DNA of 64,000 nucleotides from NCBI GenBank assembly GCA_027887045.1, contig JAPCJH010000002.1:384723-448722 (forward strand), given 5' to 3'. The notes under the pieces are model-generated. The model did not search any database. It had not been told where the DNA came from and saw nothing but the letters and a program-made list of their open reading frames with translations. Made by a program: the position numbers and the translations under genes. The DNA is from Nitrososphaerota archaeon (lineage in GTDB: Archaea > Thermoproteota > Nitrososphaeria > Nitrososphaerales > Gagatemarchaeaceae). How positions within the stretch are numbered: the first letter of the stretch is position 1; each line of letters opens with the position of its first letter. Shown here piece after piece: positions 1 through 64,000 of this stretch.

Positions 1-191
1 TGTGGTTGGAACGCGAGGCTCGTAGTGGCGTTCGCCACCTCCGAGTGGAGCATGGCGTTGCTCGCGTTCGCCTGGTTGAGGCTATTCTGGAGTGAAGAGA
101 CTTGGCCCGAGTATACCGCGTAGCTCGCACCATAACCCACGACCAGACCGACCACAAGAACCGCTGCGAGCGGGACAATCTTCGATGGCAT
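1..191 (-). CDS. N-terminus of a membrane-anchored or secreted protein (partial)
   Basis: Only the first 63 residues are in the window; the gene runs off the left edge. It starts with ATG at 191 and reads MPSKIVPLAAVLVV, followed by a single hydrophobic stretch (residues 5-25) and then a polar segment rich in Asn, Gln and Ser that may form a short coiled coil. This fits a signal anchor with an extracellular domain, as in many archaeal surface proteins. A TATA-like box (CATTAAATTC on the minus strand, about 220-230) supports the start. No family can be named from this much sequence. Confidence 0.65.
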   Translation of the reverse strand, partial: MPSKIVPLAAVLVVGLVVGYGASYAVYSGQVSSLQNSLNQANASNAMLHSEVANATTSLAFQP

Positions 192-378
192 GTTTCAGAT
201 GGAATGATTTCGCTAACTGAACGAATTTAATGATTTTTCCAAATCACTTACAAATCGATTACAAGTCCTTGCTCGCAGTTTCAGCTCAAAAGCTAAAGCC
301 ACGAGGAGGGAAGCCACGCTTCTTTCAGCCGGCGCCCAGGGTCGTAGGATTCGAGCGGGGGGCCGGGCTTTGTTCAGA

Positions 379-1989
379 TCAAGGGGCTGGTGCTTTCTTC
401 CGGTCGCCCCTGATAAAGAGAGCGGCCGCGACGACGGCGACGCTTGCTCCGAGCAGGACGATAAGTAGGATTAGGATTGATTGGGAGAACGCTTCCCGCA
501 GCATAGGAATCAACCCCGCGAAAGATGGATTTGCTCCCACAATCCTGGCGAGGGCCGCCGGAGAAGCCAGAATCTGACCGACGAGATTGGGATCGCCGAG
601 GGTAGCCCGAGCGGCGGCGGGAAGCCCGACTAGCAGGGATGACAATTTGTTTGCGAACACGTTCGTCTGAATCGCGCCGAGGGTCGCGACCCCGATCGCC
701 GCGCCCAGGTTCAACGTGAAGGCGGCAAGTGCGGAGGCGACTCCGATTTCCGTCCGCTGGACCGAATTCTGAAAAGCGACTATCGTGGGCGGGATCATCA
801 GGCCGCTGGCAAACCCGATTGGTACCTCCAGCTCCATCAACTGGATGAGGGACGACGATGAGTTCAGCGATTGCAAGGCCACCAATCCTGCCACAAGTAC
901 GCCGGCGCCGAGGAGTATGATGTTCCTCGCTCCCGTCCTTGACATGGTCGCACCGCTCAAGAGTATGCCTGCGGTCAGCGGAAGCGCCATAGCGTACACA
1001 GCGTTCCTCACGCCCGAGACGTCCGCGCCCAGCACTGCTTGGGCATAGAGGGGCAGGTAGGCGATGAGTCCGAAGAGAACCATCGCGCGCAGTATGTTGA
1101 CTCCTGTCGCGGCCGAGATTGTCCTCGTTTTGAAGAGACGCAGGGGGAGCACCGGCTCTCTCGCCCGGCCTTCGACCCTGATGAATGCGAGAATCACGAC
1201 GATGCTCCCGACAAACAACGCGGCCTCTTCCCAGGATAGCCAGTCGAACGTCGAGCCTCCCAGGAAAAGGCCCAACATGAAGAGCGTAATGGATCCCACT
1301 AGAGCGGAGGCTCCGGCCCAATCGCTGAAGCCGTTCGCCCCGGTGTTTCGCGACTCGCGCAAAGCCAGGTAAATGATGAGGAAGGAGACGACTCCCAATG
1401 GGAGGTTAATGTAGAATATCCACCTCCAGTTGATCGCCTCCGTCAGGTAGGAGCCCGCGGCCGGGGCCACCGCGAAAGCGATGCCGTTGACTGAGAAGAG
1501 AAGTCCCTGGACCCGGCCCCTCTTCGCGGGAGGGAAGAGGTCCCCCGCGATAGCAATCGTGGCTGGGACGAACGTGCCGAATCCGATTCCCTGAATGGCT
1601 CTGAATATGATCAGCTCGTAGATGTTTTGCGAGGCGCCGGAGAGCACGGAACCCACCATGAACACAACGATCCCCAGGAGGAAGAACCTCTTTCGCCCAT
1701 AGAGGTCGGAGAGCTTCCCGAAGATGGGAATGACGACCGTCTGCGTGATGATGAACGAACTGAACACCCAAGCATAGAGGCTAAGGCCGCCAAGATCAGC
1801 GATGATGGTCGGGCCCGCGGTGGCCACTATCGTCACATCCATGAACCCGAGCAACAGTCCGGTGAGGAGCCCCGCTAGAACCAGTGTCACAGTCCTCCTT
1901 GGTAGTGCTGGCATGGCTTGGGTCGCTCCGTCTTGCGAACCCCCTTTCGGGACTCCCGGTGGCTGATCTGTCGGCCGAGACTTCCTCAT
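379..1989 (-). CDS. MFS multidrug exporter, DHA2 (14-helix) family
   Basis: A 536-residue integral membrane protein that probably exports drugs or toxic organics in exchange for protons. The N-terminal part carries the DHA2 motif around MDVTIVATAGPTI in helix 1 and the loop 2-3 motif GKLSDLYGRKR, both diagnostic of MFS antiporters of the EmrB/QacA type, and the hydrophobic profile fits about 14 helices. The frame is open to 2046, but a TATA-like box GTTTATAC at 2018-2025 places transcription start near 1996, so ATG 1989 (MRKSRPTDQ) is preferred. The promoter lies inside the decayed tail of another MFS gene just upstream. The substrate cannot be told from sequence. Confidence 0.9.
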   Translation of the reverse strand: MRKSRPTDQPPGVPKGGSQDGATQAMPALPRRTVTLVLAGLLTGLLLGFMDVTIVATAGPTIIADLGGLSLYAWVFSSFIITQTVVIPIFGKLSDLYGRKRFFLLGIVVFMVGSVLSGASQNIYELIIFRAIQGIGFGTFVPATIAIAGDLFPPAKRGRVQGLLFSVNGIAFAVAPAAGSYLTEAINWRWIFYINLPLGVVSFLIIYLALRESRNTGANGFSDWAGASALVGSITLFMLGLFLGGSTFDWLSWEEAALFVGSIVVILAFIRVEGRAREPVLPLRLFKTRTISAATGVNILRAMVLFGLIAYLPLYAQAVLGADVSGVRNAVYAMALPLTAGILLSGATMSRTGARNIILLGAGVLVAGLVALQSLNSSSSLIQLMELEVPIGFASGLMIPPTIVAFQNSVQRTEIGVASALAAFTLNLGAAIGVATLGAIQTNVFANKLSSLLVGLPAAARATLGDPNLVGQILASPAALARIVGANPSFAGLIPMLREAFSQSILILLIVLLGASVAVVAAALFIRGDRKKAPAP

Positions 1990-2002
1990 TCTGTAGATCT
2001 TC

Positions 2003-2164
2003 TCAGTTTTCGTCGGTGTATAAACCCTCGATGGTACTCGTTCCATCGGGAATTGTGAAGGACTTCGGACTCAATTCGGGTTCGGGCTGAGATACGAACC
2101 GCGGTCGTTGAATGCGTAGGGCCATGAGGAAGCTGATTCCGCTGAGCACCGTGGAGCCGTACAT
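2003..2164 (-). pseudogene. Decayed C-terminal tail of an MFS transporter (copy B)
   Basis: A 53-codon open stretch from ATG 2164 to TGA 2003. It reads STVLSGISFLMALRIQRPRF, then a polar tail with SFTIPDGTSTIEG. It is closely related to the tail in the remnant at 3759-4034 (TVLSG.SF.MA.RIQRPRF, then FTIPDG.ST.EG), with roughly three quarters of the bases identical by eye. The remainder of the transporter is missing upstream. It does not resemble the C-terminus of the intact MFS gene next door, so it comes from a different paralogue. Confidence 0.7.
2018..2025 (-). promoter_or_regulatory. TATA-like box of the MFS exporter
   Basis: GTTTATAC on the minus strand, centred about 32 bases before ATG 1989. 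It lies within the end of the MFS-tail remnant, so the present promoter has arisen in, or been retained from, degenerate coding sequence. Confidence 0.45.
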
Positions 2165-2198
2165 CTTTTGCTAGGTTCGACTTCAGTCTGAGGGGCTC

Positions 2199-2495
2199 TT
2201 AGGTTTCGGGTCGCTCCACGAAGTTTCTGATGCTCCCATCGTCCCCAAAGCTGATGAAGAACGTGTAGGATTGTGAACCAGAAAGCGCTTCGCAGACTCT
2301 GCCGCGATAGTTGCCCTCCATCCTGATCTCGTCAACACTCTCCCACCCCGTCTTTTTCTTTACCTCGGTTACCATGTTGCTAAACTCGTTTGCGCAAACG
2401 TCACAGCAGAAGAACATCCTCTGCCCTTCGATCTCACTCCAGTAATCACCCCACGTGGCGCCGCAGATTACGCATCCGTCCCTTCGGACCTTCAT
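2199..2495 (-). CDS. Ta0938-like small zinc-binding protein
   Basis: A 98-residue protein with CVICG at residues 8-12 and CCDVC at about 30-34, a likely four-cysteine zinc site, followed by a mixed alpha/beta tail. The pattern GCVICG...G..MFFCCDVCANEF resembles the archaeal Ta0938 family (named after a Thermoplasma protein of known structure and unknown function); this assignment is from memory of the motif. Its start overlaps the stop of the diiron-protein gene by four bases (ATGA), so the two are probably translated together. A zinc-dependent structural or partner role for its neighbour is an inference. Confidence 0.7.
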   Translation of the reverse strand: MKVRRDGCVICGATWGDYWSEIEGQRMFFCCDVCANEFSNMVTEVKKKTGWESVDEIRMEGNYRGRVCEALSGSQSYTFFISFGDDGSIRNFVERPET

Positions 2496-3424
2496 GCGGC
2501 GCGACCTCCGGCGTAAGCAACGAGCCTGCCATCAAATTGCATCCCCCTTTCGAGCCTGGCCATCAGGTAGCTGTCAAAGGCCTCTACAGACTTCAGGAAG
2601 GTGATCTGGACGTCTTCCACTAGGCCGAACTCCTTGGCGTACCTCTCCACCATCTCGAGCGGGACTTCGGAGTGCTCCACGTCAGCCTCGTAGCCTTCGT
2701 GCAGGAACGCTTTGGTTTCCGGGGTTATCTCGTCATTCTGCAGTATCTGCGGGTCAAAGTATGTTATCTTTGCACCGTCCTGCTTGACGTCCCTGTTGGC
2801 GATAAGTTCCAGGCTGTGCATAGCAGCCATCGTCTCCAACCAGTGCTTATCGCGGCCGATTGCCTGCCAGGTCTGAATTGCGGAAACGGTGGCGGGGAGG
2901 GGCGGAGTTCCGAGGACCGTCTCCCTGCTGAGACCCAGACTCTGGCCCATCCTGATGAGGAGCTCGTAGTGAGAGGGCCTGTCGTCCCCATAGCCGTAGA
3001 ACTCTGTCACTATGTTGTCCAGTTCCTCCTTTACAACATCCGCTCGGTCAGTCTTGGCAAGGACCCACGAAAGAGACCTCACCCACTGCCTCAGGAAATG
3101 CTGATGTTCGAGGACGTAGCCGATTAGAACGGCCTTTGCAGGGTGCTGCAGGGCGAGGACAAACGGATGAGGCTTCAGGCCGAAGAACCTCTCAATAAAA
3201 CGCTGCTTCACCCAGACCCTCAGACCCGTCTTCCCAGTATCGAAGAATTCGAATAAGAGGGATCCCAGCTCCTTCCCCCTGCCCTTATCTTTGGTTATGT
3301 TCCTGTTGAGCCACATGATGTGACTCGCGTCGCTTCTGGCGGCCTCTTCTGAGAAGTGCGTCGAGAGCCCCTCGTAGGAGCCGTAGGCTCGTTCGCAAGC
3401 GGGACACCTCGCCATCTCTGTCAA
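2492..3424 (-). CDS. Haem-oxygenase-like diiron (TENA/PqqC/CADD-type) protein with N-terminal zinc finger
   Basis: 310 residues. Residues 5-35 form a C2H2-like finger (CPACE, then two His about 12 and 20 residues on). The rest is all helical and resembles the TENA/PqqC/CADD superfamily. Candidate iron ligands are the Glu and His of LEHQHFLRQW, the Glu and His of VTEFYGYG and SHYELL, and the terminal FLHEGYEADVEH, which matches the H-x5-D-x2-H type of third-helix motif in haem-oxygenase-like diiron oxidases. Members of this superfamily carry out unusual oxidations of amino acids, fatty acids and cofactors; the substrate here is unknown. It is the middle gene of a three-gene operon, three bases from the gene before and overlapping the gene after by four. 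Confidence 0.75.
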   Translation of the reverse strand: MTEMARCPACERAYGSYEGLSTHFSEEAARSDASHIMWLNRNITKDKGRGKELGSLLFEFFDTGKTGLRVWVKQRFIERFFGLKPHPFVLALQHPAKAVLIGYVLEHQHFLRQWVRSLSWVLAKTDRADVVKEELDNIVTEFYGYGDDRPSHYELLIRMGQSLGLSRETVLGTPPLPATVSAIQTWQAIGRDKHWLETMAAMHSLELIANRDVKQDGAKITYFDPQILQNDEITPETKAFLHEGYEADVEHSEVPLEMVERYAKEFGLVEDVQITFLKSVEAFDSYLMARLERGMQFDGRLVAYAGGRAA

Positions 3425-3427
3425 CTC

Positions 3428-3685
3428 TCAGAATGAGAACTCGGCTGGGAGCCTGCTCCGGAGCTCCCGATATTCCGGCGTATCCGAATACTTTTTCGCG
3501 ATTTCGACGAGCGTCGCTTTCACGGCGTCAGGGCCCAGGCCTCTGGCGTTCGCGACCATTCGCACAGTATTCTCGAAGTCGTCCCCGCACGACGAATAGC
3601 AGTTGCACATCCCGCGAAGGAGTTCGTGTTCTCTCGGAGTCAACGGATAGAGTCTGGCGTCGTGCGTGTTGAAGAGCTTTTCCAT
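3428..3685 (-). CDS. Small conserved-looking protein of the diiron cassette
   Basis: 85 residues, mostly helical, with a cysteine cluster CNCYSSC at about 27-33 that could bind a metal. I do not recognise the family. It is the first gene of the operon 3685-2199; only three bases separate its stop from the start of the diiron protein, so co-translation and a shared function are likely. A TATA-like box (TTCATAAGG, minus strand, about 3702-3711) lies about 22 bases before ATG, suggesting a leaderless transcript for the whole cassette. Confidence 0.65.
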   Translation of the reverse strand: MEKLFNTHDARLYPLTPREHELLRGMCNCYSSCGDDFENTVRMVANARGLGPDAVKATLVEIAKKYSDTPEYRELRSRLPAEFSF

Positions 3686-3758
3686 GGTTCAGCCGATCCG
3701 ACGCCTTATGAATTCGAAGCCTAAACTGCCGACTGAGTTGATGTCCGAGATCAGGAAG

Positions 3759-4034
3759 TCAGCTCTCGTCGGCGGATGATCCCTCGAAGGTACTCCCCCC
3801 ATCAGGAATCGTGAAGGGCTTTGAACTCAACCCAGCGTCGGCCTGAGGAACGAAACGGGGACGTTGAATGCGTGTCGCCATGATGAAGCTGGTCCCGCTG
3901 AGGACCGTCGCGCCGACGAACGCGAGCTGGAAGCCGGCGACCAGGCTCGAAGGAGAAATGGTATTACCCGCTCCTGTCACAGCGCCAATCAGAGTCACTG
4001 CAATCGCAAGTCCAATTGGACCGCCAATTGTTCT
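3759..4034 (-). pseudogene. Decayed C-terminal part of an MFS transporter (copy A)
   Basis: An open stretch of 91 codons ending at TAA/TGA 3759 and bounded upstream by an in-frame stop at 4035-4037. It reads RTIGGPIGLAIAV, typical of the penultimate DHA2 helix, then the last helix SLVAGFQLAFVGATVLSG and a polar tail RIQRPRFVPQ...FTIPDG. It is the longer of two related tails that bracket the diiron cassette. The earlier two thirds of the transporter are gone; the neighbouring SDR gene ends at 4070, 36 bases away. Confidence 0.75.
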
Positions 4035-4069
4035 TCACCACCAATGTGGAGGAAGGAGCATGCCGCCCT

Positions 4070-4933
4070 TCAGCCGAGTCCGACCATCGCGCCACTGGCA
4101 TCCCACAGCCTCTCGGCCAGCGCCTCCTCGTACGACTCAGCGGAGGACCTCTTTTCGCGATTGGCTTCGAAGTACTTCCCGCTCACCGCTTCGACGTCGG
4201 GAGAAGAGGCCAGATAGACCTGCGTCTCAGCGCCTTTCTCCGGGCTGAGCATGAACAGCCTGGTGATTTTCGCCAGAAATGATGCGGGACCAAGCGCGCT
4301 TCCCCATATGTTCGTCGCGACCGTCCCAGGGTGGAGGCAGTTCGCGGTCACGCTCGTCCCCTCCAGCCTTCTTGCGAGCTCACGGGTGAAGAGCACCAAG
4401 GCGAGCTTCGACTGGGAATAAGCGCGCATCACTCCGTAACCCCTCTCCATCTGCAGGTCGCCGAAGTCGACGTGTCCTCCGTAATGTGCGACCGAAGAGA
4501 CGTTGACTATGCGGGAAGGAGCGTTCTTCTTCAGCGACGGCAGCAGCAGGTTGGTGAGGAGGAAGTGCGAAAGATAGTTGACCTGGAACGTCGTCTCGAA
4601 ACCGTCGACAGTGAGAGAGCGTCTAATGCGTGCCAACCCGGCGTTGTTCAGGAGCACGTGCAGCGAATCGTGGCCTTCTTGGTACTCTCGGGCGAGCGCC
4701 CGGACGGAGTCGAACGATGCTAGGTCTGCGAGCATAAGCTCGACCGCCCTGCTGCCACTCTTCGTCTCGACCTGAGCCTTCGCCCGCTCCCCTTTTTCTC
4801 GGGCGCGGCAGACCATGACCACGCGTGCGCCCATCCCTGCCAGCTGTTCCGCTGACGCCTTCCCGATCCCGGCGTTCGCTCCTGTGATTACACAAGTTTT
4901 CCCTGCCATCGAATGCGTTCTCACGTCCTCCAT
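4070..4933 (-). CDS. Short-chain dehydrogenase/reductase (retinol-dehydrogenase-like)
   Basis: 287 residues, the usual SDR length. The NAD(P)-binding motif TGANAGIG is at residues 17-24, LLNNAG follows the fourth strand, and the catalytic SSVAHYGG serine and YSQSK (Tyr and Lys) are present. The insert between strands and the overall pattern resemble WWOX/RDH-type SDRs, which reduce or oxidise hydrophobic aldehydes and ketones. ATG 4933 is preceded by GGAGGAAG about 13 bases upstream; M9 (MAGKTCVITG) is an equally possible start. Monocistronic, with a probable TATA (TTCATATG) near 4977. Confidence 0.88.
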   Translation of the reverse strand: MEDVRTHSMAGKTCVITGANAGIGKASAEQLAGMGARVVMVCRAREKGERAKAQVETKSGSRAVELMLADLASFDSVRALAREYQEGHDSLHVLLNNAGLARIRRSLTVDGFETTFQVNYLSHFLLTNLLLPSLKKNAPSRIVNVSSVAHYGGHVDFGDLQMERGYGVMRAYSQSKLALVLFTRELARRLEGTSVTANCLHPGTVATNIWGSALGPASFLAKITRLFMLSPEKGAETQVYLASSPDVEAVSGKYFEANREKRSSAESYEEALAERLWDASGAMVGLG

Positions 4934-5247
4934 CTGTAGGAATCAGCTTCCTCCGTTCTCTTCCATTCTCAAACAACATATGAAGGCATCTACACTAGTC
5001 GCATGACGTTGAAAGTGTAGTCACTTGAAGCGCTCTAGGGGCTTCCGTGCTCCACTTCTGGGGAACCTTTTCACAATGACCTAAACTGTCTTGAAGACCC
5101 AGCCCAAGCAGACACTGGCCCTTCACAGCGCGATTTCGCGCAATGATCAATGGATGTCTAGTCCAAGCGCGTTGGTGAGTCCACGCTCCTTTGGAGGAAA
5201 ACCTTGAGCAGGAAGAAATCAAAGCCGTGAGGGGTCGAAAGCTCCTA
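4934..5247. other. Intergenic stretch without a recognisable gene
   Basis: 314 bases. It contains the SDR promoter at its left end and two short inverted repeats: CTACACT/AGTGTAG (about 4990-5020) and the perfect hairpin GCGCGATTTCGCGC (about 5128-5141). A 75-codon frame on the minus strand has no family resemblance or promoter and I do not call it. I see no gene here. Confidence 0.6.
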
Positions 5248-6375
5248 TCAGATTAGCAGCTTTCCCCCGACCATTATTGAACCGCTGTCTAGCCTCACGG
5301 TTGCTCTGGTTATGGACGCCCACCATTGATCGTTTGCCGAATTCTTCCCGCCCATCGATGTGTTGCTACCGAATCCCAGCGTTAGACCTCCCATGACCTT
5401 GTCGTCCTGCATGAAACCACGCCTCAGGTTGGGGTTAAGTCCGAACCCGAAGAAGGCGAATCGCCCTGCTTCCTTGCCACCCTTTCTCAGGTATCGATCG
5501 AACAAGTCGGACCCTCGAGTCGCACTGTGCCGTTTAATGCGTCCGTCATTCAAATCGATTGCGAGGTTCTCGATCTTTTCGTTACCTAGGCGAACCGGGG
5601 CGCCAAAGACAGTCCTGCCGTGAGCGCTTTCTTCGTCCACGGAAACTTCGATTGCCCCTGCGGGAAGGAACACGATTCTTCCGTTCTGGGCCATCTCCTC
5701 CGATGAGATCCCATCCGAAATGCTTACGGGTCTGCGGTCGAGGTCGAAACTCAGCTGCGTGCCGGCTGGTGTCGAAATGCTGATGTTCCCTCGCCCCGAC
5801 AGGAGACTGGCCAGATTCCTAGCCCGTTTAGCAATCGCCTTGTGGTCTGCCATGCATCCCCAGAACATTACATCACGCCACTCTTCATAGTTCAGCCCTT
5901 GAGCCTTGGCTCTTTCTGGTGTTGCCAGCGTCGCCTCTATGGCGAGCATTCTGACCTTGTGGGCCTTTGCGACTCTTGCCCATCTTCTGGCGTACAAAGA
6001 CTTGTCATAGCGAGTATCAAGCCATACGGAAACCTCTCCGCGTTTTTCCTTTGGGATTGAGCCCCAAGGAACCGGATTCTTGGGCCCCATGGTGAAGACG
6101 TAGAAGTCGGTCTCCTCCAGAGCCGATTCTTCTTGCGGTGTGATGCTTCCCAGCTGCTTTTTGGAGCCCTGTAATATTGACCGCAACCAAACATCTTCGT
6201 AACGGACACTTAGTAGGCATGGACAGGCCAGCAACGAGCATTCAGAAGCGAACGCCTTGGCGAGGTCAAGAGTATAATCCCAGCTTTGAATCCAGACCCT
6301 GTCTTTTGGCTTAACGTGTAGAGAGGTGTCGAAGACCTTCTTGACGAGCGATGAATTCTCTGCGATGCCGTGCAC
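5248..6375 (-). CDS. M29 aminopeptidase/NicX-like protein lacking the usual metal ligands
   Basis: 375 residues. The C-terminal half follows the M29 (AmpS) and NicX (2,5-dihydroxypyridine dioxygenase)-like fold: LPAGAIEVSVDEESAHG corresponds to the conserved LP.GEV..AP...S..G segment, GFGLNPN to G.G.N, and LGFGSN...GGKNSANDQWW to the metal-binding G.HIG.G.N...GG.N.S..HWD region. The expected Glu and the two His and Asp ligands are replaced (Ala, Thr, Gln, Trp). So the fold is clear but classic peptidase or dioxygenase chemistry is doubtful. GTG 6375 is used as start; a TATA box CTTATAGTAG lies near 6425-6434. Confidence 0.7.
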   Translation of the reverse strand: MHGIAENSSLVKKVFDTSLHVKPKDRVWIQSWDYTLDLAKAFASECSLLACPCLLSVRYEDVWLRSILQGSKKQLGSITPQEESALEETDFYVFTMGPKNPVPWGSIPKEKRGEVSVWLDTRYDKSLYARRWARVAKAHKVRMLAIEATLATPERAKAQGLNYEEWRDVMFWGCMADHKAIAKRARNLASLLSGRGNISISTPAGTQLSFDLDRRPVSISDGISSEEMAQNGRIVFLPAGAIEVSVDEESAHGRTVFGAPVRLGNEKIENLAIDLNDGRIKRHSATRGSDLFDRYLRKGGKEAGRFAFFGFGLNPNLRRGFMQDDKVMGGLTLGFGSNTSMGGKNSANDQWWASITRATVRLDSGSIMVGGKLLI

Positions 6376-6484
6376 GACCGAGTTTGTTTCTCCTCAGAAC
6401 ATAAGCTTGAGTATTTCCGACCCTACTATAAGTCGGCCCGGCGACGCACCTTATGTTGCAACCCACGAAGCTTCTAAGAAGGCG

Positions 6485-6904
6485 CTAAGAACGCCTGACG
6501 GAGACACCAACCTTGTGCAGCTTGATCTTCAGCTCTCTTACTTGCGCCTCACGTTTCAGGAAAGGAGCGAGCTTTGCGTTGTAGGCACGATATCGGCTTG
6601 ACTTCGCGTAGGCCTTTGCGTCCGTTTCGCTATCCCAGAGCGAGAGCACAACGAACTCGCCACCCTTCGCGATTGGTTTGAAAAGGTAGAGCCTCCTGAG
6701 TCCCTTCAATCCGATGGAGGTAGATGCAACCTCGCTTGCGAATGTTTTCGTGAACTTGCTTCTGAGTCCCTTTCTGACCTTCATCGTGATAAGCCTCGCG
6801 AACTTCATCGGGGGATTGGCCGCGCCTGTAGCGTCGTATGCCTCCCCCAAGTTTGCACGTGCCTTGGGCCGTTTTCGGAACGCCGCAGACTTCTTGCGCG
6901 CCAT
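6485..6904 (-). CDS. ABM-type (antibiotic-biosynthesis monooxygenase fold) protein
   Basis: 139 residues from ATG 6904 (MARKKSAAF). A basic, disordered N-terminal 30 residues precede a ferredoxin-like domain: FARLITMKVRKG, then GLRRLYLFKP, GEFVVLSLWDSETDAKAYAKSSRYRAY. The LS-W-S-DA-AY signature is typical of ABM/haem-degrading-like dimeric barrels. These proteins oxidise small aromatics or degrade haem, or bind ligands without catalysis; the substrate is unknown. The frame is open to 6925, but a TATA-like TCTATTAGAG at 6929-6936 favours 6904. Monocistronic. Confidence 0.7.
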   Translation of the reverse strand: MARKKSAAFRKRPKARANLGEAYDATGAANPPMKFARLITMKVRKGLRSKFTKTFASEVASTSIGLKGLRRLYLFKPIAKGGEFVVLSLWDSETDAKAYAKSSRYRAYNAKLAPFLKREAQVRELKIKLHKVGVSVRRS

Positions 6905-7079
6905 CGAGTAAATCTCTCCATCCAACTTGTCTCTAATAGACCTTCAAACCCGCGGGAATAATGAAATTCAGACAACCGAGATAGTCTCCGTTATTCATGA
7001 TTGGGTAAAAGGGTCTTGACTCCCCTGATTATCAATTTCTCTGAAACATATCGTACCTCGAGGAAGTGACACAAAACAA

Positions 7080-8312
7080 ATGAGTAAAGTGGAAAACCCG
7101 GCCAACGATGCGAAGAAGCTCGCCTTGAGGTACAAGGCGCTCGAAGCGCAGCTTCAGCAGTCAGTCTCGAAGAAGCAATATAACGAAACCGTTTCCAAAC
7201 TGGAAGGAAAGAATACAGAGCAGGAGAAGGATTTAGCGAGGACCAAGGCGGAACTGCAGAAGACTAGCATCCTGAACAAGCAGTTCGCATCGATCGGAGA
7301 GCAGATAGCGGCCCTCGGTAAGGCTGTTGGCGCCCAGAGCAAGACGATCGATTCTCTGATGTCAAAGATCATTCAAGGAACCGTACCGTCTTCGGTTCAC
7401 CACCAGACAGTCTCGAAAGTCAGAGAGCTGGAGGAGAAAATCGAAGACACGGTGAACAAGGCAGAGTACGCTACCATGGAGAGACGCTACGAGGAGGCCG
7501 CGCGAAAGATTAGCAACATGGTTCCTTCGTCCGAATACAACGCCCTCAAGGACAAGGTCGAGGAGATGGAAGGTACCATTTCATCGATGGTCCCTAGGGA
7601 ACAGTTCAGTATTAGTGAGGCGAGGGCGAAGGAGCTTGAAGCCAAGCTCGCTGAGCATGTCCCACAGAGTACTTACGACGAATTGGTCTCCAAGGTGGTG
7701 CTGCTAGCGGAGGAGGTCACCGGAGGCGCGCCCGCCCGAGAAGAGCAGGAAACGGCGGCACAGACGGAGCCAGAAGAACCACAGTCACCCGTCATGCACG
7801 AACCAGTTCCCAGCGAGCCCTATGAAGTCCCCGGGCAGGAGTTTACGGAACCCGAGGCTGTCAAGGTCGAGGCTACATTCGAAGCCCGCTCAGCTGAAGC
7901 CCAACCTGCGAGCGAGCCTGCGACACAGGAGATAAGGGAAATCCAATCCCAGCTGGCAGAGATAAGCACAAACGAGGCCACGCAAAAGAACCCGACCGAA
8001 GAGAGTCCGAAGGAGGGAAGTACTTTCCGGTTCTTTGACACAATCATCGAGGTCAAGACGGGCACCGAATTCGCCAAAGTTTTGACGAACGTCCCCACGA
8101 AGTCGCTTGAATCTGACGTTCAGAGCGGCGAGTTCGAGAAATGGTTCAGGGACACTCTTTCAGACGATACAACAGCAGAATCTTTCAAGAAGATGAGAGA
8201 GAGCGGTACTTCCGGCGAAGAGCTCCGGAATCAGGTGGCTTCAGCCGTATCAAAATTCGTGGTCCAACAAGAAAAGCCGATCCAGACCCAAGCCGCCGAA
8301 ACAGGCAACTGA
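7080..8312 (+). CDS. Repeat coiled-coil protein with C-terminal DUF5752-like domain
   Basis: 410 residues, soluble, acidic. Residues 15-220 are a coiled coil with an irregular repeat of about 27-30 residues built round VP or VS + two polar residues + Y/F, e.g. SVSKKQYNETVSKLEG, MVPSSEYNALKDKVEEMEG, MVPREQF, HVPQSTYDELVSKV. A Glu/Pro-rich linker (about 225-320) leads to a globular end, FRFFDTIIEVKTG...VP.KSLESDV.SGEFEKWFRDTL, resembling the archaeal DUF5752 family. Similar repeats occur in archaeal proteins of unknown role; a structural or scaffold function is inferred. Monocistronic, flanked by intergenic DNA on both sides. Confidence 0.75.
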   Translation: MSKVENPANDAKKLALRYKALEAQLQQSVSKKQYNETVSKLEGKNTEQEKDLARTKAELQKTSILNKQFASIGEQIAALGKAVGAQSKTIDSLMSKIIQGTVPSSVHHQTVSKVRELEEKIEDTVNKAEYATMERRYEEAARKISNMVPSSEYNALKDKVEEMEGTISSMVPREQFSISEARAKELEAKLAEHVPQSTYDELVSKVVLLAEEVTGGAPAREEQETAAQTEPEEPQSPVMHEPVPSEPYEVPGQEFTEPEAVKVEATFEARSAEAQPASEPATQEIREIQSQLAEISTNEATQKNPTEESPKEGSTFRFFDTIIEVKTGTEFAKVLTNVPTKSLESDVQSGEFEKWFRDTLSDDTTAESFKKMRESGTSGEELRNQVASAVSKFVVQQEKPIQTQAAETGN

Positions 8313-8365
8313 CCAGTCCACCCTCGCGCAGAGTTAGGCTCCAAGACGTTCGTTGCGGCCCGAGG

Positions 8366-8734
8366 CTACTTTTTCTTCTTGCTTAGATTCTGTCTAACCC
8401 GAAACTTCACAATCCGGCTGACCAAAGCCAACGGGAGCGGCTTGTCGAACGGGAATTGGACCGACCCTTTGGCTCCCTTGTATGCCGACAATTCCTTCTT
8501 GAACGCCGTGATCGCCGAACCACCACCCGGGTAGAACCCAATATGGCTCTTGAACGCCCCGAAATAGACCAGATATCCGTCTAAGGTAAACGCAGGAATG
8601 CCATAGCTAATCGTTTCCTTAGCATTGGGTGCTGCCTTTCCAATAGTCACGCGCATTTTCTGTAAGAGCTGCTGGACTTCTTTCGGAAAACGATTCACGT
8701 AGTCATCAATATCCTTCGGAATTCTTTTGTCCAT
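8366..8734 (-). CDS. DUF1801 (YdhG-like) protein
   Basis: 122 residues. The pattern IDDYVNRFPKEVQQLLQKMRVTI, then ETISYGIPAFTLDGYLVYFGAFKSHIGFYPGG and a basic Lys-rich end is characteristic of the DUF1801/YdhG family, a small alpha/beta fold of unknown biochemical role, sometimes linked to iron or stress responses. The full family length is present, ending with FRVRQNLSKKKK. It converges with the coiled-coil gene. Start at ATG 8734. Confidence 0.88.
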   Translation of the reverse strand: MDKRIPKDIDDYVNRFPKEVQQLLQKMRVTIGKAAPNAKETISYGIPAFTLDGYLVYFGAFKSHIGFYPGGGSAITAFKKELSAYKGAKGSVQFPFDKPLPLALVSRIVKFRVRQNLSKKKK

Positions 8735-8995
8735 CGCCTGATGCTCTCGCGGGAGGTGTGGCCCGACGGCCTAAATGAATCTGCCACGCTGTAATCCTCC
8801 CACAGACCAATGGCCGGATCCTCGAGCGGCATCTATTGCGTGTCTAACCTATAGTGACTTCTTACGCGAGATTCAATCATTGACGCGGGGAGGGCACAGG
8901 TCATGTCCTGCTTTGGACGGGATACGAACCTAAAGTCGCATGCTCGTCCGGAGAGCCCGCGCTTGAAAGGGCCCAAGCCGCGACGGACAGAATTC
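8735..8995. other. Intergenic region
   Basis: 261 bases between two minus-strand genes. It holds no supportable protein. The segment 8918-9002 read on the minus strand has a tRNA-like end (GGTTCGTATCC) and weak complementarity between TGTCC and GGACA, but fails as a tRNA (see rejected items). Nothing else recognised. Confidence 0.5.
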
Positions 8996-9931
8996 TCAAT
9001 AAATCATCGAGTCGCTGACTGCAAGTTTGCCCTTCGCATTGAGGAAGTAGGGACGGGAACGTCCCTCCGATTTCGCCTTCTGAAGGACGGCAAACTGCGC
9101 GAGGAAGATGAGATAGAAGACGTACTCGAAGGGGTTCGAGCCGAACGGGGGGATTGCCGTCGCATTGAACCCACCATCGTGCAATGAAGTTGCAAGCTTC
9201 TCCCCGATATGAAGAGGGTCGAATGCGCAGAAGATGTTGACAGCGTCATGCTTGCGGAGGGAAAAGAGCGCGGCGTGGTTGAACTCCTCCAGTCTTTCCG
9301 CCTGGGCTCTCGCGCCGAGGAGTTCGTACATCTTAAGGGCAGAGTATTGGCCGATGGGGAAGGCGGCGTTGTTGCCCAGCAAGTAAGTGGTGCCTCGGTC
9401 TGAGAAGAGGAGCTTCTTTGCTTCGCGCCTGGCTTGCGAATTGACCCTGGCGAAGTCGCACTTTGATCGACCGCAGGCCAGCTTCAAAAGAACGAGGAGT
9501 GAAAGCGAGAAAGAAAGCGTCCCGGGGAGCCTCGGGACGTACTCGCAGGGAATGAAGATCACTTCGTCCACAACGTCGGTTATCTTCCCCTTCGCGTTCG
9601 CCGTTATCGCTACTCTCCTTTTCGCAAGCCCCTTGGCGGCTCCTGCGGCTGCGACGTTCGAACTCGTGTTGCCTGACATTGTCACGAAGTATGTTGTCCT
9701 GCCCATCGCGATGTCCCTTGCGGAAATCAACTCGTAAGGATCGAGTGCAAGATGCCTCGTTGAGGAGAGGTGGCTTGCAATACTCGAAGAAGCGTACGAA
9801 TCTCCCGCTCCTACGAATAGTGAACCAGGAGGGGCTCTTGGTAAACTCTCACGGAAGAATGAACCTAGAATCTCTGGTTGTCGGGCGATTTGGTCCTTGA
9901 CGACGGAAAGCGTGACAGGCGGAAAGTTCAC
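8996..9931 (-). CDS. SIS-domain sugar isomerase/GlmS-like protein
   Basis: 311 residues with two sugar-isomerase domains and no glutaminase domain. The first has GAGDSYASSSIASHL and the phosphate-binding TMSGNTSSNVAAA; the second begins around GTTYLLGNNAAFPIGQYSALKMYELLGARAQAERLEEFNHAALFSL, the ending SDSMIY being typical of GlmS-type isomerases. Probably acts on a phosphosugar such as fructose- or glucosamine-6-phosphate, in aminosugar metabolism. Start GTG 9931 lies about 26 bases after a TATA-like GGCTTAAAGCC (about 9953-9963), so leaderless. The same position serves as a divergent boundary to the membrane protein at 10074. Confidence 0.82.
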   Translation of the reverse strand: MNFPPVTLSVVKDQIARQPEILGSFFRESLPRAPPGSLFVGAGDSYASSSIASHLSSTRHLALDPYELISARDIAMGRTTYFVTMSGNTSSNVAAAGAAKGLAKRRVAITANAKGKITDVVDEVIFIPCEYVPRLPGTLSFSLSLLVLLKLACGRSKCDFARVNSQARREAKKLLFSDRGTTYLLGNNAAFPIGQYSALKMYELLGARAQAERLEEFNHAALFSLRKHDAVNIFCAFDPLHIGEKLATSLHDGGFNATAIPPFGSNPFEYVFYLIFLAQFAVLQKAKSEGRSRPYFLNAKGKLAVSDSMIY

Positions 9932-10073
9932 GAAAACGAATCTGACACGTCGGCTTTAAGCCTGCGGAACAACTTCTCGAGGGTAGACACGACCAGCGCT
10001 AGTCCGAGAAAAAAGGAAAGCGATGCCGTAGTTTGGACGTCGAGGAACGAAATGGTCCCTTGGCTGAAACCTT

Positions 10074-10647
10074 ATGAAAAAGGTGCCGGGTCAACCGAAC
10101 CCTACACAGTACCGGAACAATTGGAGTCTTAAATACAAAAAGGGCCCTACCGTCCGCAGAACTGTCTTGGAATGGCAGGTCCTCAAGAACCTGACGCTTG
10201 TGTTCGTAATCCTGTCGATAATCGTGGACGGCATCATCATCGCCTTTGACGGCTACCTGGCCCAGTTCGGTGGACAACCCTTGACAATACTCGAGGGAGT
10301 GGCCGTAGTGTACGTCATTCTGGCGATACTTTTTGTTCGCGAAACCCTCCTGGGGCCTAACCCTCATGCTCTTCCTTTCCGCCCTCTGGCTCTTGGGCCA
10401 ACTCGGCAGCGCGTTTGCGGTCAGTCCGCCAGGCGTGACCTTTCCCCAAGGGTTCACAAGCTACATATTCGGATACGGCGCAATCCCTCCGAACGCAGCT
10501 GTTGGGTGTCCATATGGCTGTCCACCCTTCAGCTATTCCGCCCTCGTCTCAATCATACTCCAGATTCCGGTGATACTCTTCGCTTTCATGGGCAGGAGTG
10601 CCTTTAGGCGGAGTAGGATGCCGAAAGCGGCAGGCCCAACAACCTAA
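10074..10647 (+). pseudogene. Small membrane protein split by a frameshift
   Basis: Two overlapping frames together make one protein of about 190 residues with four hydrophobic helices. Frame 1 starts at ATG 10074 and gives a cytoplasmic N-terminus and two helices (LTLVFVILSIIVDGIIIAF and VAVVYVILAILF); after about 10330 it becomes non-hydrophobic and Arg/Pro-rich. Frame 2, open from before 10333 to 10647, continues with two more helices (LTLMLFLSALWLLGQLGSAFA, YSALVSIILQIPVILFAFMG). The switch falls at the run of five T at 10329-10335, so one base has been lost or misread there. Function unknown; either a sequencing error or a real recent mutation. Confidence 0.65.
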
Positions 10648-10661
10648 GATCTGCCGCCTTC

Positions 10662-10832
10662 CTATTGTTGTTTCTCACCGACGGCTAATCGACGCTCGTC
10701 GGTTCGGTCACTATGTGGACTTCGGCTGCTCCCAAAGACCCTGAACTCCTTCCTTCCCCCGAGCAGGCTGGCGGCGCTCTTCCCGAAACCAGACGAGGCG
10801 CCGGTAATCAGAATTACCTTGTCTTCTAGCAT
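10662..10832 (-). pseudogene. Truncated short-chain dehydrogenase (N-terminal fragment)
   Basis: 56 codons from ATG 10832 reading MLEDKVILITGASSGFGKSAA, the first Rossmann strand and the NAD(P)-binding TGASSGFG of an SDR, then FRVFGSSRSP (second strand). After that the sequence turns random and stops at 10662. The catalytic Ser, Tyr and Lys are all absent, so this is a remnant. It lies 13 bases downstream of the cyclase stop on the same strand. Confidence 0.75.
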
Positions 10833-10845
10833 ATCGTAAGACCAC

Positions 10846-12786
10846 TCAAGACGTCAGCAGCTTGATCTTTTTCTCTATCTCAGCCCATCTGGGGTCTGAC
10901 TGACATTCCTCAAAACCCGGGCTTCCTCGAAGATAAAGGAGGCTCGTGTCGCGAGTTTCCAGTGCCTTCTCAAACAGGCTGAACGCCTCCTCTTTGTCGC
11001 CCAACCTGAACTTGATTAGAGCGACCGCCGCGGGCGAACTGTAACCCCTCTTTTCTGAGAGGGCCTCGTTCATGACCCTGGTCGCGGATTGTTTTTCCCC
11101 CATTTGTGCGTAAATCGATGCAAGCCATAATTTCATGTTGGCTGAACCATTGTCAAGCTCAACCGCCTTCTTCGCTTCTTCCATAGCGTTTTCAAACTTA
11201 CGCAGCTGAACACAAACCAGTGACTTCCAAAAGTGCGGCGCCGCAAAATCCGGGTTCGCTTCGATGACCTTGTCGAGTTGTTCATTGGCCTCGTCATATT
11301 TCCTGAGGTAGAACAGGATCACTCCCCTGTTCATGCCCAAGACGCGCGAAAAGGGATCCAGGCTGCTCGCACGTGCGAAAAACTCATCCGCCTCTTCATA
11401 CCTTCCGAGGAAGGCCTGATTTATCGCGTACCACTGATACGCTGCCACGTAATTGGGTTTTAGTTCAATCGAGCGCTTTAGCTCTCTTTCGGCCCAACTC
11501 AAGTCCCAAGCTTGGCTCAACAGGAGGCCGTGGGATGCGTGCGCCTCTGCAAGAGAGTCGTCGATTTCAAGGGCCCTTGTGACGTTGCGCTTTGCTAGCA
11601 AGCCAGCCTCGGCTGGGTCCATCCAGCTGTAGTCAGACATGATCAGGTAAGCGTCAGCAAGGCCCGAGTATGCAAGCGCGAAGTCGGGGTCGGTCTTGAC
11701 GGCCTCCTCGAAATACTTGATGGCCTTGTTAACTCCGGTTTCTGTTCTCTCGTTCCAATAGTGCCTGCCCTTGAGGTAAAGGGTGTACGCCTCGGGACTC
11801 GTCGTGGGCTTCTTTTCGATGCTCTTCTTCTCCTTTGAGAGCAGCTGAACCTTAAGCGCCTCCGCGACCTGCTCCGCGATGTCGCCCTGTATGGCGAAAA
11901 CGTCCACGAGGTCTCTGTCGTAGCTCTGGGACCAGACGTGCTGATCTCGGTCCGCCTGTATCAGTTGGGCGGTTATCCTCACCCGGTTTCCAGCCTTGCG
12001 GACACTCCCCTCGAGGATCGACCCTGCCCCTAGTTCCTGCGCAATCTGTCCCAAGGAGAGCGCTGAGTCCCTGTACCTCATAATCGAAGTCCTCGAGATT
12101 ACCCTCAGTTCGCCTATCTTCGAAATAGTCGATATCAGCTCCTCGGTCATGCCGTCGGCGAAGTATCTGTCGTTTGGATCGGGACTCATGTTCGCCAGAG
12201 GGAGAACCGCGATGCGGCGTGAGTCGAGGACCTCCTTTTCGAAATTGGACGTTTGTGAAGGCACCACCCTGTAGAGCTCCACGGGGTTCTTGATGTTCTT
12301 AAGCTCACGCGTCCCCAGACTGACCAGCTGGCATTGGACCTTCCCTCGCACCTGATCTACGACTTGTTGAGTCACGCATATCCCGCCCGGTTCGGCAAAC
12401 TGCTCCACGCGCGCAGCCACGTTCACCGCGTCTCCCAGAATGTCCCCACCCGAGTGGACGATGTCGCCGACGTGGATCGCCACCCGAATCGTTACCCGTT
12501 CGTTCTGCCCACGGCCCTCGTTGAACTTCCGCATCTCGCTCTGGGCTTCAAGAGCGCAGTCAACAGCCTCCACGGCACTCGCGAACTCGACAAGGAACGC
12601 GTCGCCAATCGTCTTGACAATGACCCCCTCGTGCTTCGGGAAAATTGCCGTCAGCAATTTGCGGTGCTCCTCGAGAATCCTTAGCGCCGTCTTCTCGTCG
12701 TTCTCGGATATCGAACTGTAGCCGACCACGTCGGTGAACATTATGGCACCGAGCCGTCGCCCGTCCGCTTGTTTGACCTCGCTCAT
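10846..12786 (-). CDS. Class III adenylate cyclase with FlgO/TolB-like domain and TPR repeats
   Basis: 646 residues. Residues 10-165 are a class III nucleotide cyclase domain: metal-binding FTDVVGYS (Asp19) and TIGDAFLVEF (Asp about 63), and the transition-state segment GDAVNVAARVEQ with its Asn and Arg, so it is probably active and makes cAMP. Residues about 190-310 (RRIAVLPLANMSPDPNDRYFADGMTEELI...) match the FlgO/TolB-N-like module common in this architecture, and the rest is about eight TPR repeats. No transmembrane helix, so likely cytosolic. This layout is common in bacteria, suggesting transfer. TATA-like sequence at 12804-12820 fits a leaderless ATG 12786. Confidence 0.9.
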   Translation of the reverse strand: MSEVKQADGRRLGAIMFTDVVGYSSISENDEKTALRILEEHRKLLTAIFPKHEGVIVKTIGDAFLVEFASAVEAVDCALEAQSEMRKFNEGRGQNERVTIRVAIHVGDIVHSGGDILGDAVNVAARVEQFAEPGGICVTQQVVDQVRGKVQCQLVSLGTRELKNIKNPVELYRVVPSQTSNFEKEVLDSRRIAVLPLANMSPDPNDRYFADGMTEELISTISKIGELRVISRTSIMRYRDSALSLGQIAQELGAGSILEGSVRKAGNRVRITAQLIQADRDQHVWSQSYDRDLVDVFAIQGDIAEQVAEALKVQLLSKEKKSIEKKPTTSPEAYTLYLKGRHYWNERTETGVNKAIKYFEEAVKTDPDFALAYSGLADAYLIMSDYSWMDPAEAGLLAKRNVTRALEIDDSLAEAHASHGLLLSQAWDLSWAERELKRSIELKPNYVAAYQWYAINQAFLGRYEEADEFFARASSLDPFSRVLGMNRGVILFYLRKYDEANEQLDKVIEANPDFAAPHFWKSLVCVQLRKFENAMEEAKKAVELDNGSANMKLWLASIYAQMGEKQSATRVMNEALSEKRGYSSPAAVALIKFRLGDKEEAFSLFEKALETRDTSLLYLRGSPGFEECQSDPRWAEIEKKIKLLTS

Positions 12787-12803
12787 TCCTGACGGGCGGA
12801 ACC

Positions 12804-12820
12804 GATAAACGAGGTTAAAC
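12804..12820 (-). promoter_or_regulatory. TATA-like region of the cyclase gene
   Basis: GTTTAAC and GTTTATC on the minus strand, 20-30 bases before ATG 12786. Confidence 0.4.
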
Positions 12821-12925
12821 AGCTTTAGGTTTGAGACAGGTCGAGAACTTGCGTATTGTCCCGCTCTTCTCTGATGGCACGAAGTGTGTAGTATCCTTAA
12901 TTACGTCAGCCAGAAGAATCTCTCC

Positions 12926-13105
12926 ATGCCAAGAATCGAGGTCTATGAGGGCTCTCAGAAGATAGCTGACATCGGACTACCCGAAAAGAAATTCAGTACT
13001 GGCTCGTCTGGATACTGGGCCACACAGAAGGTTGAGATGAATGGTAAGAGGTACCAATGCCAGGTTCAGATGGTAGAGATCGGGAGCAAACAGAAGAAAG
13101 AATAG
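12926..13105 (+). CDS. Small conserved archaeal protein
   Basis: 59 residues from ATG 12926 (MPRIEVYEGSQKI). It reads as a compact beta protein: IEVYEG..KI..I.LP.KKFSTGSSGYWAT.KVE.NGKRYQCQVQMVEIGSK. The pattern looks like a short conserved protein seen in Nitrososphaeria genomes, but I know no function. The frame is open upstream to 12884, yet the TATA-like CCTTAATTAC at 12895-12904 would put transcription start at about the chosen ATG. One Cys and no metal motif. Confidence 0.65.
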   Translation: MPRIEVYEGSQKIADIGLPEKKFSTGSSGYWATQKVEMNGKRYQCQVQMVEIGSKQKKE

Positions 13106-13309
13106 CTTAGATTCTGACCTCGGTAAGTTGGTGACGAAGGAAACCCGTCTTCGTAGTGGCGCATCATCTCGAGGGCAGGAGTCAAACCTGTGAGACGACA
13201 GGGGGAGGAAGGTTTGGCCACCGACGTCTAAGGAGCAAAGATGCGAAAGATCGAGACAGGCAGTACGGTTGCAACCGAACGCGTCTGTGCTTCTTGGTTC
13301 AAACCAGCC
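13106..13309. other. Intergenic region with nested inverted repeats
   Basis: About 200 bases without a gene. GTTGGTG (13127-13133) can pair with CACCGAC (13219-13225) and encloses hairpin ACGAAG/CTTCGT (13134-13139/13149-13154) and a short CAGG/CCTG hairpin (13176-13190). A separate palindrome CGGTTGCAACCG lies near 13266-13277. A small RNA is possible but unsupported by a promoter. Confidence 0.3.
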
Positions 13310-13317
13310 TTAAATAA
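13310..13317 (+). promoter_or_regulatory. TATA box of the GYD gene
   Basis: TTAAATAA, centred 28 bases before ATG 13342, so the transcript probably begins at or next to the start codon. Confidence 0.6.
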
Positions 13318-13341
13318 CGCAAAAGCCAAACACGCATTGAT

Positions 13342-13608
13342 ATGTGGTTCGTATCCCTAGTCAAATTCAGGAAGAAACCAACAAAGGAGACAGTGCAATG
13401 GGCAGACCAGATGTTCAAGAAGGCAGAGGCTTGGGGAGTGAAAACTCACATGGCCCTCTGGACTCTCGGCAGGTATGACGCCGTGAGAATCGGCGAGGCC
13501 CCGGACGTTGCGACGGCGATGAAGACGGCGATCGCTTTCGCAGACCTAGCGGCCGTCGAGACTCTGGTGGCAGTGAGCAGAGACGAAGCAATCAAGCTCC
13601 TAGAGTAA
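13342..13608 (+). CDS. GYD-domain protein
   Basis: 88 residues, the full family length. The features are a first strand MWFVSLVKFRKKP, helix TVQWADQMFKKAEAWGVK, then LWTLGRYDAVRIGEAPDVATAMK; the GRYD motif is the hallmark of the GYD family, a ferredoxin-like dimeric-barrel fold of unknown function found in archaea and soil bacteria. Leaderless from the TATA at 13310-13317. Stands alone. Confidence 0.88.
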   Translation: MWFVSLVKFRKKPTKETVQWADQMFKKAEAWGVKTHMALWTLGRYDAVRIGEAPDVATAMKTAIAFADLAAVETLVAVSRDEAIKLLE

Positions 13609-13800
13609 CAACGGACACCAAACACAAGGAAAGCGCCGGAACAGACCGAGCCGTTCTTAGGTTCCTCCATATTTCGATTTCAGCCACCGCTTTGCTTCCG
13701 ATCTTTTGGAGGAGGTACATCCTGCAGCGTTTCTTACCTGTAATCGGGTTCCTTCAGTCTTTCTAGCTGCCAGGGTTGAATTTTGCTTTGAAGGTGAGGC

Positions 13801-14021
13801 TTATTGCAGCTTCATCTTTCGAAGTAGCTCGACGTACCAGGGGTCCTCCTTCGCCCTCTCAAGGATGGGCAGTTGTTGGTCATGGGTATCGTAGCCGACC
13901 GGACCTCGAACGCCTTGCTCATCCACTCGTAACCGAGGTCCTTATCCCCGAGGACATAGTAGATGGTACTTATGGCCGCGGGGGAAGCGTACCCTTTGTA
14001 CCTATTCGACAGCAGCCCCAT
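13801..14021 (-). pseudogene. Decayed C-terminal end of a cyclase/TPR protein
   Basis: The stretch reads KGYASPAAISTIYYVLGDKDLGYEWMSKAFEVRSATI, matching RGYSSPAAVALIKFRLGDKEEAFSLFEKALETRDTSL near the end of the cyclase at 10846-12786, where the same last TPR unit occurs. The reading frame then shifts by one base near 13880 and continues as LERAKEDPWYVELLRKMKLQ before a TAA at 13801, the expected terminal helix. Everything upstream is missing. It is a remnant of a second cyclase/TPR gene. Confidence 0.75.
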
Positions 14022-14067
14022 CCTAGTCCGAATTCAACACACTCGGTCGTGATGGTGAATCGACGCG

Positions 14068-14901
14068 TCACCCACTTGTGCTGCTCCATGGGCTTGTGAA
14101 GCAAATCGTCGAATTAGAGCCCGACGCCAAACAGTAGGTCTCGACCCTTGAATCTATGTAACTTTTCAACACGGCGGACATTCCCTTGTCGACGAATACA
14201 CCCAGAACCCTCGTGCCGTTCAGCTGGAAGAGGAACACGAGATAGTCTCCCCCGTAAGTTCCATTGTTGATGGGGAACGTGGAGACCGCACGGAAGTAGA
14301 ACGCCGGGCCCACGGATTGCGTAACACTCGCGTTGGAGAGTACTACGCGAATCACGTTCTGCTGGCCCGAATCGTACACGATGGAAGAATTCCTTCCCGG
14401 CAACTGGATTGGCCACGCTCTGACGACGGTGTAATTGGAAGGAGGGATGAACTGAACGGTGACGTTAAGAAGAACGAGCTTCGTATCGCTGACCTCATAC
14501 CCAGTGGTCCAGTTCCCGGCAACGATTTGGTCGCCAGTGATGTTGAGGAGGATAGATACCATGATCGGGGAGGCCGACGTTTCAAAAGGGCCGTTGATCC
14601 CGTAAGAGAAAGCTGTCCTGATGTAGCTCTGCACCGTGGGGGAGCCCAGGGCGGCCTTCGCCACAAGCCCAGGCATCCACCCTCCGGTGGGACTGGCCGT
14701 AGGCAGAGTGATTGCATTGGTCGTTGGGGTGGTCGTGGATTGAAGCCCCGGGTGCGACTGAGTTGTGGTGGTCGACGTTGAGTTTGCGGACGACGAGCCT
14801 GAAAACTCAAAGACAAAATATGTTCCCGCGAGAGCCACTACAATGACGACGGCGACCGCTGAAGCGAGGCTGATGCCCCTCCTCTCTGTTTCGAAATCCA
14901 A
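14068..14901 (-). CDS. Membrane-anchored extracellular protein with Thr/Ser-rich linker
   Basis: 277 residues. A short charged N-terminus, one hydrophobic helix (residues 11-33, SAVAVVIVVALAGTYFVFEF), a Ser/Thr/Pro linker (about 36-72) and a globular outer domain with about ten N-x-S/T sites (NITG, NWTT, NVTV, NYTV, NSS, NAS, NGT), as in N-glycosylated archaeal surface proteins. The domain includes GQQNVIRVVLSNASV and YLVFLFQLNGTRVLGVFVDKG; I recognise no family. TTG 14901 follows a TATA-like CCTAAATCTC near 14928-14937. Its 3' end lies just beside the cyclase remnant. Confidence 0.7.
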   Translation of the reverse strand: MDFETERRGISLASAVAVVIVVALAGTYFVFEFSGSSSANSTSTTTTQSHPGLQSTTTPTTNAITLPTASPTGGWMPGLVAKAALGSPTVQSYIRTAFSYGINGPFETSASPIMVSILLNITGDQIVAGNWTTGYEVSDTKLVLLNVTVQFIPPSNYTVVRAWPIQLPGRNSSIVYDSGQQNVIRVVLSNASVTQSVGPAFYFRAVSTFPINNGTYGGDYLVFLFQLNGTRVLGVFVDKGMSAVLKSYIDSRVETYCLASGSNSTICFTSPWSSTSG

Positions 14902-15156
14902 TTCCGGTTGTACCTCAATCCGCGAATTTGAGATTTAGGTCTATGGTTTAGAACGCGCCCTGCCCTGTGTGCCTGACGAACTTAGAAATGTGTGGGGGCA
15001 ATGGCCCTCGCTCGTTCTCGATCGTCTTACGCTGAGGGCTTTGGGAGCTCTTTCCTCGATGGTGTGCTGTCCCCAAATGGTTTATCTTCCTCGGTCGTCA
15101 TAACCCCAAGGAAAACCAAGCTAGTTCTTTTAACTTGAGGTTCTCAGGGGGATCGT
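14902..15156. other. Intergenic region between divergent genes
   Basis: 255 bases carrying the promoters of the genes on either side. No further gene or clear RNA structure seen. Confidence 0.5.
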
Positions 15157-15393
15157 ATGGCCTCAATTAGGGTTAAGGATGACGGTTCAACGCCGATCGT
15201 AGCGAAGGGTCGTGAATCGCCGTTCAAGCAGGGTGATTTCTACGTGTTTGAGGTCACAGACGAGGAGGCGAAGTACTGGAACAAGCTTCCCCCCGGGAGA
15301 AAGGACGAGATCTGGAAGCTATCGAGGAAAGAGGCCAAGGACGTGCGACAGCTCGTGGAAGCATTCGTCTACAAGCCGCGCCACACGAAATGA
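15157..15393 (+). CDS. Small hypothetical protein
   Basis: 78 residues, charged, with no Cys: MASIRVKDDGSTPIVAKG, then FYVFEVTDEEAKYWNKLPPGRKDEIWKLSRKEAKDV. I recognise no family. Support for a real gene is a T-rich TATA-like element (TTCTTTTAACTT, about 15125-15135) at leaderless distance and GGGGGAT before ATG. Confidence 0.5.
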   Translation: MASIRVKDDGSTPIVAKGRESPFKQGDFYVFEVTDEEAKYWNKLPPGRKDEIWKLSRKEAKDVRQLVEAFVYKPRHTK

Positions 15394-15502
15394 ACCGTAG
15401 GCTCGTGCAGACGACCCCCGAACCTCAAATCGAGATTCCCTGCTTCTAATTGCAGGCTTCCGCCCGGCCCATTTTTAGCGTGGTTTACGCCACTCTAGCC
15501 GC

Positions 15503-15784
15503 TTATCCAAAGAACTCTTTGGGGCTTACAGCAACCTCGTAGCTCTTCGGGATAAAAGGAAGCTTCGCTTTCGCGGTCTCTTCGAACCATATCCTGCCGG
15601 ACTGATTCAACCACTCAAACTTATCGACATGGAATATGTAGAGAAGAGACGCGTCCTGGGGAAAGTAAGGTCCGTCGATCTTTCCGCCGATTTTCCTCTG
15701 AATCTTTGCATTGATCTTTTCTAGCTTCTTGAGGTCCGCCTTAATGTCCTTACCATCATAATCGGCCTTCCAAAGGATGATCAT
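15503..15784 (-). CDS. Small hypothetical protein
   Basis: 93 residues: MIILWKADYDGKDIKADLKKLEKINAKIQRKIGGKIDGPYFPQ, then a mixed alpha/beta part with LLYIFHVDKFEWLNQSGRIWFEETAK. A helical, Lys-rich segment is followed by an aromatic-rich strand region. I do not recognise the family; the compact size and even amino-acid use argue that it is real. Monocistronic, minus strand, converging with the gene at 15157. Confidence 0.55.
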   Translation of the reverse strand: MIILWKADYDGKDIKADLKKLEKINAKIQRKIGGKIDGPYFPQDASLLYIFHVDKFEWLNQSGRIWFEETAKAKLPFIPKSYEVAVSPKEFFG

Positions 15785-16053
15785 AGCCCCACACCGGCTC
15801 CACCATTATTTAGCAGTTAGTTCGAGTCTGCGGAAGCCGTTGCAGAAGGTGACGGGTTCCTGCACCTAGGAATTGCGCAACGGAACCAGAGTGTAGCAGT
15901 TCGATTTGGGGAAGACAAGACTCAAGTGGTGGTGGGGTTTCCTCCTGAGCCCCTCGAGTTGTTCAGTCGAAACTGGATCTTATCTTTTCACTGTCTTTCC
16001 TTCGAACTGCTCAAGCATAGACATATCAAACCGTTAGTCCAGTCTTAGCGGCC
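15785..16053. other. Intergenic region
   Basis: 269 bases between divergent genes. A TATA-like ATATCAAA at about 16022-16029 serves the downstream cupredoxin gene. The rest is not recognised. Confidence 0.45.
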
Positions 16054-16824
16054 GTGGCAGCCGGGGAGAAAAAACGGAGCGTCGTAAGCCGAATTGTTAC
16101 CGTCTCTCAAATCGTCGCTGGGCTCGCGCTTCTCACAGCTGCAGTCATCAACATCCCGTCTGCAGGTCTTGGTCCGTTCGTACTGATAGTTCTGCTCTTC
16201 ACGGCTCTATTCTTCGTCTTCGCATTTGGATCATGGCGTGGGAAGCGATGGGGATACATCGGGGGCATCATTCCAAGCGTAATTGTAAACCTCCTCTTCG
16301 GTAGCCCCACGGACATCCTGTACAACCCGGGCAATACCGAATTCCCGCTTGCTTTCACCTTCTATGTCGCGTCCTTCTTGGCGATCGTTTATGGCGCATA
16401 CGGCTTCTACACTGCCAAACGCACGGCGGTGCCTAGACAGATTTCACGCAATAGTACTCTTGCCCTTGTCATGGCGGGAGTGGCAATCGGAGGCCTGCTA
16501 GTCGGAACCTTTGCAGGCGCAACCCAGACCAGACTCCTATCTGTCCAAGGACAACAAGGAGATATCAAGATCGTCCAGGGAGCCGGGTCTTTGACGACTG
16601 GCGCCTACAGTCCAGGCAACTTTACGGTCAAGGCTGGGTCTACGGTCACATGGTCCAACGGGGATTCCAACGTTCACACCGTGACGAGTACGACAGGCGC
16701 CTTCGATTCCGGCAACATGAACAGCGGAGACACTTACAAGCACACATTCACTCAGCCTGGGACCTACCAGTACATCTGCACAATCCATCCTAACATGAAG
16801 GGAACGATCGTAGTAACTCCGTAG
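16054..16824 (+). CDS. Membrane protein fused to a C-terminal blue-copper (cupredoxin) domain
   Basis: 256 residues, GTG start 16054. Residues 12-155 hold four or five hydrophobic helices with a short loop of Trp, Arg and Lys (SWRGKRWGYIGG), like DUF4293/DoxX-type small membrane proteins. After a linker, residues about 165-256 form a plastocyanin/halocyanin-type domain: GSTVTWSNGDSNVHTVTS supplies one His, and CTIHPNMKG near the end supplies Cys, His and Met of a type 1 copper site. The copper domain would face outside, moving electrons at the membrane surface. Such fusions are known in ammonia-oxidising archaea; here the partner is unknown. Confidence 0.85.
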   Translation: MAAGEKKRSVVSRIVTVSQIVAGLALLTAAVINIPSAGLGPFVLIVLLFTALFFVFAFGSWRGKRWGYIGGIIPSVIVNLLFGSPTDILYNPGNTEFPLAFTFYVASFLAIVYGAYGFYTAKRTAVPRQISRNSTLALVMAGVAIGGLLVGTFAGATQTRLLSVQGQQGDIKIVQGAGSLTTGAYSPGNFTVKAGSTVTWSNGDSNVHTVTSTTGAFDSGNMNSGDTYKHTFTQPGTYQYICTIHPNMKGTIVVTP

Positions 16825-16915
16825 ATTATGAGCCGAGACCGATTTCCGAGGAGGACAGATTTTGACCGAGCCTCATGAGCTGTAACGGGGCAGTGTCCTC
16901 CGTGGGCGCGAGCGT

Positions 16916-18028
16916 TCAAGAACCCACCCGGCCCGTTTCAGGAACAATTCTGTCTGAACTCGTTCGCATGGAAGGGCCAGTATCAGACAGGCCGAACAGA
17001 CCTGTGCTCAAATATCTCATACCCGAGTCGACCATAATTGTTACCACCACGGCCTCGGGTCCAAACCTCTTCGCGACCTTCAAGGCGGCCACTACGTTCG
17101 CTCCTGACGAGGTTCCGACGAAAAGGCCTTCATCTTTCGCAAGTCTTCTGGCCATTTGCTTTGCCTCTTCTGTCGTGACTTTGGTGATTTCGTTGACTAG
17201 GTCGGGTTCCCAGAGGGGCGGAATGAAGCCTATCCCGATGCCTTCGATTTTGTGGGAGCCAGTTGGTTCCCCAGAAAGGACAGCGGATTCTGCTGGCTCA
17301 ACAGCCGCAACATGGATATTGCGATTGTGTCCCCACAAAGCCTTGGTCGCTCCGTGTATTGAGTGGGCAGTCCCAACGGCGTGAACGAAAGCGCTGATTT
17401 TTCCGTCGGTCTGGTTCCAAATCTCTTCTCCTAATGGATAGTACCCCGCCACTGCGTCGGTGTTTTTCAGCTGGTCGGACCACCAGTGATTCGGCCTCTG
17501 GCTGATCCTGCCGGCGGTGTCTATCATATCTTTGATTAGTTTCTCGGTAATCTTCTTGCCGTCGCTCTTCACATCCGTTATTTGTGTGCCGAAGGCCTTC
17601 ATGGTTAACCTCTTTTCGTCGCTGAAGGCATCCGAATAGACGGCGTGCAATCTGTAACCCTTTGACGCGCACGCGAGGGCCAACGAGATCCCGGTCGTCC
17701 CCGAGGTATACTCAACGACCGTTCCTCCTGGTTTCAGTCTACCATCTTTGGCGGCCGCCTCTATCATCGCTTTTGCTACTCTATCCTTCATGCTTCCCGT
17801 CGGGTTAGCGAATTCCAGCTTTGCAAGAATGCGGGCGGAGCCGGTTGGGACGACTTTACGAAGCTGGACCAGTGGCGTGTTCCCAATGGCCTCGACGACA
17901 TCATTCGAGATCTTCAAGCGCTTGTTGGAGTGTGTTGGTCGCCATCTAAAGCGTTGCCGGAGAAGCGTGGCGCTGCCTTCTTTTGAGCATAGACCGCCAT
18001 TCTTTCGGAAATCCAATTTCTGATCCAT
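16916..18028 (-). CDS. cysK: Cysteine synthase (PLP-dependent beta-substitution enzyme)
   Basis: 370 residues from ATG 18028; a TTG at 17917 gives a 333-residue form closer to the normal CysK length, because the first 37 residues look unrelated to the fold. The core shows VEAIGNTPLVQLRKV, PLP-binding Lys81 in NPTGSMKDR, the TSGTTGISLA phosphate-binding loop and the GTSSGANVVAAL C-terminal loop. It makes cysteine from O-acetyl- or O-phosphoserine and sulfide, or acts as cystathionine beta-synthase. The tail after LFGLSD is polar and probably disordered. Monocistronic. Confidence 0.9.
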   Translation of the reverse strand: MDQKLDFRKNGGLCSKEGSATLLRQRFRWRPTHSNKRLKISNDVVEAIGNTPLVQLRKVVPTGSARILAKLEFANPTGSMKDRVAKAMIEAAAKDGRLKPGGTVVEYTSGTTGISLALACASKGYRLHAVYSDAFSDEKRLTMKAFGTQITDVKSDGKKITEKLIKDMIDTAGRISQRPNHWWSDQLKNTDAVAGYYPLGEEIWNQTDGKISAFVHAVGTAHSIHGATKALWGHNRNIHVAAVEPAESAVLSGEPTGSHKIEGIGIGFIPPLWEPDLVNEITKVTTEEAKQMARRLAKDEGLFVGTSSGANVVAALKVAKRFGPEAVVVTIMVDSGMRYLSTGLFGLSDTGPSMRTSSDRIVPETGRVGS

Positions 18029-18060
18029 TCAGGGGCGGACCTCACTGGGCCCGTCCCTTT

Positions 18061-18870
18061 CTATCTCAGATGGTCGACGTATCTCTCCGCTGACAGTTGA
18101 ACGGCGCGGTCAGCGTTCCCGATGATGTCTCCTCCTTCGAATCCACCATGCAAGTTAGCGAACGCGTATTGTTTTATTCGTGAGGCAATCGCTCTCACCT
18201 TGCGAGCGGAAAGCGGAATATGGTTTGGGTAGCTATACATGAAACTTACCCAGCGACGGTCCATGACAACATGCAGGGTATCCCCTGAGAGAATAACTCC
18301 CTTCCCGGTAGCTCCTCCGCTCCAATATAGGACACTACTTCCGATGAAATGTCCACCGAGATGGATGATCTCTAGTCCGGATAATGGCGATGCCTTCTCC
18401 CCCCTCCAGAATGTGGTGTTTGGGCTGCTCCTTTGGACCCATCGCGCGTCAAGTTTGTGGATGTACACCGGCACGCCTCCGAATGCCTCACTCCACTCTA
18501 CCATCGACGAATAGAAGTGCGGGTGGGATATCGCGATGGCGTCGATTCCACCCAGACCCTTAACCGCCGTTATGGTATCCTCATCTATGTATGCAATACA
18601 ATCCCAAAGGAGATTACCCGATTTGGTTCTGACGAGAAACGCTCTTTGACCGATTCCGAATGAGGGCTTGGTGATTATTTGATGGAGCCCGCTTTCTACT
18701 CGAGTGATTCTATTTTTGAATCCGCGGCGTTTCATTTTCTCGAGTGTAGTCCATTGCTGACCTGACCGCGCCACGTACTGCCTATCGTTTGTGCAAATCG
18801 GGCAGCTGCCTGGGGGATGTTTCGCGTCTTCAAGCTGGATGCCACAAGTACTACAGATGTTGTAGGCCAA
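18061..18870 (-). CDS. Metallo-beta-lactamase-fold protein with N-terminal zinc ribbon
   Basis: 269 residues. Residues 6-27 form a zinc ribbon (CSTCG and CPIC). The rest is an MBL fold: LWDCIAYID, then SHPHFYSSMVEWSEAFG in place of the classical HxHxDH motif, HLGGHFIGSSVLYW, and SGDTLHVV. The HPHFY..M version, with Asp and His of the motif replaced, is typical of a subfamily of MBL hydrolases of unknown substrate rather than damage. A second His pair remains, so one metal may be bound. Start ATG 18870. Downstream of the structured element at 18,964-19,085 on the same strand. Confidence 0.78.
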   Translation of the reverse strand: MAYNICSTCGIQLEDAKHPPGSCPICTNDRQYVARSGQQWTTLEKMKRRGFKNRITRVESGLHQIITKPSFGIGQRAFLVRTKSGNLLWDCIAYIDEDTITAVKGLGGIDAIAISHPHFYSSMVEWSEAFGGVPVYIHKLDARWVQRSSPNTTFWRGEKASPLSGLEIIHLGGHFIGSSVLYWSGGATGKGVILSGDTLHVVMDRRWVSFMYSYPNHIPLSARKVRAIASRIKQYAFANLHGGFEGGDIIGNADRAVQLSAERYVDHLR

Positions 18871-18963
18871 TGAGTTCGTTCCTCATGCTGCTGACCTTTT
18901 ATCCATTCTAGTGCATCCGTTAGAGACATAGTGAGCACTTACGGGAGCATATCAAAAGTAACA

Positions 18964-19085
18964 TGAAGCGGGCCATCAAAGTAGGCCCGCGTTGACGTAC
19001 GGCCTCCGTGGAATCCCGGTCTCCGACCGGGCTTGAGATCAATGCCAACCTCTGCCCGCTTCAGAGTTGCCAACGGAGGCCGTAC
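18964..19085. ncRNA. Highly structured intergenic element, candidate non-coding RNA
   Basis: About 122 bases between two genes with a dense set of perfect helices. A 13-bp helix pairs 18997-19009 (GTACGGCCTCCGT) with 19073-19085. It encloses a 7-bp hairpin 19015-19021/19025-19031 with a 3-base loop and a hairpin 19050-19054/19062-19066 (extended by 19046-19048/19067-19069). The 7-base loop of the latter, CCCGCTT (19055-19061), is the exact complement of AAGCGGG at 18966-18972, so a pseudoknot can form; AAGCGGG can instead pair in its own hairpin 18968-18974/18984-18990. The two states exclude each other. The strand cannot be decided. No known RNA family is recognised. Confidence 0.6.
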
Positions 19086-19094
19086 CGAGCTCGC

Positions 19095-19289
19095 TCACAC
19101 GCGCCTCAGTGACGCCGTGACTCTGGCCTTCCTTGCTTCCTGCTCGTGGTATTCAGCGATTACCTTCGAGATCTCGTTGAGACGTCCCTTTGGCACCGGT
19201 ACCAGGCCGCTGCCTGCGACCATGTAGTTCGCTTCCCTCTGCTTGATGGCCTGCGCCAGCTTCGCCAGTTTCTTTCCAATGTTCTCCAA
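19095..19289 (-). CDS. Small hypothetical helical protein
   Basis: 64 residues starting at TTG 19289. A strong Shine-Dalgarno-like GGAGGTGG (19294-19301) four bases before this TTG decides the start; an upstream TTG at 19322 would add 11 residues. The protein is helical and Lys-rich: ENIGKKLAKLAQAIKQREANY, a glycine-proline turn, then RLNEISKVIAEYHEQEARKARV. Family unknown. The structured element begins ten bases beyond its stop. Confidence 0.55.
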   Translation of the reverse strand: MENIGKKLAKLAQAIKQREANYMVAGSGLVPVPKGRLNEISKVIAEYHEQEARKARVTASLRRV

Positions 19290-19293
19290 TTTT

Positions 19294-19301
19294 CCACCTC
19301 C
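19294..19301 (-). promoter_or_regulatory. Ribosome-binding site deciding the TTG start at 19289
   Basis: GGAGGTGG on the minus strand, four bases before TTG. It stands out because most genes here look leaderless. Confidence 0.55.
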
Positions 19302-19504
19302 TGTCACTAGTATGGTATCCAAAAATCAATAGTGATTTTTCGCAGCGTTCTGGGGAGATTTCGGACCTTGATGACTCTTCACAACAGAGACTGAGTCGGA
19401 ATTCGGAAGGAGGGAGAGAATCGTGACGAAGAGCCGATTTAGGAATCGAAGAAACCTCTAAATGCTAGGAATAGAGAGAATTCTCCTCTTCTATTATTCG
19501 CATC

Positions 19505-22500
19505 TCACTTGATTATCATGACCTTTCGTTCGATATAGCGCTTTATCGGTTCCCTGTCGTAATTTAGGCGAACCTTGACGACTTTCCCCCCGCGCCCTCT
19601 TTGCCCCGAGAAAAACCTCGATTCGACAAGGCCGCGGGAGAGGAGTTCATACAGGACGGGACCGTATTTTCCGCCCCTCCCGTAAACGCTGGAAACCGAG
19701 ACCTTGGACTCACGAGCGAGCTCGATCAAGCTCGTCCATCCGGCTTGCTCGGCGCTCAGCTTCTTCTTCATGTAATCCGACACGAAGGCTTCGACCAGGA
19801 ATTCGAACGCGCTCTTTGCCCCGGCGTTCTTGAATTCGAACGTCTGCTGGGGCGATATTCTGATGGATCGAGATTCGCAAAAATGGCTCTCAGGATTCCC
19901 AGATTCGTCCAGGTAGCTCACAGTAGGCCGAATGGTAACCTCGATTGGCTCGACGGCCCTGAACGAAATGCCGAAGGATTCTATCTTCATCGGGTCAAGC
20001 CGCTTTCCACGGAGATTGAGCGCGGTTCCGCTAACCGAATATTGGCTCGGAATCTCGATTGGTTGTAGTTCCGCGGGGATGAGGTTCTCAATCTTGAGAA
20101 GTGTCGCCGCCTTGCGTCCCGAGTTAAAGAGTTGAAGCTGGATCTCCAACACGTCTCCGACCTCCGCGCTTTCTCTGCACTTGAACTGGGACTGCACGTT
20201 GACACCTTCGAAAGCAGAAAGGCCGCTGGCGGTTTCTGAAGCGGGCATTTGGAAGGATGTGGCTGACACGGGAAATGGGGGGGTAACTAGAAGCTGGGCA
20301 AGCGTGGAGGCGAGCTGCAGCTTCTTTCTGACACGTTCGAGGTCGTGGTCGACATCGGCCTTTCGAGCATGATAACCAGCCGCCTCGCAAAGCGTCGCAG
20401 CGGATTCAAGGCACTTTTCGGCAGACAGGAATGACTTCTGTTTCCTCGAGGCATCGGGGGTGGTCTCGGCTTCCAAGGAGAAGACATATGCATCTAACAA
20501 CTGCATTGTGATTTCGGCCCAGTCTGCGTTCCGCTGGAACTTCCCCGTTTCATAGTACTCCTTTGCGCTTGCCAGCAGAGTCTTGGCTTGCGAATAGAAC
20601 TGAAGGTCCCCGGTTTCCCTGAATTTCAGCCCGGAGGACATGGCTCTACAAAGTGAAGCGTCCCCTGCAGCCAGCCGAGGCAGATTTCGGCCAGCGGAGG
20701 ACTGTACAACTACGCCAAAGAGAGTCGCAGCCTTCTCGTAAAGGTCAGGCCGGAGATGATCGTCAGCGTTCTTCATCGCCTCCCATCCCCTGGAGAGCCC
20801 AGCCAACGCGAAGAGTTCATTGTGTTCTTGCCCTGGAGGGACAGTTTCGTTGAGCGCTTCGAAAATCGAGGCTGCCCTCCCGTACTCCTTCGAACTCTCA
20901 GACTTTTCGTTCTGTGAGTCGAAGCTTCTTGCTGATTCAAGAGCAGCCCTCCCTTCAGAATATCGAACTCTTTCCTTTGCTGAATTCGCGAAAGTAGTAA
21001 GTTCGCCCAGCTCCCGAGTGTCTACAGTTGCGCTCGCACGCCTTTCGAGTTTCTGCTGTGACTCAAAGAACGCTTTCCCCGCCTCCGAGAATACACCCGT
21101 TGCTTCAATGAAAGCCCCTTTGTCTCCCAGCGCCTCGCCGCGCTGAAAGAGTGACCACGCGGCGAAATAATCCGAGAGGTTGGCCCAGTCCTGCGTGCGA
21201 GCCAGAATTGTGGATGTTCTGAGGTAATGGTCAGACGATCGAGGATAGTCTCCAGATTCAGAAGCTTTTCGAGCGTTCTCGATTTCGCTCCACGCTGTCA
21301 TGTATGCGGCATAATTGTTGAAGAACTTCCCGAACCTGCGCATCTTGCTGGCCGCGAGCTCGTATGATTCGGCTGCACGCAGAAATTCCTCCGCAGATTT
21401 ACTGTGTTCCCCAGACTGGCTCAGCCTCTCGGCAATTTGCCAGTGCATTTCGGCGCTGCGGCTTGGCCACCCAGCTTCCTTGAAATCAGCTCCAGCTTGT
21501 GCCAGCAGACGGCGTTCCCTTTCTTTCAATCGCTCATCTGAAGTGAGGAGATCGAGCCGATGATACATCGCCGCAAGGAGTGACTCGTAGTTTGCAAAAG
21601 CGACCGTGAGGTGGTGTGGCACTCCTGAGGGAGCGAAGTGCTTCTTGCAGAGCCGGATTGCTTCTTCAGCGTCCGTCACGGCCGAGTTGAGAAGGTCGAC
21701 CTTCTGGTCGCGGTCTTGTGTCAACTCGGCAAGTTCTGACTGAATACGAGCTGACCCGAATCGGACAATCCCCCTGTCCCATTCGTGGAAGGGAACGCTC
21801 GCCATAGTGTGCCTGTCCACAGGCCCCGCGAGTTCGGCTGCCTCGTTCAGGAGCGTACGCTTTTCTTCTGGTTCGCTTGTGAGAGTCGACAGACTTGACA
21901 ACAACGCCATGAGGGTCCTGGCCGGCGAATCATCTCCGAGCACCCCCGACCTTTCGTACTCTGGTAGTGCCTTACGCGCGAGCGAAACCGCCTCCTGGAG
22001 GAGGCTTCGTTTCCTGTTGAGATTGGGCTCCGTGAAAGCGAGTCTGTAATACGCCTGTGACATCCCGAGGGCGTACGTGAATGACACGCCATCGTTCCTC
22101 ATGACAGTTTGAAATCTCGTGATCGCCTCACGGGACAGAGCCTCGCACTCCGCGAACTTCCTATGCTTCTTTGTAGGGTCCTCCTCCGAGGCCATTTCCC
22201 AGACCAAGTCGAAAGCCTTGGCGAACAATGCTTCCGCAATCGCTTCTGTGTCCCGACATCTTTGGGCATGGTCCATTGCAATCCTAAGATTCTTCCTGAA
22301 GACAACGGGAGTTCGGTTTGTGTATCCTGTCGTGGCCAAAAAGAGAAGACTTGCCCTGCTGACAAGTAAGTCGTCGCCTGCCTCGTTTGCAAGATCAACA
22401 CTCTTTGAGACCAAACGGCGAGCGTCCTCTCTGGCCCTCTTCCTGTCTTCTTGCTCTTTGAGAAGGAAAGATGCGAAGAGAGCGTGCTTCGCGAGGAGAA

Positions 22501-23107
22501 AATGCAATCGAGCCGACTGTGCGCCTTTGCTTTTTGAATTCTTCGAGATGGCTTTCCGGCCCACGTCAAGTGCTTCCTCAACGACTTCCCGTCTTTTGTT
22601 CGGGTCCCATTCCATGTCCGAGAGCGAGGCGAGGCAATCGAGGAAGTCGTTCGCCGCCTGAATGAAACTCAGGTGATCCTCGCTTCTTCCCAAAATTTGC
22701 GCGGCTTCTCTGAACGAGTTCGCGCTTGATTCCAAGAGCTTCTTCGTTTCAGTTGGCCTCAGGGCAAGGTGTGAATCTGAGAAAAGTGCGGCAGCTCGGG
22801 CCCTGGCCGCATTGGCAACACTTGCCCTGTCTTTGCTCTTCCTCCACGCTTTCTCAGCCTTTAGGTATTCTTCCGAGGCTCGCCGGAGATTCTTCCTGAA
22901 GCTACTCGTGGAAGAAGCTTGGTAAGCGCCCCTGCTCAGACAATGGCCTGCCTCAAAAATGGCCCTCAAAGCAAGCTGGGAGTTGCTCGGTGTGGATTGC
23001 TTGGCGAGAGAATCGAGAAGTGTTGAGGCCCCGAACCAGTCGTATCCGGCTTCCAGACTACGAACCCTCCTAAGAATCTCCTCTTCGTCTTTTCCTCCGT
23101 TCGTCAC
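19505..23107 (-). CDS. Giant helical-repeat protein ending in a winged helix
   Basis: 1200 residues. Residues 1-900 are alpha-helical with TPR-like units (A, G, Y at fixed spacing; e.g. DRASVANAARARAAALFSD, NRKRSLLQEAVSLARKALPEYE), about twenty of them. Residues about 930-1070 are a beta domain resembling a CARDB/NEW3-like fold (GDVLEIQLQLFNSGRKAATLLKIENLIP). Residues about 1100-1200 look like a winged helix: GWTSLIELARESKVSVSSVYGRGGKYGPVLYELLSRGLVE followed by a basic wing RGRGGKVVKVRL. A solenoid scaffold with a DNA-binding end is inferred. GTG start at 23107 with TATA-like AAATACAAG near 23133. Unrecognised as a named family. Confidence 0.75.
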   Translation of the reverse strand: MTNGGKDEEEILRRVRSLEAGYDWFGASTLLDSLAKQSTPSNSQLALRAIFEAGHCLSRGAYQASSTSSFRKNLRRASEEYLKAEKAWRKSKDRASVANAARARAAALFSDSHLALRPTETKKLLESSANSFREAAQILGRSEDHLSFIQAANDFLDCLASLSDMEWDPNKRREVVEEALDVGRKAISKNSKSKGAQSARLHFLLAKHALFASFLLKEQEDRKRAREDARRLVSKSVDLANEAGDDLLVSRASLLFLATTGYTNRTPVVFRKNLRIAMDHAQRCRDTEAIAEALFAKAFDLVWEMASEEDPTKKHRKFAECEALSREAITRFQTVMRNDGVSFTYALGMSQAYYRLAFTEPNLNRKRSLLQEAVSLARKALPEYERSGVLGDDSPARTLMALLSSLSTLTSEPEEKRTLLNEAAELAGPVDRHTMASVPFHEWDRGIVRFGSARIQSELAELTQDRDQKVDLLNSAVTDAEEAIRLCKKHFAPSGVPHHLTVAFANYESLLAAMYHRLDLLTSDERLKERERRLLAQAGADFKEAGWPSRSAEMHWQIAERLSQSGEHSKSAEEFLRAAESYELAASKMRRFGKFFNNYAAYMTAWSEIENARKASESGDYPRSSDHYLRTSTILARTQDWANLSDYFAAWSLFQRGEALGDKGAFIEATGVFSEAGKAFFESQQKLERRASATVDTRELGELTTFANSAKERVRYSEGRAALESARSFDSQNEKSESSKEYGRAASIFEALNETVPPGQEHNELFALAGLSRGWEAMKNADDHLRPDLYEKAATLFGVVVQSSAGRNLPRLAAGDASLCRAMSSGLKFRETGDLQFYSQAKTLLASAKEYYETGKFQRNADWAEITMQLLDAYVFSLEAETTPDASRKQKSFLSAEKCLESAATLCEAAGYHARKADVDHDLERVRKKLQLASTLAQLLVTPPFPVSATSFQMPASETASGLSAFEGVNVQSQFKCRESAEVGDVLEIQLQLFNSGRKAATLLKIENLIPAELQPIEIPSQYSVSGTALNLRGKRLDPMKIESFGISFRAVEPIEVTIRPTVSYLDESGNPESHFCESRSIRISPQQTFEFKNAGAKSAFEFLVEAFVSDYMKKKLSAEQAGWTSLIELARESKVSVSSVYGRGGKYGPVLYELLSRGLVESRFFSGQRGRGGKVVKVRLNYDREPIKRYIERKVMIIK

Positions 23108-23141
23108 AGCCGGCTACATAGGTTCGACTTGTATTTGGGTG

Positions 23142-23441
23142 TCAGGTCCAGATGTGATCAGATGCTACGACCGTGTGAGTGCCCTGCACGACCTGCGGCG
23201 AGTGCGGCTTGCCGATTTCGTCGGCTACTCGCAGCAAGTCTTTCGCGTTCTTGGCCTCTACCTTCAGCAGGACGCTCCATCTGCCAGATATCACATACGC
23301 TTCCTTGATCTTGGCTCCTATGTACTCCTTTCCCTCTTTCCTTTCGTGCTTTCTTAGAAGCTGACTGACGAAAGCGAAGGCTGTACCAGGCTCCGTCTCG
23401 ACGAAGATGAAGCCTACCAAATCCTTCTCAGCTGTTCCCAT
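23142..23441 (-). CDS. Stand-alone Lrp/AsnC ligand-binding (RAM) domain protein
   Basis: 99 residues from ATG 23441 (MGTAEKDLVGFIFVETEPG). The ferredoxin-like RAM/SAM pattern is clear: VGFIFVETEPGTAF, IKEAYVISGRWSVLLKVEAKNAKDLLRVADEIGK, ending with V.GTHTVVASDHIWT. No HTH is present, as in many archaeal RAM-only proteins that sense amino acids and pair with full-length Lrp partners. The frame is open upstream to 23507, where residues are atypical. Only 34 bases separate its stop from the start of the helical-repeat gene on the same strand, so both may be cotranscribed. Confidence 0.8.
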   Translation of the reverse strand: MGTAEKDLVGFIFVETEPGTAFAFVSQLLRKHERKEGKEYIGAKIKEAYVISGRWSVLLKVEAKNAKDLLRVADEIGKPHSPQVVQGTHTVVASDHIWT

Positions 23442-23579
23442 CTGCAAAACTCTTTGACGTGAGTTTTGACTAATAAGGCTATGCGCGCAACGTTCCCACA
23501 GAGTCAATTACAATTGCACGTTGAGTTGAAACGATCGAGACCGCGGTGTCGGAGGTCGCAAGCATATCCTCGGGAATCC

Positions 23580-23586
23580 TTTTATT
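23580..23586 (+). promoter_or_regulatory. TATA-like box of the VOC gene
   Basis: TTTTATT-type element (23580-23586) about 30 bases before ATG 23615. Confidence 0.5.
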
Positions 23587-23614
23587 CGCGGAAAGCTCAA
23601 TGGCCAAACTAAGG

Positions 23615-24079
23615 ATGGAACCCAACAAAGATTGCGTGAAACCGATCCCCGATGGATATCACACCCTCACTCCCTACCTAGTGGTCGAGGACGTTCCAAA
23701 ATTAATCGACTTCCTGAAAAAGGCTTTTGGCGCGAAGGAACTCGAACGCACGACTCGCCCGGATGGGACCGTCCGGCACGCCGAGCTGAGGATCGGCGAC
23801 TCTGTCGTGATGATGGCTGAGGCGCGAGGTGAATCCAAGCCGATGCCTTGCATGCTTTACGTCTACACAGAAGACACGAACGCGACTTACGAGCGAGCGA
23901 TCAAGGCTGGTGCCACCTCACTCATGGAACCAGCTGACCAATTCTACGGGGACCGCAACGCTGGTGTCAAGGACCCGGTCGGGAACTCTTGGTGGCTTGC
24001 CACCCGCATGGAAGATGTATCTCCAAACGAAATCCAAAGGCGTTCAGAGGCGCTCTCGAAAGCCGGCACGAAAGCATAG
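23615..24079 (+). CDS. VOC-superfamily (PhnB/glyoxalase-like) protein
   Basis: 154 residues from ATG 23615; ATG 23600 and an upstream GTG-type start at 23546 are alternatives, but the TATA-like box at 23580-23586 favours 23615. The sequence VKPIPDGYHTLTPYLVVEDVPKLIDFLKKAFGAKELER is the signature of the PhnB-like branch of the VOC fold, with paired bab-b-b-b units, HAELRIGDSVVMM and the closing DPVGNSWWLATR. These proteins bind a metal or a small molecule and mediate methylmalonyl-CoA-type or resistance functions; the ligand is unknown. Followed on the same strand by the GNAT gene. Confidence 0.85.
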   Translation: MEPNKDCVKPIPDGYHTLTPYLVVEDVPKLIDFLKKAFGAKELERTTRPDGTVRHAELRIGDSVVMMAEARGESKPMPCMLYVYTEDTNATYERAIKAGATSLMEPADQFYGDRNAGVKDPVGNSWWLATRMEDVSPNEIQRRSEALSKAGTKA

Positions 24080-24197
24080 TGCCTAGGTGTAAGGACCCAA
24101 GACCACGTGTGGGTACCTCGGCCGAAGCCCAATGAAAACTGAAACGTTATTGACAAAATACAATATGTTCTCCGAAATTGCTTTTGGAGGGCCCGCA

Positions 24198-24665
24198 ATG
24201 GCCGGCTTCAAAATCAGAACCGCAGCTCAGAGAGACATCGGCATCTTGGTCCGACAGAGACACTTGATGTTTGAGGAGATGAGACACGAGACGGCGGCTC
24301 AGCACAAGATTGGAGATGACTCCTCTCACGAATGGGCGACCTCGATGATGGAGCAGGGCCTGTTCAAATGCTTCCTAGTAACCAGCGAAAGGGGTCGGGT
24401 CGCAGCGGGCGGCTGCCTGTGGTTGCGGGAAGAACAGCCGGGACCTGGTCATCCGGCGAGAAGGACGCCCTATCTGATGTCGATGTACATGGAGCCGAAG
24501 TTCCGAGGGAAGGGTCTGGGGAGCTTGATTGTGAAGAAGGCGCAGCGTTGGTCGAACAAGAGAGGTTATCCCCACATGTCTCTCCACGCGTCCAAGATGG
24601 GGAGAAAGCTGTATGCTAAACTCGGATGGAAGCGGATTTGGGAGATGGCGATCGATCTTGAATAA
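24198..24665 (+). CDS. GNAT-family acetyltransferase
   Basis: 155 residues from ATG 24198, preceded by GGAGG seven bases upstream. Fold features are FKIRTAAQRDIGILVRQR, a beta strand pair, and the acetyl-CoA site YMEPKFRGKGLGSLIV (R-G-K-G-L-G), then LHASKMGRKLYAKLGWKR. Acetyl-CoA-dependent acylation of an amine is the expected chemistry; the substrate cannot be told. Starts within the frame opening at 24132; residues before M23 do not look like a fold. Confidence 0.88.
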   Translation: MAGFKIRTAAQRDIGILVRQRHLMFEEMRHETAAQHKIGDDSSHEWATSMMEQGLFKCFLVTSERGRVAAGGCLWLREEQPGPGHPARRTPYLMSMYMEPKFRGKGLGSLIVKKAQRWSNKRGYPHMSLHASKMGRKLYAKLGWKRIWEMAIDLE

Positions 24666-24727
24666 ATCGAAGCGTACCCACTGAAACTCAAACGCAATCA
24701 CTTTTCTATTGCCCTCGTGCTCGTTTA

Positions 24728-25141
24728 TTGTCTGACTTGGACCCCTACGTTACGCTCGAAGACATACCAGTCATGTTTGTGAGATCTAGAAGTGGTCCGA
24801 AAGGTGCGCGCGAGGCCTTCGACACTTTGGAGTCAAGGCTCGCGAACTTGAAGGGGAGGAGGTTCTACGGGACGTTCCTGAACGGAGAATATTGTGCGTG
24901 TGTCGCCCGGATATCGACCGACGAGCCTGCAACGGCAAAACTCGAAGAAGGCACGATACCCGGCGGGGTCTACGCCAGGAGAAAAATTGACGATTGGGAG
25001 AGTAAGGTTCCGCGACTGGCGTTAATGTTTGAAGAAATGGCGTCGCAGAACCCCGTGGACGTCACTCGACCTTCTGTGGAATTCTATCGGAGCCAGAAGG
25101 AGTTGATACTCTTGTTACCGGTACGAGCATCAGAGAAGTGA
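24728..25141 (+). CDS. GyrI-like/AraC effector-binding-domain protein
   Basis: 137 residues, TTG start. The C-terminal part PGGVYARRKIDDWESKVPRLALMFEEM and RPSVEFYRSQKELILLLPV is the hallmark of the GyrI-like (SOUL-related) small-molecule-binding fold. It lacks a DNA-binding domain, so it is a stand-alone binder or hydrolase. The N-terminal DIPVMFVRSRSGPKG fits the first strand of the same fold. Position after the GNAT gene with a 62-base gap may be a loose co-oriented group. Confidence 0.75.
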   Translation: MSDLDPYVTLEDIPVMFVRSRSGPKGAREAFDTLESRLANLKGRRFYGTFLNGEYCACVARISTDEPATAKLEEGTIPGGVYARRKIDDWESKVPRLALMFEEMASQNPVDVTRPSVEFYRSQKELILLLPVRASEK

Positions 25142-25170
25142 GAATATGGAGCGTCCTATCCAGTCGATTT

Positions 25171-25656
25171 TCAGAATGGGAATCCTGAAGCCACCATAAA
25201 CATCAGCGTAACGACGAGGAGCAATACCACGACCACGACGCCTAGGCCCCCACGTTTGAGAGCCTTCGCGAGCTCGGGAGATGGAGGGCCAGCCTGTCCA
25301 CTAGCCAACGCTTCTTTGGCCAGATGGTCTGCCTTTGTAAGGGCCGGAAATGCAACCACTAAAGCAACCAAGTAGGCTATCAAACCAAGGGTGAGGCCTA
25401 CGTTAATGTTCGTGCCGGAGACATCTGAGGAAAAGAGCAGGGCGAGGCCAAAGACGATTGTGGCTGTGGATGTGCCGGCAAAGAATCTGGTTGCCTTGGG
25501 TCCGATTTTGGAAAGAAATTCCAATCTAGCAGTAGGGCTCAAGGATCTGAGACCAGGTGCGACAACTGAAACGAAGAGGACCGCACCGCCGAGCCACCCT
25601 ATGGCGGATATTATGTGAAGGTACGCGAGGACGGTAATGATGATTGGAGCGACCAT
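25171..25656 (-). CDS. Four-helix membrane protein (DUF2269/CopD-like)
   Basis: 161 residues with four hydrophobic helices: IIITVLAYLHIISAIGWLGGAVLFVSVVAP, ATRFFAGTSTATIVFGLALLF, LGLIAYLVALVVAFPAL and VVVVLLLVVTLMFMVASG. The LHIISAIGWLGGAVLF stretch (His and Trp in the first helix) resembles CopD/DUF2269-type proteins. No function assigned. TATA-like CTTAAATAAC at 25686-25695 precedes ATG 25656 by about 34 bases. Confidence 0.7.
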   Translation of the reverse strand: MVAPIIITVLAYLHIISAIGWLGGAVLFVSVVAPGLRSLSPTARLEFLSKIGPKATRFFAGTSTATIVFGLALLFSSDVSGTNINVGLTLGLIAYLVALVVAFPALTKADHLAKEALASGQAGPPSPELAKALKRGGLGVVVVVLLLVVTLMFMVASGFPF

Positions 25657-25760
25657 TGCCGAAACATTACCGACTCCACGATGTTATTTAAGCCTCGGTG
25701 TCATTTCAGACTGAGAATGGAAAGTCCCGCATCGGCTCACCTGAGTCTCGCGGAGCGCAG

Positions 25761-26384
25761 CTACTTCTTGAGCGATTGTAGCAAGGCCCTTGCCTGCTCC
25801 TCGGTTAGCTGCTTTGTGTTGATGGGGGAACCAGGCTGCTGCAATCGTCCGCCCTCCCGAAGCGAACCTGTGTCGATGGGGACGAATCCTATGTCTTCTA
25901 TCAGCCCCGAAACGATGCGTTTGGCATCCACGTCGTCTCCGGCGACGAAGATTGTCAAGCGGTCCTTTCCCGATTTGAAGGCTTTTGACTGCAGGTCATT
26001 GAACCCCATAGTATTGAATGCCTTCACAAGCCGTGCGCCTGGAAGAAGTTTGGCCACTTCCTCGCTCGATGTCGTCTCGCCGAGGTCTATGATCGTCCCA
26101 AATGCAGAGTAGGGATTCATCGCATCTATGACGACCTTCCCCTTGAACAGGTCTGGTGGGGGCAGGTCCTCCTTCTTTCGCCAGGGGATCGCAAGAACCA
26201 CTACGTCACCGAATCTCACCGCCTCTTCGAGAGTTCCCGCTTGGGCACCATTTCCTGATTCCTTCAGGAGCATTTCAAGGTCTTTGGGATGTCTGGACCC
26301 GTAGAAGATCACGTGCCATGCTTTTGCCAAGTGTTTCCCTAGGGTGCCGCCGATGTGCCCCGTACCAAGAATTCCGATCTTCAA
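25761..26384 (-). CDS. NADP-dependent F420 reductase-like dinucleotide-binding protein
   Basis: 207 residues. The N-terminus MKIGILGTGHIGGTLGKHLAKAWHVIFYGSR is the Rossmann motif GxGxxG of the NADPH:F420 reductase (Fno/NpdG) family; VVVLAIPWRK and DAMNPY follow, as in that family, and TFNTMGF-like VKAFNTMGFNDLQS is conserved. It would exchange hydride between F420 and NADP, matching the two LLM-type F420 enzymes in this window, though related proteins reduce other substrates. Length fits (about 210). Confidence 0.8.
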   Translation of the reverse strand: MKIGILGTGHIGGTLGKHLAKAWHVIFYGSRHPKDLEMLLKESGNGAQAGTLEEAVRFGDVVVLAIPWRKKEDLPPPDLFKGKVVIDAMNPYSAFGTIIDLGETTSSEEVAKLLPGARLVKAFNTMGFNDLQSKAFKSGKDRLTIFVAGDDVDAKRIVSGLIEDIGFVPIDTGSLREGGRLQQPGSPINTKQLTEEQARALLQSLKK

Positions 26385-26420
26385 TTCCGGGCCATCCTGG
26401 ATTACTCTATGCTTAACGGT

Positions 26421-27164
26421 TTAGCTTTCCTTCCAACGAGCTTTCTTTGCCGTCACGAAGAACAGAACAATCGTAAGGCCTGAGAGGATCAACCAGTCAG
26501 CGGCGACCAGGAATCCGGGGAGAGTCAGGTATCCCGTGGCGTTTTGGACAATCTCTGCGACGTAGGTGGTCGGCGAAAGGTAGGCAAGATAAGCGTAAGG
26601 AAGAGGGATGTAGGTTATCGGATAGTACACCGGTGTTATGGTCGTAAAGAGCAACGAAAGCAGTCTCGAAAACGCAAAGCTCTGAACTATGTCGCTCGAG
26701 AAGGTCGAGAACATGAAACCTATCACCACGGAGGTGAGGAACATGAGAAGCAGAGCGCCAGTTAATTCGGCCGCCTGAAACAGGTTCGGTTGGATGTAGA
26801 TCCCCACAAGCGAAATCAGTATGACAAGGGCGGGTAGGGTGTAGACAATCTCAGAGACGGCCATTCCTAGTACGTAGATCTGTGGTGACGCTGGCGAGCT
26901 GACCAACATGTCTTGGAGTTTGAAGTCGTTCTTCAGGTGTGACAGGTCGCCCTGGAGCGCCGTCCCGCTCGAGAACATGCTCATAATCAGACCGCCCTCG
27001 ATAGCCTGCCCGATCAGCGCCCCGCGGCTCACGAACGCTATTACGACGAGGAACGAAAGCGGCGAGAGGACCGTCGTTATGAGCACGATGGGATAATTCT
27101 TCATTTCGTAAACTGCGTTCACGAGGATCGCCGCGATAAGCTGGCTTGACACTCGCCTTTTCAA
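26421..27164 (-). CDS. ABC-2 type transporter, permease
   Basis: 247 residues with six hydrophobic helices (e.g. VLITTVLSPLSFLVVIAFVSRG, EIVYTLPALVILISLVGIY, LLLMFLTSVVIGFMFSTF), the normal ABC-2 size. It pairs with the ATPase upstream, whose stop overlaps its ATG by four bases. Likely exports a lipid, drug or polysaccharide precursor; the substrate is unknown. Confidence 0.88.
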   Translation of the reverse strand: MKRRVSSQLIAAILVNAVYEMKNYPIVLITTVLSPLSFLVVIAFVSRGALIGQAIEGGLIMSMFSSGTALQGDLSHLKNDFKLQDMLVSSPASPQIYVLGMAVSEIVYTLPALVILISLVGIYIQPNLFQAAELTGALLLMFLTSVVIGFMFSTFSSDIVQSFAFSRLLSLLFTTITPVYYPITYIPLPYAYLAYLSPTTYVAEIVQNATGYLTLPGFLVAADWLILSGLTIVLFFVTAKKARWKES

Positions 27165-28081
27165 TTTGAATCCCCGTCCGTGGCGCTTTCGCTATCGAGC
27201 TGCAGGAAGATGTCGTCGAGCGTGACAGGGCTCACCGAGAACCTCACCCCGCTTTCGGAGAGCTTCCTGGCGATGCTGAACGCTTCTTCTTCGCCGGTCA
27301 GGACTTGGGTCTCTCCGTTCTTGCCCGTCATGATCTCACCCTCAACGACCTTGGGAGGCTGAACATTCGGGGGTAGTTTGACGCTGTACTGATACCTGAT
27401 CGTGCCTCTCAAGGAATCGAGCGACCCCGAAGCTGCAAGCTTGCCTTCCTTCAATATCCCAATCCTGTCGGCCAGTTGCTCGGCTTCCTCAAGATAGTGT
27501 GTGGTCAGAAATATGAATCGGTCCTTGCCGAGCTCTCGCAATATCTCCCAGAATTCCCTTCTCGAGATCGGGTCCAACCCCGTGGTGGGCTCGTCAAGGA
27601 AGATCACTTCAGATTCAGAAGCGAGCACGGTTGCGGCTAAGACCTTCCTCTTCGTTCCGCCCGAGAGCGTCCGGTTCAGCTTGTCCCCGTATTTTGCGAT
27701 CCCCAATCTCGCGAGAGAATCGGCGGCCCTGTTCTTCGCCTCGCCGTAACCGAATCCCCTCCATAAGAGATAGGATAGGACGGTCTGCTTCGGGGTCATC
27801 CAGGCTATCGTCCTCGCTTCCTGTGGGACGATCGCGATCTTTTCCCGCAGCTTCTTGTCCTCCTTCACGACATCGATTCCGTTTATCCAGGCGCGTCCAG
27901 AGGTAGGCTCGACCTCCGTTGCGAGAATCCGGATGAGAGTCGTCTTACCGGCCCCGTTCCTCCCGATAAGCGCAAAGATGCCACTCGAAGGAACCGAGAG
28001 GCTAACCGAATCCAAGGCCATTGTGTCTCCGTAGCGCTTGGTCAGCCCTTCACAGACTAATTCGCCCACTTGGGTGACCAC
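27161..28081 (-). CDS. ABC transporter ATP-binding protein (DrrA/CcmA type)
   Basis: 306 residues. Walker A GRNGAGKTT at about 39-47, Q-loop IVPQEARTI, signature LSGGTKRK, Walker B EVIFLDEPTTGLDP and switch His in LTTHYLEEAEQLAD are all intact. The C-terminal 80 residues form the extra domain usual in DrrA-type exporters. It forms an exporter with the overlapping permease. GTG 28081 lies about 30 bases after TATA GTTAAAATAG at 28107-28116. Confidence 0.92.
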   Translation of the reverse strand: MVTQVGELVCEGLTKRYGDTMALDSVSLSVPSSGIFALIGRNGAGKTTLIRILATEVEPTSGRAWINGIDVVKEDKKLREKIAIVPQEARTIAWMTPKQTVLSYLLWRGFGYGEAKNRAADSLARLGIAKYGDKLNRTLSGGTKRKVLAATVLASESEVIFLDEPTTGLDPISRREFWEILRELGKDRFIFLTTHYLEEAEQLADRIGILKEGKLAASGSLDSLRGTIRYQYSVKLPPNVQPPKVVEGEIMTGKNGETQVLTGEEEAFSIARKLSESGVRFSVSPVTLDDIFLQLDSESATDGDSN

Positions 28082-28106
28082 TGAATCTTGACGAAGTTGT
28101 TTCGCG

Positions 28107-28116
28107 CTATTTTAAC
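28107..28116 (-). promoter_or_regulatory. TATA box of the ABC-2 exporter operon
   Basis: GTTAAAATAG on the minus strand, 26-35 bases before GTG 28081. Confidence 0.55.
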
Positions 28117-28195
28117 CGCGTGACCCCCAATCCATGGAATGACAGCCTTTCAAATCCTCACTAACGGAACAATGTATGACTCCGAGGTTCAGCCC

Positions 28196-28203
28196 TTAAA
28201 TAA
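28196..28203 (+). promoter_or_regulatory. TATA box of the zinc-ribbon gene
   Basis: TTAAATAA, 22-29 bases before GTG 28225. Confidence 0.6.
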
Positions 28204-28224
28204 CACGGAAGAGAACTAATCCAC

Positions 28225-28518
28225 GTGTCTGAAGTTCGGACTTTCTTCCGTCACTGTCCTGCATGCGGCCGCAGATTCCAGATTAGGTTAGTGACAAAGA
28301 AGCTGGTAAATCTGGAGAGGGAGACAACAAAGATGACGACCGTCATCCCGGTTGGTCCGTACTTGTCCCGCGGTGCGGGGGCACCTCTGGTTCCGCTCGT
28401 CCTCGAAGAAAATCTACCGGTCACCGTGGACATTGAAGAATTCCAGTATACTTACAAGTGCAAGGCTTGCGGCCATGAATGGAACGAGAAACACGTCGAA
28501 GAAAAGAAAGAGGCCTGA
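28225..28518 (+). CDS. Zinc-ribbon protein
   Basis: 97 residues, GTG start supported by the TATA at 28196-28203. Two CPACG/CKACG pairs (about 10-14 and 81-85) make a four-Cys zinc ribbon with a long insert between. The second is followed by HEWNEKHVEEKKEA. It could be a nucleic-acid or ubiquitin-like partner; no function known. Confidence 0.7.
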   Translation: MSEVRTFFRHCPACGRRFQIRLVTKKLVNLERETTKMTTVIPVGPYLSRGAGAPLVPLVLEENLPVTVDIEEFQYTYKCKACGHEWNEKHVEEKKEA

Positions 28519-28587
28519 CCTGACGCTTTCTAAGGCCGTCAACTGACCTCAGCGTCTGAACCATGTAACCTGGAAGCTTCTGCTGGT

Positions 28588-29691
28588 CTAAGCGCCCGCA
28601 ACATCAGCAACAATGTAGTTCCGAAGCACTCCTATGTTCTCGATTTCCGACTCGAGCACGTCACCCGGTTTGAGGAAATACTTCTCCGGTTCCTTTCTGA
28701 ACGCGGCTACACCTGAAATGGTACCTGTGGTGATGATGTCGCCAGGGTACAGCGTGACCCAAGAGTAGTGCGCGACGATTTCGGGAATCGGAACAGAAAG
28801 GTGATTCGTGTTGCTGACCTGGCGAGGGTCTCCGTTGACCCGACACTCGATCTTGAGGTTGTTGACGTCCCCGATATCTTCCTTCGGAACGAAGCATGGA
28901 CCAAAGAGCGCGAACGTATCCAGATTCTTTCCAAAGTTCAACAAGCCCGACTTCATCTCCTCTCTCTGAATGTCGCGGGCTGTGATGTCGTTGAATATCG
29001 TGTAACCTGCGATCGCCTCAGGCGCGCTCTTCTTCGTGAGAAGTTTGGATTTCTTCCCGATGACGATTGCCAGCTCAATTTCGTGATCGAGCATTTTCGT
29101 GTATCTTGGTAAGACGACCTGAGCTCCCTGGCCGACCACCGCGGTCGGGCTCTTGAGAAATGAGATCCAATGGGGCATGGGGAACTCCCAGCCGGACTCT
29201 GAGCCTTCCTTTGCGTGTTCGCGGAAATTGCCCGCGGTGTGTATTATCTTGCCCGGGCGTGGCACGGGTGCCAAAATCTTCAATTCGGAACTCTTGAAGA
29301 CTGCCTGTTCTTCGTTTGCGCCTCGGAGTTTAGACGCTCCATACTCGTCGGCAAACTCATGCGCCTCTTGCGCTGCCCGCATAGACCTCTTTCCTCCCCT
29401 CAAGAACTCGATCATATCCGGAGGGACTAGGCCGTCAGCGAGTCGTTGGGGATAATCGTCGCCTTGATTCCTCAACATCCGCGCGTAGGCAAAGTTTGCG
29501 TCGACCACGGTCCCCCCGTCCCACAGGAATCCCAGCCTTTCGCGATGGTAGTGAGGCTCCTCGAATGTTACTAGCTTCAAGCGGGGAAATGAACCATTCC
29601 GAGCGCTAAAAGTCTTCTTACGGATTACTCCAACTGAAACTTTCGAATCAACCCTTCGTTTGGAGACTCTTGCGCCTCTCAAGGAAGCCAC
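28588..29691 (-). CDS. Fumarylacetoacetate-hydrolase-family enzyme
   Basis: 367 residues. The FAH fold is seen from GKIIHTAGNFREHAKE, the metal-binding YTKMLDHEIELAIVIGK (Glu, Glu), FNDITARDIQ (Asp), and the FALFGPCFV and TTGTISGVAA segments. Such enzymes hydrolyse C-C bonds of acylpyruvates or hydrate/decarboxylate catechol-cleavage products. The annotated ATG overlaps the enoyl-CoA hydratase gene by 44 bases; residues 1-33 look atypical, so the true start is probably internal. It is the last gene of the operon 31703-28588 with the hydratase and the lyase, fitting an aromatic or branched acid pathway. Confidence 0.88.
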   Translation of the reverse strand: MASLRGARVSKRRVDSKVSVGVIRKKTFSARNGSFPRLKLVTFEEPHYHRERLGFLWDGGTVVDANFAYARMLRNQGDDYPQRLADGLVPPDMIEFLRGGKRSMRAAQEAHEFADEYGASKLRGANEEQAVFKSSELKILAPVPRPGKIIHTAGNFREHAKEGSESGWEFPMPHWISFLKSPTAVVGQGAQVVLPRYTKMLDHEIELAIVIGKKSKLLTKKSAPEAIAGYTIFNDITARDIQREEMKSGLLNFGKNLDTFALFGPCFVPKEDIGDVNNLKIECRVNGDPRQVSNTNHLSVPIPEIVAHYSWVTLYPGDIITTGTISGVAAFRKEPEKYFLKPGDVLESEIENIGVLRNYIVADVAGA

Positions 29692-30427
29692 GAATGCGTT
29701 CTCTCGCTTCCTCGCTCGTTAACACCGCCGGATACATCCTGTTCTCTCTGTCGAGACCTTCGCGTAGTTCCATGTAGAATGTCTCGTTGATTGCCTCTTT
29801 GGCGACACGCAGGCTGAGGGGGCTCTTGAGCACGATTCTTTCGCATAATTGCGTAACTTCCTCCCACAGGCTTTCCTTCGGGACAACCCGATTGACCAGT
29901 CGCAACTCCAAGGCCTCCTGCGCGGAGATCAGGCTTCCGGTGAAGATCATTTCCTTGGCCTTTCTTATTCCAACCAGACGTGGCAATCTTTGAGACCCAC
30001 CTCCTCCCGGAATCAAACCCACGTTCAACTCCGTCAGCCCGAATTTCGCTTCGGGGCTAGCGAGGACTATGTCGAGAGCGAGAAGGAGCTCCAATCCGCC
30101 CCCGACGGCCAAGCCTTCCACAACACCGATGGTTGGCTTCGGATAACTCTCTACGTAATCGAGGATAGATCGAACAAATTTTGTGTACGCTTTTGCTTCC
30201 GTCTTGTTTAGCTTGAGAAGATGATTGAGGTCAGCCCCCGCACTGAACACCTCTCCTCGCGCGGAAACTACGACGCACCTGGTGCCGTCATTCTTTCGAT
30301 GGTCCTTCAGCGCGCGCAGGATGTCCTTTCTTGTCTGGACATCGAGTAGGTTCAGCGTTTTTGGTCTGTTTAGAGTGAGGAAAAGGACTCGGTCCTTGAC
30401 CTCGGCGAGGACGTTCTGCTCTGACAT
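29648..30427 (-). CDS. Enoyl-CoA hydratase/isomerase
   Basis: 259 residues, normal crotonase length. The oxyanion-hole segment EGLAVGGGLELLLALDIVLAS and the acidic FGLTELNVGLIPGGGGSQRLPRLVG, each with a Glu where catalytic Glu residues sit in hydratases, suggest hydration of an enoyl-CoA. It lies 16 bases after the DRE-TIM lyase gene and overlaps the FAH-family gene, so the three form one operon. Confidence 0.92.
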   Translation of the reverse strand: MSEQNVLAEVKDRVLFLTLNRPKTLNLLDVQTRKDILRALKDHRKNDGTRCVVVSARGEVFSAGADLNHLLKLNKTEAKAYTKFVRSILDYVESYPKPTIGVVEGLAVGGGLELLLALDIVLASPEAKFGLTELNVGLIPGGGGSQRLPRLVGIRKAKEMIFTGSLISAQEALELRLVNRVVPKESLWEEVTQLCERIVLKSPLSLRVAKEAINETFYMELREGLDRENRMYPAVLTSEEARERIRGFLERRKSLQTKG

Positions 30428-30443
30428 CGGAGTTCACCGCGGA

Positions 30444-31703
30444 CTAAGGGGAACCCGCGACCAATACCGAGTTGACTATCTTCTTGAATTCGTCGTCGTT
30501 TACATTCAACTTGATCTCCTCAGATTTTCTCTTGACTTCTGCCAGGATTCGCTCGATCTGCTGCTTGTCTGCCTTCAATCCGAGCTCCTTGAGCTTCCAT
30601 TCAACCGAGTGGGAACCAGACTTCTTGCCCAGGAATACCCCGTATTTGTTCCCAACTATTGCAGGCTCGTATGCTTCCGAGCCAAGATTGTATTTCATCC
30701 AACCCGCGATCGATATCCCAGCCTCTCTTGTGAACACTCGCTCACCCACAACAGCCTTGTTTGGTGCCAGAGGAAATCGAGTGTGTTTCTGGACGAGTGA
30801 AGAGAGTTCCTTGAACTTCGAGAATCGCAGGTTTACGGGCTGCCCATAGAGGTACTTCAGCGTCATCGCAACCTCTTCAAAACTCGCGTTTCCGCTTCTC
30901 TCCCCTATTCCGTTGACCGATACGTGAACGGCCGAGGCGCCATTCTGCAACCCGCTTACCGCCGTGGCGACCGCGAGCCCGAAATCGTTGTGCGTGTGCA
31001 CCTCGAGAGGTTCCTTGACTATTGCTCTTATTGAGCGGACGAGCTTCCCAAAACCTTCTGGCGTCGCGCACCCGAATGTGTCGACGATGGCGAAGGCGTC
31101 AGGGTGAGCTTGTTCAGAGATTGTCTTGAGGATTTTCTGCAGGAAGACGGGGTCCGCCCTCGTCCCGTCCACCCCAAAGAAGGCGGTCCATAGCCCGTGC
31201 TGTTTCGCGTACCCGATGGCATCTACCGCCTTTTCGATGACCTGATCGTTTGTCCAGCCAAACTGCTTCAGCTTTGGGATCCCGACCGGTCCTTCACAGA
31301 TTATTCCTTCGACATCGCATTTCAAGGCGGCGTCGATGTCATCTCTCACAAGCCTCGAGAAGGAGATGATCTTGGCACTCAATCCCAAGTGAGCGATCTC
31401 CTTCACCGCTTCGAAGTCCTCTTGAGAAACGACCGGCATGCCCGCCTCAATCCTTTGGACCCCCACCTCGTCCAGTTTCTTCGCGATTTCGACTTTCTCG
31501 TTCTTCCGCAAGACTATACCTGGCGTTTGCTCGCCGTCTCTTAGTGTGACGTCGTGAAACACAACCTCTGAAGGAAAACGAAACTTCGCGGTCACTTCGC
31601 GGTCGAAGTTGAAATGGCTGACCCAGTAGTCTTTTCCGACCCAGTCTCCGCTCTCGAGGTTTTCGCCTTCAAAAGAGAAACTGCGCTTTGTTTCAAGTTG
31701 CAT
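30444..31703 (-). CDS. DRE-TIM metallolyase (isopropylmalate/homocitrate synthase-like)
   Basis: 419 residues. TIM-barrel metal motif VTLRDGEQTPG, the HTHNDFGLA metal-ligand motif and VNGIGERSGNAS are those of the HMG-CoA lyase / LeuA family. The C-terminus lacks the LeuA regulatory ACT-like domain, so it resembles homocitrate, citramalate or Re-citrate synthases or a related aldolase. With a crotonase and an FAH-family enzyme downstream, a catabolic aldol-type step is as likely as biosynthesis. ATG 31703. Confidence 0.82.
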   Translation of the reverse strand: MQLETKRSFSFEGENLESGDWVGKDYWVSHFNFDREVTAKFRFPSEVVFHDVTLRDGEQTPGIVLRKNEKVEIAKKLDEVGVQRIEAGMPVVSQEDFEAVKEIAHLGLSAKIISFSRLVRDDIDAALKCDVEGIICEGPVGIPKLKQFGWTNDQVIEKAVDAIGYAKQHGLWTAFFGVDGTRADPVFLQKILKTISEQAHPDAFAIVDTFGCATPEGFGKLVRSIRAIVKEPLEVHTHNDFGLAVATAVSGLQNGASAVHVSVNGIGERSGNASFEEVAMTLKYLYGQPVNLRFSKFKELSSLVQKHTRFPLAPNKAVVGERVFTREAGISIAGWMKYNLGSEAYEPAIVGNKYGVFLGKKSGSHSVEWKLKELGLKADKQQIERILAEVKRKSEEIKLNVNDDEFKKIVNSVLVAGSP

Positions 31704-31786
31704 TTCGAATGAGGAGACTTTCTCCCACGGGCGTGAAAAACCTTTCGAAGATTGGTTTGGGTTGATCTATTGAACTTCAATAATTC

Positions 31787-31794
31787 CTATATAT
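31787..31794 (+). promoter_or_regulatory. TATA box of the flavin-oxidase operon
   Basis: CTATATAT, centred 37 bases before GTG 31827, implying transcription start near 31816. Confidence 0.55.
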
Positions 31795-31826
31795 CGTCAG
31801 GTCAGGAAGAAGAAAAAAGAGTTTCA

Positions 31827-33224
31827 GTGGAAACACGGGTTTCGAACCTCGACGGCCGAACGATCGCCGAGACTGTGATTCAGGACTTCAAGTCAAACCT
31901 GCGAGGGCCTTTGCTCCGACCGGGGACTCCGGGATACGAGGATGCGCGAAGAATTTGGAACGCGAACATCGAAAAGCATCCGGCCTTCATCGCAAAGTGC
32001 ACGGGTGTCGCCGACATCGTGCACTCAGTCAAATTCGCCAGGGAAAACAACCTGCTCGTCTCCATCAAGGGCGGGGGCCACAGCATCCCGGGACTTGGCC
32101 TCTGTGACGGCGGGTTGACCATTGACCTCAGTAGCCTCAAGGAAGTGAGGGTCGATCCTGAAGAGAAGACGGCTCGCGCAGGCGCGGGAGTAACCTGGGG
32201 CGAGTATGACCATGAAACTCAGTTCTACGGCCTCGCATCGACCGGCGGAGAGATCTCCACGACCGGAATCTCTGGGCTTACACTGGGGGGAGGGAACGGG
32301 TGGCTCAACGGCATGTTTGGCACAAGCTGTGACAACCTAGTGGCGGCGGACGTTGTCACAGCCGACGGAGCTTTTCATAGCGTTGACCAGGACCATGAGA
32401 AAGACCTGTTCTGGGGGTTGAGGGGCGGCGGCGGAAACTTCGGCGTCGTCAGCTCCCTGAAATACAAAATTCATCCCATAGGAAAGGTGCTAGGCGGTTT
32501 CGTCGGTTGGAATCTTGATATGACAAGGGAGGTCATGGAGTTTCTAGGAGATTTCGTGAGAGAACTGCCGGACGAGGTAGGAAAGATCGGTGTGGAGGTC
32601 ATAGCCTCGAGGGAGGGAGTGCCCATGGTCATCATAAGACCGGGATATTTCGGGCCGACCGAGGAGGGGGAAAGGCTCCTGGGGCCAATCCGGAGATTAG
32701 GCAAGCCGCGCTATGATACCCTGAGGGCCATGAGCTACGAAGCGCTTCAGAGTTCGAGAGATCCCTATTGGCCGTGGGGGAGGCACAACTATTTCAAATC
32801 GGGATTCGTCGAGGACCTGACGGACGACGTCATCGAGACCTTCTGCGCGCACACCAGAAACGTCCCATCGCAATATTCACAGATCGCGGTGGAGTACTAT
32901 CATGGTGCTTACTCGCGCGTAAAGTCGGGTGAGACGGCGTATCCGCATCGAGTGACCGGATGGAATCTCGCGATCGGCGGCTCATGGTTAGATGGATCCG
33001 CGAGCGAGAGGAACATCAGCTGGGTACGAGCTTTCTGGAAAGACATAGAGCCGTTGATGTCGGGCGGGGTCTACGTCAATTTCATGAGTGCCGGTGAGGA
33101 CGACCGAATCAAGGTTGCATACGGGAAGAACTACGACAGACTGGTCTCGGTCAAGAACCGATATGACCCGACGAATCTCTTCAAGGTCAACGAGAACATC
33201 AAGCCCGACGTCGCATCACAATGA
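31827..33224 (+). CDS. FAD-linked oxidase, BBE-like (6-hydroxynicotine-oxidase type)
   Basis: 465 residues from GTG 31827; the frame extends to 31752 but the TATA at 31787-31794 places the transcript start later. PCMH-type FAD domain: SIKGGGHSIPGLGLCDGG, with the His that usually carries covalent FAD, and GISGLTLGGGNGWLNGMFGTSCDNLVAADVVTADG. The second covalent Cys of the bicovalent group is not evident at the usual place. The C-terminal BBE tail ends with YGKNYDRLVSVKNRYDPTNLF. Oxidation of an amine, alcohol or N-heterocycle is inferred. Its stop overlaps the next gene by four bases. Confidence 0.87.
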   Translation: METRVSNLDGRTIAETVIQDFKSNLRGPLLRPGTPGYEDARRIWNANIEKHPAFIAKCTGVADIVHSVKFARENNLLVSIKGGGHSIPGLGLCDGGLTIDLSSLKEVRVDPEEKTARAGAGVTWGEYDHETQFYGLASTGGEISTTGISGLTLGGGNGWLNGMFGTSCDNLVAADVVTADGAFHSVDQDHEKDLFWGLRGGGGNFGVVSSLKYKIHPIGKVLGGFVGWNLDMTREVMEFLGDFVRELPDEVGKIGVEVIASREGVPMVIIRPGYFGPTEEGERLLGPIRRLGKPRYDTLRAMSYEALQSSRDPYWPWGRHNYFKSGFVEDLTDDVIETFCAHTRNVPSQYSQIAVEYYHGAYSRVKSGETAYPHRVTGWNLAIGGSWLDGSASERNISWVRAFWKDIEPLMSGGVYVNFMSAGEDDRIKVAYGKNYDRLVSVKNRYDPTNLFKVNENIKPDVASQ

Positions 33225-34468
33225 CGAACCGATTTGAATCCCTGGCGTGTGCAAACTGCGGCAGGGCCTACCCCGCAGACACACACTCCCGTTGTACGAG
33301 TTGCGGCGGCATCCTAGAGGGGCATTACAGGCTGGACGGGAGATTCCTAGACGACTTCCACCGGAGGAGCATTTGGGATTTTGCGGAATTTTTTCCGCCG
33401 GTAAAGAAAGAGAACGTCATATCGCTCGGGGAAGGGTGGACTCCGTACGTGGAGGCGCCCAACTTTGCCAAGAGGGTTGGCCTGCGACACATTTGGTGCA
33501 AGATTGAGGGATGCAATCCGACCGGTTCCTTCAAGGACAGAGCCGCCTCCCTAGGCCTCTCGTTGGCGAGTGAATGGAGAAAAAAGGGGGTCTTCACCGC
33601 GTCCGATGGGAACGCGGCGGCGGCTATCTCGGCCTATTCCGCGCGGGCGAGGATGAAGTGTCTCGTCCTCATTGCTGAAGATTCGCCCGCGCAAAAGCTC
33701 GCACAGATCATGATGTACTCGCCAATCCTGCTTCGAGTCAGGGGGCTCTACGAGTCTGTATCGAGTCTCGAGTCAGCCCTCGAACAGACCCAGGCGATTC
33801 TCCCCGATTGGCTGAACCACTTCATTTGGGCACCATTCAACCCTCTCTTGGTCGACCCCTACAAGACCCTAGCATATGAGATCGCTCTCAGCCAAAAGTT
33901 GCCGGACTGTATCTTCGTTCCCGTAGCGGGGGGAGAGCTCCTGTCAGGTCTGTACAGGGGTTTCCAAGAATTGCGCGAGATGGGACAAGTTGATAGGCTG
34001 CCGAGGCTCGTAGCCGTTCAGGGGGAGGGCGCAGACCCAACCGTGCAAGCGATTGAAAAAGGCCTTGACCAGGTGATGGAAACAGGTCCTCCCCGCACGG
34101 TTGCGGGAGCGCTTCGAGTGAATTTCGGGGCAGAACATTCGATCACAGCGGTTAGAAAGTCGGACGGATTCGGAATCTCCGTCTCAGATGAACAAATAAT
34201 GAAGGGCCAGATAGAAATCGCGCAGGACGAAGGGATATTCTGCGAAATCTCTTCCGCCGTGGCGCTCGCTGCGATATCGAAAGCCGTGGACCTTGGAAAG
34301 ATAGGTGGAGATGAGACCGTGGCGGCAATACTGACTGGAGCGGGTCTCAAGGACTACCCTGTGACCGCAGACGACATCTCTAATATCCCCCTCTCGGAAA
34401 ACGTCTCGTCGCTCTCAACAGCGTTGGAGAGAGTATTGGCTAGCGAGCTATTTGGGGGAGCAGCCTAG
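33221..34468 (+). CDS. Threonine-synthase-like PLP enzyme with N-terminal zinc ribbon
   Basis: 415 residues. A CxxC pair-pair zinc ribbon (CANCG, CTSCG; 10-28) precedes a fold-type II PLP domain with NPTGSFKDRAA (PLP Lys) and GNAAAAISAYSARARMKCLVL. It resembles archaeal threonine synthase (ThrC) but could act on another beta/gamma-substituted amino acid. Overlaps the oxidase stop by four bases, so the two are in one operon; it ends four bases into the convergent LivF gene. Confidence 0.85.
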   Translation: MTNRFESLACANCGRAYPADTHSRCTSCGGILEGHYRLDGRFLDDFHRRSIWDFAEFFPPVKKENVISLGEGWTPYVEAPNFAKRVGLRHIWCKIEGCNPTGSFKDRAASLGLSLASEWRKKGVFTASDGNAAAAISAYSARARMKCLVLIAEDSPAQKLAQIMMYSPILLRVRGLYESVSSLESALEQTQAILPDWLNHFIWAPFNPLLVDPYKTLAYEIALSQKLPDCIFVPVAGGELLSGLYRGFQELREMGQVDRLPRLVAVQGEGADPTVQAIEKGLDQVMETGPPRTVAGALRVNFGAEHSITAVRKSDGFGISVSDEQIMKGQIEIAQDEGIFCEISSAVALAAISKAVDLGKIGGDETVAAILTGAGLKDYPVTADDISNIPLSENVSSLSTALERVLASELFGGAA

Positions 34469-35193
34469 ATTGCAAGCTCTCCGAGGAATAGCCTGATGAT
34501 ATCCTTGTCCTGAGAAATCTGGTCGGGTGTCCCTTGGAACGCGCTCTTCCCCTGGACGAGGACGAGCCCTCTGTTGGCGAGGCTTAGGGCCTTCCTGGCG
34601 TTTTGTTCCACGAGAACTATGGTCACGTTCATCTTCTCACGGATCTCCACGAGCCTTTGGAGGAGCTGTTCTGCCACTATCGGCGCGAGCGCCGCGGTCG
34701 GTTCATCGAGTATCAGGAGCCTCGGTTCGGCCATGAGTGCTCTTCCGACCGCGAGCATCTGCCTCTCGCCGCCGCTGAGCAGTCCCGCCCGCTGTCTGGG
34801 TCTTGACTTAAGGATGGGGAAAAGTTCGACCACGCGATCGCGCAGATGCCTCCTCTGGTCCTCGTCACGTATTGTAACGCCCCCGAGCTCGAGGTTTTCG
34901 CTCACCGTTAGGTCTGGAAACACGTTAGCGAGCTGCGGAACGTATCCCAGTTTCATCTTTGCGATCTTTTCCGGTTTCCACCGTGTAATGTTCGTCCCCT
35001 GGAAGGTTATGCTTCCTTCGAAGATGTTGGTGAGGCCGAGTATCGACTTCACGAGCGTGCTCTTCCCTGAACCGTTCGGTCCGACTAACGCTACGAAATC
35101 CCCTTCATCCACCTTGAAGGATACGTCCTGTATGATCGCAAGCTTCCCGTACCCAGAGATGAGATTTCTTATTTCAAGCATGATAGATTTCAC
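34465..35193 (-). CDS. livF: Branched-chain amino acid ABC transporter ATPase LivF
   Basis: 242 residues. Walker A GPNGSGKST, signature LSGGERQM, Walker B LLILDEPTAALAP and the LivF-type EQNARKALSLANRGLVLVQGK. It is the last gene of the minus-strand operon livHMGF. Its stop overlaps the end of the convergent PLP-enzyme gene by four bases. The transporter imports branched-chain amino acids or, in soil microbes, amides, urea or other small compounds. Confidence 0.93.
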   Translation of the reverse strand: MKSIMLEIRNLISGYGKLAIIQDVSFKVDEGDFVALVGPNGSGKSTLVKSILGLTNIFEGSITFQGTNITRWKPEKIAKMKLGYVPQLANVFPDLTVSENLELGGVTIRDEDQRRHLRDRVVELFPILKSRPRQRAGLLSGGERQMLAVGRALMAEPRLLILDEPTAALAPIVAEQLLQRLVEIREKMNVTIVLVEQNARKALSLANRGLVLVQGKSAFQGTPDQISQDKDIIRLFLGELAI

Positions 35194-35202
35194 CCGACTG
35201 GG

Positions 35203-35970
35203 TTAGCTACCGAGGTAGGCGTCGATTAGCTTCTTGTCCTTGACTATCGATTCAGGCCTGCCCTCCGCGATGATTCTCCCCTGATGCATCACAAAAACGG
35301 TGTCCACGTGTTTGAACAACACCTCCAAGCGGTGTTCAATGATGAAGAAGGTGGTCCCTTTTTGTTGCCTCTCGTCAGTTATGCTTTGGAAGATGTCTTG
35401 AGCAAGTCGCGGTGCGACCCCGGCCGTGGGCTCATCCAGCAGGAGCATCTTGGGATCCTCCATCAGGGCGGTGGACAATTGTGCGAGCTTCATCTGTCCT
35501 CCCGATATCTCGCTCGTCAGTTTCCCGTAGAGCTTGTCAATCTCCAGTCGCGTCATCTGCTCTTGGGCTTTCTTTGCCAGCTCAATTTCTTGGCCTTCCC
35601 ATCTCTTGCGAAACGGGGCGACGAACGGTCGTTCTCCCTTCTGCCCTCTGGGAGCGAGCATCGTGTTCTCGAGGACGGTCATCCCGGTGAATAACCGCGG
35701 TGTCTGGAAGGTGCGCCCCAGACCCAAGGCGGACCTCCTGTGCGGCGGTAGCCCGTCGATAGCCCTCCCCTCAAACTCAATCGAGCCTCCAGGGTTTTTC
35801 TTCTCGGCTCCCGAAATCAGGTTGAACAGGGTGGACTTTCCGCTTCCGTTCGGCCCGATGAGCCCCGTAATACTTCCTCTCTTGACAGCGAGCGAGACGT
35901 TGTCGACGGCGGTGACGCCGCCGAACGATTTCGAGATACCCTGCACGCGAAGGACATTTTCGTCGGTCAA
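35203..35970 (-). CDS. livG: Branched-chain amino acid ABC transporter ATPase LivG
   Basis: 255 residues, the LivG length. Walker A GPNGSGKSTLFNLISG, RTFQTPRLFTGMTVLENTM (LivG-type insert), signature EISGGQMKLAQLSTAL, Walker B MLLLDEPTAGVAP, and FIIEHRLEVLFKHVDTVFVM. It lies ten bases before livF and overlaps livM by four bases (ATGA). Confidence 0.93.
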   Translation of the reverse strand: MTDENVLRVQGISKSFGGVTAVDNVSLAVKRGSITGLIGPNGSGKSTLFNLISGAEKKNPGGSIEFEGRAIDGLPPHRRSALGLGRTFQTPRLFTGMTVLENTMLAPRGQKGERPFVAPFRKRWEGQEIELAKKAQEQMTRLEIDKLYGKLTSEISGGQMKLAQLSTALMEDPKMLLLDEPTAGVAPRLAQDIFQSITDERQQKGTTFFIIEHRLEVLFKHVDTVFVMHQGRIIAEGRPESIVKDKKLIDAYLGS

Positions 35971-36944
35971 CCCGAGGCCGCTCCTCCCGTCTGGGGCCCT
36001 TCTCCGGGTGAATTTGACGGCTCCGCGTTGTTGTTCTTCTTGAAGTCGAAGAGTGTGTATGCCTTTGTCTTTATGCGCGTCTCAGGGAATATTCCCTTTT
36101 GTCTGAACACCAACAAAAGGAGGAGGATGACGGCTTCGACCATGTATCGCCCGTACACAATCAAGTTCGGGTTTAGATTTGCCAGATAAGATTGCAACAA
36201 TATGCCGGAAACCAGCGAACCCCTGTCGAGCATCGTGATGACGAAGGTCCCAACGAGCAAGCCGCGATTGTTCGCGAAGCCTCCGAGTATCATCATCACC
36301 CAGATACTGAAGGTCAACGCAGGAATGTAGTCTTCGGGGGTCGCGACGCCAATGTAGTAGACGTAGAGCGCGCCGGCCAGGCCTGCCATGACGGAACCTA
36401 TCACCATGATCTGCTTTCGGACCCTGCTCACATCCTTTGCGAGCGATTCGGCCGCGACCTTGTCGTCTCGGATTGATTTGAGCAGCCTGCCGTAGGGAGA
36501 ATTGCAGATCTTCTGTGCGAACACGAAGCATCCGAGTGCCAAGGCCACTATCACCGCCGCGTACAATCCAGTCGGAACTTCCGCTTGCAGTGGACCGGAT
36601 GGAAAGTAGCTGCTCAACCAGTAGAACGGTGTGGTAATTCCTGCGAGTCCGTTGAACCCGCACCCGATCTGCGGCGTGTTCGTTACGACTATCCTGAAGG
36701 TCTCCCCCCCTACGAGCAGTATCATTGAGAGGAACCATTCTTCCTTGACTCTCAAAGCCGGGTATGAAACGACAAGTCCCATTATCCCCCCGGCCAGCAT
36801 GGCGAACGCCAGACCAATTACCCAGACTGAGACGCTGATTGCCGGATAGGCGAGGGCTATGCTCTCCCGGGAGAGCATCGCCGAGACGTTGCAGATATTG
36901 CCAACCGCTGTGCCCGAGAGCAAAGGAAGAAAATCCGCCGCCAC
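35967..36944 (-). CDS. livM: Branched-chain amino acid ABC transporter permease LivM
   Basis: 325 residues from GTG 36944, about eight hydrophobic helices, ending in a polar tail. The coding frame continues upstream to 37109 with a typical LivM N-terminus (FIISFGSFYGIYAILGISLN, then YGGQPNFGQVLFFGLGG), but that stretch has no ATG, GTG or TTG. A GTG that overlaps the livH stop (37113) is in a different frame. So the true start is either non-canonical or hidden by a one-base indel near 37100; the real protein is probably about 380 residues. Confidence 0.85.
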   Translation of the reverse strand: MAADFLPLLSGTAVGNICNVSAMLSRESIALAYPAISVSVWVIGLAFAMLAGGIMGLVVSYPALRVKEEWFLSMILLVGGETFRIVVTNTPQIGCGFNGLAGITTPFYWLSSYFPSGPLQAEVPTGLYAAVIVALALGCFVFAQKICNSPYGRLLKSIRDDKVAAESLAKDVSRVRKQIMVIGSVMAGLAGALYVYYIGVATPEDYIPALTFSIWVMMILGGFANNRGLLVGTFVITMLDRGSLVSGILLQSYLANLNPNLIVYGRYMVEAVILLLLLVFRQKGIFPETRIKTKAYTLFDFKKNNNAEPSNSPGEGPQTGGAASG

Positions 36945-37109
36945 CGTCGCCCCGACGACCCCGCCAAGACCGAAGAATAGGACCTGTCCGAAGTTTGGTT
37001 GGCCCCCGTAGCCGTATTCGAGGTTCAGGCTGATTCCGAGTATCGCATAGATACCGTAGAACGACCCAAACGAAATGATGAACCCGACGAAGTCGAAGGC
37101 CGTCTTCGA

Positions 37110-38081
37110 TCACTCCTTTGGAGGCTCGGGTTCCTTGGGGTTACTCGAGCTCCTTCTCGCGAACCTTCTGATTAGCGACAATCCCGTCTGCGAGCTGGGA
37201 GCTAGTCCGGTCGGCTTCAAGAGAAGGATGATGATTATCAGGGCAAACGGAAGCAAGGGCTGATAACCAAAAGAAACGTCGAAGTAGTAATGCAGGAAGT
37301 CCATGAGGGTGTTCTGCGAAAAACCCACGATGTAGCCGCCTATTATCGTCCCAGTGAAGCTTGTCAGCCCCGCAATTATTACGACGGCGAAGATGTCGAG
37401 TAGCGTGTTGAAACCGAGGACAGGGGTGACTGTGGTGTAGATTCCGAAGACCATCCCCCCGAGACCTCCGAGACCCCCAGCGATGATCCACATGACGTCG
37501 ACCACCCGTGGGACATTGATGCCCGATATCCTTGCCAAATCGAAGTTGCTCGCGATTGCTCTCATTGACTTGCCCATGGTGGTCAGCTTGAGAAAGAGCT
37601 CGAGAAGGACTGAGATCAGAATTGCGAGCACGATCGCAAGAGCGTAGACGTTGGTCAGCTCCGTGTTGTAAAGAGTCGCGAGGGAGTAGACCTTGATGTT
37701 CTGAGTCGCGCTTAACACTCCCGCGACCGAAGCCCACGAAAAGACGCCGTACCGGATGAACTGGGCCACCGCAAAGGAAGCCAGAACGAGGATGTAGATG
37801 GAGACCTTTCTGTCCATGAGAGGCTTGAACGCGACGCGATGGACCGCGAGAGCGATGGCAGCGCAAAAGAGAAACGCGGCGGCCCCGATGACGAGAAGGT
37901 TATCGGGATAAGCGGACGAGACGATTACGCCGACGTAGCCGCCTATGGTCAGGAATTCCGCGTGGGCAAAGTTCGGCAGCTTCACCACGGCGAGGGTAAG
38001 AGTCAATCCCAGCGAGACAACGACGTAGATGCTTCCGTTGAACAGTGAGAGCAGAATTGAACCCGCTAACCACTCAAGCAA
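37110..38081 (-). CDS. livH: Branched-chain amino acid ABC transporter permease LivH
   Basis: 323 residues with about eight helices, beginning LLSLFNGSIYVVVSLGLTLTLAVVKLPNFAHAEFLTIGGYVGV, which is the conserved LivH start with the inner-loop NFAHAEF signature. Starts at TTG 38081; first gene of the livHMGF operon. It reads away from the binding-protein gene, with 77 bases of shared promoter DNA between them. Confidence 0.92.
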   Translation of the reverse strand: MLEWLAGSILLSLFNGSIYVVVSLGLTLTLAVVKLPNFAHAEFLTIGGYVGVIVSSAYPDNLLVIGAAAFLFCAAIALAVHRVAFKPLMDRKVSIYILVLASFAVAQFIRYGVFSWASVAGVLSATQNIKVYSLATLYNTELTNVYALAIVLAILISVLLELFLKLTTMGKSMRAIASNFDLARISGINVPRVVDVMWIIAGGLGGLGGMVFGIYTTVTPVLGFNTLLDIFAVVIIAGLTSFTGTIIGGYIVGFSQNTLMDFLHYYFDVSFGYQPLLPFALIIIILLLKPTGLAPSSQTGLSLIRRFARRSSSNPKEPEPPKE

Positions 38082-38128
38082 TTGCGAGCTGCAACCGGAT
38101 AACTATCTTTTTCGAGGGCATTCAAGGC

Positions 38129-38136
38129 TTAAATAG
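38129..38136 (+). promoter_or_regulatory. TATA box of the binding-protein gene
   Basis: TTAAATAG, 23-30 bases before ATG 38159. Confidence 0.6.
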
Positions 38137-38158
38137 TTTCCTCGGTCGCGCACGATTT

Positions 38159-39541
38159 ATGAAAATTTCTCCGAATCACATAGCTATTTCTTCAGCAGTT
38201 GGTGCTGTATTGCTGATAGTTGGGCTCGTCATTGGAGCGGGGGCGGGGTACGTTTACTCGTCGTCTACAGTTAAGGGCGGCGCAACCGCAACCTCGACCT
38301 CGACCACGACCGTCACAACCACCGGCGGCGCAACAACTGTCACCACGGGGGGCTCAACGGTCACGACCACCGTAACCTCCACTGCGGGTGGGGCAGGACC
38401 CGTAACCTACACGATAGGCACAGTCCTCCCCACAACAGGAAACTATGCATCTTACGGCGTGTCATTCCAGAATTCTGTCAACTTGGCGGTTAAACAGATG
38501 AACGCCAACCTTACCGCAGCAGGAAGCAACATTCAATTCGCCGTGGTTTCCGCGGACGACGCCGGCACTGCGTCGGGCGCACTGAGTGCTCTTCAGTCTG
38601 AATTCCAAGCCAAGGGCATCCAAGCAGAAATTGGTCCCTTGACTTCTGGCGAGGTTCAAGGAGTTGTGCAATTTGCAACCCAGAACCACATAGTCATACT
38701 CCCGGGGGCAGCCACCGCAACGTCACTAGTGGGCATTTCACCCTACGTCTTCAGACCAGGACAACCTGGCGACCAGCTCGAGGGCACATCAATTGCAAAA
38801 TCAATCATACAGACCGGGGGTAAGAACGTTGTATTCCTCTACAGAGATGACACTTCCGAGTCCGGAACTTTCAACATAGCAAAAGGGATCTTGACCGCAG
38901 CAGGACTGCAGGTGCAAGGCATCGCACTACCCGCAAACCAACCAGACTACTCCGCCCAGGTCCAGACTGCTGGTACCGATGTGTCCGCCTACCTTTCCGG
39001 TGGTGGAACAACTAGCAACACCGTAGTGGCGCTCTTAGATGGAGGCACGGAGGCCCAGAACGTCTTCCAGCACGCAGCTACCGATCCTAATCTAGGCAAG
39101 GTTCGCTGGTACGGCATCGAGTCTCTCGCCGACCCCACTCTACTGAAATCGTCGGTGGGCGGGTTCATGTCGCAGGTAAGCCTGACCATCTCAGCTCCCT
39201 CAACATTGAACAGTCCTCAATTCGCTTACTTCAACTCCACATACACCAAGGCCTACGGAACTTCTCCGTTGCCGTACTCGAACTACTTCTATGACAACAC
39301 GTGGATTGCCATGTTGTCCGTACTCGCCGCAGGTAGCTACGATGGATCGAAGATAATCCAGGTCTTGCCAACGGTTGTTGACCACTTCTTCGGCTCGTCG
39401 TCGACGGGAATCTGGTTGGTCAACCACGACCAATCAATAGGATTCTACGACATACTGAAGTGCACGTCCGTATCAGGCGCGAACACCTACGTAAAGATCG
39501 GCAGCTACAACGGCCAAACGAACATACTAACTCTAAGTTAG
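38159..39541 (+). CDS. livK: Branched-chain amino acid ABC transporter substrate-binding protein LivK
   Basis: 460 residues from ATG 38159. An N-terminal anchor (residues 8-32, AISSAVGAVLLIVGLVIGAG) is followed by a long Thr/Ser-rich linker (about 38-80) and a periplasmic-binding fold type I: YTIGTVLPTTGNYASYG...NLAVKQMN, then AEIGPLTSGEVQG, FRPGQPGDQLEG. The Thr-rich linker is typical of archaeal surface-anchored binding proteins. Divergently oriented from livHMGF; it would deliver the ligand to LivHM. Confidence 0.9.
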   Translation: MKISPNHIAISSAVGAVLLIVGLVIGAGAGYVYSSSTVKGGATATSTSTTTVTTTGGATTVTTGGSTVTTTVTSTAGGAGPVTYTIGTVLPTTGNYASYGVSFQNSVNLAVKQMNANLTAAGSNIQFAVVSADDAGTASGALSALQSEFQAKGIQAEIGPLTSGEVQGVVQFATQNHIVILPGAATATSLVGISPYVFRPGQPGDQLEGTSIAKSIIQTGGKNVVFLYRDDTSESGTFNIAKGILTAAGLQVQGIALPANQPDYSAQVQTAGTDVSAYLSGGGTTSNTVVALLDGGTEAQNVFQHAATDPNLGKVRWYGIESLADPTLLKSSVGGFMSQVSLTISAPSTLNSPQFAYFNSTYTKAYGTSPLPYSNYFYDNTWIAMLSVLAAGSYDGSKIIQVLPTVVDHFFGSSSTGIWLVNHDQSIGFYDILKCTSVSGANTYVKIGSYNGQTNILTLS

Positions 39542-39671
39542 CCTACAAATACAATCGGTGGGAGTAAGAACCCCACCTTTCCTCTTTTCTAACTCACCAG
39601 TCGGGGCTCTGCTCTACGGATCTCTTGGGAGGTCACTCTCTAATATCTGGCTTGAGGCGGTCCCACGAGAC

Positions 39672-40817
39672 TTGAAACAGTCAACCTCGGTCGCGATAAT
39701 CGGAGGGGGCATCATCGGGGCGAGCGTGGGCTACAACCTTGCGGTGAGTGGGGTCAAAGACGTGGTCATGTTGGAAAGGTCAAAGGCTGGCGCCGGGAGC
39801 ACTTCCGCCTCGTTGGGTGGTTTCCGCCATCAGTTCTCTTCAGAGCTGAGCGTTAGGCTAAGTCAGCGAAGCGTGAGCATAATTGAAAGGTTCGAGGAAT
39901 TGACTGGATACGATCCCCTCGTAAGCCACGACGGTTATGTCTTCATTGCTTCGACGGAACCCTCGTTCAATCAACTCAAGAAGAATCGAGACCTGCAAAG
40001 AGGGCTGGGGGTCCGCGTTGAACTCCTTTCTAAAGAGGAGTTGCAGGATCGCTACAGATTCTACAGCTTTGACGGAATTCTGGGCGGCACTCTGTGTGAA
40101 GAAGACGGACACGCTTCCACAATGGCGGTCTTTCAGGGATACGTTTCAAAGGCAAAGCAACTTGGAATTGAGCTCTGGGAGGACACAGAAGTTGTAGCTG
40201 TAGACCGTAAAAAGCCAAACGGTTTCCTTTTGAAAACGTCGAAAGGGACTCTTGCCGCCGATTCTGTTGTCATAGCTGCTGGCGCGTATTCAGGTCTCGT
40301 CGGACAGCTCGTTCCTGTGGACATCCAGATTAAGCCGTACCCCCGAAAGATACTCGTCACCAAGAGCTTCTCAGATGGGATACCCCTCCACATCCCGTTG
40401 ATGATTGACGTCGATTCCACATTCGCCTTCGGACGCGAAGGCAAGGGACTCATCTTTGCGAACAACCAAGCGACCGCTTCGAGTTTCGAGCTGGTATTCC
40501 CCCCTAACTACGATGACATTGTGATTCAGGAGGCTGTTCGAAGGGTGCCCGCAACCGAACACTGCTCCTTGTCTTACGCTAATGTAGGGCTTTATGAAAT
40601 GACCCCAGACTCGAACCCGATAGTCTGTGAAATACCCGATGTCGAGGGGCTTTATTGTTGCTCAGGATTCGCTGGTCACGGGTTTATGCACTCCCCAGCA
40701 ATAGGCGAGTTGACGGCGGACCTTATCACGAAGGGCAGGACCTCGCTCGACATCTCCAGCTACCACATCGAACGGTTTGGAAAAGGGCCGACAGACAAGG
40801 AAAAACTGATCATTTAG
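39672..40817 (+). CDS. FAD-dependent oxidoreductase, D-amino acid/sarcosine oxidase-like (DAO)
   Basis: 381 residues from TTG 39672; a TATA-like TAATATC (39641-39647) fits a leaderless start. The frame is open upstream to 39558. The Rossmann motif GGGIIGASVGYNLAVSG and the DAO-specific E-R-S-K-AGAGSTSASLGGFRHQ and CSGFAGHGFMHSPAIGE make this a DAO-fold oxidase, oxidising the C-N bond of an amino acid or N-methyl amino acid (sarcosine, glycine, proline). Its position just after the binding protein and before a RidA deaminase supports catabolism of the imported compound. Confidence 0.88.
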   Translation: MKQSTSVAIIGGGIIGASVGYNLAVSGVKDVVMLERSKAGAGSTSASLGGFRHQFSSELSVRLSQRSVSIIERFEELTGYDPLVSHDGYVFIASTEPSFNQLKKNRDLQRGLGVRVELLSKEELQDRYRFYSFDGILGGTLCEEDGHASTMAVFQGYVSKAKQLGIELWEDTEVVAVDRKKPNGFLLKTSKGTLAADSVVIAAGAYSGLVGQLVPVDIQIKPYPRKILVTKSFSDGIPLHIPLMIDVDSTFAFGREGKGLIFANNQATASSFELVFPPNYDDIVIQEAVRRVPATEHCSLSYANVGLYEMTPDSNPIVCEIPDVEGLYCCSGFAGHGFMHSPAIGELTADLITKGRTSLDISSYHIERFGKGPTDKEKLII

Positions 40818-40879
40818 TCGGCCGCCCAAGCCAAAGAATGACTCCTTGGACAGGAACTGAAACTGTTTGCACAAGAAAA

Positions 40880-41302
40880 CTAAGGGGTTACAGCATCAGC
40901 CTCTATCTCAACGAGTATCCTTGGGTCAAGGAAACCAGTCGTGATCATAGTTGAGGCGGGAAGAACCGACTCGAATGCTTCAAGGTGCGCCTTCGCGACG
41001 TCGCGCCAGTCCACATCAGATCTGATGAAGACGCGAGTCCGCACTATATCGGAAAGTGTGCCGCCAAGCTTTGCCAGTGCTGAACCTATGTTTTCGATGG
41101 CCTTCTTTGTCTGCAGGTACGCGTCGGGCGCCCCCGAGTCCGGACCTGCAGCGTAGTCGACACCGGTTGTACCTGAAACGAAAATCTGATTCCCGACTTT
41201 GACTGCCCTTGAATAGCCGACGATTCCCTCGAACTTCACTCCAGAGGACAGGTTTTCCCTGCGTTTCATGTCAGATGGAGAATTTGATGCCGCATGAGCC
41301 AT
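40880..41302 (-). CDS. RidA/YjgF/YER057c/UK114-family enamine/imine deaminase
   Basis: 140 residues. Signature IFVSGTTGV, QTKKAIENIGSALAKLGGTLSDIVRTRVFI, and the Glu of ILVEIEADA. RidA family members hydrolyse reactive enamine/imine products of PLP enzymes and amine oxidases, matching the flavin oxidase next door. Start ATG 41302 or M12. Cotranscribed with the LLM gene upstream (18 bases). Confidence 0.9.
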   Translation of the reverse strand: MAHAASNSPSDMKRRENLSSGVKFEGIVGYSRAVKVGNQIFVSGTTGVDYAAGPDSGAPDAYLQTKKAIENIGSALAKLGGTLSDIVRTRVFIRSDVDWRDVAKAHLEAFESVLPASTMITTGFLDPRILVEIEADAVTP

Positions 41303-41320
41303 TAAAGTATGTTGGAACGA

Positions 41321-42325
41321 TTACTCTCCCCTGAAGCGAGGGATTATCTCCCTCCCGATCATGTCTATCGATTCTCGAGGGTTTGGACCCAAAGGCGCAC
41401 CGATGAGAACTTGATCCACGCCCGCTTTCTGCAGCTTTTCGATCTGTGAAATGCAATCGTCGGGTGACCCGAGTATCGCAAGACGCAACATCTCTGGCGT
41501 GACGAGTTTAATCGCTTCGCGGAGCCCCTTCTGCTTGAAGGTCTCATGGACCGGGACGAACTGCTCGTGCGTTAGCCCTACGGCGGCAAGGCCTTTCGCC
41601 CCAAGGAGGGGACCAAAGTAAGCGACGAGTTCCTTTAGCGGGTCTATCATTGCTGCCTCTCTGTCCTTTGCGATGGACATCCACACGCATCCCGCGATGT
41701 CGACTTCGCTACGATTTTTACCCGCTTTCTTTATTCCCTCGGATATCTTCTCCACCGCGTATTCTGCGAACTCGGGAGGATACAGAATCGGCAGGGCCCC
41801 GTCACCCGCCGCCCCGGAGTATTCGAGCATCTTGTCCCCTTGACCTCCGATGTAAACGGGAATCTTCGACCTGAAAGGCTTGTAGCGCATATAGCACTGC
41901 TCGGACCATTGGAATTCCTTTCCGTCATAAGCTGCCACCTTCCCTGAAAGAAGCAGCCGGAAGAGGTCGACAGCCTCTCTGGTCCTCGTGAACGGTTTCT
42001 CCGCAGGAATTCCAAGCCACTTCATGTATTCGAGACCCCCGGCGCTGATCCCGCAAACTGCTCTCCCGCCTGTGAACTCATCGAGGGAAGCGACAAACAT
42101 CGCAAGCTCGGCGGGATTGGTCGTGTATGGATTCAGAATGGTATTTCCTAGGATCATCCTATTCGTGTGGTTAGCGATGCATGCGAGCGTGACAAAAGAG
42201 CTTCGCATGAAAACATCGTGGGAGACCCAGCAATAATCGAACCCGTTTTTCTCTGCGAGGACCGCCAGATCCACCATGTTCTGGGTGGTTCCAAACCAAT
42301 CGGCTAGCCTAAGACCAAACTTCAC
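41321..42325 (-). CDS. LLM-class F420-dependent oxidoreductase (Mer-like)
   Basis: 334 residues. A bacterial-luciferase-like TIM barrel: MKFGLRLADWFGTTQNMVDLAVLAEKNGFDYCWVSHD, NPYTTNPAELAMFVASLDEFTGGRAVCGISAGG, IPVYIGGQGDKMLEYSGAAGDGA. Proteins of this group use F420 or FMN. It starts at GTG 42325, about 28 bases after TATA-like ACTTATAGAA (42350-42358). Operon with RidA; probably an oxidation or reduction in the same catabolic pathway. Confidence 0.9.
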   Translation of the reverse strand: MKFGLRLADWFGTTQNMVDLAVLAEKNGFDYCWVSHDVFMRSSFVTLACIANHTNRMILGNTILNPYTTNPAELAMFVASLDEFTGGRAVCGISAGGLEYMKWLGIPAEKPFTRTREAVDLFRLLLSGKVAAYDGKEFQWSEQCYMRYKPFRSKIPVYIGGQGDKMLEYSGAAGDGALPILYPPEFAEYAVEKISEGIKKAGKNRSEVDIAGCVWMSIAKDREAAMIDPLKELVAYFGPLLGAKGLAAVGLTHEQFVPVHETFKQKGLREAIKLVTPEMLRLAILGSPDDCISQIEKLQKAGVDQVLIGAPLGPNPRESIDMIGREIIPRFRGE

Positions 42326-42403
42326 AAGAGTTCACGCCGGCCTCGAAGGCGTTCTATAAGTTTTGAGACCCTTGAAATCGGATTGAGGGAAGTCGAATTA
42401 CTC

Positions 42404-42410
42404 TTTAATA
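42404..42410 (+). promoter_or_regulatory. TATA box of the aminotransferase gene
   Basis: TTTAATA, 28-34 bases before ATG 42438. Confidence 0.55.
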
Positions 42411-42437
42411 GCTAGAAGCGGGGGTATTAAATTCCCA

Positions 42438-43703
42438 ATGCCCGGCAAAGGCTCGAGTGGCAAGAGGAACGTCTTGGCTGCACAAGTGCAGGAGCTGGCG
42501 AAGGAATATGATAATATGGAGAGAACCGGAGAGCCTTTCGGCACCATTACTATCGTCGAAATGGCCCGGAAGTTGGAAGCCAAGGGCAAGGACATCATTT
42601 TCTGTGCGGAGAGCATAATCTCAACGCAAGTGCCTGGTGTAGTTCTGGACGAAACTGAGAGAAATTTCCGGGAAGCAGCCGTGGGTCCAGAAGCGCCGTT
42701 TCTCGGCCTGCCTGAACTGAGACAAGCAATCGCAAGTCGTTTCAAACGACTCTATGGACAGGATGTCGACTGGAACCGGCAAATTATACTTACCTCAGGG
42801 AGCATGCAGTCTGAATATTATCTAATGGCCGCGCTCCTAAACCCGGGCGACGAAGTGATCGTTCCCACACCCACCTTCTTCTTCGATATTCCGGTCAGAC
42901 TCGCACGGGGAAAACCAGTATTCATGAAGCTTGATCCGAACAAGAACTACTACCACGATGCGCGGCAGTTTGAGAGGCTCATAACGAAGAAAACGAAGAT
43001 AATCACTCTCTGCAATCCCCACAATCCCACCGGAAGGGTTCTGACTGAAGAGGAGTTGTCGGGCATCGCCGAGCTTGCGGTGAATCATGACCTGTACATA
43101 ATGCATGATCAAGTCTACGAAAGGATGGTCTATGGTTCCAGGCCTTACTTTGCAATGGCGAAATTTCCTGAAGTTAGGGGCAGGCTCATCTCGATTACAT
43201 CCTTTTCAAAATTATTCAACATGATGAACTACAGGCTCGGGTACGCAGTCGGGCCCGCGAGCGTGATTCACGGAATGGAACTCATTCACGCTTTCTCCAG
43301 CATGGGGATCCCAGTCCCACTCCAGAAAGGTGCAATCCCCGCGCTCAATCAGGCGTTCGAGGACAGGCACATCGCCGAAACTCTGGCACAACTGCAGAAG
43401 GCCAGGGACTACGCCGTCGAAAAGTTGGGCTCGGTAGAGGGCGTAAAAATCTCAAGCCCAGAGGGAACGAACCTTCTGCTCCCAGACATCTCCTCCTTCG
43501 GTATGGGCTCGATGGGCTTTTGCAAATATCTGCTAAACGAGGCTGGAGTCGCCTGCGCGCCCGGTGCTGCGTACCACGCCGAGGGGCACGTCAGGATATC
43601 TCTCGGTACTGAGAGGATCAAGGAGGCTATTGACAGAATCGTTGCCACTGTCTCAAAACTTCCCACTAAGAAAGTAGCGAAGAAAATCGTAGTACGCGCC
43701 TGA
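42438..43703 (+). CDS. Class I/II aminotransferase
   Basis: 421 residues. Fold-type I PLP enzyme: FLGLPELRQAIASRF, the SGSMQSEYYLMAALLNPGDEVIVP segment, CNPHNPTGRVLTEEEL (PLP-phosphate and carboxylate-binding), and SITSFSKLFNMMNYRLGYAVG containing the catalytic Lys. Resembles aspartate/aromatic aminotransferases; the substrate is unknown. A basic tail (PTKKVAKKIVVRA) follows. In the island it may deaminate the imported compound or its product. Confidence 0.9.
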   Translation: MPGKGSSGKRNVLAAQVQELAKEYDNMERTGEPFGTITIVEMARKLEAKGKDIIFCAESIISTQVPGVVLDETERNFREAAVGPEAPFLGLPELRQAIASRFKRLYGQDVDWNRQIILTSGSMQSEYYLMAALLNPGDEVIVPTPTFFFDIPVRLARGKPVFMKLDPNKNYYHDARQFERLITKKTKIITLCNPHNPTGRVLTEEELSGIAELAVNHDLYIMHDQVYERMVYGSRPYFAMAKFPEVRGRLISITSFSKLFNMMNYRLGYAVGPASVIHGMELIHAFSSMGIPVPLQKGAIPALNQAFEDRHIAETLAQLQKARDYAVEKLGSVEGVKISSPEGTNLLLPDISSFGMGSMGFCKYLLNEAGVACAPGAAYHAEGHVRISLGTERIKEAIDRIVATVSKLPTKKVAKKIVVRA

Positions 43704-43798
43704 ATCCTAGTTTCAAGACCCGGGAGTCCTCGAGATTTATGCCGCAAGTGGCGAAGAGGCCCTATGGGAAGGTCCGTGTCTTGGCACCAGTCTATAGG

Positions 43799-43805
43799 TT
43801 AAAAA
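43799..43805 (+). promoter_or_regulatory. TATA box of the SDR gene at 43828
   Basis: TTAAAAA, about 25 bases before GTG 43828, suggesting a leaderless transcript. Confidence 0.5.
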
Positions 43806-43827
43806 GTCGAGCAGTTGTGCTACCCTC

Positions 43828-44673
43828 GTGAGTTGGGGAGCAGCCCCCGGCGGAATCAAGGTCGAAGGAGAGATTGATTGGGTACGGAAGTCAACGCCTC
43901 CAGGTAAGAGGCTGAAAGACCAATATGCCATCGTGACTGGTTCGTCGAGAGGTTTCGGAAGGACGATAGCGTTAGCCCTCGCCGAAGAAGGGGCGAACGT
44001 CGCGATTCACTACGCCAAATCGGCCCAGAGCGCCGATAAGGTAGCCGACGAGGTGAGGAAATTCGGGGTAGATTCCTTCTCGCTAAAGGCGGACCTTAGG
44101 GACTTTGATCAAGTGAAGTCCCTCGCAGACAAGGTCTGGGCGAAATGGGGAAGATGTGACATATTGGTAAACAATGCTGGGGAGACGGCTGCGACGATGA
44201 TGTCCTGGAGAGAGCTTTCTACTGAAGTGGTCGAAGAGACACTTGGACTCGACGTCAAGGGGACCCTTTACTCAAACCACGAGTTCGGGAGAAGGATGCT
44301 CGACCAGCAACGGAGCGGCGCAATCGTGAATATTGCGTCGAACGTAATAGTGACGGGTAGTCCGAGGTCCCCTATTTACGCGGCCGCCAAGTATGGAGTG
44401 ATCGGAATCACGAAGTCTTATGCTCTCGCCCTGGCCCCCTTTGTCAGAGTAAATGCGGTGGCCCCTGGTTACATGGACACAGATTCGCTCAGAGCCAGGA
44501 AGGACTGGACGGACCGGCGCAGGAAGTGGATTGTCGATCATACCCCTGCGCGGTCGATCGGGAAGCCCGACAACATTTCGCACATAGTTGTCTTTCTGTC
44601 CTCTCAAGACTCTTTCCACATGAGCGGCAACACTGTGATTTGTGACGGTGGATTCAGCATGCCAGCTGCGTAA
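43828..44673 (+). CDS. Short-chain dehydrogenase (3-oxoacyl-ACP reductase-like)
   Basis: 281 residues. TGSSRGFGRT (NAD(P)-binding), LVNNAGE, and YAAAKYG (Tyr/Lys) are all present; the end ICDGGFSM is typical of classical SDRs. The N-terminal 30 residues before the Rossmann fold are unusually long but supported by a TATA at 43799-43805 and a GTG start at 43828. It could oxidise a hydroxy acid or sugar alcohol in the local pathway. Confidence 0.87.
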   Translation: MSWGAAPGGIKVEGEIDWVRKSTPPGKRLKDQYAIVTGSSRGFGRTIALALAEEGANVAIHYAKSAQSADKVADEVRKFGVDSFSLKADLRDFDQVKSLADKVWAKWGRCDILVNNAGETAATMMSWRELSTEVVEETLGLDVKGTLYSNHEFGRRMLDQQRSGAIVNIASNVIVTGSPRSPIYAAAKYGVIGITKSYALALAPFVRVNAVAPGYMDTDSLRARKDWTDRRRKWIVDHTPARSIGKPDNISHIVVFLSSQDSFHMSGNTVICDGGFSMPAA

Positions 44674-44682
44674 GCAAACGCC

Positions 44683-45564
44683 TCACGCGATCGCGATAGG
44701 TCTTACGAGCGAGGCCTCGGCTCCCTTGATTTTGAGCGGCGCCACTATCACCACTGAGGTGTACTTCTTGTCCCTTGCCAACTCCTCCAAGTTAAGGCTC
44801 TTCATCAGGAAGATGCCGTTGTCACTTAGAATTATGTTTTGAACCTCGAAATGTTTAGGCATAACTCCGGCCGCCAGATTGTCGATGCCGACTAAACCGA
44901 CCTTCATTTTCGCCAACCAGCGCGTCGCGTCCGGGCCGAGCCCTGCGAATCTGTGGAGGTATCCATCGGCGTCGGTGTTGAAGAGCCGCGAATACCCTGT
45001 TCTAATCAGGACGCAATCGCCTTCGCCGATTCGTATTTGGGCTCCGTCTGCGGCTCCTTGAAGGTCTTCGGGGGTAATCTCGTATCTTTCGGGGAGTGGC
45101 TCTGTCTTCTTGTAACCCGCGATGTCCAGCAAAACGCCCTTCTTCACCAAGGGTGGAACTTTGTCGATGCTCTGAATCTTCTCTGGAAGGTCGACATAGC
45201 CTTTGTCCTGCTCATACCTTGTAATATCTTGGCCCTGAACCTTGAGGTCCCTCGCCATGTGAATCGGGGCATCGAAGTGCGTACCAGAGTGCATGGAGGT
45301 GACGACCAGCCCAATCGAGTCGGAGAAGCCGGGAGCCATGGACTCGAAAAGCTTCTTGGTATGTTCGTGATAGCGGTAAAGATAATATTGAAACGGAGGG
45401 TCCGCCGGATGGAGAGGCATCCCTGCCCAGTAAGGATGACCCAAATCGTAGACCCTTGCTCGTCCTATGTTCCGGAGAAGTTCATCAGCCACTCCTGACA
45501 AAGTGTTCCTCTTCGGCGACTCTTTGGCATAGTATAAAATTCTATCATATGGTTGGTCGTCCAT
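44683..45564 (-). CDS. Cyclase-family hydrolase (kynurenine-formamidase-like)
   Basis: 293 residues. YDLGHPYWAGMPLHP, then SMHSGTHFDAPIHM, the metal-binding HSGTHFDAPxH motif of the cyclase / kynurenine formamidase family, and the later GEGDCVLIRTGYSR and GVDNLA-like GIDNLAAG. These Zn/Mn enzymes hydrolyse amides, formamides or lactones. Its position between the SDR and Mo-hydroxylase genes supports an amide- or lactone-hydrolysis step. Confidence 0.87.
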   Translation of the reverse strand: MDDQPYDRILYYAKESPKRNTLSGVADELLRNIGRARVYDLGHPYWAGMPLHPADPPFQYYLYRYHEHTKKLFESMAPGFSDSIGLVVTSMHSGTHFDAPIHMARDLKVQGQDITRYEQDKGYVDLPEKIQSIDKVPPLVKKGVLLDIAGYKKTEPLPERYEITPEDLQGAADGAQIRIGEGDCVLIRTGYSRLFNTDADGYLHRFAGLGPDATRWLAKMKVGLVGIDNLAAGVMPKHFEVQNIILSDNGIFLMKSLNLEELARDKKYTSVVIVAPLKIKGAEASLVRPIAIA

Positions 45565-45611
45565 GCAAGCAATCTATGTCACATGGAAAATGGTTCTCGA
45601 GACGCAAACGC

Positions 45612-45618
45612 TAAAATA
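45612..45618 (+). promoter_or_regulatory. TATA box of the coxM operon
   Basis: TAAAATA, about 27 bases before TTG 45642. Confidence 0.55.
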
Positions 45619-45641
45619 ACGAATTCTGGCTGTGTTTTACA

Positions 45642-46508
45642 TTGACGCCGAAGAAGTTCGATTATTACGCGCCCACTTCTTTGCGCGAGGCAATCAAGAT
45701 CCTTCATACCAAGGACGATGCGAAAGTGCTGGCGGGCGGGCAGAGTCTACTGGCACTCATGAAGCTTCGGCTCGCGACCCCCTCTGTGCTGGTCGATATC
45801 ACGAGAATTAATGACGATCTGTCGTTCGTAAAGAGGGGAAAGGACAGCCTGATCCTGGGATCTCTGACTCCACACGACGTAATCGAACGCAACGAAACTA
45901 TCAAGAAGCTTTTTCCGATTCTAGCAGACGCAGCCAGCAAGATAGGCGATCAACAGATCCGTAACAGAGGGACCGTGGGAGGAAGTTGCTGCCACGCAGA
46001 CCCTGCGGCTGACCTGCCAACGGCAATGACAGCTCTAGACCCTTTATTCGTAGTGCGTGGGCCGAAGAGAGAACGATCGATTCCCTGCGCGAAGTTCTTC
46101 GTCGATACCTTTACGACGTCGGTTTCGAAGGATGAAATCCTGACAGAGATTAGGATTCCGCTCCTGCCTCGCAACTCCGGTTCAGCTTACATCAAGCACA
46201 GCCGTCGCGAGGGAGACTTTGCAATAGTGGGGGTGGGAGCCGCCGTCATACTCGACTCGAAGGGTGTCTGCAAAGATGTCCGGATATCTCTCGGGGCGGT
46301 CGCGCCGACGCCGATAAGGGCGAAGAGTTCGGAAAAATATCTGAAGGGGAAGAAGCTAAACGAAAGCGCGATCGGAGAGGCCGCAGAAAAGGCCAACGAA
46401 GAAGCGGATCCGCCTTCTGACATGCACGGGAGCAGAGAGTACCGTCTGGCAATGATCAAGGTCTTCACCCGGAGAACGCTGAATTTGGCCGTGAGTAGAG
46501 CAAAGTAG
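45642..46508 (+). CDS. coxM: Molybdenum hydroxylase medium (FAD) subunit, CoxM-like
   Basis: 288 residues, TTG start with a TATA 27 bases upstream. The FAD-binding motifs of this family are intact: KVLAGGQSLLALMKLR and TVGGSCCHADPAADLP, then IRIP and KHSRREGDFAIVGVGAA. It carries electrons from the iron-sulfur subunit to an acceptor. First gene of coxMGS on the plus strand, 11 bases before coxG. Family includes CO dehydrogenase, nicotinate, xanthine and quinoline hydroxylases. Confidence 0.92.
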   Translation: MTPKKFDYYAPTSLREAIKILHTKDDAKVLAGGQSLLALMKLRLATPSVLVDITRINDDLSFVKRGKDSLILGSLTPHDVIERNETIKKLFPILADAASKIGDQQIRNRGTVGGSCCHADPAADLPTAMTALDPLFVVRGPKRERSIPCAKFFVDTFTTSVSKDEILTEIRIPLLPRNSGSAYIKHSRREGDFAIVGVGAAVILDSKGVCKDVRISLGAVAPTPIRAKSSEKYLKGKKLNESAIGEAAEKANEEADPPSDMHGSREYRLAMIKVFTRRTLNLAVSRAK

Positions 46509-46519
46509 AGGCGCTAAGG

Positions 46520-46957
46520 TTGCACTTCGACGGGAGCTATTCGATAAAGGCGCCGAAGAACAAAGTGTTCGATCTTCTGACAGACCCTAGGCAGATTTCA
46601 AAATGCATGCCCGACCTGCAGAAATTGGACGTGAAGTCGGATGACGAGTTTACGGTCGTGGTTAGAGCGGGAGTTGCTTTCATAAAAGGCGACTTTACTT
46701 TGAACTTCAAGGTCGTGGAAAGAAATCCACCGACTCACGCGAAGCTCGTGGCTCGCGGTTCTGGAATGGGAAGCGCCGTTGACCTGCAAACAATCATGGA
46801 CTTGACCGATGAAGGTGAGAAAGGGACTTTGCTGAAGTGGGAAGCGAATGCGACTGTTGGTGGTAGGATCGCCTCGGTGGGACAAAGACTTCTGAACAGC
46901 CAAGCGGAAAAGATAGTGAAACAACTGTTCGATTGCTTAGAAAGCAGATTCAAGTGA
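46520..46957 (+). CDS. coxG: CoxG-like SRPBCC protein
   Basis: 145 residues, TTG start. The CoxG fold: MHFDGSYSIKAPKNKVFDLLTDP, CMPDLQKLDVKSDDEFTVVV, YGK-like GKGDFTLNFKVVE, and an end with VGGRIASVGQRLLNSQAEKIVKQLFDCLE, the segment linked to the membrane in CoxG. Such proteins anchor the molybdenum hydroxylase to the membrane or handle a lipid-soluble acceptor. Between coxM and coxS. Confidence 0.88.
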   Translation: MHFDGSYSIKAPKNKVFDLLTDPRQISKCMPDLQKLDVKSDDEFTVVVRAGVAFIKGDFTLNFKVVERNPPTHAKLVARGSGMGSAVDLQTIMDLTDEGEKGTLLKWEANATVGGRIASVGQRLLNSQAEKIVKQLFDCLESRFK

Positions 46958-47042
46958 CTGACCAATGGTGGGGATAACATATTTATGGTGAACCGTTCCC
47001 GAAAGACGAAGGGTTCACGAATTTCTTGGGGACTTGATTTAG

Positions 47043-47567
47043 ATGGTTAGATCCTCGCTGAAGGACGAGATTGTCCAGATAACCTGCCGGGTAAACGGCA
47101 AGACTTACCAAGGCGCTGCTGAGCCCAGGACTCTCCTCGTGTATTTCCTTCGGGACGAGTTGAACCTGACGGGCACACACGTAGGGTGTGACACGGGTCA
47201 TTGCGGCGCGTGCACGATCCTGATGGATGGGAAGACCGTGAAGTCCTGCATGCTCTTGGCTGTCCAGGCGCAGGATGCAGACATAACAACCGTCGAGGGG
47301 TTGGCGAAAGACAACAAGTTACATCCGATACAGGAAGCGTTTTGGGAGAATCACGGATTACAGTGCGGGTATTGCACCCCCGGCATGTTGATGTCGTCAC
47401 TTTTTCTCCTCCAAAGGAACCCCGACCCGACCGAAGAGGAAATTCGCAGGGGAATCGAGGGGAACCTCTGCCGGTGCACCGGTTACGTCAACATCGTGAA
47501 ATCGGTCAAGGCTGCGGGCGAGAAGATGAGAGAGTCCGGAAAAGCTTCAGGGAAGATTTCCAAGTAA
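47043..47567 (+). CDS. coxS: Molybdenum hydroxylase small (2Fe-2S) subunit, CoxS-like
   Basis: 174 residues. Two 2Fe-2S domains: [15 protein letters not shown] with a later Cys (plant-ferredoxin type) and [12 protein letters not shown] with [10 protein letters not shown] (four-helix type), all cysteines present. ATG 47043. Cotranscribed with coxM and coxG. A TATA-like CATATTTATGG lies at 46977-46987, so it may have its own promoter. Ends convergently with coxL1. Confidence 0.93.
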
Positions 47568-47621
47568 TCCACCTCGTCGTAGAAGAGCCTCTGACATGGA
47601 TACGGGTGAAGAAGATTATGC

Positions 47622-50030
47622 TTAATGCTCTTTTGCCTTGAGGAAGTTGTATACTTTCTCCGGCGTTATCGGGAGCTCAACGAACTTCACATCGGAGGCT
47701 GAGAGGGCATCGTCGACCGCGTTCGTGAGCGCGCCCGCCGTGGGAATGGCGGCACCCTCGCCCATTCCCTTGAATCCGCCGAGGGTTAGGGACGGGGTTT
47801 CCATGAGATCGTGAATAACTTGGGGCATTACGGTAGCCGTGGGAAGGAGATAGTCTATGAAGGTGGAAGACAATAACTGCCCGTCCTCGCTGTATACCAG
47901 GTCCTCGAAAAGGGCGCCTCCTATGCCGTGGGCCAGAGCGCCGTGTATCTGACCTTCAACCGTTAGCGGGTTTACGACGACTCCGCTGTCATCAACTACG
48001 AAATACTTCATCAGTTTCACCGAGCCCGTCTCCCTGTCCACTTCGACCATGGCGAGGTGGGTGGCATAGCTGCATGTAGTCGGGGCGTCGGGCTCGTAAA
48101 AGGCCACGACGTCAAGTCCGGGCTCCATCCCTTCGGGGAGTTTCGAGGAAAATCTCAGCGCGACGTCGGCAACTTCTTGAAGGGTGATTGATTTCTTCCC
48201 TCCCCTTGATGTAATGATGCTGTTCGTCATCTCGAGGTCTTTTGGAGCTTCGTTCAGCAGGTGGGCGGCGATGTGCACGAGCTTGTCCTTCATCTTCCTC
48301 GATGCTTTGATGCAGGCACCCCCGCTTACCACGGTTGACCTGCTCGCCCAAGCACCCCAGCCATACGGTGCAGACTGCGTGTCCCCCTCGCTAACATAGA
48401 CATCCTCGAACCTAGCCCCAAGCGCATCGGAGATTATCTGAGCAAAGACCGTCTCGTGCGCCTGACCCTGGCTCGCAGTCCCGAGCTGCCCAGTGACTTT
48501 TCCTGAGGGATCAATGGTCAAGTGACAGGACTCCCACCCGCTTACGGCCCATCCCAACGGTCCCTGAAGCCGGCTCGAAGCGGGCGCCGTGTATTCGACG
48601 TAGGCGGCGATGCCTAGCCCGACGAGCTTTCCTTTTTCTCTCTGCCTCGATTGTTCCTTCAGGAGTTCTTCATAGTTGGACAGCGAGAGCAATCGTCTGA
48701 GCGCTTTCTTGTAGTCTCCAGTGTCGTAGAGCACCCCAACCGGGGTAGTCCAGGGCAGCTCGTTCGGTTCTAGCATGTTCTTCAACCTTATCTCTACGGG
48801 TGACAACCGCAGTTTCCGAGCGACAATATCCATCATGCGTTCCATCACGTAGGCCGCAACTGGTCTGCCGAACCCTCTGTGGGGTCCGCACGGACCCTTG
48901 TTCGTCGCGACGCACCACAGGTCAAAATCGTAGTTTCGAAGTCTGTACGGCCCAGGGATGGACGCAGCCGTCAGCATCGCGGGCTGGACCTCGGTCCAGA
49001 ACATTCCAGAAGCTCCGAAGTCTGCTATGATCTTGTCTCTCACGGCAAGGAGCGTCCCATCCCTCTTGACGGCGCATTCGACGTAGTGGACCTGCTGCCT
49101 TTCGTGTCCAGCGACCAACAGGTGCTCGCGCCTCTCTTCAGCCCACTTGACCGGTCTGCCTAGCTTAAGCGAAAGGATCACGACACTCACCTCGTCCGGG
49201 AATATCGCGGACTTGATTCCGAATCCTCCCCCGACTGACGGTGCGATCACGCGAATGTGATTCTCGGCGAATCCGAGTACCTGCGAGAGGAACGTTCTCA
49301 TCACGTGAGGGAACTGAGTCGAGGCCCATATTGTGAGAAACTCCTTTTCCTTGTCGTAACTCGCGAGGATGGCACGGTTTTCAATCGGTGTTGGAGAGTA
49401 TCTGTTGCTGACCAGTCTCTCCTTGAATACAAAGTCCGCTTCAGAAAACGCATCCTTGGTCCCTTTGCTGCGGAGTACATCATGAAATATTACGTTGTCC
49501 CCCCAGTCCTCGTAGAGAACCGCCGAGTCATCCTTCAGGGCGTTTTCGGCGTCGACGACGGGCCGGAGCGGATCATAATCAACTTCGATCAACTCCACTG
49601 CGTCTTCAGCTATGCTTCGGCTCACGGCCGCTACGGCCGCTACAGGCTCACCGACGTACCTGACCTTCTCCTTCGCGAGCGAGAGCCTTTCGGGCTTGCG
49701 CATTCCCGGCTTGTCCATCCAGTAGACGAGCGGCTTGGCCTCTTCTGTCCCTGTCAGGACGTAAACGACCCCCGGCAGCTTGAGCGCTTTGCTCGTATCG
49801 ACTCTTCTAATCCTAGCGTGAGCGTACGGACTTCTGACGAAGGCTGCGTAGACCATATTGGGCAGCTTGATGTCGTCGGTGTATGAGGCGAGACCCTGCA
49901 GCAGGGGGAGGTCTTTTCTCGGTCTTACGCTCTTTCCGACCATCCGCCTTTGGGCCAAAGCTTCTTCGGGCTTTTCCAGAACGACCGTCTCGCTTCCCTG
50001 CGACAATCCGATTCCCTTTCTGTGAAACAA
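47622..50030 (-). CDS. Molybdenum hydroxylase large subunit 1, CoxL-like
   Basis: 802 residues from TTG 50030; M30 (MVGKSVRPRKDLPLL) is a likely alternative since family members start there. The cofactor motif SVGGGFGIKSA, GPHRGFGRPVAAYVMER and the catalytic Glu in KGMGEGAAIP are seen. The CO-dehydrogenase active-site loop AYRCSFR is absent, so CO is not the likely substrate; an N-heterocycle, aldehyde or organic acid is. It sits on the opposite strand from coxMGS, converging with coxS, an unusual layout. Confidence 0.92.
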   Translation of the reverse strand: MFHRKGIGLSQGSETVVLEKPEEALAQRRMVGKSVRPRKDLPLLQGLASYTDDIKLPNMVYAAFVRSPYAHARIRRVDTSKALKLPGVVYVLTGTEEAKPLVYWMDKPGMRKPERLSLAKEKVRYVGEPVAAVAAVSRSIAEDAVELIEVDYDPLRPVVDAENALKDDSAVLYEDWGDNVIFHDVLRSKGTKDAFSEADFVFKERLVSNRYSPTPIENRAILASYDKEKEFLTIWASTQFPHVMRTFLSQVLGFAENHIRVIAPSVGGGFGIKSAIFPDEVSVVILSLKLGRPVKWAEERREHLLVAGHERQQVHYVECAVKRDGTLLAVRDKIIADFGASGMFWTEVQPAMLTAASIPGPYRLRNYDFDLWCVATNKGPCGPHRGFGRPVAAYVMERMMDIVARKLRLSPVEIRLKNMLEPNELPWTTPVGVLYDTGDYKKALRRLLSLSNYEELLKEQSRQREKGKLVGLGIAAYVEYTAPASSRLQGPLGWAVSGWESCHLTIDPSGKVTGQLGTASQGQAHETVFAQIISDALGARFEDVYVSEGDTQSAPYGWGAWASRSTVVSGGACIKASRKMKDKLVHIAAHLLNEAPKDLEMTNSIITSRGGKKSITLQEVADVALRFSSKLPEGMEPGLDVVAFYEPDAPTTCSYATHLAMVEVDRETGSVKLMKYFVVDDSGVVVNPLTVEGQIHGALAHGIGGALFEDLVYSEDGQLLSSTFIDYLLPTATVMPQVIHDLMETPSLTLGGFKGMGEGAAIPTAGALTNAVDDALSASDVKFVELPITPEKVYNFLKAKEH

Positions 50031-50042
50031 GCCTCGGTGAGT

Positions 50043-50059
50043 TATTAATCCGTTCCTGG
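50043..50059 (-). promoter_or_regulatory. Shared promoter element of the two large-subunit genes (copy 1)
   Basis: CCAGGAACGGATTAATA (minus strand) matches 16 of 17 bases of the element at 53959-53975 upstream of the other large-subunit gene. It contains a TATA-like ATTAATA. Confidence 0.6.
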
Positions 50060-50103
50060 TAGTCTTCGAGCTGCGGTCGAATCCCGTTCAGAAACCTGAC
50101 TGA

Positions 50104-51387
50104 CTACCCTCTGATTTTCCTGTGCGTCTGTACCCTAGTCTTCGACGTGATATCCTTTGCAACAATGGAGTAGACCCTTGCACAGTCGACTAGGTTGGGG
50201 ACATACATCGTACCCCTCGTTTCCCTCCCTTCACCCCCCGACGGTCCGTAGTTTACAGCAATTATTCCGTGCCTCGTAAGGACGTTTGCGTCAGATGACC
50301 ACGAGAAGTAAACCTTCTCAACGGGTTTTCGGAAAACGGTCTTGTGCGCGGACCCTATTGACCTGCAGACGTATTCGGCTGGTCCAACCTCTGACCAGGC
50401 GTCAGTCAGGTAGAGTTCGAGCTCCGGCGAGATGCCGTGTTTCTCCTTCAGCCTGAGGAGTGCTCTCGCCAGGTCCTGCTTGATGTCGAGGGGATGATAC
50501 GGCGGAGGGAATCTCACGTCGACGTAGAGGTTGCAGAAAGCTGGTGTCCGGGACGCCCTCCAGGGCCATCCTCCCTGAATCGACCCCAGGTTAACGGTGG
50601 GTTTCGCTCCCATGTAAGAAAATCTCTTCTGGTAGTCAGGGATCCACCGCTCGAGTTCACTTATCACCCGGTTCATCTGCTGAATCACGTTGGAAACTCC
50701 CGCGGAATGTCCCGTGTGCACCAGGCTTCCCTTCAGGCCAATCTTGAACCAGCAGCTTCCGCTGTGAGCAGCCATCAGCCTGAGGCCCGTGGGTTCGCCC
50801 AGAATCGCGAAATCAGCGGTGCCCCCGTGTGCTACAAGGTACGAGGTACCAAAGCCGTAGCCTCTATACTGAGCGCCCCTGTAATCGTCAACCTGCGTCT
50901 TTTCGATTTCACCCACCACCCCCGCGATGACAATGTCACCCCGCGGCTTGAAGTCCGAGTCCTGGAGGGTGCGAACTGCTGCTGCGTACGCCGCAAGGGC
51001 GGACTTCATGTTGAAGGCCCCCATCCCGTAGATCCAGTCACTTTTGACGTACCCCCAGGGTGGCTCGAATCTGTAAACGGTGGAGATCGCTTGAAGGATC
51101 TCCGATGACTCGCTCGCTGCGAAGGAAGTATCCAAGTGCCCGTTGAACATCAGGGTGGCTCCACCAGGCTGCTCTCCTCGAAGGACCCCGACGACATTGG
51201 AACGACCCGGCTCCACCTCCTGCATGGTCACTTTCATCCCCAATCCTCTCAGCTTCGAGGCATACAGCTCTCCGACCTCTCCCTCTTTTCCGGTTGGGCT
51301 GTCGACGTTGATGAGGTCCAGTGCGTCGTGAACCAGCTTTTCGCGGTCGATCCTCGGAGTATTACTTCGAGGTGGCAAACAATCCAC
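50104..51387 (-). CDS. M20-family metallopeptidase (ArgE/DapE-like)
   Basis: 427 residues. Metal-binding MFNGHLDTSF (His, Asp), GMGAFNMKSALAAY, the bridging acidic pair as GVVGEIEK, ILGEPTGLRLMAAHSG and SSDANVLTRHGI. The inserted dimerisation domain lies in the middle. M20 enzymes hydrolyse N-acyl amino acids or dipeptides. Located between the two large-subunit genes on the same strand, its stop codon 73 bases before the large subunit 1 start, so it is likely part of the same pathway. Confidence 0.9.
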   Translation of the reverse strand: MDCLPPRSNTPRIDREKLVHDALDLINVDSPTGKEGEVGELYASKLRGLGMKVTMQEVEPGRSNVVGVLRGEQPGGATLMFNGHLDTSFAASESSEILQAISTVYRFEPPWGYVKSDWIYGMGAFNMKSALAAYAAAVRTLQDSDFKPRGDIVIAGVVGEIEKTQVDDYRGAQYRGYGFGTSYLVAHGGTADFAILGEPTGLRLMAAHSGSCWFKIGLKGSLVHTGHSAGVSNVIQQMNRVISELERWIPDYQKRFSYMGAKPTVNLGSIQGGWPWRASRTPAFCNLYVDVRFPPPYHPLDIKQDLARALLRLKEKHGISPELELYLTDAWSEVGPAEYVCRSIGSAHKTVFRKPVEKVYFSWSSDANVLTRHGIIAVNYGPSGGEGRETRGTMYVPNLVDCARVYSIVAKDITSKTRVQTHRKIRG

Positions 51388-51401
51388 TCGACTTCAATGA
51401 A

Positions 51402-53915
51402 CTACCTTCGTTTTCGCCGGGAATCGGTCGTTCGTCCGCCCACGTCGTGCTGTGAGGTCTTGGGCGCTGTCGTCTCCCGCCTAGCGGCAATCGAGGCGTA
51501 GATGCGCTGCGGGTTCTGATGAGATTCGGTTACTTCAATCCCCATCGGCCTCAGCGCATCCTCGACCGCGTTGGCGATGGCGGCTAACGGGGTTCCACCA
51601 CCCTCTCCGACACCCTTTACTCCTCTCGGAGCGAACAGGGATGGAGTCTCCATGCTTTCCGTCAGCAAGTCAGGTATGTCCAGGGCAGTTGGGACGAGGT
51701 AGTCGACGAAAGTACTACTCTGAAGTTGGCCATCCGCACCATATTCGAAATTTTCGTACATGGCGGCACCTATTCCGTGAGCTGCGGCACCATGCACCTG
51801 CCCCTCGACAATCATGGGGTTGATCTGCCTCCCGCAATCATCGACTATAGCGTACTTCAGAATCTTGAACTTCCCAGTCTCTGGGTCCAGCTCGATTACC
51901 GCCGCGTGGCTTTGGTAGGAGTAGGTGAGGGTCTGGTTGAGTCGCCATTTTTCATCGGGGAGAGTGAAGTTCGGCTTCCAGAAATGGATCGCCACAAGCC
52001 CAGGTTCCATCCCTTCTGGCAATAGAACGTTGTTTACCCACGCGATATTTCCAATTTGCCATAGCGGAACCTTCTTGCCAGAATCCCTGTCCACCGCGTG
52101 ACCCTCCTTGAATTCTATGTTTTCCGGGTCTGTCTTCATCACGTGTGCGGCTATCTTTGCTGCCTTCACCTTGATCTTTTCTGCAGCACCGAGCAGGGCT
52201 CCTGTACCCATCACAGCGCAACGGCTCGCGTACGCGCCCGACTGGTGCGAATAGGGGTTGACGGTTGAATCAAATCCCATCAGAACGACGACCTGTTCAG
52301 GGCTTACGCCGAACTCGTCTGCCACGATTTGTGACGCGAAGGTCTCGTGCCCCTGCCCCTGTGAGACCATCCCCAGGGCGACCTGGATGCCGCCGAGTCC
52401 GTCTATCGATATCCTCGCGACCTCAGAGTTTCCGGAGAACGGGTTCTCCGGGTTTGTAATCTTGACCTGACCGAAGTTGTTCGTGCCCGAATCCAGAATT
52501 GTCGAGAGGCCGATGCCAATCAGCCTGCCCTTACTCCTCCCGTTAGCCTGCTCTTTCCTCCAGTTCCAGTAATCGACAAGCTTCAGTACCTTCTGCAGCG
52601 ATTCCGAGTAGTTACCTCCGTCGTAAATGCCGCCGCTTGGAGTCACGTACGGCATCTCGTCTGCCCTGATGAAATTCTTCAGCCTCACTTCCGTCGGCTC
52701 GAGACCGAGCTCCCTAGCGACGATGTCTACGGAACGCTCGAGCATCCAAAGGTGTTGCATCCTGGAGTATCCCCTGTTCGGGCCCACCGGGCACTTGTTC
52801 GTCATGACCTGCAGGAATTCCATCTGGAAGTTCTTGAAGCGGTAGCATCCTGGAGTCACCTGAGCCCATATAGTCGCGCCGGCCGGCTCGTACCGGGTGT
52901 AGGCTCCGCAGTCGTCCCAAGCCTTTACCTTGAACCCCAAGATTGTGCCGTCCTTCTTCACAGGAATTTCGACTTCGAACATTCGTTCATTCCCGTGGGT
53001 CGCAGCCAAAAGGTGCTCAGTCCTTTCTTCGATCCACTTGACGGGGCGTCCCGATTTCATTGCAAGGAGGCTTACGAGGACCATGTATGGATAGCTGATG
53101 ATCTTTGTGCCGAAACCGCCTCCTATGTCTCCAGTAATCATCCTGATTCTGTTGGACGGGAACCTCATAGAAAACGAAATCCAGGGAATGCAGAACATCG
53201 GCATCTGATTGTTGCAATAGATAGTGAGGAAGCCCGTCGCATCGTCGAAGTGCGCAACGAACGCGTTGTTCTCTATGGGCGTTGAACTGAACCTGTGAAA
53301 ATGAAGCGTCTTCTTCACCACCTTGTCAGCCTCTCTCATTGCTGCTTCTATGTCGCCGTAATCCCACTTGCCGCGAAAGACCAGGTTGGTATTCGCTTCT
53401 TCGTGGATGATCGGCGCATTTGTCTCCAGTGCTTCTCGGGCATCAAGGACGTGGTCTAGAACTTCATATTCGACTTCCACAAGTTCGAGAGCATCCTCGG
53501 CTACGTTTCTGGTCTCGGCAACGACGGCGACAACGGGTTCGCCCACGAAGTGGACCTTCCCGACCGCCAGGCAATAGTCCTTCACTCTGTTAGCGGGAGC
53601 AGACGAGATTTGCAGGAACGGATCGGTTAACTTCGCAACTTCCTCACCGGTTAGTGTACAGATTACTCCGTTCAACTTCACCGCTTTGCTTACATCGACC
53701 TTGTTGATTCTGGCGTGAGCGTAAGGGCTCCTCAATATTGCGGCAAACGCCGTACGCGGAAGCTTCACGTCATCCACAAACTTACCAAGACCGGTCAGGA
53801 GGCGCCGGTCCTCCTTTCTTTTCATGGGCTGCCCCACCCAGGGAGTAGGTTCCTTCTCCACTTGCTTCGTAACGGTAGACAGCGGGCTAGTTACCTCCGA
53901 AAGAGTTCGCACCAA
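51402..53915 (-). CDS. Molybdenum hydroxylase large subunit 2, CoxL-like
   Basis: 837 residues, GTG start. DIGGGFGTKIIS, GPNRGYSRMQHLWMLER and KGVGEGGGTPLAAIANAVEDAL (catalytic Glu) are intact; the loop differs from AYRCSFR. It is clearly related to large subunit 1 but diverged (e.g. PFLQISSAPANRVKDYCLAVGKVHFVGEPVVAVV). A second large subunit with only one medium and small subunit in the window suggests alternative complexes with different substrate ranges. It is upstream of the M20 gene on the same strand, with the repeated promoter element in front. Confidence 0.92.
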   Translation of the reverse strand: MVRTLSEVTSPLSTVTKQVEKEPTPWVGQPMKRKEDRRLLTGLGKFVDDVKLPRTAFAAILRSPYAHARINKVDVSKAVKLNGVICTLTGEEVAKLTDPFLQISSAPANRVKDYCLAVGKVHFVGEPVVAVVAETRNVAEDALELVEVEYEVLDHVLDAREALETNAPIIHEEANTNLVFRGKWDYGDIEAAMREADKVVKKTLHFHRFSSTPIENNAFVAHFDDATGFLTIYCNNQMPMFCIPWISFSMRFPSNRIRMITGDIGGGFGTKIISYPYMVLVSLLAMKSGRPVKWIEERTEHLLAATHGNERMFEVEIPVKKDGTILGFKVKAWDDCGAYTRYEPAGATIWAQVTPGCYRFKNFQMEFLQVMTNKCPVGPNRGYSRMQHLWMLERSVDIVARELGLEPTEVRLKNFIRADEMPYVTPSGGIYDGGNYSESLQKVLKLVDYWNWRKEQANGRSKGRLIGIGLSTILDSGTNNFGQVKITNPENPFSGNSEVARISIDGLGGIQVALGMVSQGQGHETFASQIVADEFGVSPEQVVVLMGFDSTVNPYSHQSGAYASRCAVMGTGALLGAAEKIKVKAAKIAAHVMKTDPENIEFKEGHAVDRDSGKKVPLWQIGNIAWVNNVLLPEGMEPGLVAIHFWKPNFTLPDEKWRLNQTLTYSYQSHAAVIELDPETGKFKILKYAIVDDCGRQINPMIVEGQVHGAAAHGIGAAMYENFEYGADGQLQSSTFVDYLVPTALDIPDLLTESMETPSLFAPRGVKGVGEGGGTPLAAIANAVEDALRPMGIEVTESHQNPQRIYASIAARRETTAPKTSQHDVGGRTTDSRRKRR

Positions 53916-53958
53916 TCACGCGGGGCTCAACTTTCAAGCGTGACATGCACGTTTAAGC

Positions 53959-53975
53959 TATTAATCCGTTGCTGG
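53959..53975 (-). promoter_or_regulatory. Shared promoter element of the two large-subunit genes (copy 2)
   Basis: CCAGCAACGGATTAATA (minus strand), one mismatch from the element at 50043-50059. It precedes the large subunit 2 start at 53915 by about 45 bases. Confidence 0.6.
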
Positions 53976-54020
53976 CTCTGGAATCCTGGGTCGGACAGGC
54001 CGGAAGCACATTTAGTGACG

Positions 54021-55064
54021 TTACTTGTTCGCAAAATAGGGCAAGACATGCTTGCCCAGAAGCTCGATGCCCTCAAGATCCTCGGGGCCCCTGCCGAACC
54101 CGAAATTTATTCTGGTTAACCCGGTATTCATCAAACGGGATACCCTTTCAATTATGTCATCAGGCGTGCCCCACGGTTTGAAAGCGTTAACCGATTTCTC
54201 TGAAACGAGGGAGGTTGCCAGCTTAAGGTCACCCTTCGCGAGAGCCTCCCTGATACCATCGATTTCGGCTTTGTCTATCCCCACGAACTCTGTCATCGGG
54301 CTCAGGTAGGGCAGGTAGGGTGCGACTGATTCCCTCGCGAGTTTGAACGCTGTATCTCTGTCCTTCGAGACTACGGTCCCGGAGACAAGGCCGAGCTCGA
54401 TCGAGTCCACTTCTCGAGAGGCTCTCTTCGCCCCGATTGCGAGATTCTCTCGAAGCGAAACAATGTACCTTGGTTCAATTATGCTGCTCACCATCACTCC
54501 AGCTACTTCTTTCATGCTTCCAGCGAGCTGGCACGTCCTCGGCCCCCACGTGCCTATCCAAATGGGAATTCTCTTGGCACCTGAGTTGGAATTTGAATCC
54601 CAATCGCCGGGAGGTGTCCACCGAAATTGCGCCTCGGCCGTCACACTGAACCGTTTGCCGTTGAAATTCATCTTTCGACCATGGATGAGATTATAGATTA
54701 TGATTATTGCTTCTCGTAGAGATCGAATGGGGTTCTCAATCTTGAGACCGACTAGGTCATGAAAGGCTCCTCTCCCAATCATCAAGAACGTCTTCCCCTT
54801 CGTTTGTTGATCCAGGTCGCTAATGAACGCCGCGATAATCGCCGGATGATAATGGAATGGATTTGTGACCCCTGGGCCGATTGTCAAATTCGTCTTCGAA
54901 TCTCGGACTCGGGGGGCAATGTAATCGAGTACACTCCATGCGGGTCTGAACAGCAGGTCATCATAGACCTGGAACATATCGAAACCATATCGATTCAACA
55001 AATTCAGGCATTTCGAATAGTGAGCATTTGACTGGCTTGCTTGAAACGCTAGACCAAATTTCAC
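54021..55064 (-). CDS. LLM-class F420-dependent oxidoreductase, second copy
   Basis: 347 residues from GTG 55064 (MKFGLAFQASQSN); TATA TTTATATTT at 55102-55110 fits this rather than an upstream start. LLM fold with TIGPGVTNPFHYHPAIIAAFISDLDQQTKGKTFLMIGRGAF, IPIWIGTWGPRTCQLAGS and INFGFGRGPEDLEGIELL. It shares the family with the enzyme at 41321-42325 but is divergent. It closes the catabolic island before the tRNA gene. Confidence 0.88.
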   Translation of the reverse strand: MKFGLAFQASQSNAHYSKCLNLLNRYGFDMFQVYDDLLFRPAWSVLDYIAPRVRDSKTNLTIGPGVTNPFHYHPAIIAAFISDLDQQTKGKTFLMIGRGAFHDLVGLKIENPIRSLREAIIIIYNLIHGRKMNFNGKRFSVTAEAQFRWTPPGDWDSNSNSGAKRIPIWIGTWGPRTCQLAGSMKEVAGVMVSSIIEPRYIVSLRENLAIGAKRASREVDSIELGLVSGTVVSKDRDTAFKLARESVAPYLPYLSPMTEFVGIDKAEIDGIREALAKGDLKLATSLVSEKSVNAFKPWGTPDDIIERVSRLMNTGLTRINFGFGRGPEDLEGIELLGKHVLPYFANK

Positions 55065-55101
55065 CCTTGAGAACCCGACTAACAGGGCCGCCCTACAATA
55101 G

Positions 55102-55110
55102 AAATATAAA
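55102..55110 (-). promoter_or_regulatory. TATA box of the LLM gene
   Basis: TTTATATTT on the minus strand, about 42 bases before GTG 55064. Confidence 0.55.
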
Positions 55111-55231
55111 TTTGTTCGAAAGAAAAGTAGTCGCGGCACTCCGCTCTACTCATCTAGGTTGGTGCTGTACCGATGATTCACCAATCGGAATATGTCTCAG
55201 CAAGGGGTAAGGAAATAGGATTGAGCAAAGT

Positions 55232-55240
55232 CTTAAGTTA
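55232..55240 (+). promoter_or_regulatory. TATA-like box of tRNA-Phe
   Basis: CTTAAGTTA centred 29 bases before the tRNA. Confidence 0.4.
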
Positions 55241-55264
55241 GTTCGAACTCGTGGGAGCTCTGAT

Positions 55265-55356
55265 GCCAGGGTAGCTCAGCCTGGGAGAGCACCCGGCTGA
55301 AGACCGGGCTGTCGTCGGTTCAAAGCCAGATGTTGGTGAAATTCCGGCCCCTGGCA
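55265..55356 (+). tRNA. tRNA-Phe (GAA) with an insertion in the T-loop
   Basis: The cloverleaf is clear: acceptor GCCAGGG with CCCTGGC (55265-55271 / 55349-55355), discriminator A 55356, D-arm GCTC/GAGC, anticodon arm CCCGG-CTGAAGA-CCGGG with anticodon GAA, variable loop CTGTC, and T-stem GTCGG/CCGGC. The T-loop is 25 bases long (55319-55343) instead of 7, starting TTCAAA and ending AAATT, so an 18-base insertion is present. This fits an archaeal tRNA intron at a T-loop position near base 59/60, with GCCA/TGGT pairing at its centre. No CCA is encoded. No introns occur elsewhere in it. Confidence 0.85.
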
Positions 55357-55366
55357 TCGCAAAATC

Positions 55367-56515
55367 TCAGTATCTGGGCATCTTCGGTTCGACCTGTTCG
55401 GCCCACGCGTCTATTCCACCTGATAGATTCTTCGCCTTGAACCCTTTTGAAGTCAGGAATTTGGTCGCGTCCGCGCTTCTCCGCCCGGTATGGCAATAGA
55501 CTACAATGGTCTTTGATCGGTCAACCTCTTCGAATCTCTCGGCGAGCTGGCCCAAAGGTATGAGTTTGGACCCGTTGATGTGGCAGATGTCGTACTCGGA
55601 GGGCTCCCTCACGTCGAGTAATATGATGTCGGAGCCTCCCATTTGCCTTTTCAGAGTTATAGGTTTGATACCGGGGATCGATTCTGACGATGGCGCGCGT
55701 CCAGCATTGCAGAATGCTTCGTAGTCTATCAACCCCGTGATGCGCGGGTGGGTGCCGCACACGGGGCAATCGGGATCCTTCTTGAATTTGATCTCCGTGA
55801 ACACCATGTCCAGCCCATTTATCAGCAATAACCTCCCTACGAAGCCTGGGCCTTTCCCGAGCAGCAGGCTGATCGCTTCCCCGGCCTGGATCGTGCCCAA
55901 TATTCCCGGGAGGACTCCCAACACTCCTCCTTCGTCACAGGAAGGGACAGAATCTGGTGGAGGTGGTTGAGGGTAAAGACACCTGTAGCAAGGACCTTCT
56001 TTCGCAAAGAAGACGGAGACCTGACCGTCGAATTGGAAGACGCTCGCGTAGACATCCGGCTTCCCGAGGAGCGCACAGGCGTCGTTTATGAGGTACCTGG
56101 CTGGGAAATTGTCCGCTCCGTCCAGGATCAAGTCGTAGTCCCCGAATATTCTCATGGCATTTGACGAATCGAGCTTGGACTCATAGACGCGAACATCTAC
56201 TAGCGGATTCACCTCCTTAAGTCTCGCCTTCGCAACTCGGACCTTGCTGCCACCGATGTCGGCTTCCTTGAACAGGATCTGCCTCGAGAGGTTACTGGCT
56301 TGCACCGTGTCGAAATCAATCAGACCTATCCTACCGACCCCTGCTGCGGCCAAGTAGATTGCGGCTGGCGTTCCCAATCCTCCCGCGCCTACTATGAGGA
56401 CGCTTGAGTCTCGGAGCTTCTTTTGTCCGGCTTCGCCGAAGCCGGGAAGTACGAGGTGTCTGCTGTATCTCTCAAGCTCTCGAGATGTGAAGGGGCGGTC
56501 GGTTTTCGTAGTCAA
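55367..56515 (-). CDS. moeB: ThiF/MoeB-type E1-like adenylyltransferase with C-terminal rhodanese domain
   Basis: 382 residues, TTG start with TATA-like TTCATAAAG about 30 bases upstream. ThiF fold: RYSRHLVLPGFGEAGQKKL, IVGAGGLGTPAAIYLAAAGVG, LILDGADNFPARYLINDA, catalytic Cys region PSCDEGGVLG, and zinc Cys CYRCLYP and CPVCG. Rhodanese domain from about residue 290, with active Cys in VVYCHTGRRS. It adenylates and passes sulfur to a MoaD/ThiS/SAMP-type carrier, for molybdopterin or tRNA thiolation. Its nearness to the molybdenum hydroxylases suggests supply of molybdopterin sulfur. Confidence 0.92.
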   Translation of the reverse strand: MTTKTDRPFTSRELERYSRHLVLPGFGEAGQKKLRDSSVLIVGAGGLGTPAAIYLAAAGVGRIGLIDFDTVQASNLSRQILFKEADIGGSKVRVAKARLKEVNPLVDVRVYESKLDSSNAMRIFGDYDLILDGADNFPARYLINDACALLGKPDVYASVFQFDGQVSVFFAKEGPCYRCLYPQPPPPDSVPSCDEGGVLGVLPGILGTIQAGEAISLLLGKGPGFVGRLLLINGLDMVFTEIKFKKDPDCPVCGTHPRITGLIDYEAFCNAGRAPSSESIPGIKPITLKRQMGGSDIILLDVREPSEYDICHINGSKLIPLGQLAERFEEVDRSKTIVVYCHTGRRSADATKFLTSKGFKAKNLSGGIDAWAEQVEPKMPRY

Positions 56516-56764
56516 TTCAGGACGCGGATTGGGTACCGTCTTCTTTATGAATCGTTCTGAATCCTGCTGATAGGCGTTTTCCGATCACATCGCTATGTCT
56601 TGAGTAGGGTGAGATTTTCGCCTAAGGGCTCAACTTCGGGCGCCACCGGGGGCACCGGCTTCGCACAGTAATGGAGACACGGATGAGTAATGAATGCTGA
56701 CGAGGAAAGAAAAGGGGTTTCACCTCTCATGCTTTGACATTTATATCCAAGGCGGCGATTTCAA
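56516..56764. other. Intergenic region between divergent genes
   Basis: 249 bases carrying two promoters. No RNA or extra gene recognised; a G-rich segment at about 56640-56660 (GCCACCGGGGGCACCGG) is the only notable stretch. Confidence 0.45.
56740..56746 (+). promoter_or_regulatory. TATA box of the YdjM-like gene
   Basis: TTTATAT, 19-25 bases before TTG 56765, fitting a leaderless transcript. Confidence 0.55.
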
Positions 56765-57712
56765 TTGGAGTTAGGTCGGGCCAGCACGAATTTCCCAACA
56801 CATGTCATGTTCGGAATAGTTGTCGGCGCGGTGTTCTTCGGCAAGCCAGAGATAATACTTCTAATGGGGATTGGTTCCGCGATTCCTGACTTAGACAGAG
56901 AGTATGGTTTTCTAAGCAAGGAGTCCTTTACTCGCCGACAGGTTCACCGCGCACTGGCGCATAATTTCCTATTTCTGGGGGTCGTCTATTTGATAAATCC
57001 ATACCTCGGTCTTGGAGCTTTCCTCCACACCTTTCTCGATGCCCTGACTACAGCTAGGGACAGGGGCGTCGAATGGCTTTACCCTTTCACAAGACTTGTG
57101 AACAGAGCCGCATACGACTACAACGGCAATAGAATTGACCTTGATCCAAAGCATAAGATTTACCTCCTTCAGAACGAGCTGCCTGTGCTCACGAAGAAAA
57201 CGACGAAGGATTTGAAACCAGGAGACCAAACGCAGCCGTGGAGAAGAACTTACGGACCCGCGCTCTCGGGTGGGCTGCTTGACAAGGGAATCTTTTTGGG
57301 GTCTGTCGCCATCACTCTTCTCCTTATCCTTTTTTCAGCTCTGGGCCTTCAACAGTTTATCGACTTAACCGGTCGTCCATTTAGTCTTCCGTTCGCACTT
57401 CCATTCGCCATTGGTTCTGTAGGCGTCGTCATTAACTTCGTCGAAGGTGAAATTGATAGAAAGCAACTAACAAAAAAGTTCAAACCAGATAGGATTTACA
57501 AAGCTTTGTTTTATCTTTCGATCGGTATCATGATTTTCGCGGTGATTCTGGGGGGTACCATGAATCCAGAAGTCGTGCTTTCGAGTGTAAACAGAATTCC
57601 TTACGTCGCTACAGGAATTGCCTTGGTGATTCTTATCGCATTCGTTGTGTTGAAGGCCAGTTCTTCGAAACCTCTTCCAACAGATCCTACGAAAGAGCCG
57701 GTAATTGTGTGA
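56765..57712 (+). CDS. YdjM-like membrane-bound metal-dependent hydrolase
   Basis: 315 residues with about five or six hydrophobic helices. The motifs NFPTHVMFGIVVGAVFF, DLDREYGFLS, RRQVHRALAHNFLFLGVVY and GAFLHTFLDALTTARDRGVEWLYPF give the H, D and H/D ligand pattern of the YdjM (LexA-induced DUF457) family, predicted membrane hydrolases. The C-terminal half has long hydrophobic helices and a Lys-rich loop. The role is unknown; possibly phospholipid or lipid-linked substrates. Confidence 0.8.
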   Translation: MELGRASTNFPTHVMFGIVVGAVFFGKPEIILLMGIGSAIPDLDREYGFLSKESFTRRQVHRALAHNFLFLGVVYLINPYLGLGAFLHTFLDALTTARDRGVEWLYPFTRLVNRAAYDYNGNRIDLDPKHKIYLLQNELPVLTKKTTKDLKPGDQTQPWRRTYGPALSGGLLDKGIFLGSVAITLLLILFSALGLQQFIDLTGRPFSLPFALPFAIGSVGVVINFVEGEIDRKQLTKKFKPDRIYKALFYLSIGIMIFAVILGGTMNPEVVLSSVNRIPYVATGIALVILIAFVVLKASSSKPLPTDPTKEPVIV

Positions 57713-57887
57713 GAAGCATATCACATCTTAACTAATTCGGAATTTTGAACGACTTTTCTTTCACTTTTTGGCGTCCGTACCAGATACCCTTACGATATGG
57801 CTTTCCACTCATTCATTCCTAAACCTCCTTGACCCGAAATATTATGTACCCGCATTCCCGAAAGGTGGGTATCTTGGGACGTAACAA

Positions 57888-58391
57888 TTGACCGTGGAAC
57901 TGGTAATCCTCAGGCATGGTGAAGCCGGGAACCGTTCACCCTCGGCGAGCAAGGATTTCGAACGCGGTCTGACAGCCTCTGGAAGGAAGGAGATCGAAGA
58001 TGTGGCAAAATCCATCAATGGTCTGAAGCTTGTATTCGATAAGATCGCGACTAGCCCTCTAACGCGTGCCCGGGAGACCGCCGAGATCGTTGCCAAGGTG
58101 ATGAAGAAGCAAAAGGATCTCGAGGTCTGGGACGAACTGAAACCCGAAGGCGAAACGGCTGACCTCTACCGCCGGCTGTCGAAGCTCAAAGGGGAATCTT
58201 GCGTCCTTCTCGTGGGTCACGAACCCTACCTCAGCGGAATGATCAGCGAATTGATCTCGGGTGGCAAGAGGAGCCGAATCCTCCTGAAAAAGGGGGGGAT
58301 GGCAAAGGTCGATGTAGATTCCCTCGCGTCGAGGCCCTCTGGTGTACTTAGGTGGCTGCTCACTCCTCGACAGATTAAGAAGATGTCCTGA
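57888..58391 (+). CDS. sixA: SixA-like phosphohistidine phosphatase (histidine phosphatase superfamily)
   Basis: 167 residues, TTG start. The catalytic RHGEA at residues 9-13 and the second GHEP at about 115 give the two His of the superfamily; TSPLTRARETAEIV supplies the Arg pocket. Short, without the extra cap, as in SixA. SixA removes phosphate from phosphohistidine. First gene of a plus-strand group with two kinase-like genes and a CHAD gene; a polyphosphate-linked role is inferred. Confidence 0.88.
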   Translation: MTVELVILRHGEAGNRSPSASKDFERGLTASGRKEIEDVAKSINGLKLVFDKIATSPLTRARETAEIVAKVMKKQKDLEVWDELKPEGETADLYRRLSKLKGESCVLLVGHEPYLSGMISELISGGKRSRILLKKGGMAKVDVDSLASRPSGVLRWLLTPRQIKKMS

Positions 58392-58482
58392 ATCAGAAAC
58401 AATTTGATATAGACCGGACCTGACTAGATGTGTCGATTGAGGGCCTCTGTTGTCGGGATTGCTCGGGTGGAATTGTCACAAA

Positions 58483-59184
58483 ATGCCAAGAGTTAGAACG
58501 CGAAACAAGCTAAGGGGGAAGCTGATAGTTGTCGAGGGGATTGACGGCTCGGGCAAGTCAATCCAACTGCATTTGCTCGATAAATGGCTGCGACATCTCG
58601 GGGTGCTCGTTTTCAACACCGAATGGAACTCGTCAGCCGTAGTGAAGGAGATAACCTCGAAGGGGAAGAGGAGAGCCCTCCTCACGCCTACCACCTTCAG
58701 TCTACTACACGCAACCGATTTCGCGGACCGTTACGAGAGAAACGTCCTCCCGCTCCTCCATGCGGGGTACTTTGTGCTCGCGGACAGGTACGTCTACACG
58801 GCCTACGCGAGAGATGCCGTGAGGGGATGCCATCCGCAGTGGGTAAAGAGAGTCTACAGCTTCGCAACCAAGCCCGACGCAGTATTCTACTATCATGTCC
58901 CGGTCGAGGTGGGCGTCAGAAGGATCCTCACCGGACGCCCGAAGCTGAAGTACTACGAGGCGGGGATGGACCTGAACCTGAGCAACGACGAATACGAGAG
59001 CTACCGGATTTTCCAGAGCCGGATAATCGAGCAGTACAAGGCGATGGCCAGCAAGGAGGGGTTCATTGTCATGGACGGGACCCTTGACGTAGAACAACAG
59101 CAACGAATGATGCGAGAGCGGGTTCTGGGCCTTCTTCCTTCAGAATTGGCCAAAGTCGCATCCAAGGAGTTGAGTGTGACATGA
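58483..59184 (+). CDS. Thymidylate-kinase-like P-loop protein 1
   Basis: 233 residues from ATG 58483; an upstream start at 58450 is possible. P-loop EGIDGSGKS at 18-26, ADRYVYTAYARDAVRG (DRY, as in thymidylate kinase), and the later LNLSNDEYESYRIFQSRIIEQYKAM. It lacks the usual TMP-binding SS.AYQ pattern after DRY, so a substrate other than dTMP is possible. Overlaps the next kinase gene by four bases (ATGA), suggesting a paired or heterodimeric product. Confidence 0.85.
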   Translation: MPRVRTRNKLRGKLIVVEGIDGSGKSIQLHLLDKWLRHLGVLVFNTEWNSSAVVKEITSKGKRRALLTPTTFSLLHATDFADRYERNVLPLLHAGYFVLADRYVYTAYARDAVRGCHPQWVKRVYSFATKPDAVFYYHVPVEVGVRRILTGRPKLKYYEAGMDLNLSNDEYESYRIFQSRIIEQYKAMASKEGFIVMDGTLDVEQQQRMMRERVLGLLPSELAKVASKELSVT

Positions 59185-59903
59185 GCCACCCCAAAACGGC
59201 ACTGGCCGCCAGGCCCATTGAGTTCTATGGCTATGGGATTTCGTACCTCAAGGGGCGCGAGATCAAAGGCAGGCTGATTGTGGTCGAAGGACCTGACGGT
59301 TCCGGGCGGAGCACCCAGGTCGACCTGATCACGGCGAAGCTCGAGTCCGACGGACACGCGGTGGTGAACACAGGGTTGAAGAGGTCGGAGTTCATTGGTA
59401 AGGGGATACTGGAGGCAAAGCAGAAACTTCCCCTCGGGAAGAAGACTCTTGCCCTTTTCTACGCTGCTGACTTCGCCGATCAGCTCGAGCACAAGATCAT
59501 CCCCGCTCTCGAAGCCGGCTACATCGTGCTCGCCGACAGGTACATCTTCACCCTGATAGCGAGAAGCACGGTAAGAGGCCTACCTCGAAAGTGGTCGCAC
59601 GACCTCTTTGGGTTCACCATAAAGCCTGACCTCGTCTTCTACCTTGATGTAGAGCCTGACGAGTTGTTCCACAGGGTCTTCCAGAAGTATTCGGGCCTAG
59701 ATTACTACGAGTCTGGGGCGGACCTGGGCCTTTCGGATGACCTCTACAATTCTTTCGTCAAATACCAGCGGATGATGGTGAAGGAGTTCAGGTTGATGGA
59801 GGAGAAGTACGGTCTCATGCCGATTGACGCCAACAGACCGATCGCCCAGGTCAACGCCGACCTCCAGCGCCGCATAGACAGGTATCTGCATGAAAAAGCG
59901 TAG
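59181..59903 (+). CDS. Thymidylate-kinase-like P-loop protein 2 with altered Walker A
   Basis: 240 residues. The P-loop reads EGPDGSGRST at 36-45, with Arg43 where the phosphate-binding Lys normally is. LADRYIFTLIARSTVRG and LGLSDDLYNSFVKYQRMMVKEFRLM mirror protein 1, showing an old duplication. The change may weaken or abolish ATP hydrolysis, making this a regulatory partner. The start overlaps the end of protein 1, and its end overlaps the CHAD gene by 14 bases. Confidence 0.85.
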   Translation: MSHPKTALAARPIEFYGYGISYLKGREIKGRLIVVEGPDGSGRSTQVDLITAKLESDGHAVVNTGLKRSEFIGKGILEAKQKLPLGKKTLALFYAADFADQLEHKIIPALEAGYIVLADRYIFTLIARSTVRGLPRKWSHDLFGFTIKPDLVFYLDVEPDELFHRVFQKYSGLDYYESGADLGLSDDLYNSFVKYQRMMVKEFRLMEEKYGLMPIDANRPIAQVNADLQRRIDRYLHEKA

Positions 59904-60711
59904 GATATCCCCGATTCATTTCGCCCGCGGTTACGAGAAGCTCGCCGAGAGGGTAAACAAAAGCGTGCGCGACTTCTTAGGACACCCCAACGAGGAAAAT
60001 GTACACGCCCTCCGGGCAGCGATTAGAAGGCTCGAAGCCTCCATAAGCATCCTCCCAAAGGACGCTAGAAAGGAAAAATCACTGGAGGAATACAGGTTTC
60101 GATGTGGAAGAATTTTCAAGATGACCTCGAAGATAAGGAACCTTGACATATTGGAAAACAAACTAGCCAAGCAGAAAGGAAACGAGGGGGTCGCGGGCAT
60201 GCTCAAGAGAATCGGGCAAGAACGCGAGAAATCGGTCAGACGGTCAATGAAAGCGGCGTGGAAGCTCTTTGAGATGCGAATACCCCGTGTCGACGACAAG
60301 GGTTTTGGAGGATGCGGGGTAACTCTCCGCAAGGTCCTCCACGACCTTGACATGATCATTGGGCGGGAGCTCCCCTTGGTAGCGAGTGACGAGACAAAAG
60401 TGGGGAAGTTGCATTCGCTTCGGAAGCATTGTAAGAAGTTCAGATATGCCCTCGAGCTGTTGCCACAAGAGAGTTTCAAATCGGATGCAACCGAACTTCT
60501 TCAAAGCTGGCAGGATGTACTCGGAGCAATCAGGGACAGCGATGTCATGATAGGGTATCTAGAGGGCCTGAAGCATCCCGCAGTGAGGAATCCTTTGTTG
60601 GCCGCCGAACGAGTCGCAAGACACCGGCGATACCTGGCGTTCGTTAGGTCATACGCAGAGGCATCAGCGGGAATCCGTCTGTCACTCGTTGCTTTGGCTG
60701 GATTGAGCTAA
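59890..60711 (+). CDS. CHAD-domain (polyphosphate-binding) protein
   Basis: 273 residues. The conserved-His helical pattern is clear: NVHALRAAIRRLEASI and LHSLRKHCKKFRYALELL with their His, Arg and Lys, and LRDSD-like IRDSDVMIGYLEG, all in an all-helical CHAD fold. CHAD domains bind inorganic polyphosphate, so this protein probably scaffolds or localises polyphosphate. Overlap with kinase 2 by 14 bases makes co-translation likely. In bacteria CHAD partners with CYTH, PPK and SixA. Confidence 0.9.
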   Translation: MKKRRISPIHFARGYEKLAERVNKSVRDFLGHPNEENVHALRAAIRRLEASISILPKDARKEKSLEEYRFRCGRIFKMTSKIRNLDILENKLAKQKGNEGVAGMLKRIGQEREKSVRRSMKAAWKLFEMRIPRVDDKGFGGCGVTLRKVLHDLDMIIGRELPLVASDETKVGKLHSLRKHCKKFRYALELLPQESFKSDATELLQSWQDVLGAIRDSDVMIGYLEGLKHPAVRNPLLAAERVARHRRYLAFVRSYAEASAGIRLSLVALAGLS

Positions 60712-60755
60712 CCCCTTGGTCCCTGGGTATTGATGGGAAGTGAGTCGTTCGAAGC

Positions 60756-61904
60756 TTGACATCCAAAATAGGCCTCGGAAATAGATTCCACTGGGGACTC
60801 AACATTGACGACATTTGGACTTATGCCGGAGTGGCCATTCCGAAATCCATCGTAATTCCGTACTTGTTTTCGACTAGGTTTCGCGGAGGGCCCTTTACTC
60901 TCCCTCGAGGACGCGAAGGCCCGAAAGACAAAGGGAAGCCGCAATCACTAACCGCGATAGGAACAAGAGGCAAGCCTGACGCGGCTCGCCCAGCCGAAAT
61001 CCTGGCATCATTTCTGAAAAAGGGCGGCGTGGACTTTGTGCGCTGTTGGTTCCAGTGGAACTTCTTCGAAAAGTCGATCAGAGAAGCACAACACAACCCG
61101 TCGTCCTCAGCCCCGTGGGCGTCCCCAACGGATTTCCATTTCCCATTGGACGAATTCGTGTCAAGGATGACCGAAGCTGGAATAGGAATCATCGGCGTAA
61201 TAGGAAGTGGATACAGTCGTTTCCTTCCGATAGGTCTGCAGACAGACCGCCTCGATGAATACGTGAGTCAGCTGACGGACTCTTCCACGGAAATCGTGCG
61301 CCACTACAAAGACAAGGTGAAGGTATGGCAAATTGAGAACGAGCCGAACTGGTGGAAGGCACATTACTTCAGTCACTGGCGGAGGGGTGTGATCTGGCTC
61401 TCCGCGGAGAGCCAGAAGCCGATTCTAAGTGCGTTAAACAATGTCGTTCGATCCGAATGCCCGGGAGCAACTATCATAGTCAACTTGGAGGCCGACGAGA
61501 AAGTCGCGAACTGGAAGCTTTTCGCGAAGTATTCCGACATTCTCGGCTTAGACTTCTATCCGAACTACCTGCCTAGAACCCCCATCCACCCGTCGAAGCT
61601 GGGCACGGTCGCCTTGCAAGTGAGGAAAGGGACAGGACTCCCGATATTCGTAATTGAGACCGGCTATCCGACTGGCCCTCGACTCTTTGGCTATGACGAA
61701 GTGAAGCAATGCCAATACATCCGCAACGCATGCGAAACAGCGTTCACCTGCGATGCGATAACAGGCCTCGGCTGGTTCAGATTCTCTGACAGCTACTGGA
61801 AGTCCTTTCCTCCCCAAGAGAACTATTTCGGCTTGCTTACGAAGGAGGGAAGACCAAAAGCAGGATGGAACGAATATGTAAATCAGGTAAGGCAGAGGAG
61901 ATGA
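60756..61904 (+). CDS. Clan-A glycoside hydrolase (GH5/GH39/GH53-like)
   Basis: 382 residues, TTG start, no signal peptide. A TIM barrel with the acid/base Glu196 in the WQIENEPNWW motif after strand 4 and the nucleophile Glu301 in FVIETGYPTG after strand 7 is typical of clan A glycosidases. LGLDFYPNYLP and WFRFSDSYWKSFPPQENYFGLL fit strands 6 and 8. It may cut a beta-glycoside of an intracellular or transported oligosaccharide; lack of a signal argues against secretion. Ends five bases before the possible start of the kinase-like gene. Confidence 0.85.
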   Translation: MTSKIGLGNRFHWGLNIDDIWTYAGVAIPKSIVIPYLFSTRFRGGPFTLPRGREGPKDKGKPQSLTAIGTRGKPDAARPAEILASFLKKGGVDFVRCWFQWNFFEKSIREAQHNPSSSAPWASPTDFHFPLDEFVSRMTEAGIGIIGVIGSGYSRFLPIGLQTDRLDEYVSQLTDSSTEIVRHYKDKVKVWQIENEPNWWKAHYFSHWRRGVIWLSAESQKPILSALNNVVRSECPGATIIVNLEADEKVANWKLFAKYSDILGLDFYPNYLPRTPIHPSKLGTVALQVRKGTGLPIFVIETGYPTGPRLFGYDEVKQCQYIRNACETAFTCDAITGLGWFRFSDSYWKSFPPQENYFGLLTKEGRPKAGWNEYVNQVRQRR

Positions 61905-61908
61905 AACC

Positions 61909-63558
61909 CTGAAGAACAAGATTGCTCAAGCGGAAAAGTCTAAGCTCCTCGCCGACGCCGAATCTTTGGTCCCAAAGGAACAGATCTCTGCCCTTTTTGT
62001 CTACGGTTCAAGGATTGCTGGGTTTGAAGGAGATGATCCTGTAGTTGAGATGGTCATTGTAGCTAAAAGCCCCAGTGATAAAATAGCGAATAAACATGAC
62101 CAAAAGCCTGCCCAGTCAAAACCTCTCATTGTAAGCGAGACGGACTTAGTGAAGGATGCAAAGAAACCTTCGGCTGAAGAGTTCGCGATAAGCAAATTAC
62201 TAAACATCTATGAGCCCTTGGTTAATGCGGACTTCTTGGAGAGCGCGGAGATAGAGTACAAGAAAAGGATCGTTTCCGAAAAGCTGATTGAAATCCAGGC
62301 TGATTACGGCGACTTCACTTCAAACCTAATTATTCCCTACGAATACTTCCTTTTTGACAAGCTCCATAAGCGGGCGCTAGCCCATCCAGATGAAACTTAC
62401 GCGTTTGTTCGCACCTACTCGAGTCCTCAGGGAAAAGGCAACTCGGAGTTCACTTTTCGGGGGTTTCGGGAAGCCGCAAAGTCGCTTGCTTCACAAGGGA
62501 TAATTGAGAGCACCGATGACTCAGTTAGGATTCTCAGTGGGAAAAAGCGAAGGAAAGCGCTCTCCAAGCTTCTCAAAATGTATCCGTTGACGACTAGAGG
62601 TGCCATCCAGTACGCATTTCATGGGTTAGCCAATAGAGCGGGATTCGAGTTCAAGACGAAACCTATCCCTAAGTTGACTTTGATAGAAAAGGTCGAATCA
62701 ATCGTCGAACTCGACCGGCCGAATAAGCTGCTCCGACTTGAAGAAGGAGTCATCTTTGACGATGGGAGCAAGCTGGTCGAAGAGCTAGCGCGAATTTCAG
62801 GTTTCGTCGAAAAATACGAGTTCGAGGAAAAGAAAAAAGGAGATTTCATCAACTCCAGCAGACAAATCGAAATCTGGGATGACAAAAGACGGGTGAAGTT
62901 TGTCCTAAAACACTTCCCGGAGCTCAAATCTGTGAAGTGGGCCCTCCTAAACCTGTGGTCCCTCGCGTCCAAGAGGTTCAACATGAGTCCCCTCTCAAGA
63001 CTCAACCGGGAGGTAGCGGCCGTAAGTCGGCTTCGTCGACTCGGAATCAAGACTCATCGGATAACCGGAGTCGTCTTGGACGATAGAACTCTAGTCACTG
63101 AGTATGTCCAAGGAGTTCCGCTAGACAAATCTGTCGGGGAGATAACCAAGGGGAAAAGCAAGGATACGGGCGACGTCGAAAAGTATGGACAAGTATTAGG
63201 CAAGCTACACAAAGCTGGCATGGTGTACGGGGATACAAAACCGCAGAATGCCCTTGTAGGGAAGGACGGAATTGACCTGCTGGATCTCGAGCAAGCTGTG
63301 GAGAAGGGTGATCCCGGCTGGGACATAGCCGAATTCCTCTACTATTCCGCAAAGCTCTCGAAAGAGAAAGAAGGAATGAAGCTCGTTGCTGAGGCCTTTC
63401 TAAAGGGGTATCGAAATGAGAATACCGGCCAACCTGTCAGAAAGGCGAAACGTCTGAGATATCTAGGACCGTTCATCTTGTTCCTAACCCCAAAGAAGAT
63501 CCGAGTGATCAGAGCCGCACTCAAGAAGTATTCGTCGGCAGGCGGCTCGGGCCCTTGA
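61909..63558 (+). CDS. Nucleotidyltransferase-like plus kinase-fold protein
   Basis: About 549 residues if translated from CTG 61909; a TTG at 61966 gives 530. Neither is a strong start. The N-terminus carries ALFVYGSRIAGFEGDDPVVEMVIVA, resembling a minimal nucleotidyltransferase GS motif. The middle (about 150-210) has HTH-like LASQGIIEST. The C-terminal half is a kinase fold: RRVKFVLKHF...SVKW, VTEYVQGVP, MVYGDTKPQN (catalytic loop, Asp423 in place of HxD) and DLLDLEQAV (DFG-like). A Bud32/ABC1/LPS-kinase type phosphotransferase is the best guess. It follows the glycoside hydrolase in the same strand with no gap, so a sugar-related role is possible. Confidence 0.7.
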   Translation: MKNKIAQAEKSKLLADAESLVPKEQISALFVYGSRIAGFEGDDPVVEMVIVAKSPSDKIANKHDQKPAQSKPLIVSETDLVKDAKKPSAEEFAISKLLNIYEPLVNADFLESAEIEYKKRIVSEKLIEIQADYGDFTSNLIIPYEYFLFDKLHKRALAHPDETYAFVRTYSSPQGKGNSEFTFRGFREAAKSLASQGIIESTDDSVRILSGKKRRKALSKLLKMYPLTTRGAIQYAFHGLANRAGFEFKTKPIPKLTLIEKVESIVELDRPNKLLRLEEGVIFDDGSKLVEELARISGFVEKYEFEEKKKGDFINSSRQIEIWDDKRRVKFVLKHFPELKSVKWALLNLWSLASKRFNMSPLSRLNREVAAVSRLRRLGIKTHRITGVVLDDRTLVTEYVQGVPLDKSVGEITKGKSKDTGDVEKYGQVLGKLHKAGMVYGDTKPQNALVGKDGIDLLDLEQAVEKGDPGWDIAEFLYYSAKLSKEKEGMKLVAEAFLKGYRNENTGQPVRKAKRLRYLGPFILFLTPKKIRVIRAALKKYSSAGGSGP

Positions 63559-63590
63559 ATAAGTAGCGACCAGCTAATCAGCAGTATTAA

Positions 63591-63989
63591 TCAGATTATC
63601 GGCTTTGTCTCGGGAGCCTTCCTGGAAAGGAAGATGGAAATGGTCGCGAGAATCGCGCCGATCCAGTACAGGCCAAAGTATACCTGGCGAAATATTGGCG
63701 CGGAGGTTCCGGTAACATACAGAGCTTCGCCCATGGCGAACAGGAGTGAGAAAATCGCCATTCCTCCTCCTATCCCTATGAGAAACCTTCCAGCGGTTCC
63801 GTGCTTCCGCAGGAGCAAGATTCCTCCAATAACTACCGAGAACCCCCCAAGTCCGACCAGATAGGTAAGTGCTGCAATTGCAACCTGCACCAAGATCTGG
63901 CCCGCACCAATGCTCGATCCCAGATAGTTATCGACGTAGCCCACGGCAGTCAAAAGAAGAGAGGCCGAAGTGACTCCGCTCACAATCAA
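63591..63989 (-). CDS. Small membrane protein (5' end probably outside the window)
   Basis: 132 residues as far as the first TTG inside the window, with four hydrophobic helices (IVSGVTSASLLLTAVGYV, VQVAIAALTYLVGLGGFSVVIGGILLL, IGIGGGMAIFSLLFAMGEALYV, FGLYWIGAILATISIFL). The open frame continues to the window edge, so the true start may lie beyond base 64000. Family not recognised. Confidence 0.6.
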   Translation of the reverse strand: MIVSGVTSASLLLTAVGYVDNYLGSSIGAGQILVQVAIAALTYLVGLGGFSVVIGGILLLRKHGTAGRFLIGIGGGMAIFSLLFAMGEALYVTGTSAPIFRQVYFGLYWIGAILATISIFLSRKAPETKPII

Positions 63990-64000
63990 GATCAGACCAG

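Follow-up and report, generated by a model that had tools for sequence, protein, structure and literature searches.

Introduction

Of the three proteins encoded by the archaeal operon described here, two have orthologues or homologues with solved structures. One of these is SSO2700 of Sulfolobus solfataricus (PDB 4LQX), a TENA/THI-4 domain-containing protein for which we found no reported function, nor any paper naming SSO2700 or 4LQX, in the open-licence literature searched. The other is Ta0938 of Thermoplasma acidophilum (2FQH, an NMR structure). A 2007 table places Ta0938 and Ta0939 (PQQC) among the genes that are mainly common to Thermoplasmata and Sulfolobus, and gives neither an operon link between them nor a function (PMC1852104). 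A sequence-only reading of the present DNA had proposed the operon as the most likely undescribed enzyme system of the window; its enzymatic function is indeed undescribed in the literature searched.

By both profile and fold, the closest characterised metal-bound relatives of the central protein of this operon are the self-sacrificing 4-aminobenzoate synthases CADD/PabS. The heme-oxygenase-like dimetal oxidases (HDOs) are of the same fold class, and a survey of their motifs found the ligand pattern E-H-X-H-D/E-H in about 85% of groups, with FlcD as a mononuclear exception (PMC11363339). A recent HDO review, in the sections on which we draw, refers to bacterial species and notes that none of the HDOs so far studied requires a protein effector; an N-terminal zinc finger and a near-constant Ta0938 neighbour, both of which characterise the family analysed here, are not described in those sections (PMC13108848).

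Results

A conserved gene pair with an optional third gene

The window, by which we mean the whole stretch of 64,000 nucleotides analysed, contains the three-gene operon that the sequence-only reading had delimited at 3685-2199, and its open reading frames were found in the places given there. The central gene encodes a heme-oxygenase-fold protein, hereafter the HO protein.

3428..3685, minus strand: small accessory protein gene, 85 aa, with a C-Y-x2-C motif and a predicted four-helix structure; optional third operon gene
2492..3424, minus strand: HO protein gene (TENA_THI-4 / Haem_oxygenas_2, N-terminal zinc finger), a frame of 310 aa with a likely ATG at 3415
3242..3415, minus strand: N-terminal C2H2 zinc-finger region of the HO protein (C7, C10, H23, H35; zf-C2H2_9 at residues 4-61)
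2199..2495, minus strand: gene for a Ta0938-family zinc/TRASH-like protein, 98 aa (PF11494)

The HO protein matched the Pfam families TENA_THI-4 (E=1.9e-33), Haem_oxygenas_2 (2e-18) and zf-C2H2_9 (2e-16), and the zinc-finger residues C7, C10, H23 and H35 were each kept in at least 46 of the 48 rows of the family alignment. Its AF2 model (pLDDT 89, pTM 0.89) gave 4LQX as the best Foldseek match (TM 0.92), followed by metal-bound CADD, with PqqC, TenA and BesC also among the matches; the target-normalised TM of 0.76 for CADD, together with 0.72 for BesC, places the protein in the heme-oxygenase alpha-helical fold that HDOs share. A phmmer comparison with 4LQX gave E=5e-105. The middle protein is thus a zinc-finger heme-oxygenase-fold protein and an orthologue of SSO2700, to which it aligns over 298 residues at about 52% identity. 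SSO2700 has the same zinc finger, the same ligand residues and a Ta0938 gene next downstream; unlike the Sulfolobus locus, the window operon additionally includes the small protein. The third protein belongs to the same family as Ta0938 of T. acidophilum, with E=4e-38 and 130 bits against PF11494 (gathering score 27) and E=1e-23 against 2FQH, and its cysteines C8, C11, C30, C31 and C34 were invariant in 47 sequences. The stop of the HO gene and the start of the Ta0938 gene overlap by 4 nt, which suggests that the pair is probably translationally coupled.

When the trio was sought in other archaeal genomes, as had been suggested, the order small gene, HO, Ta0938 was kept. Strong scores for the small gene were obtained in 5 of 398 Thermoproteota genomes, in all five immediately 5′ of the HO gene, and in the tree a well-supported branch separates the HO genes with this neighbour from the ligand-less group described below. 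The small protein had zero Pfam, NCBIfam or PHROG matches, and its structure model (pLDDT 73.7, moderate only) gave no PDB match at E<0.001 and a likeness to HTH proteins that was not significant. Its HMMER matches to designed repeats and to IpaD were set aside as resembling chance similarity at the level of helices. The small gene was also seen at locus L005, and in the genome G331, from the window's own family, it is frameshifted (L075, 5921-6136), with the HO and Ta0938 genes intact. The core of the window operon is a two-protein module of HO and Ta0938, a near-constant neighbour, and the small Cys-cluster protein is an optional add-on.

Distribution and gene neighbourhood

The HO gene was present in 20 of 398 Thermoproteota genomes and in 24 of 293 genomes of the Thermoplasmatota sample, and in 2 of the 46 genomes of the window's own family. 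Among the genomes inspected, 42 from the two phyla (19 Thermoproteota, the window counted, and 23 Thermoplasmatota) had Ta0938 immediately downstream of an HO gene, this adjacency referring to HO genes with intact ligands. The distribution is thus wider than that in the 2007 table (PMC1852104), since it takes in the lineage of the window and other Thermoproteota families.

Several loci depart from the single pair. One genome (G445) has two complete HO-Ta0938 pairs (L004, L145), and in another (G277) an additional Ta0938 copy (L082, 1239-1499), about 7.7 kb from the intact pair, lies apart from any HO gene. The operon is decayed in G664 (L123), where the small gene and a broken HO gene are found without Ta0938, and in G028 (L080), where only an HO fragment is left.

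Beyond the trio, no gene family common to unrelated genomes was found beside the operon at 17 loci. A role in respiratory-quinone biosynthesis was considered because UbiX-like and prenyl-synthase-like genes (recognised by eye) lie near L002 and L006, and because the family presumably occurs in thermoacidophiles, an impression formed from the known genera; this role was set aside, as these genes are absent from the other loci. A Rieske-like ferredoxin gene, also recognised by eye, adjoins the operon at L012 and L019/L085, that is, in two genomes of one genus and on opposite sides; its product is a possible electron donor, though not a general one.

Putative metal-ligand residues of the HO protein

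The HO protein was aligned with CADD using a profile built from six sequences, and conservation was counted over 48 sequences. The metal ligands of CADD are E81, H88, E142, H174, D178 and H181, and the aligned CADD sequence has these residues at the same numbers. All of the corresponding codons lie on the minus strand:

2672..3004, minus strand: stretch with the putative metal-ligand codons, defined by profile alignment to CADD, conservation and co-loss in paralogues
3002-3004, minus strand: E141 codon, aligned with CADD E81; E in 46/48 rows
2969-2971, minus strand: H152 codon, aligned with CADD H88; H in 45/48
2816-2818, minus strand: H203 codon, non-canonical candidate ligand; H in 44/48
2807-2809, minus strand: E206 codon, aligned with CADD E142; E in 46/48, D in the other 2
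2693-2695, minus strand: G244 codon, at the position of CADD H174; Gly in 42/48, never His
2681-2683, minus strand: D248 codon, aligned with CADD D178; D in 44/48
2672-2674, minus strand: H251 codon, aligned with CADD H181; H in 45/48

Five of the six canonical HDO ligands are kept, as are five of the six CADD ligands, CADD H174 being Gly in the HO protein. As in HDOs, there are Glu and His on alpha1 and a carboxylate, Glu, on alpha2. On alpha3, the HDO motif H-x3-D/E-x2-H is incomplete, its first His being replaced by G244 while D248 and H251 are kept, so that the family reads E-H-E-G-D-H against the E-H-X-H-D/E-H of the survey. Because of this Gly we class the HO family as HDO-like only and not as canonical HDO. 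The description of the middle protein as a diiron protein in the sequence-only reading accordingly stands in so far as most ligand residues are kept, but the site is not the canonical one.

H203 is one turn ahead of E206 in a predicted helix (residues 195-209, AF2) and, as judged from sequence, this residue on the preceding ligand helix is a candidate ligand that may replace the missing alpha3 His. H109 was rejected as a ligand, since it is Phe in 12 of the 48 rows, ligand-intact members among them.

We considered whether the change on alpha3 might leave a site for a single iron, as in FlcD, an HDO-fold enzyme with an altered alpha3 motif that uses one Fe (PMC11363339). The alpha3 motif deviates in both proteins, but in opposite ways: FlcD kept the first His and lost the last two ligands (to V and R), and the HO family shows the reverse (Gly, D, H), so that a FlcD-like mononuclear enzyme appears unlikely. 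A cofactor-free oxidase resembling PqqC, in which a pocket of acidic residues and His would act with O2 and no metal, and Ta0938 would be a structural zinc partner, also has some claim, given that the leading fold matches include PqqC structures and that nearly all HO members lack one canonical ligand. However, the five HDO ligands that align with the CADD metal ligands are retained with hardly an exception, and the PqqC model TIGR02111 scores 12.4 bits against a cut-off of 240; we regard this explanation as rather improbable.

Two known activities of the fold were disfavoured. For a CADD-type 4-aminobenzoate synthase, the score against TIGR04305 was 28.1 (cut-off 200), and the column of the amine-donor Lys152 of CADD is variable (K13 D12 R9 P4, also Q/N/A/E, in 48 rows), so the donor Lys is not conserved; the sacrificial Tyr27 of CADD falls outside the aligned stretch, and a nearby position of the HO protein, 88, is Phe in 45/48. 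The thiaminase II TenA carries its catalytic Cys in the core of the fold, and the HO family has no invariant or near-invariant core Cys, its only such cysteines being C7 and C10 of the zinc finger.

Paralogues that lost the ligands and the partner

Four Thermoplasmatota paralogues (L119, L120, L124 and the second copy in G588) have lost all of H152, H203 and D248, and in part E141, E206 and H251, while the zinc finger and E106 are retained. Ta0938 adjoins none of the four; its place is taken in each case by one shared, unrelated gene of 85-109 aa, for which no Pfam match was found. G444 and G588 hold both versions of the HO gene, and in these genomes Ta0938 adjoins the ligand-intact copy. Furthermore, PF11494 was found nowhere in G655 and G616, which have only a ligand-less paralogue, nor in G664 with its decayed operon, and was present in the other 20 of the 23 genomes. 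The ligand-less paralogues form one clade in the tree, with 100/100 support for three of them, indicating that the co-loss was a single evolutionary event. The joint loss of the ligands and of Ta0938 suggests that Ta0938 is tied to the metal-ligand set and points to H203 as a candidate ligand; nonetheless, Y245 and H107 are also altered in these four proteins, so that co-variation among non-canonical residues extends beyond H203. Ligand-less HO paralogues with the conserved 85-109 aa partner in the Ta0938 position were seen at L144, L146, L147, L124, L120 and L119, and at the first three of these loci a convergent gene follows that looks by eye like a winged-helix regulator.

These paralogues bear on a non-enzymatic explanation, in which the protein would be a zinc-finger regulator or scaffold and the HO domain would merely bind a ligand. 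The N-terminal C2H2 zinc finger, and its retention by the paralogues without ligands, would fit such a role. On the other hand, residues of the metal-ligand type are among the most conserved positions of the HO protein (48 rows), and two very divergent HO proteins (L121 and L122, only about 30% identical) lack the zinc finger but keep both the ligands and the Ta0938 neighbour. This indicates that the zinc finger is dispensable and the pairing with Ta0938 central, and a purely regulatory or scaffolding protein is accordingly a poor candidate.

Transporter remnants flanking the operon

The operon lies between two fragments of transporter genes, and the following features are needed to judge them:

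3759..4034, minus strand: tail 1, decayed MFS C-terminal remnant, a 5′-truncated pseudogene upstream of the operon
2003..2176, minus strand: tail 2, decayed MFS C-terminal remnant downstream of the operon
379..1914, minus strand: intact DHA2-type MFS transporter, a neighbour outside the system; longest frame 379-2046, likely ATG 1914
7080..8312, plus strand: coiled-coil protein gene, a synteny anchor outside the system; its G331 homologue has 54% identity

An ungapped alignment of the two tails covers 157 nt (2003-2159 with 3759-3915) at 78% identity; its local alignment score is 174, whereas 200 shuffles never gave more than 32. In genomes of the same family, open frames of 500-650 aa have a C-terminal region that matches residues 1-53 of tail 1 at about 30-43% identity and, on these alignments, the tails are remnants of one MFS transporter subfamily. 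The intact parent may be missing, since the genome of the window is 56% complete. The intact MFS next door (PF07690, E=1e-51; EmrB subfamily score 200.7, below the cut-off of 230) ends differently. The earlier description of the two flanks as same-strand remnants of one MFS C-terminus, distinct from the end of the intact gene, was thus borne out.

It had further been inferred that recombination within an array of MFS paralogues had introduced or duplicated the cassette, and the two tail copies do flank the operon in direct orientation, 1756 nt apart. Several observations count against recombination between MFS paralogues. The copies are only 78% identical, and their substitutions by codon position (12/8/17) and dN/dS of 0.33 indicate that they diverged mainly as coding paralogues and then decayed. 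A third scrap of 83 nt, 75% identical, lies elsewhere in the genome (G000, C2:349918-350000, L041), some 35 kb upstream of where the window begins and about 37 kb away, directly after a PD-(D/E)XK nuclease gene, and the three scraps share the same final base. The base-by-base alignment and repeat search that had been recommended gave no near-identical repeats flanking the operon; the repeats found were the 78% tail repeat itself and short ones at chance level. No empty operon site was seen in a relative. Finally, G331 has the operon without tails, with an HO protein 70% identical, directly beside its homologue of 7080-8312 (C72:17200-18162, adjoining the small gene at C72:17024). The only match of the 7080-8312 product, to DUF5752 at its C-terminus, was below threshold. 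Between the operon and this gene the window has about 3.4 kb extra, including tail 1 and a short-chain dehydrogenase, and the tails therefore lie in segments that G331 does not share. We consider it very improbable that MFS recombination brought in the cassette; whether the extra segment reflects loss in G331 or gain in the window, the tails are flank history, or unrelated debris, and are not part of the system.

Discussion

We judge the chances to be about even that the HO protein is a noncanonical metal-dependent oxidase or oxygenase, with Ta0938 as a dedicated metal-delivery or redox partner and the small protein as an optional helper. In such a system, a rebuilt HDO site of the HO protein, composed of E141, H152, E206, D248 and H251, with H203 in place of the missing alpha3 His, would most likely hold one or two ions of a redox metal (Fe or Mn), and the protein would oxidise, with O2, a substrate that is either a small molecule or bound to a carrier. 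Through its five invariant cysteines, Ta0938 would deliver the metal or supply electrons or thiols to the HO protein, and the small protein would assist where it is present. Some considerations count against this reading: the zinc of Ta0938 may be purely structural, PqqC illustrates that the heme-oxygenase fold can oxidise without a metal, the co-loss in the paralogues was a single event, and the second Ta0938 copy of G277 has no HO neighbour.

A more specific version of the metal-dependent reading, which we put forward tentatively, is that of a rewired HDO-like family in which the alpha3 His became Gly, H203 on alpha2 took over, and Ta0938 is indispensable as a metallochaperone or redox partner. 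A single lineage of paralogues would then have lost the site and swapped its partner, so that metal loading and the choice of partner would co-evolve.

HDOs are a fast-growing enzyme superfamily, and a widespread archaeal clade with changed ligands and an almost invariant partner would broaden the known metal sites of the fold. The HO/Ta0938 pair would also offer a case of metal status being linked to a partner protein, and the structures from Sulfolobus (4LQX) and Thermoplasma (2FQH) make this system directly testable.
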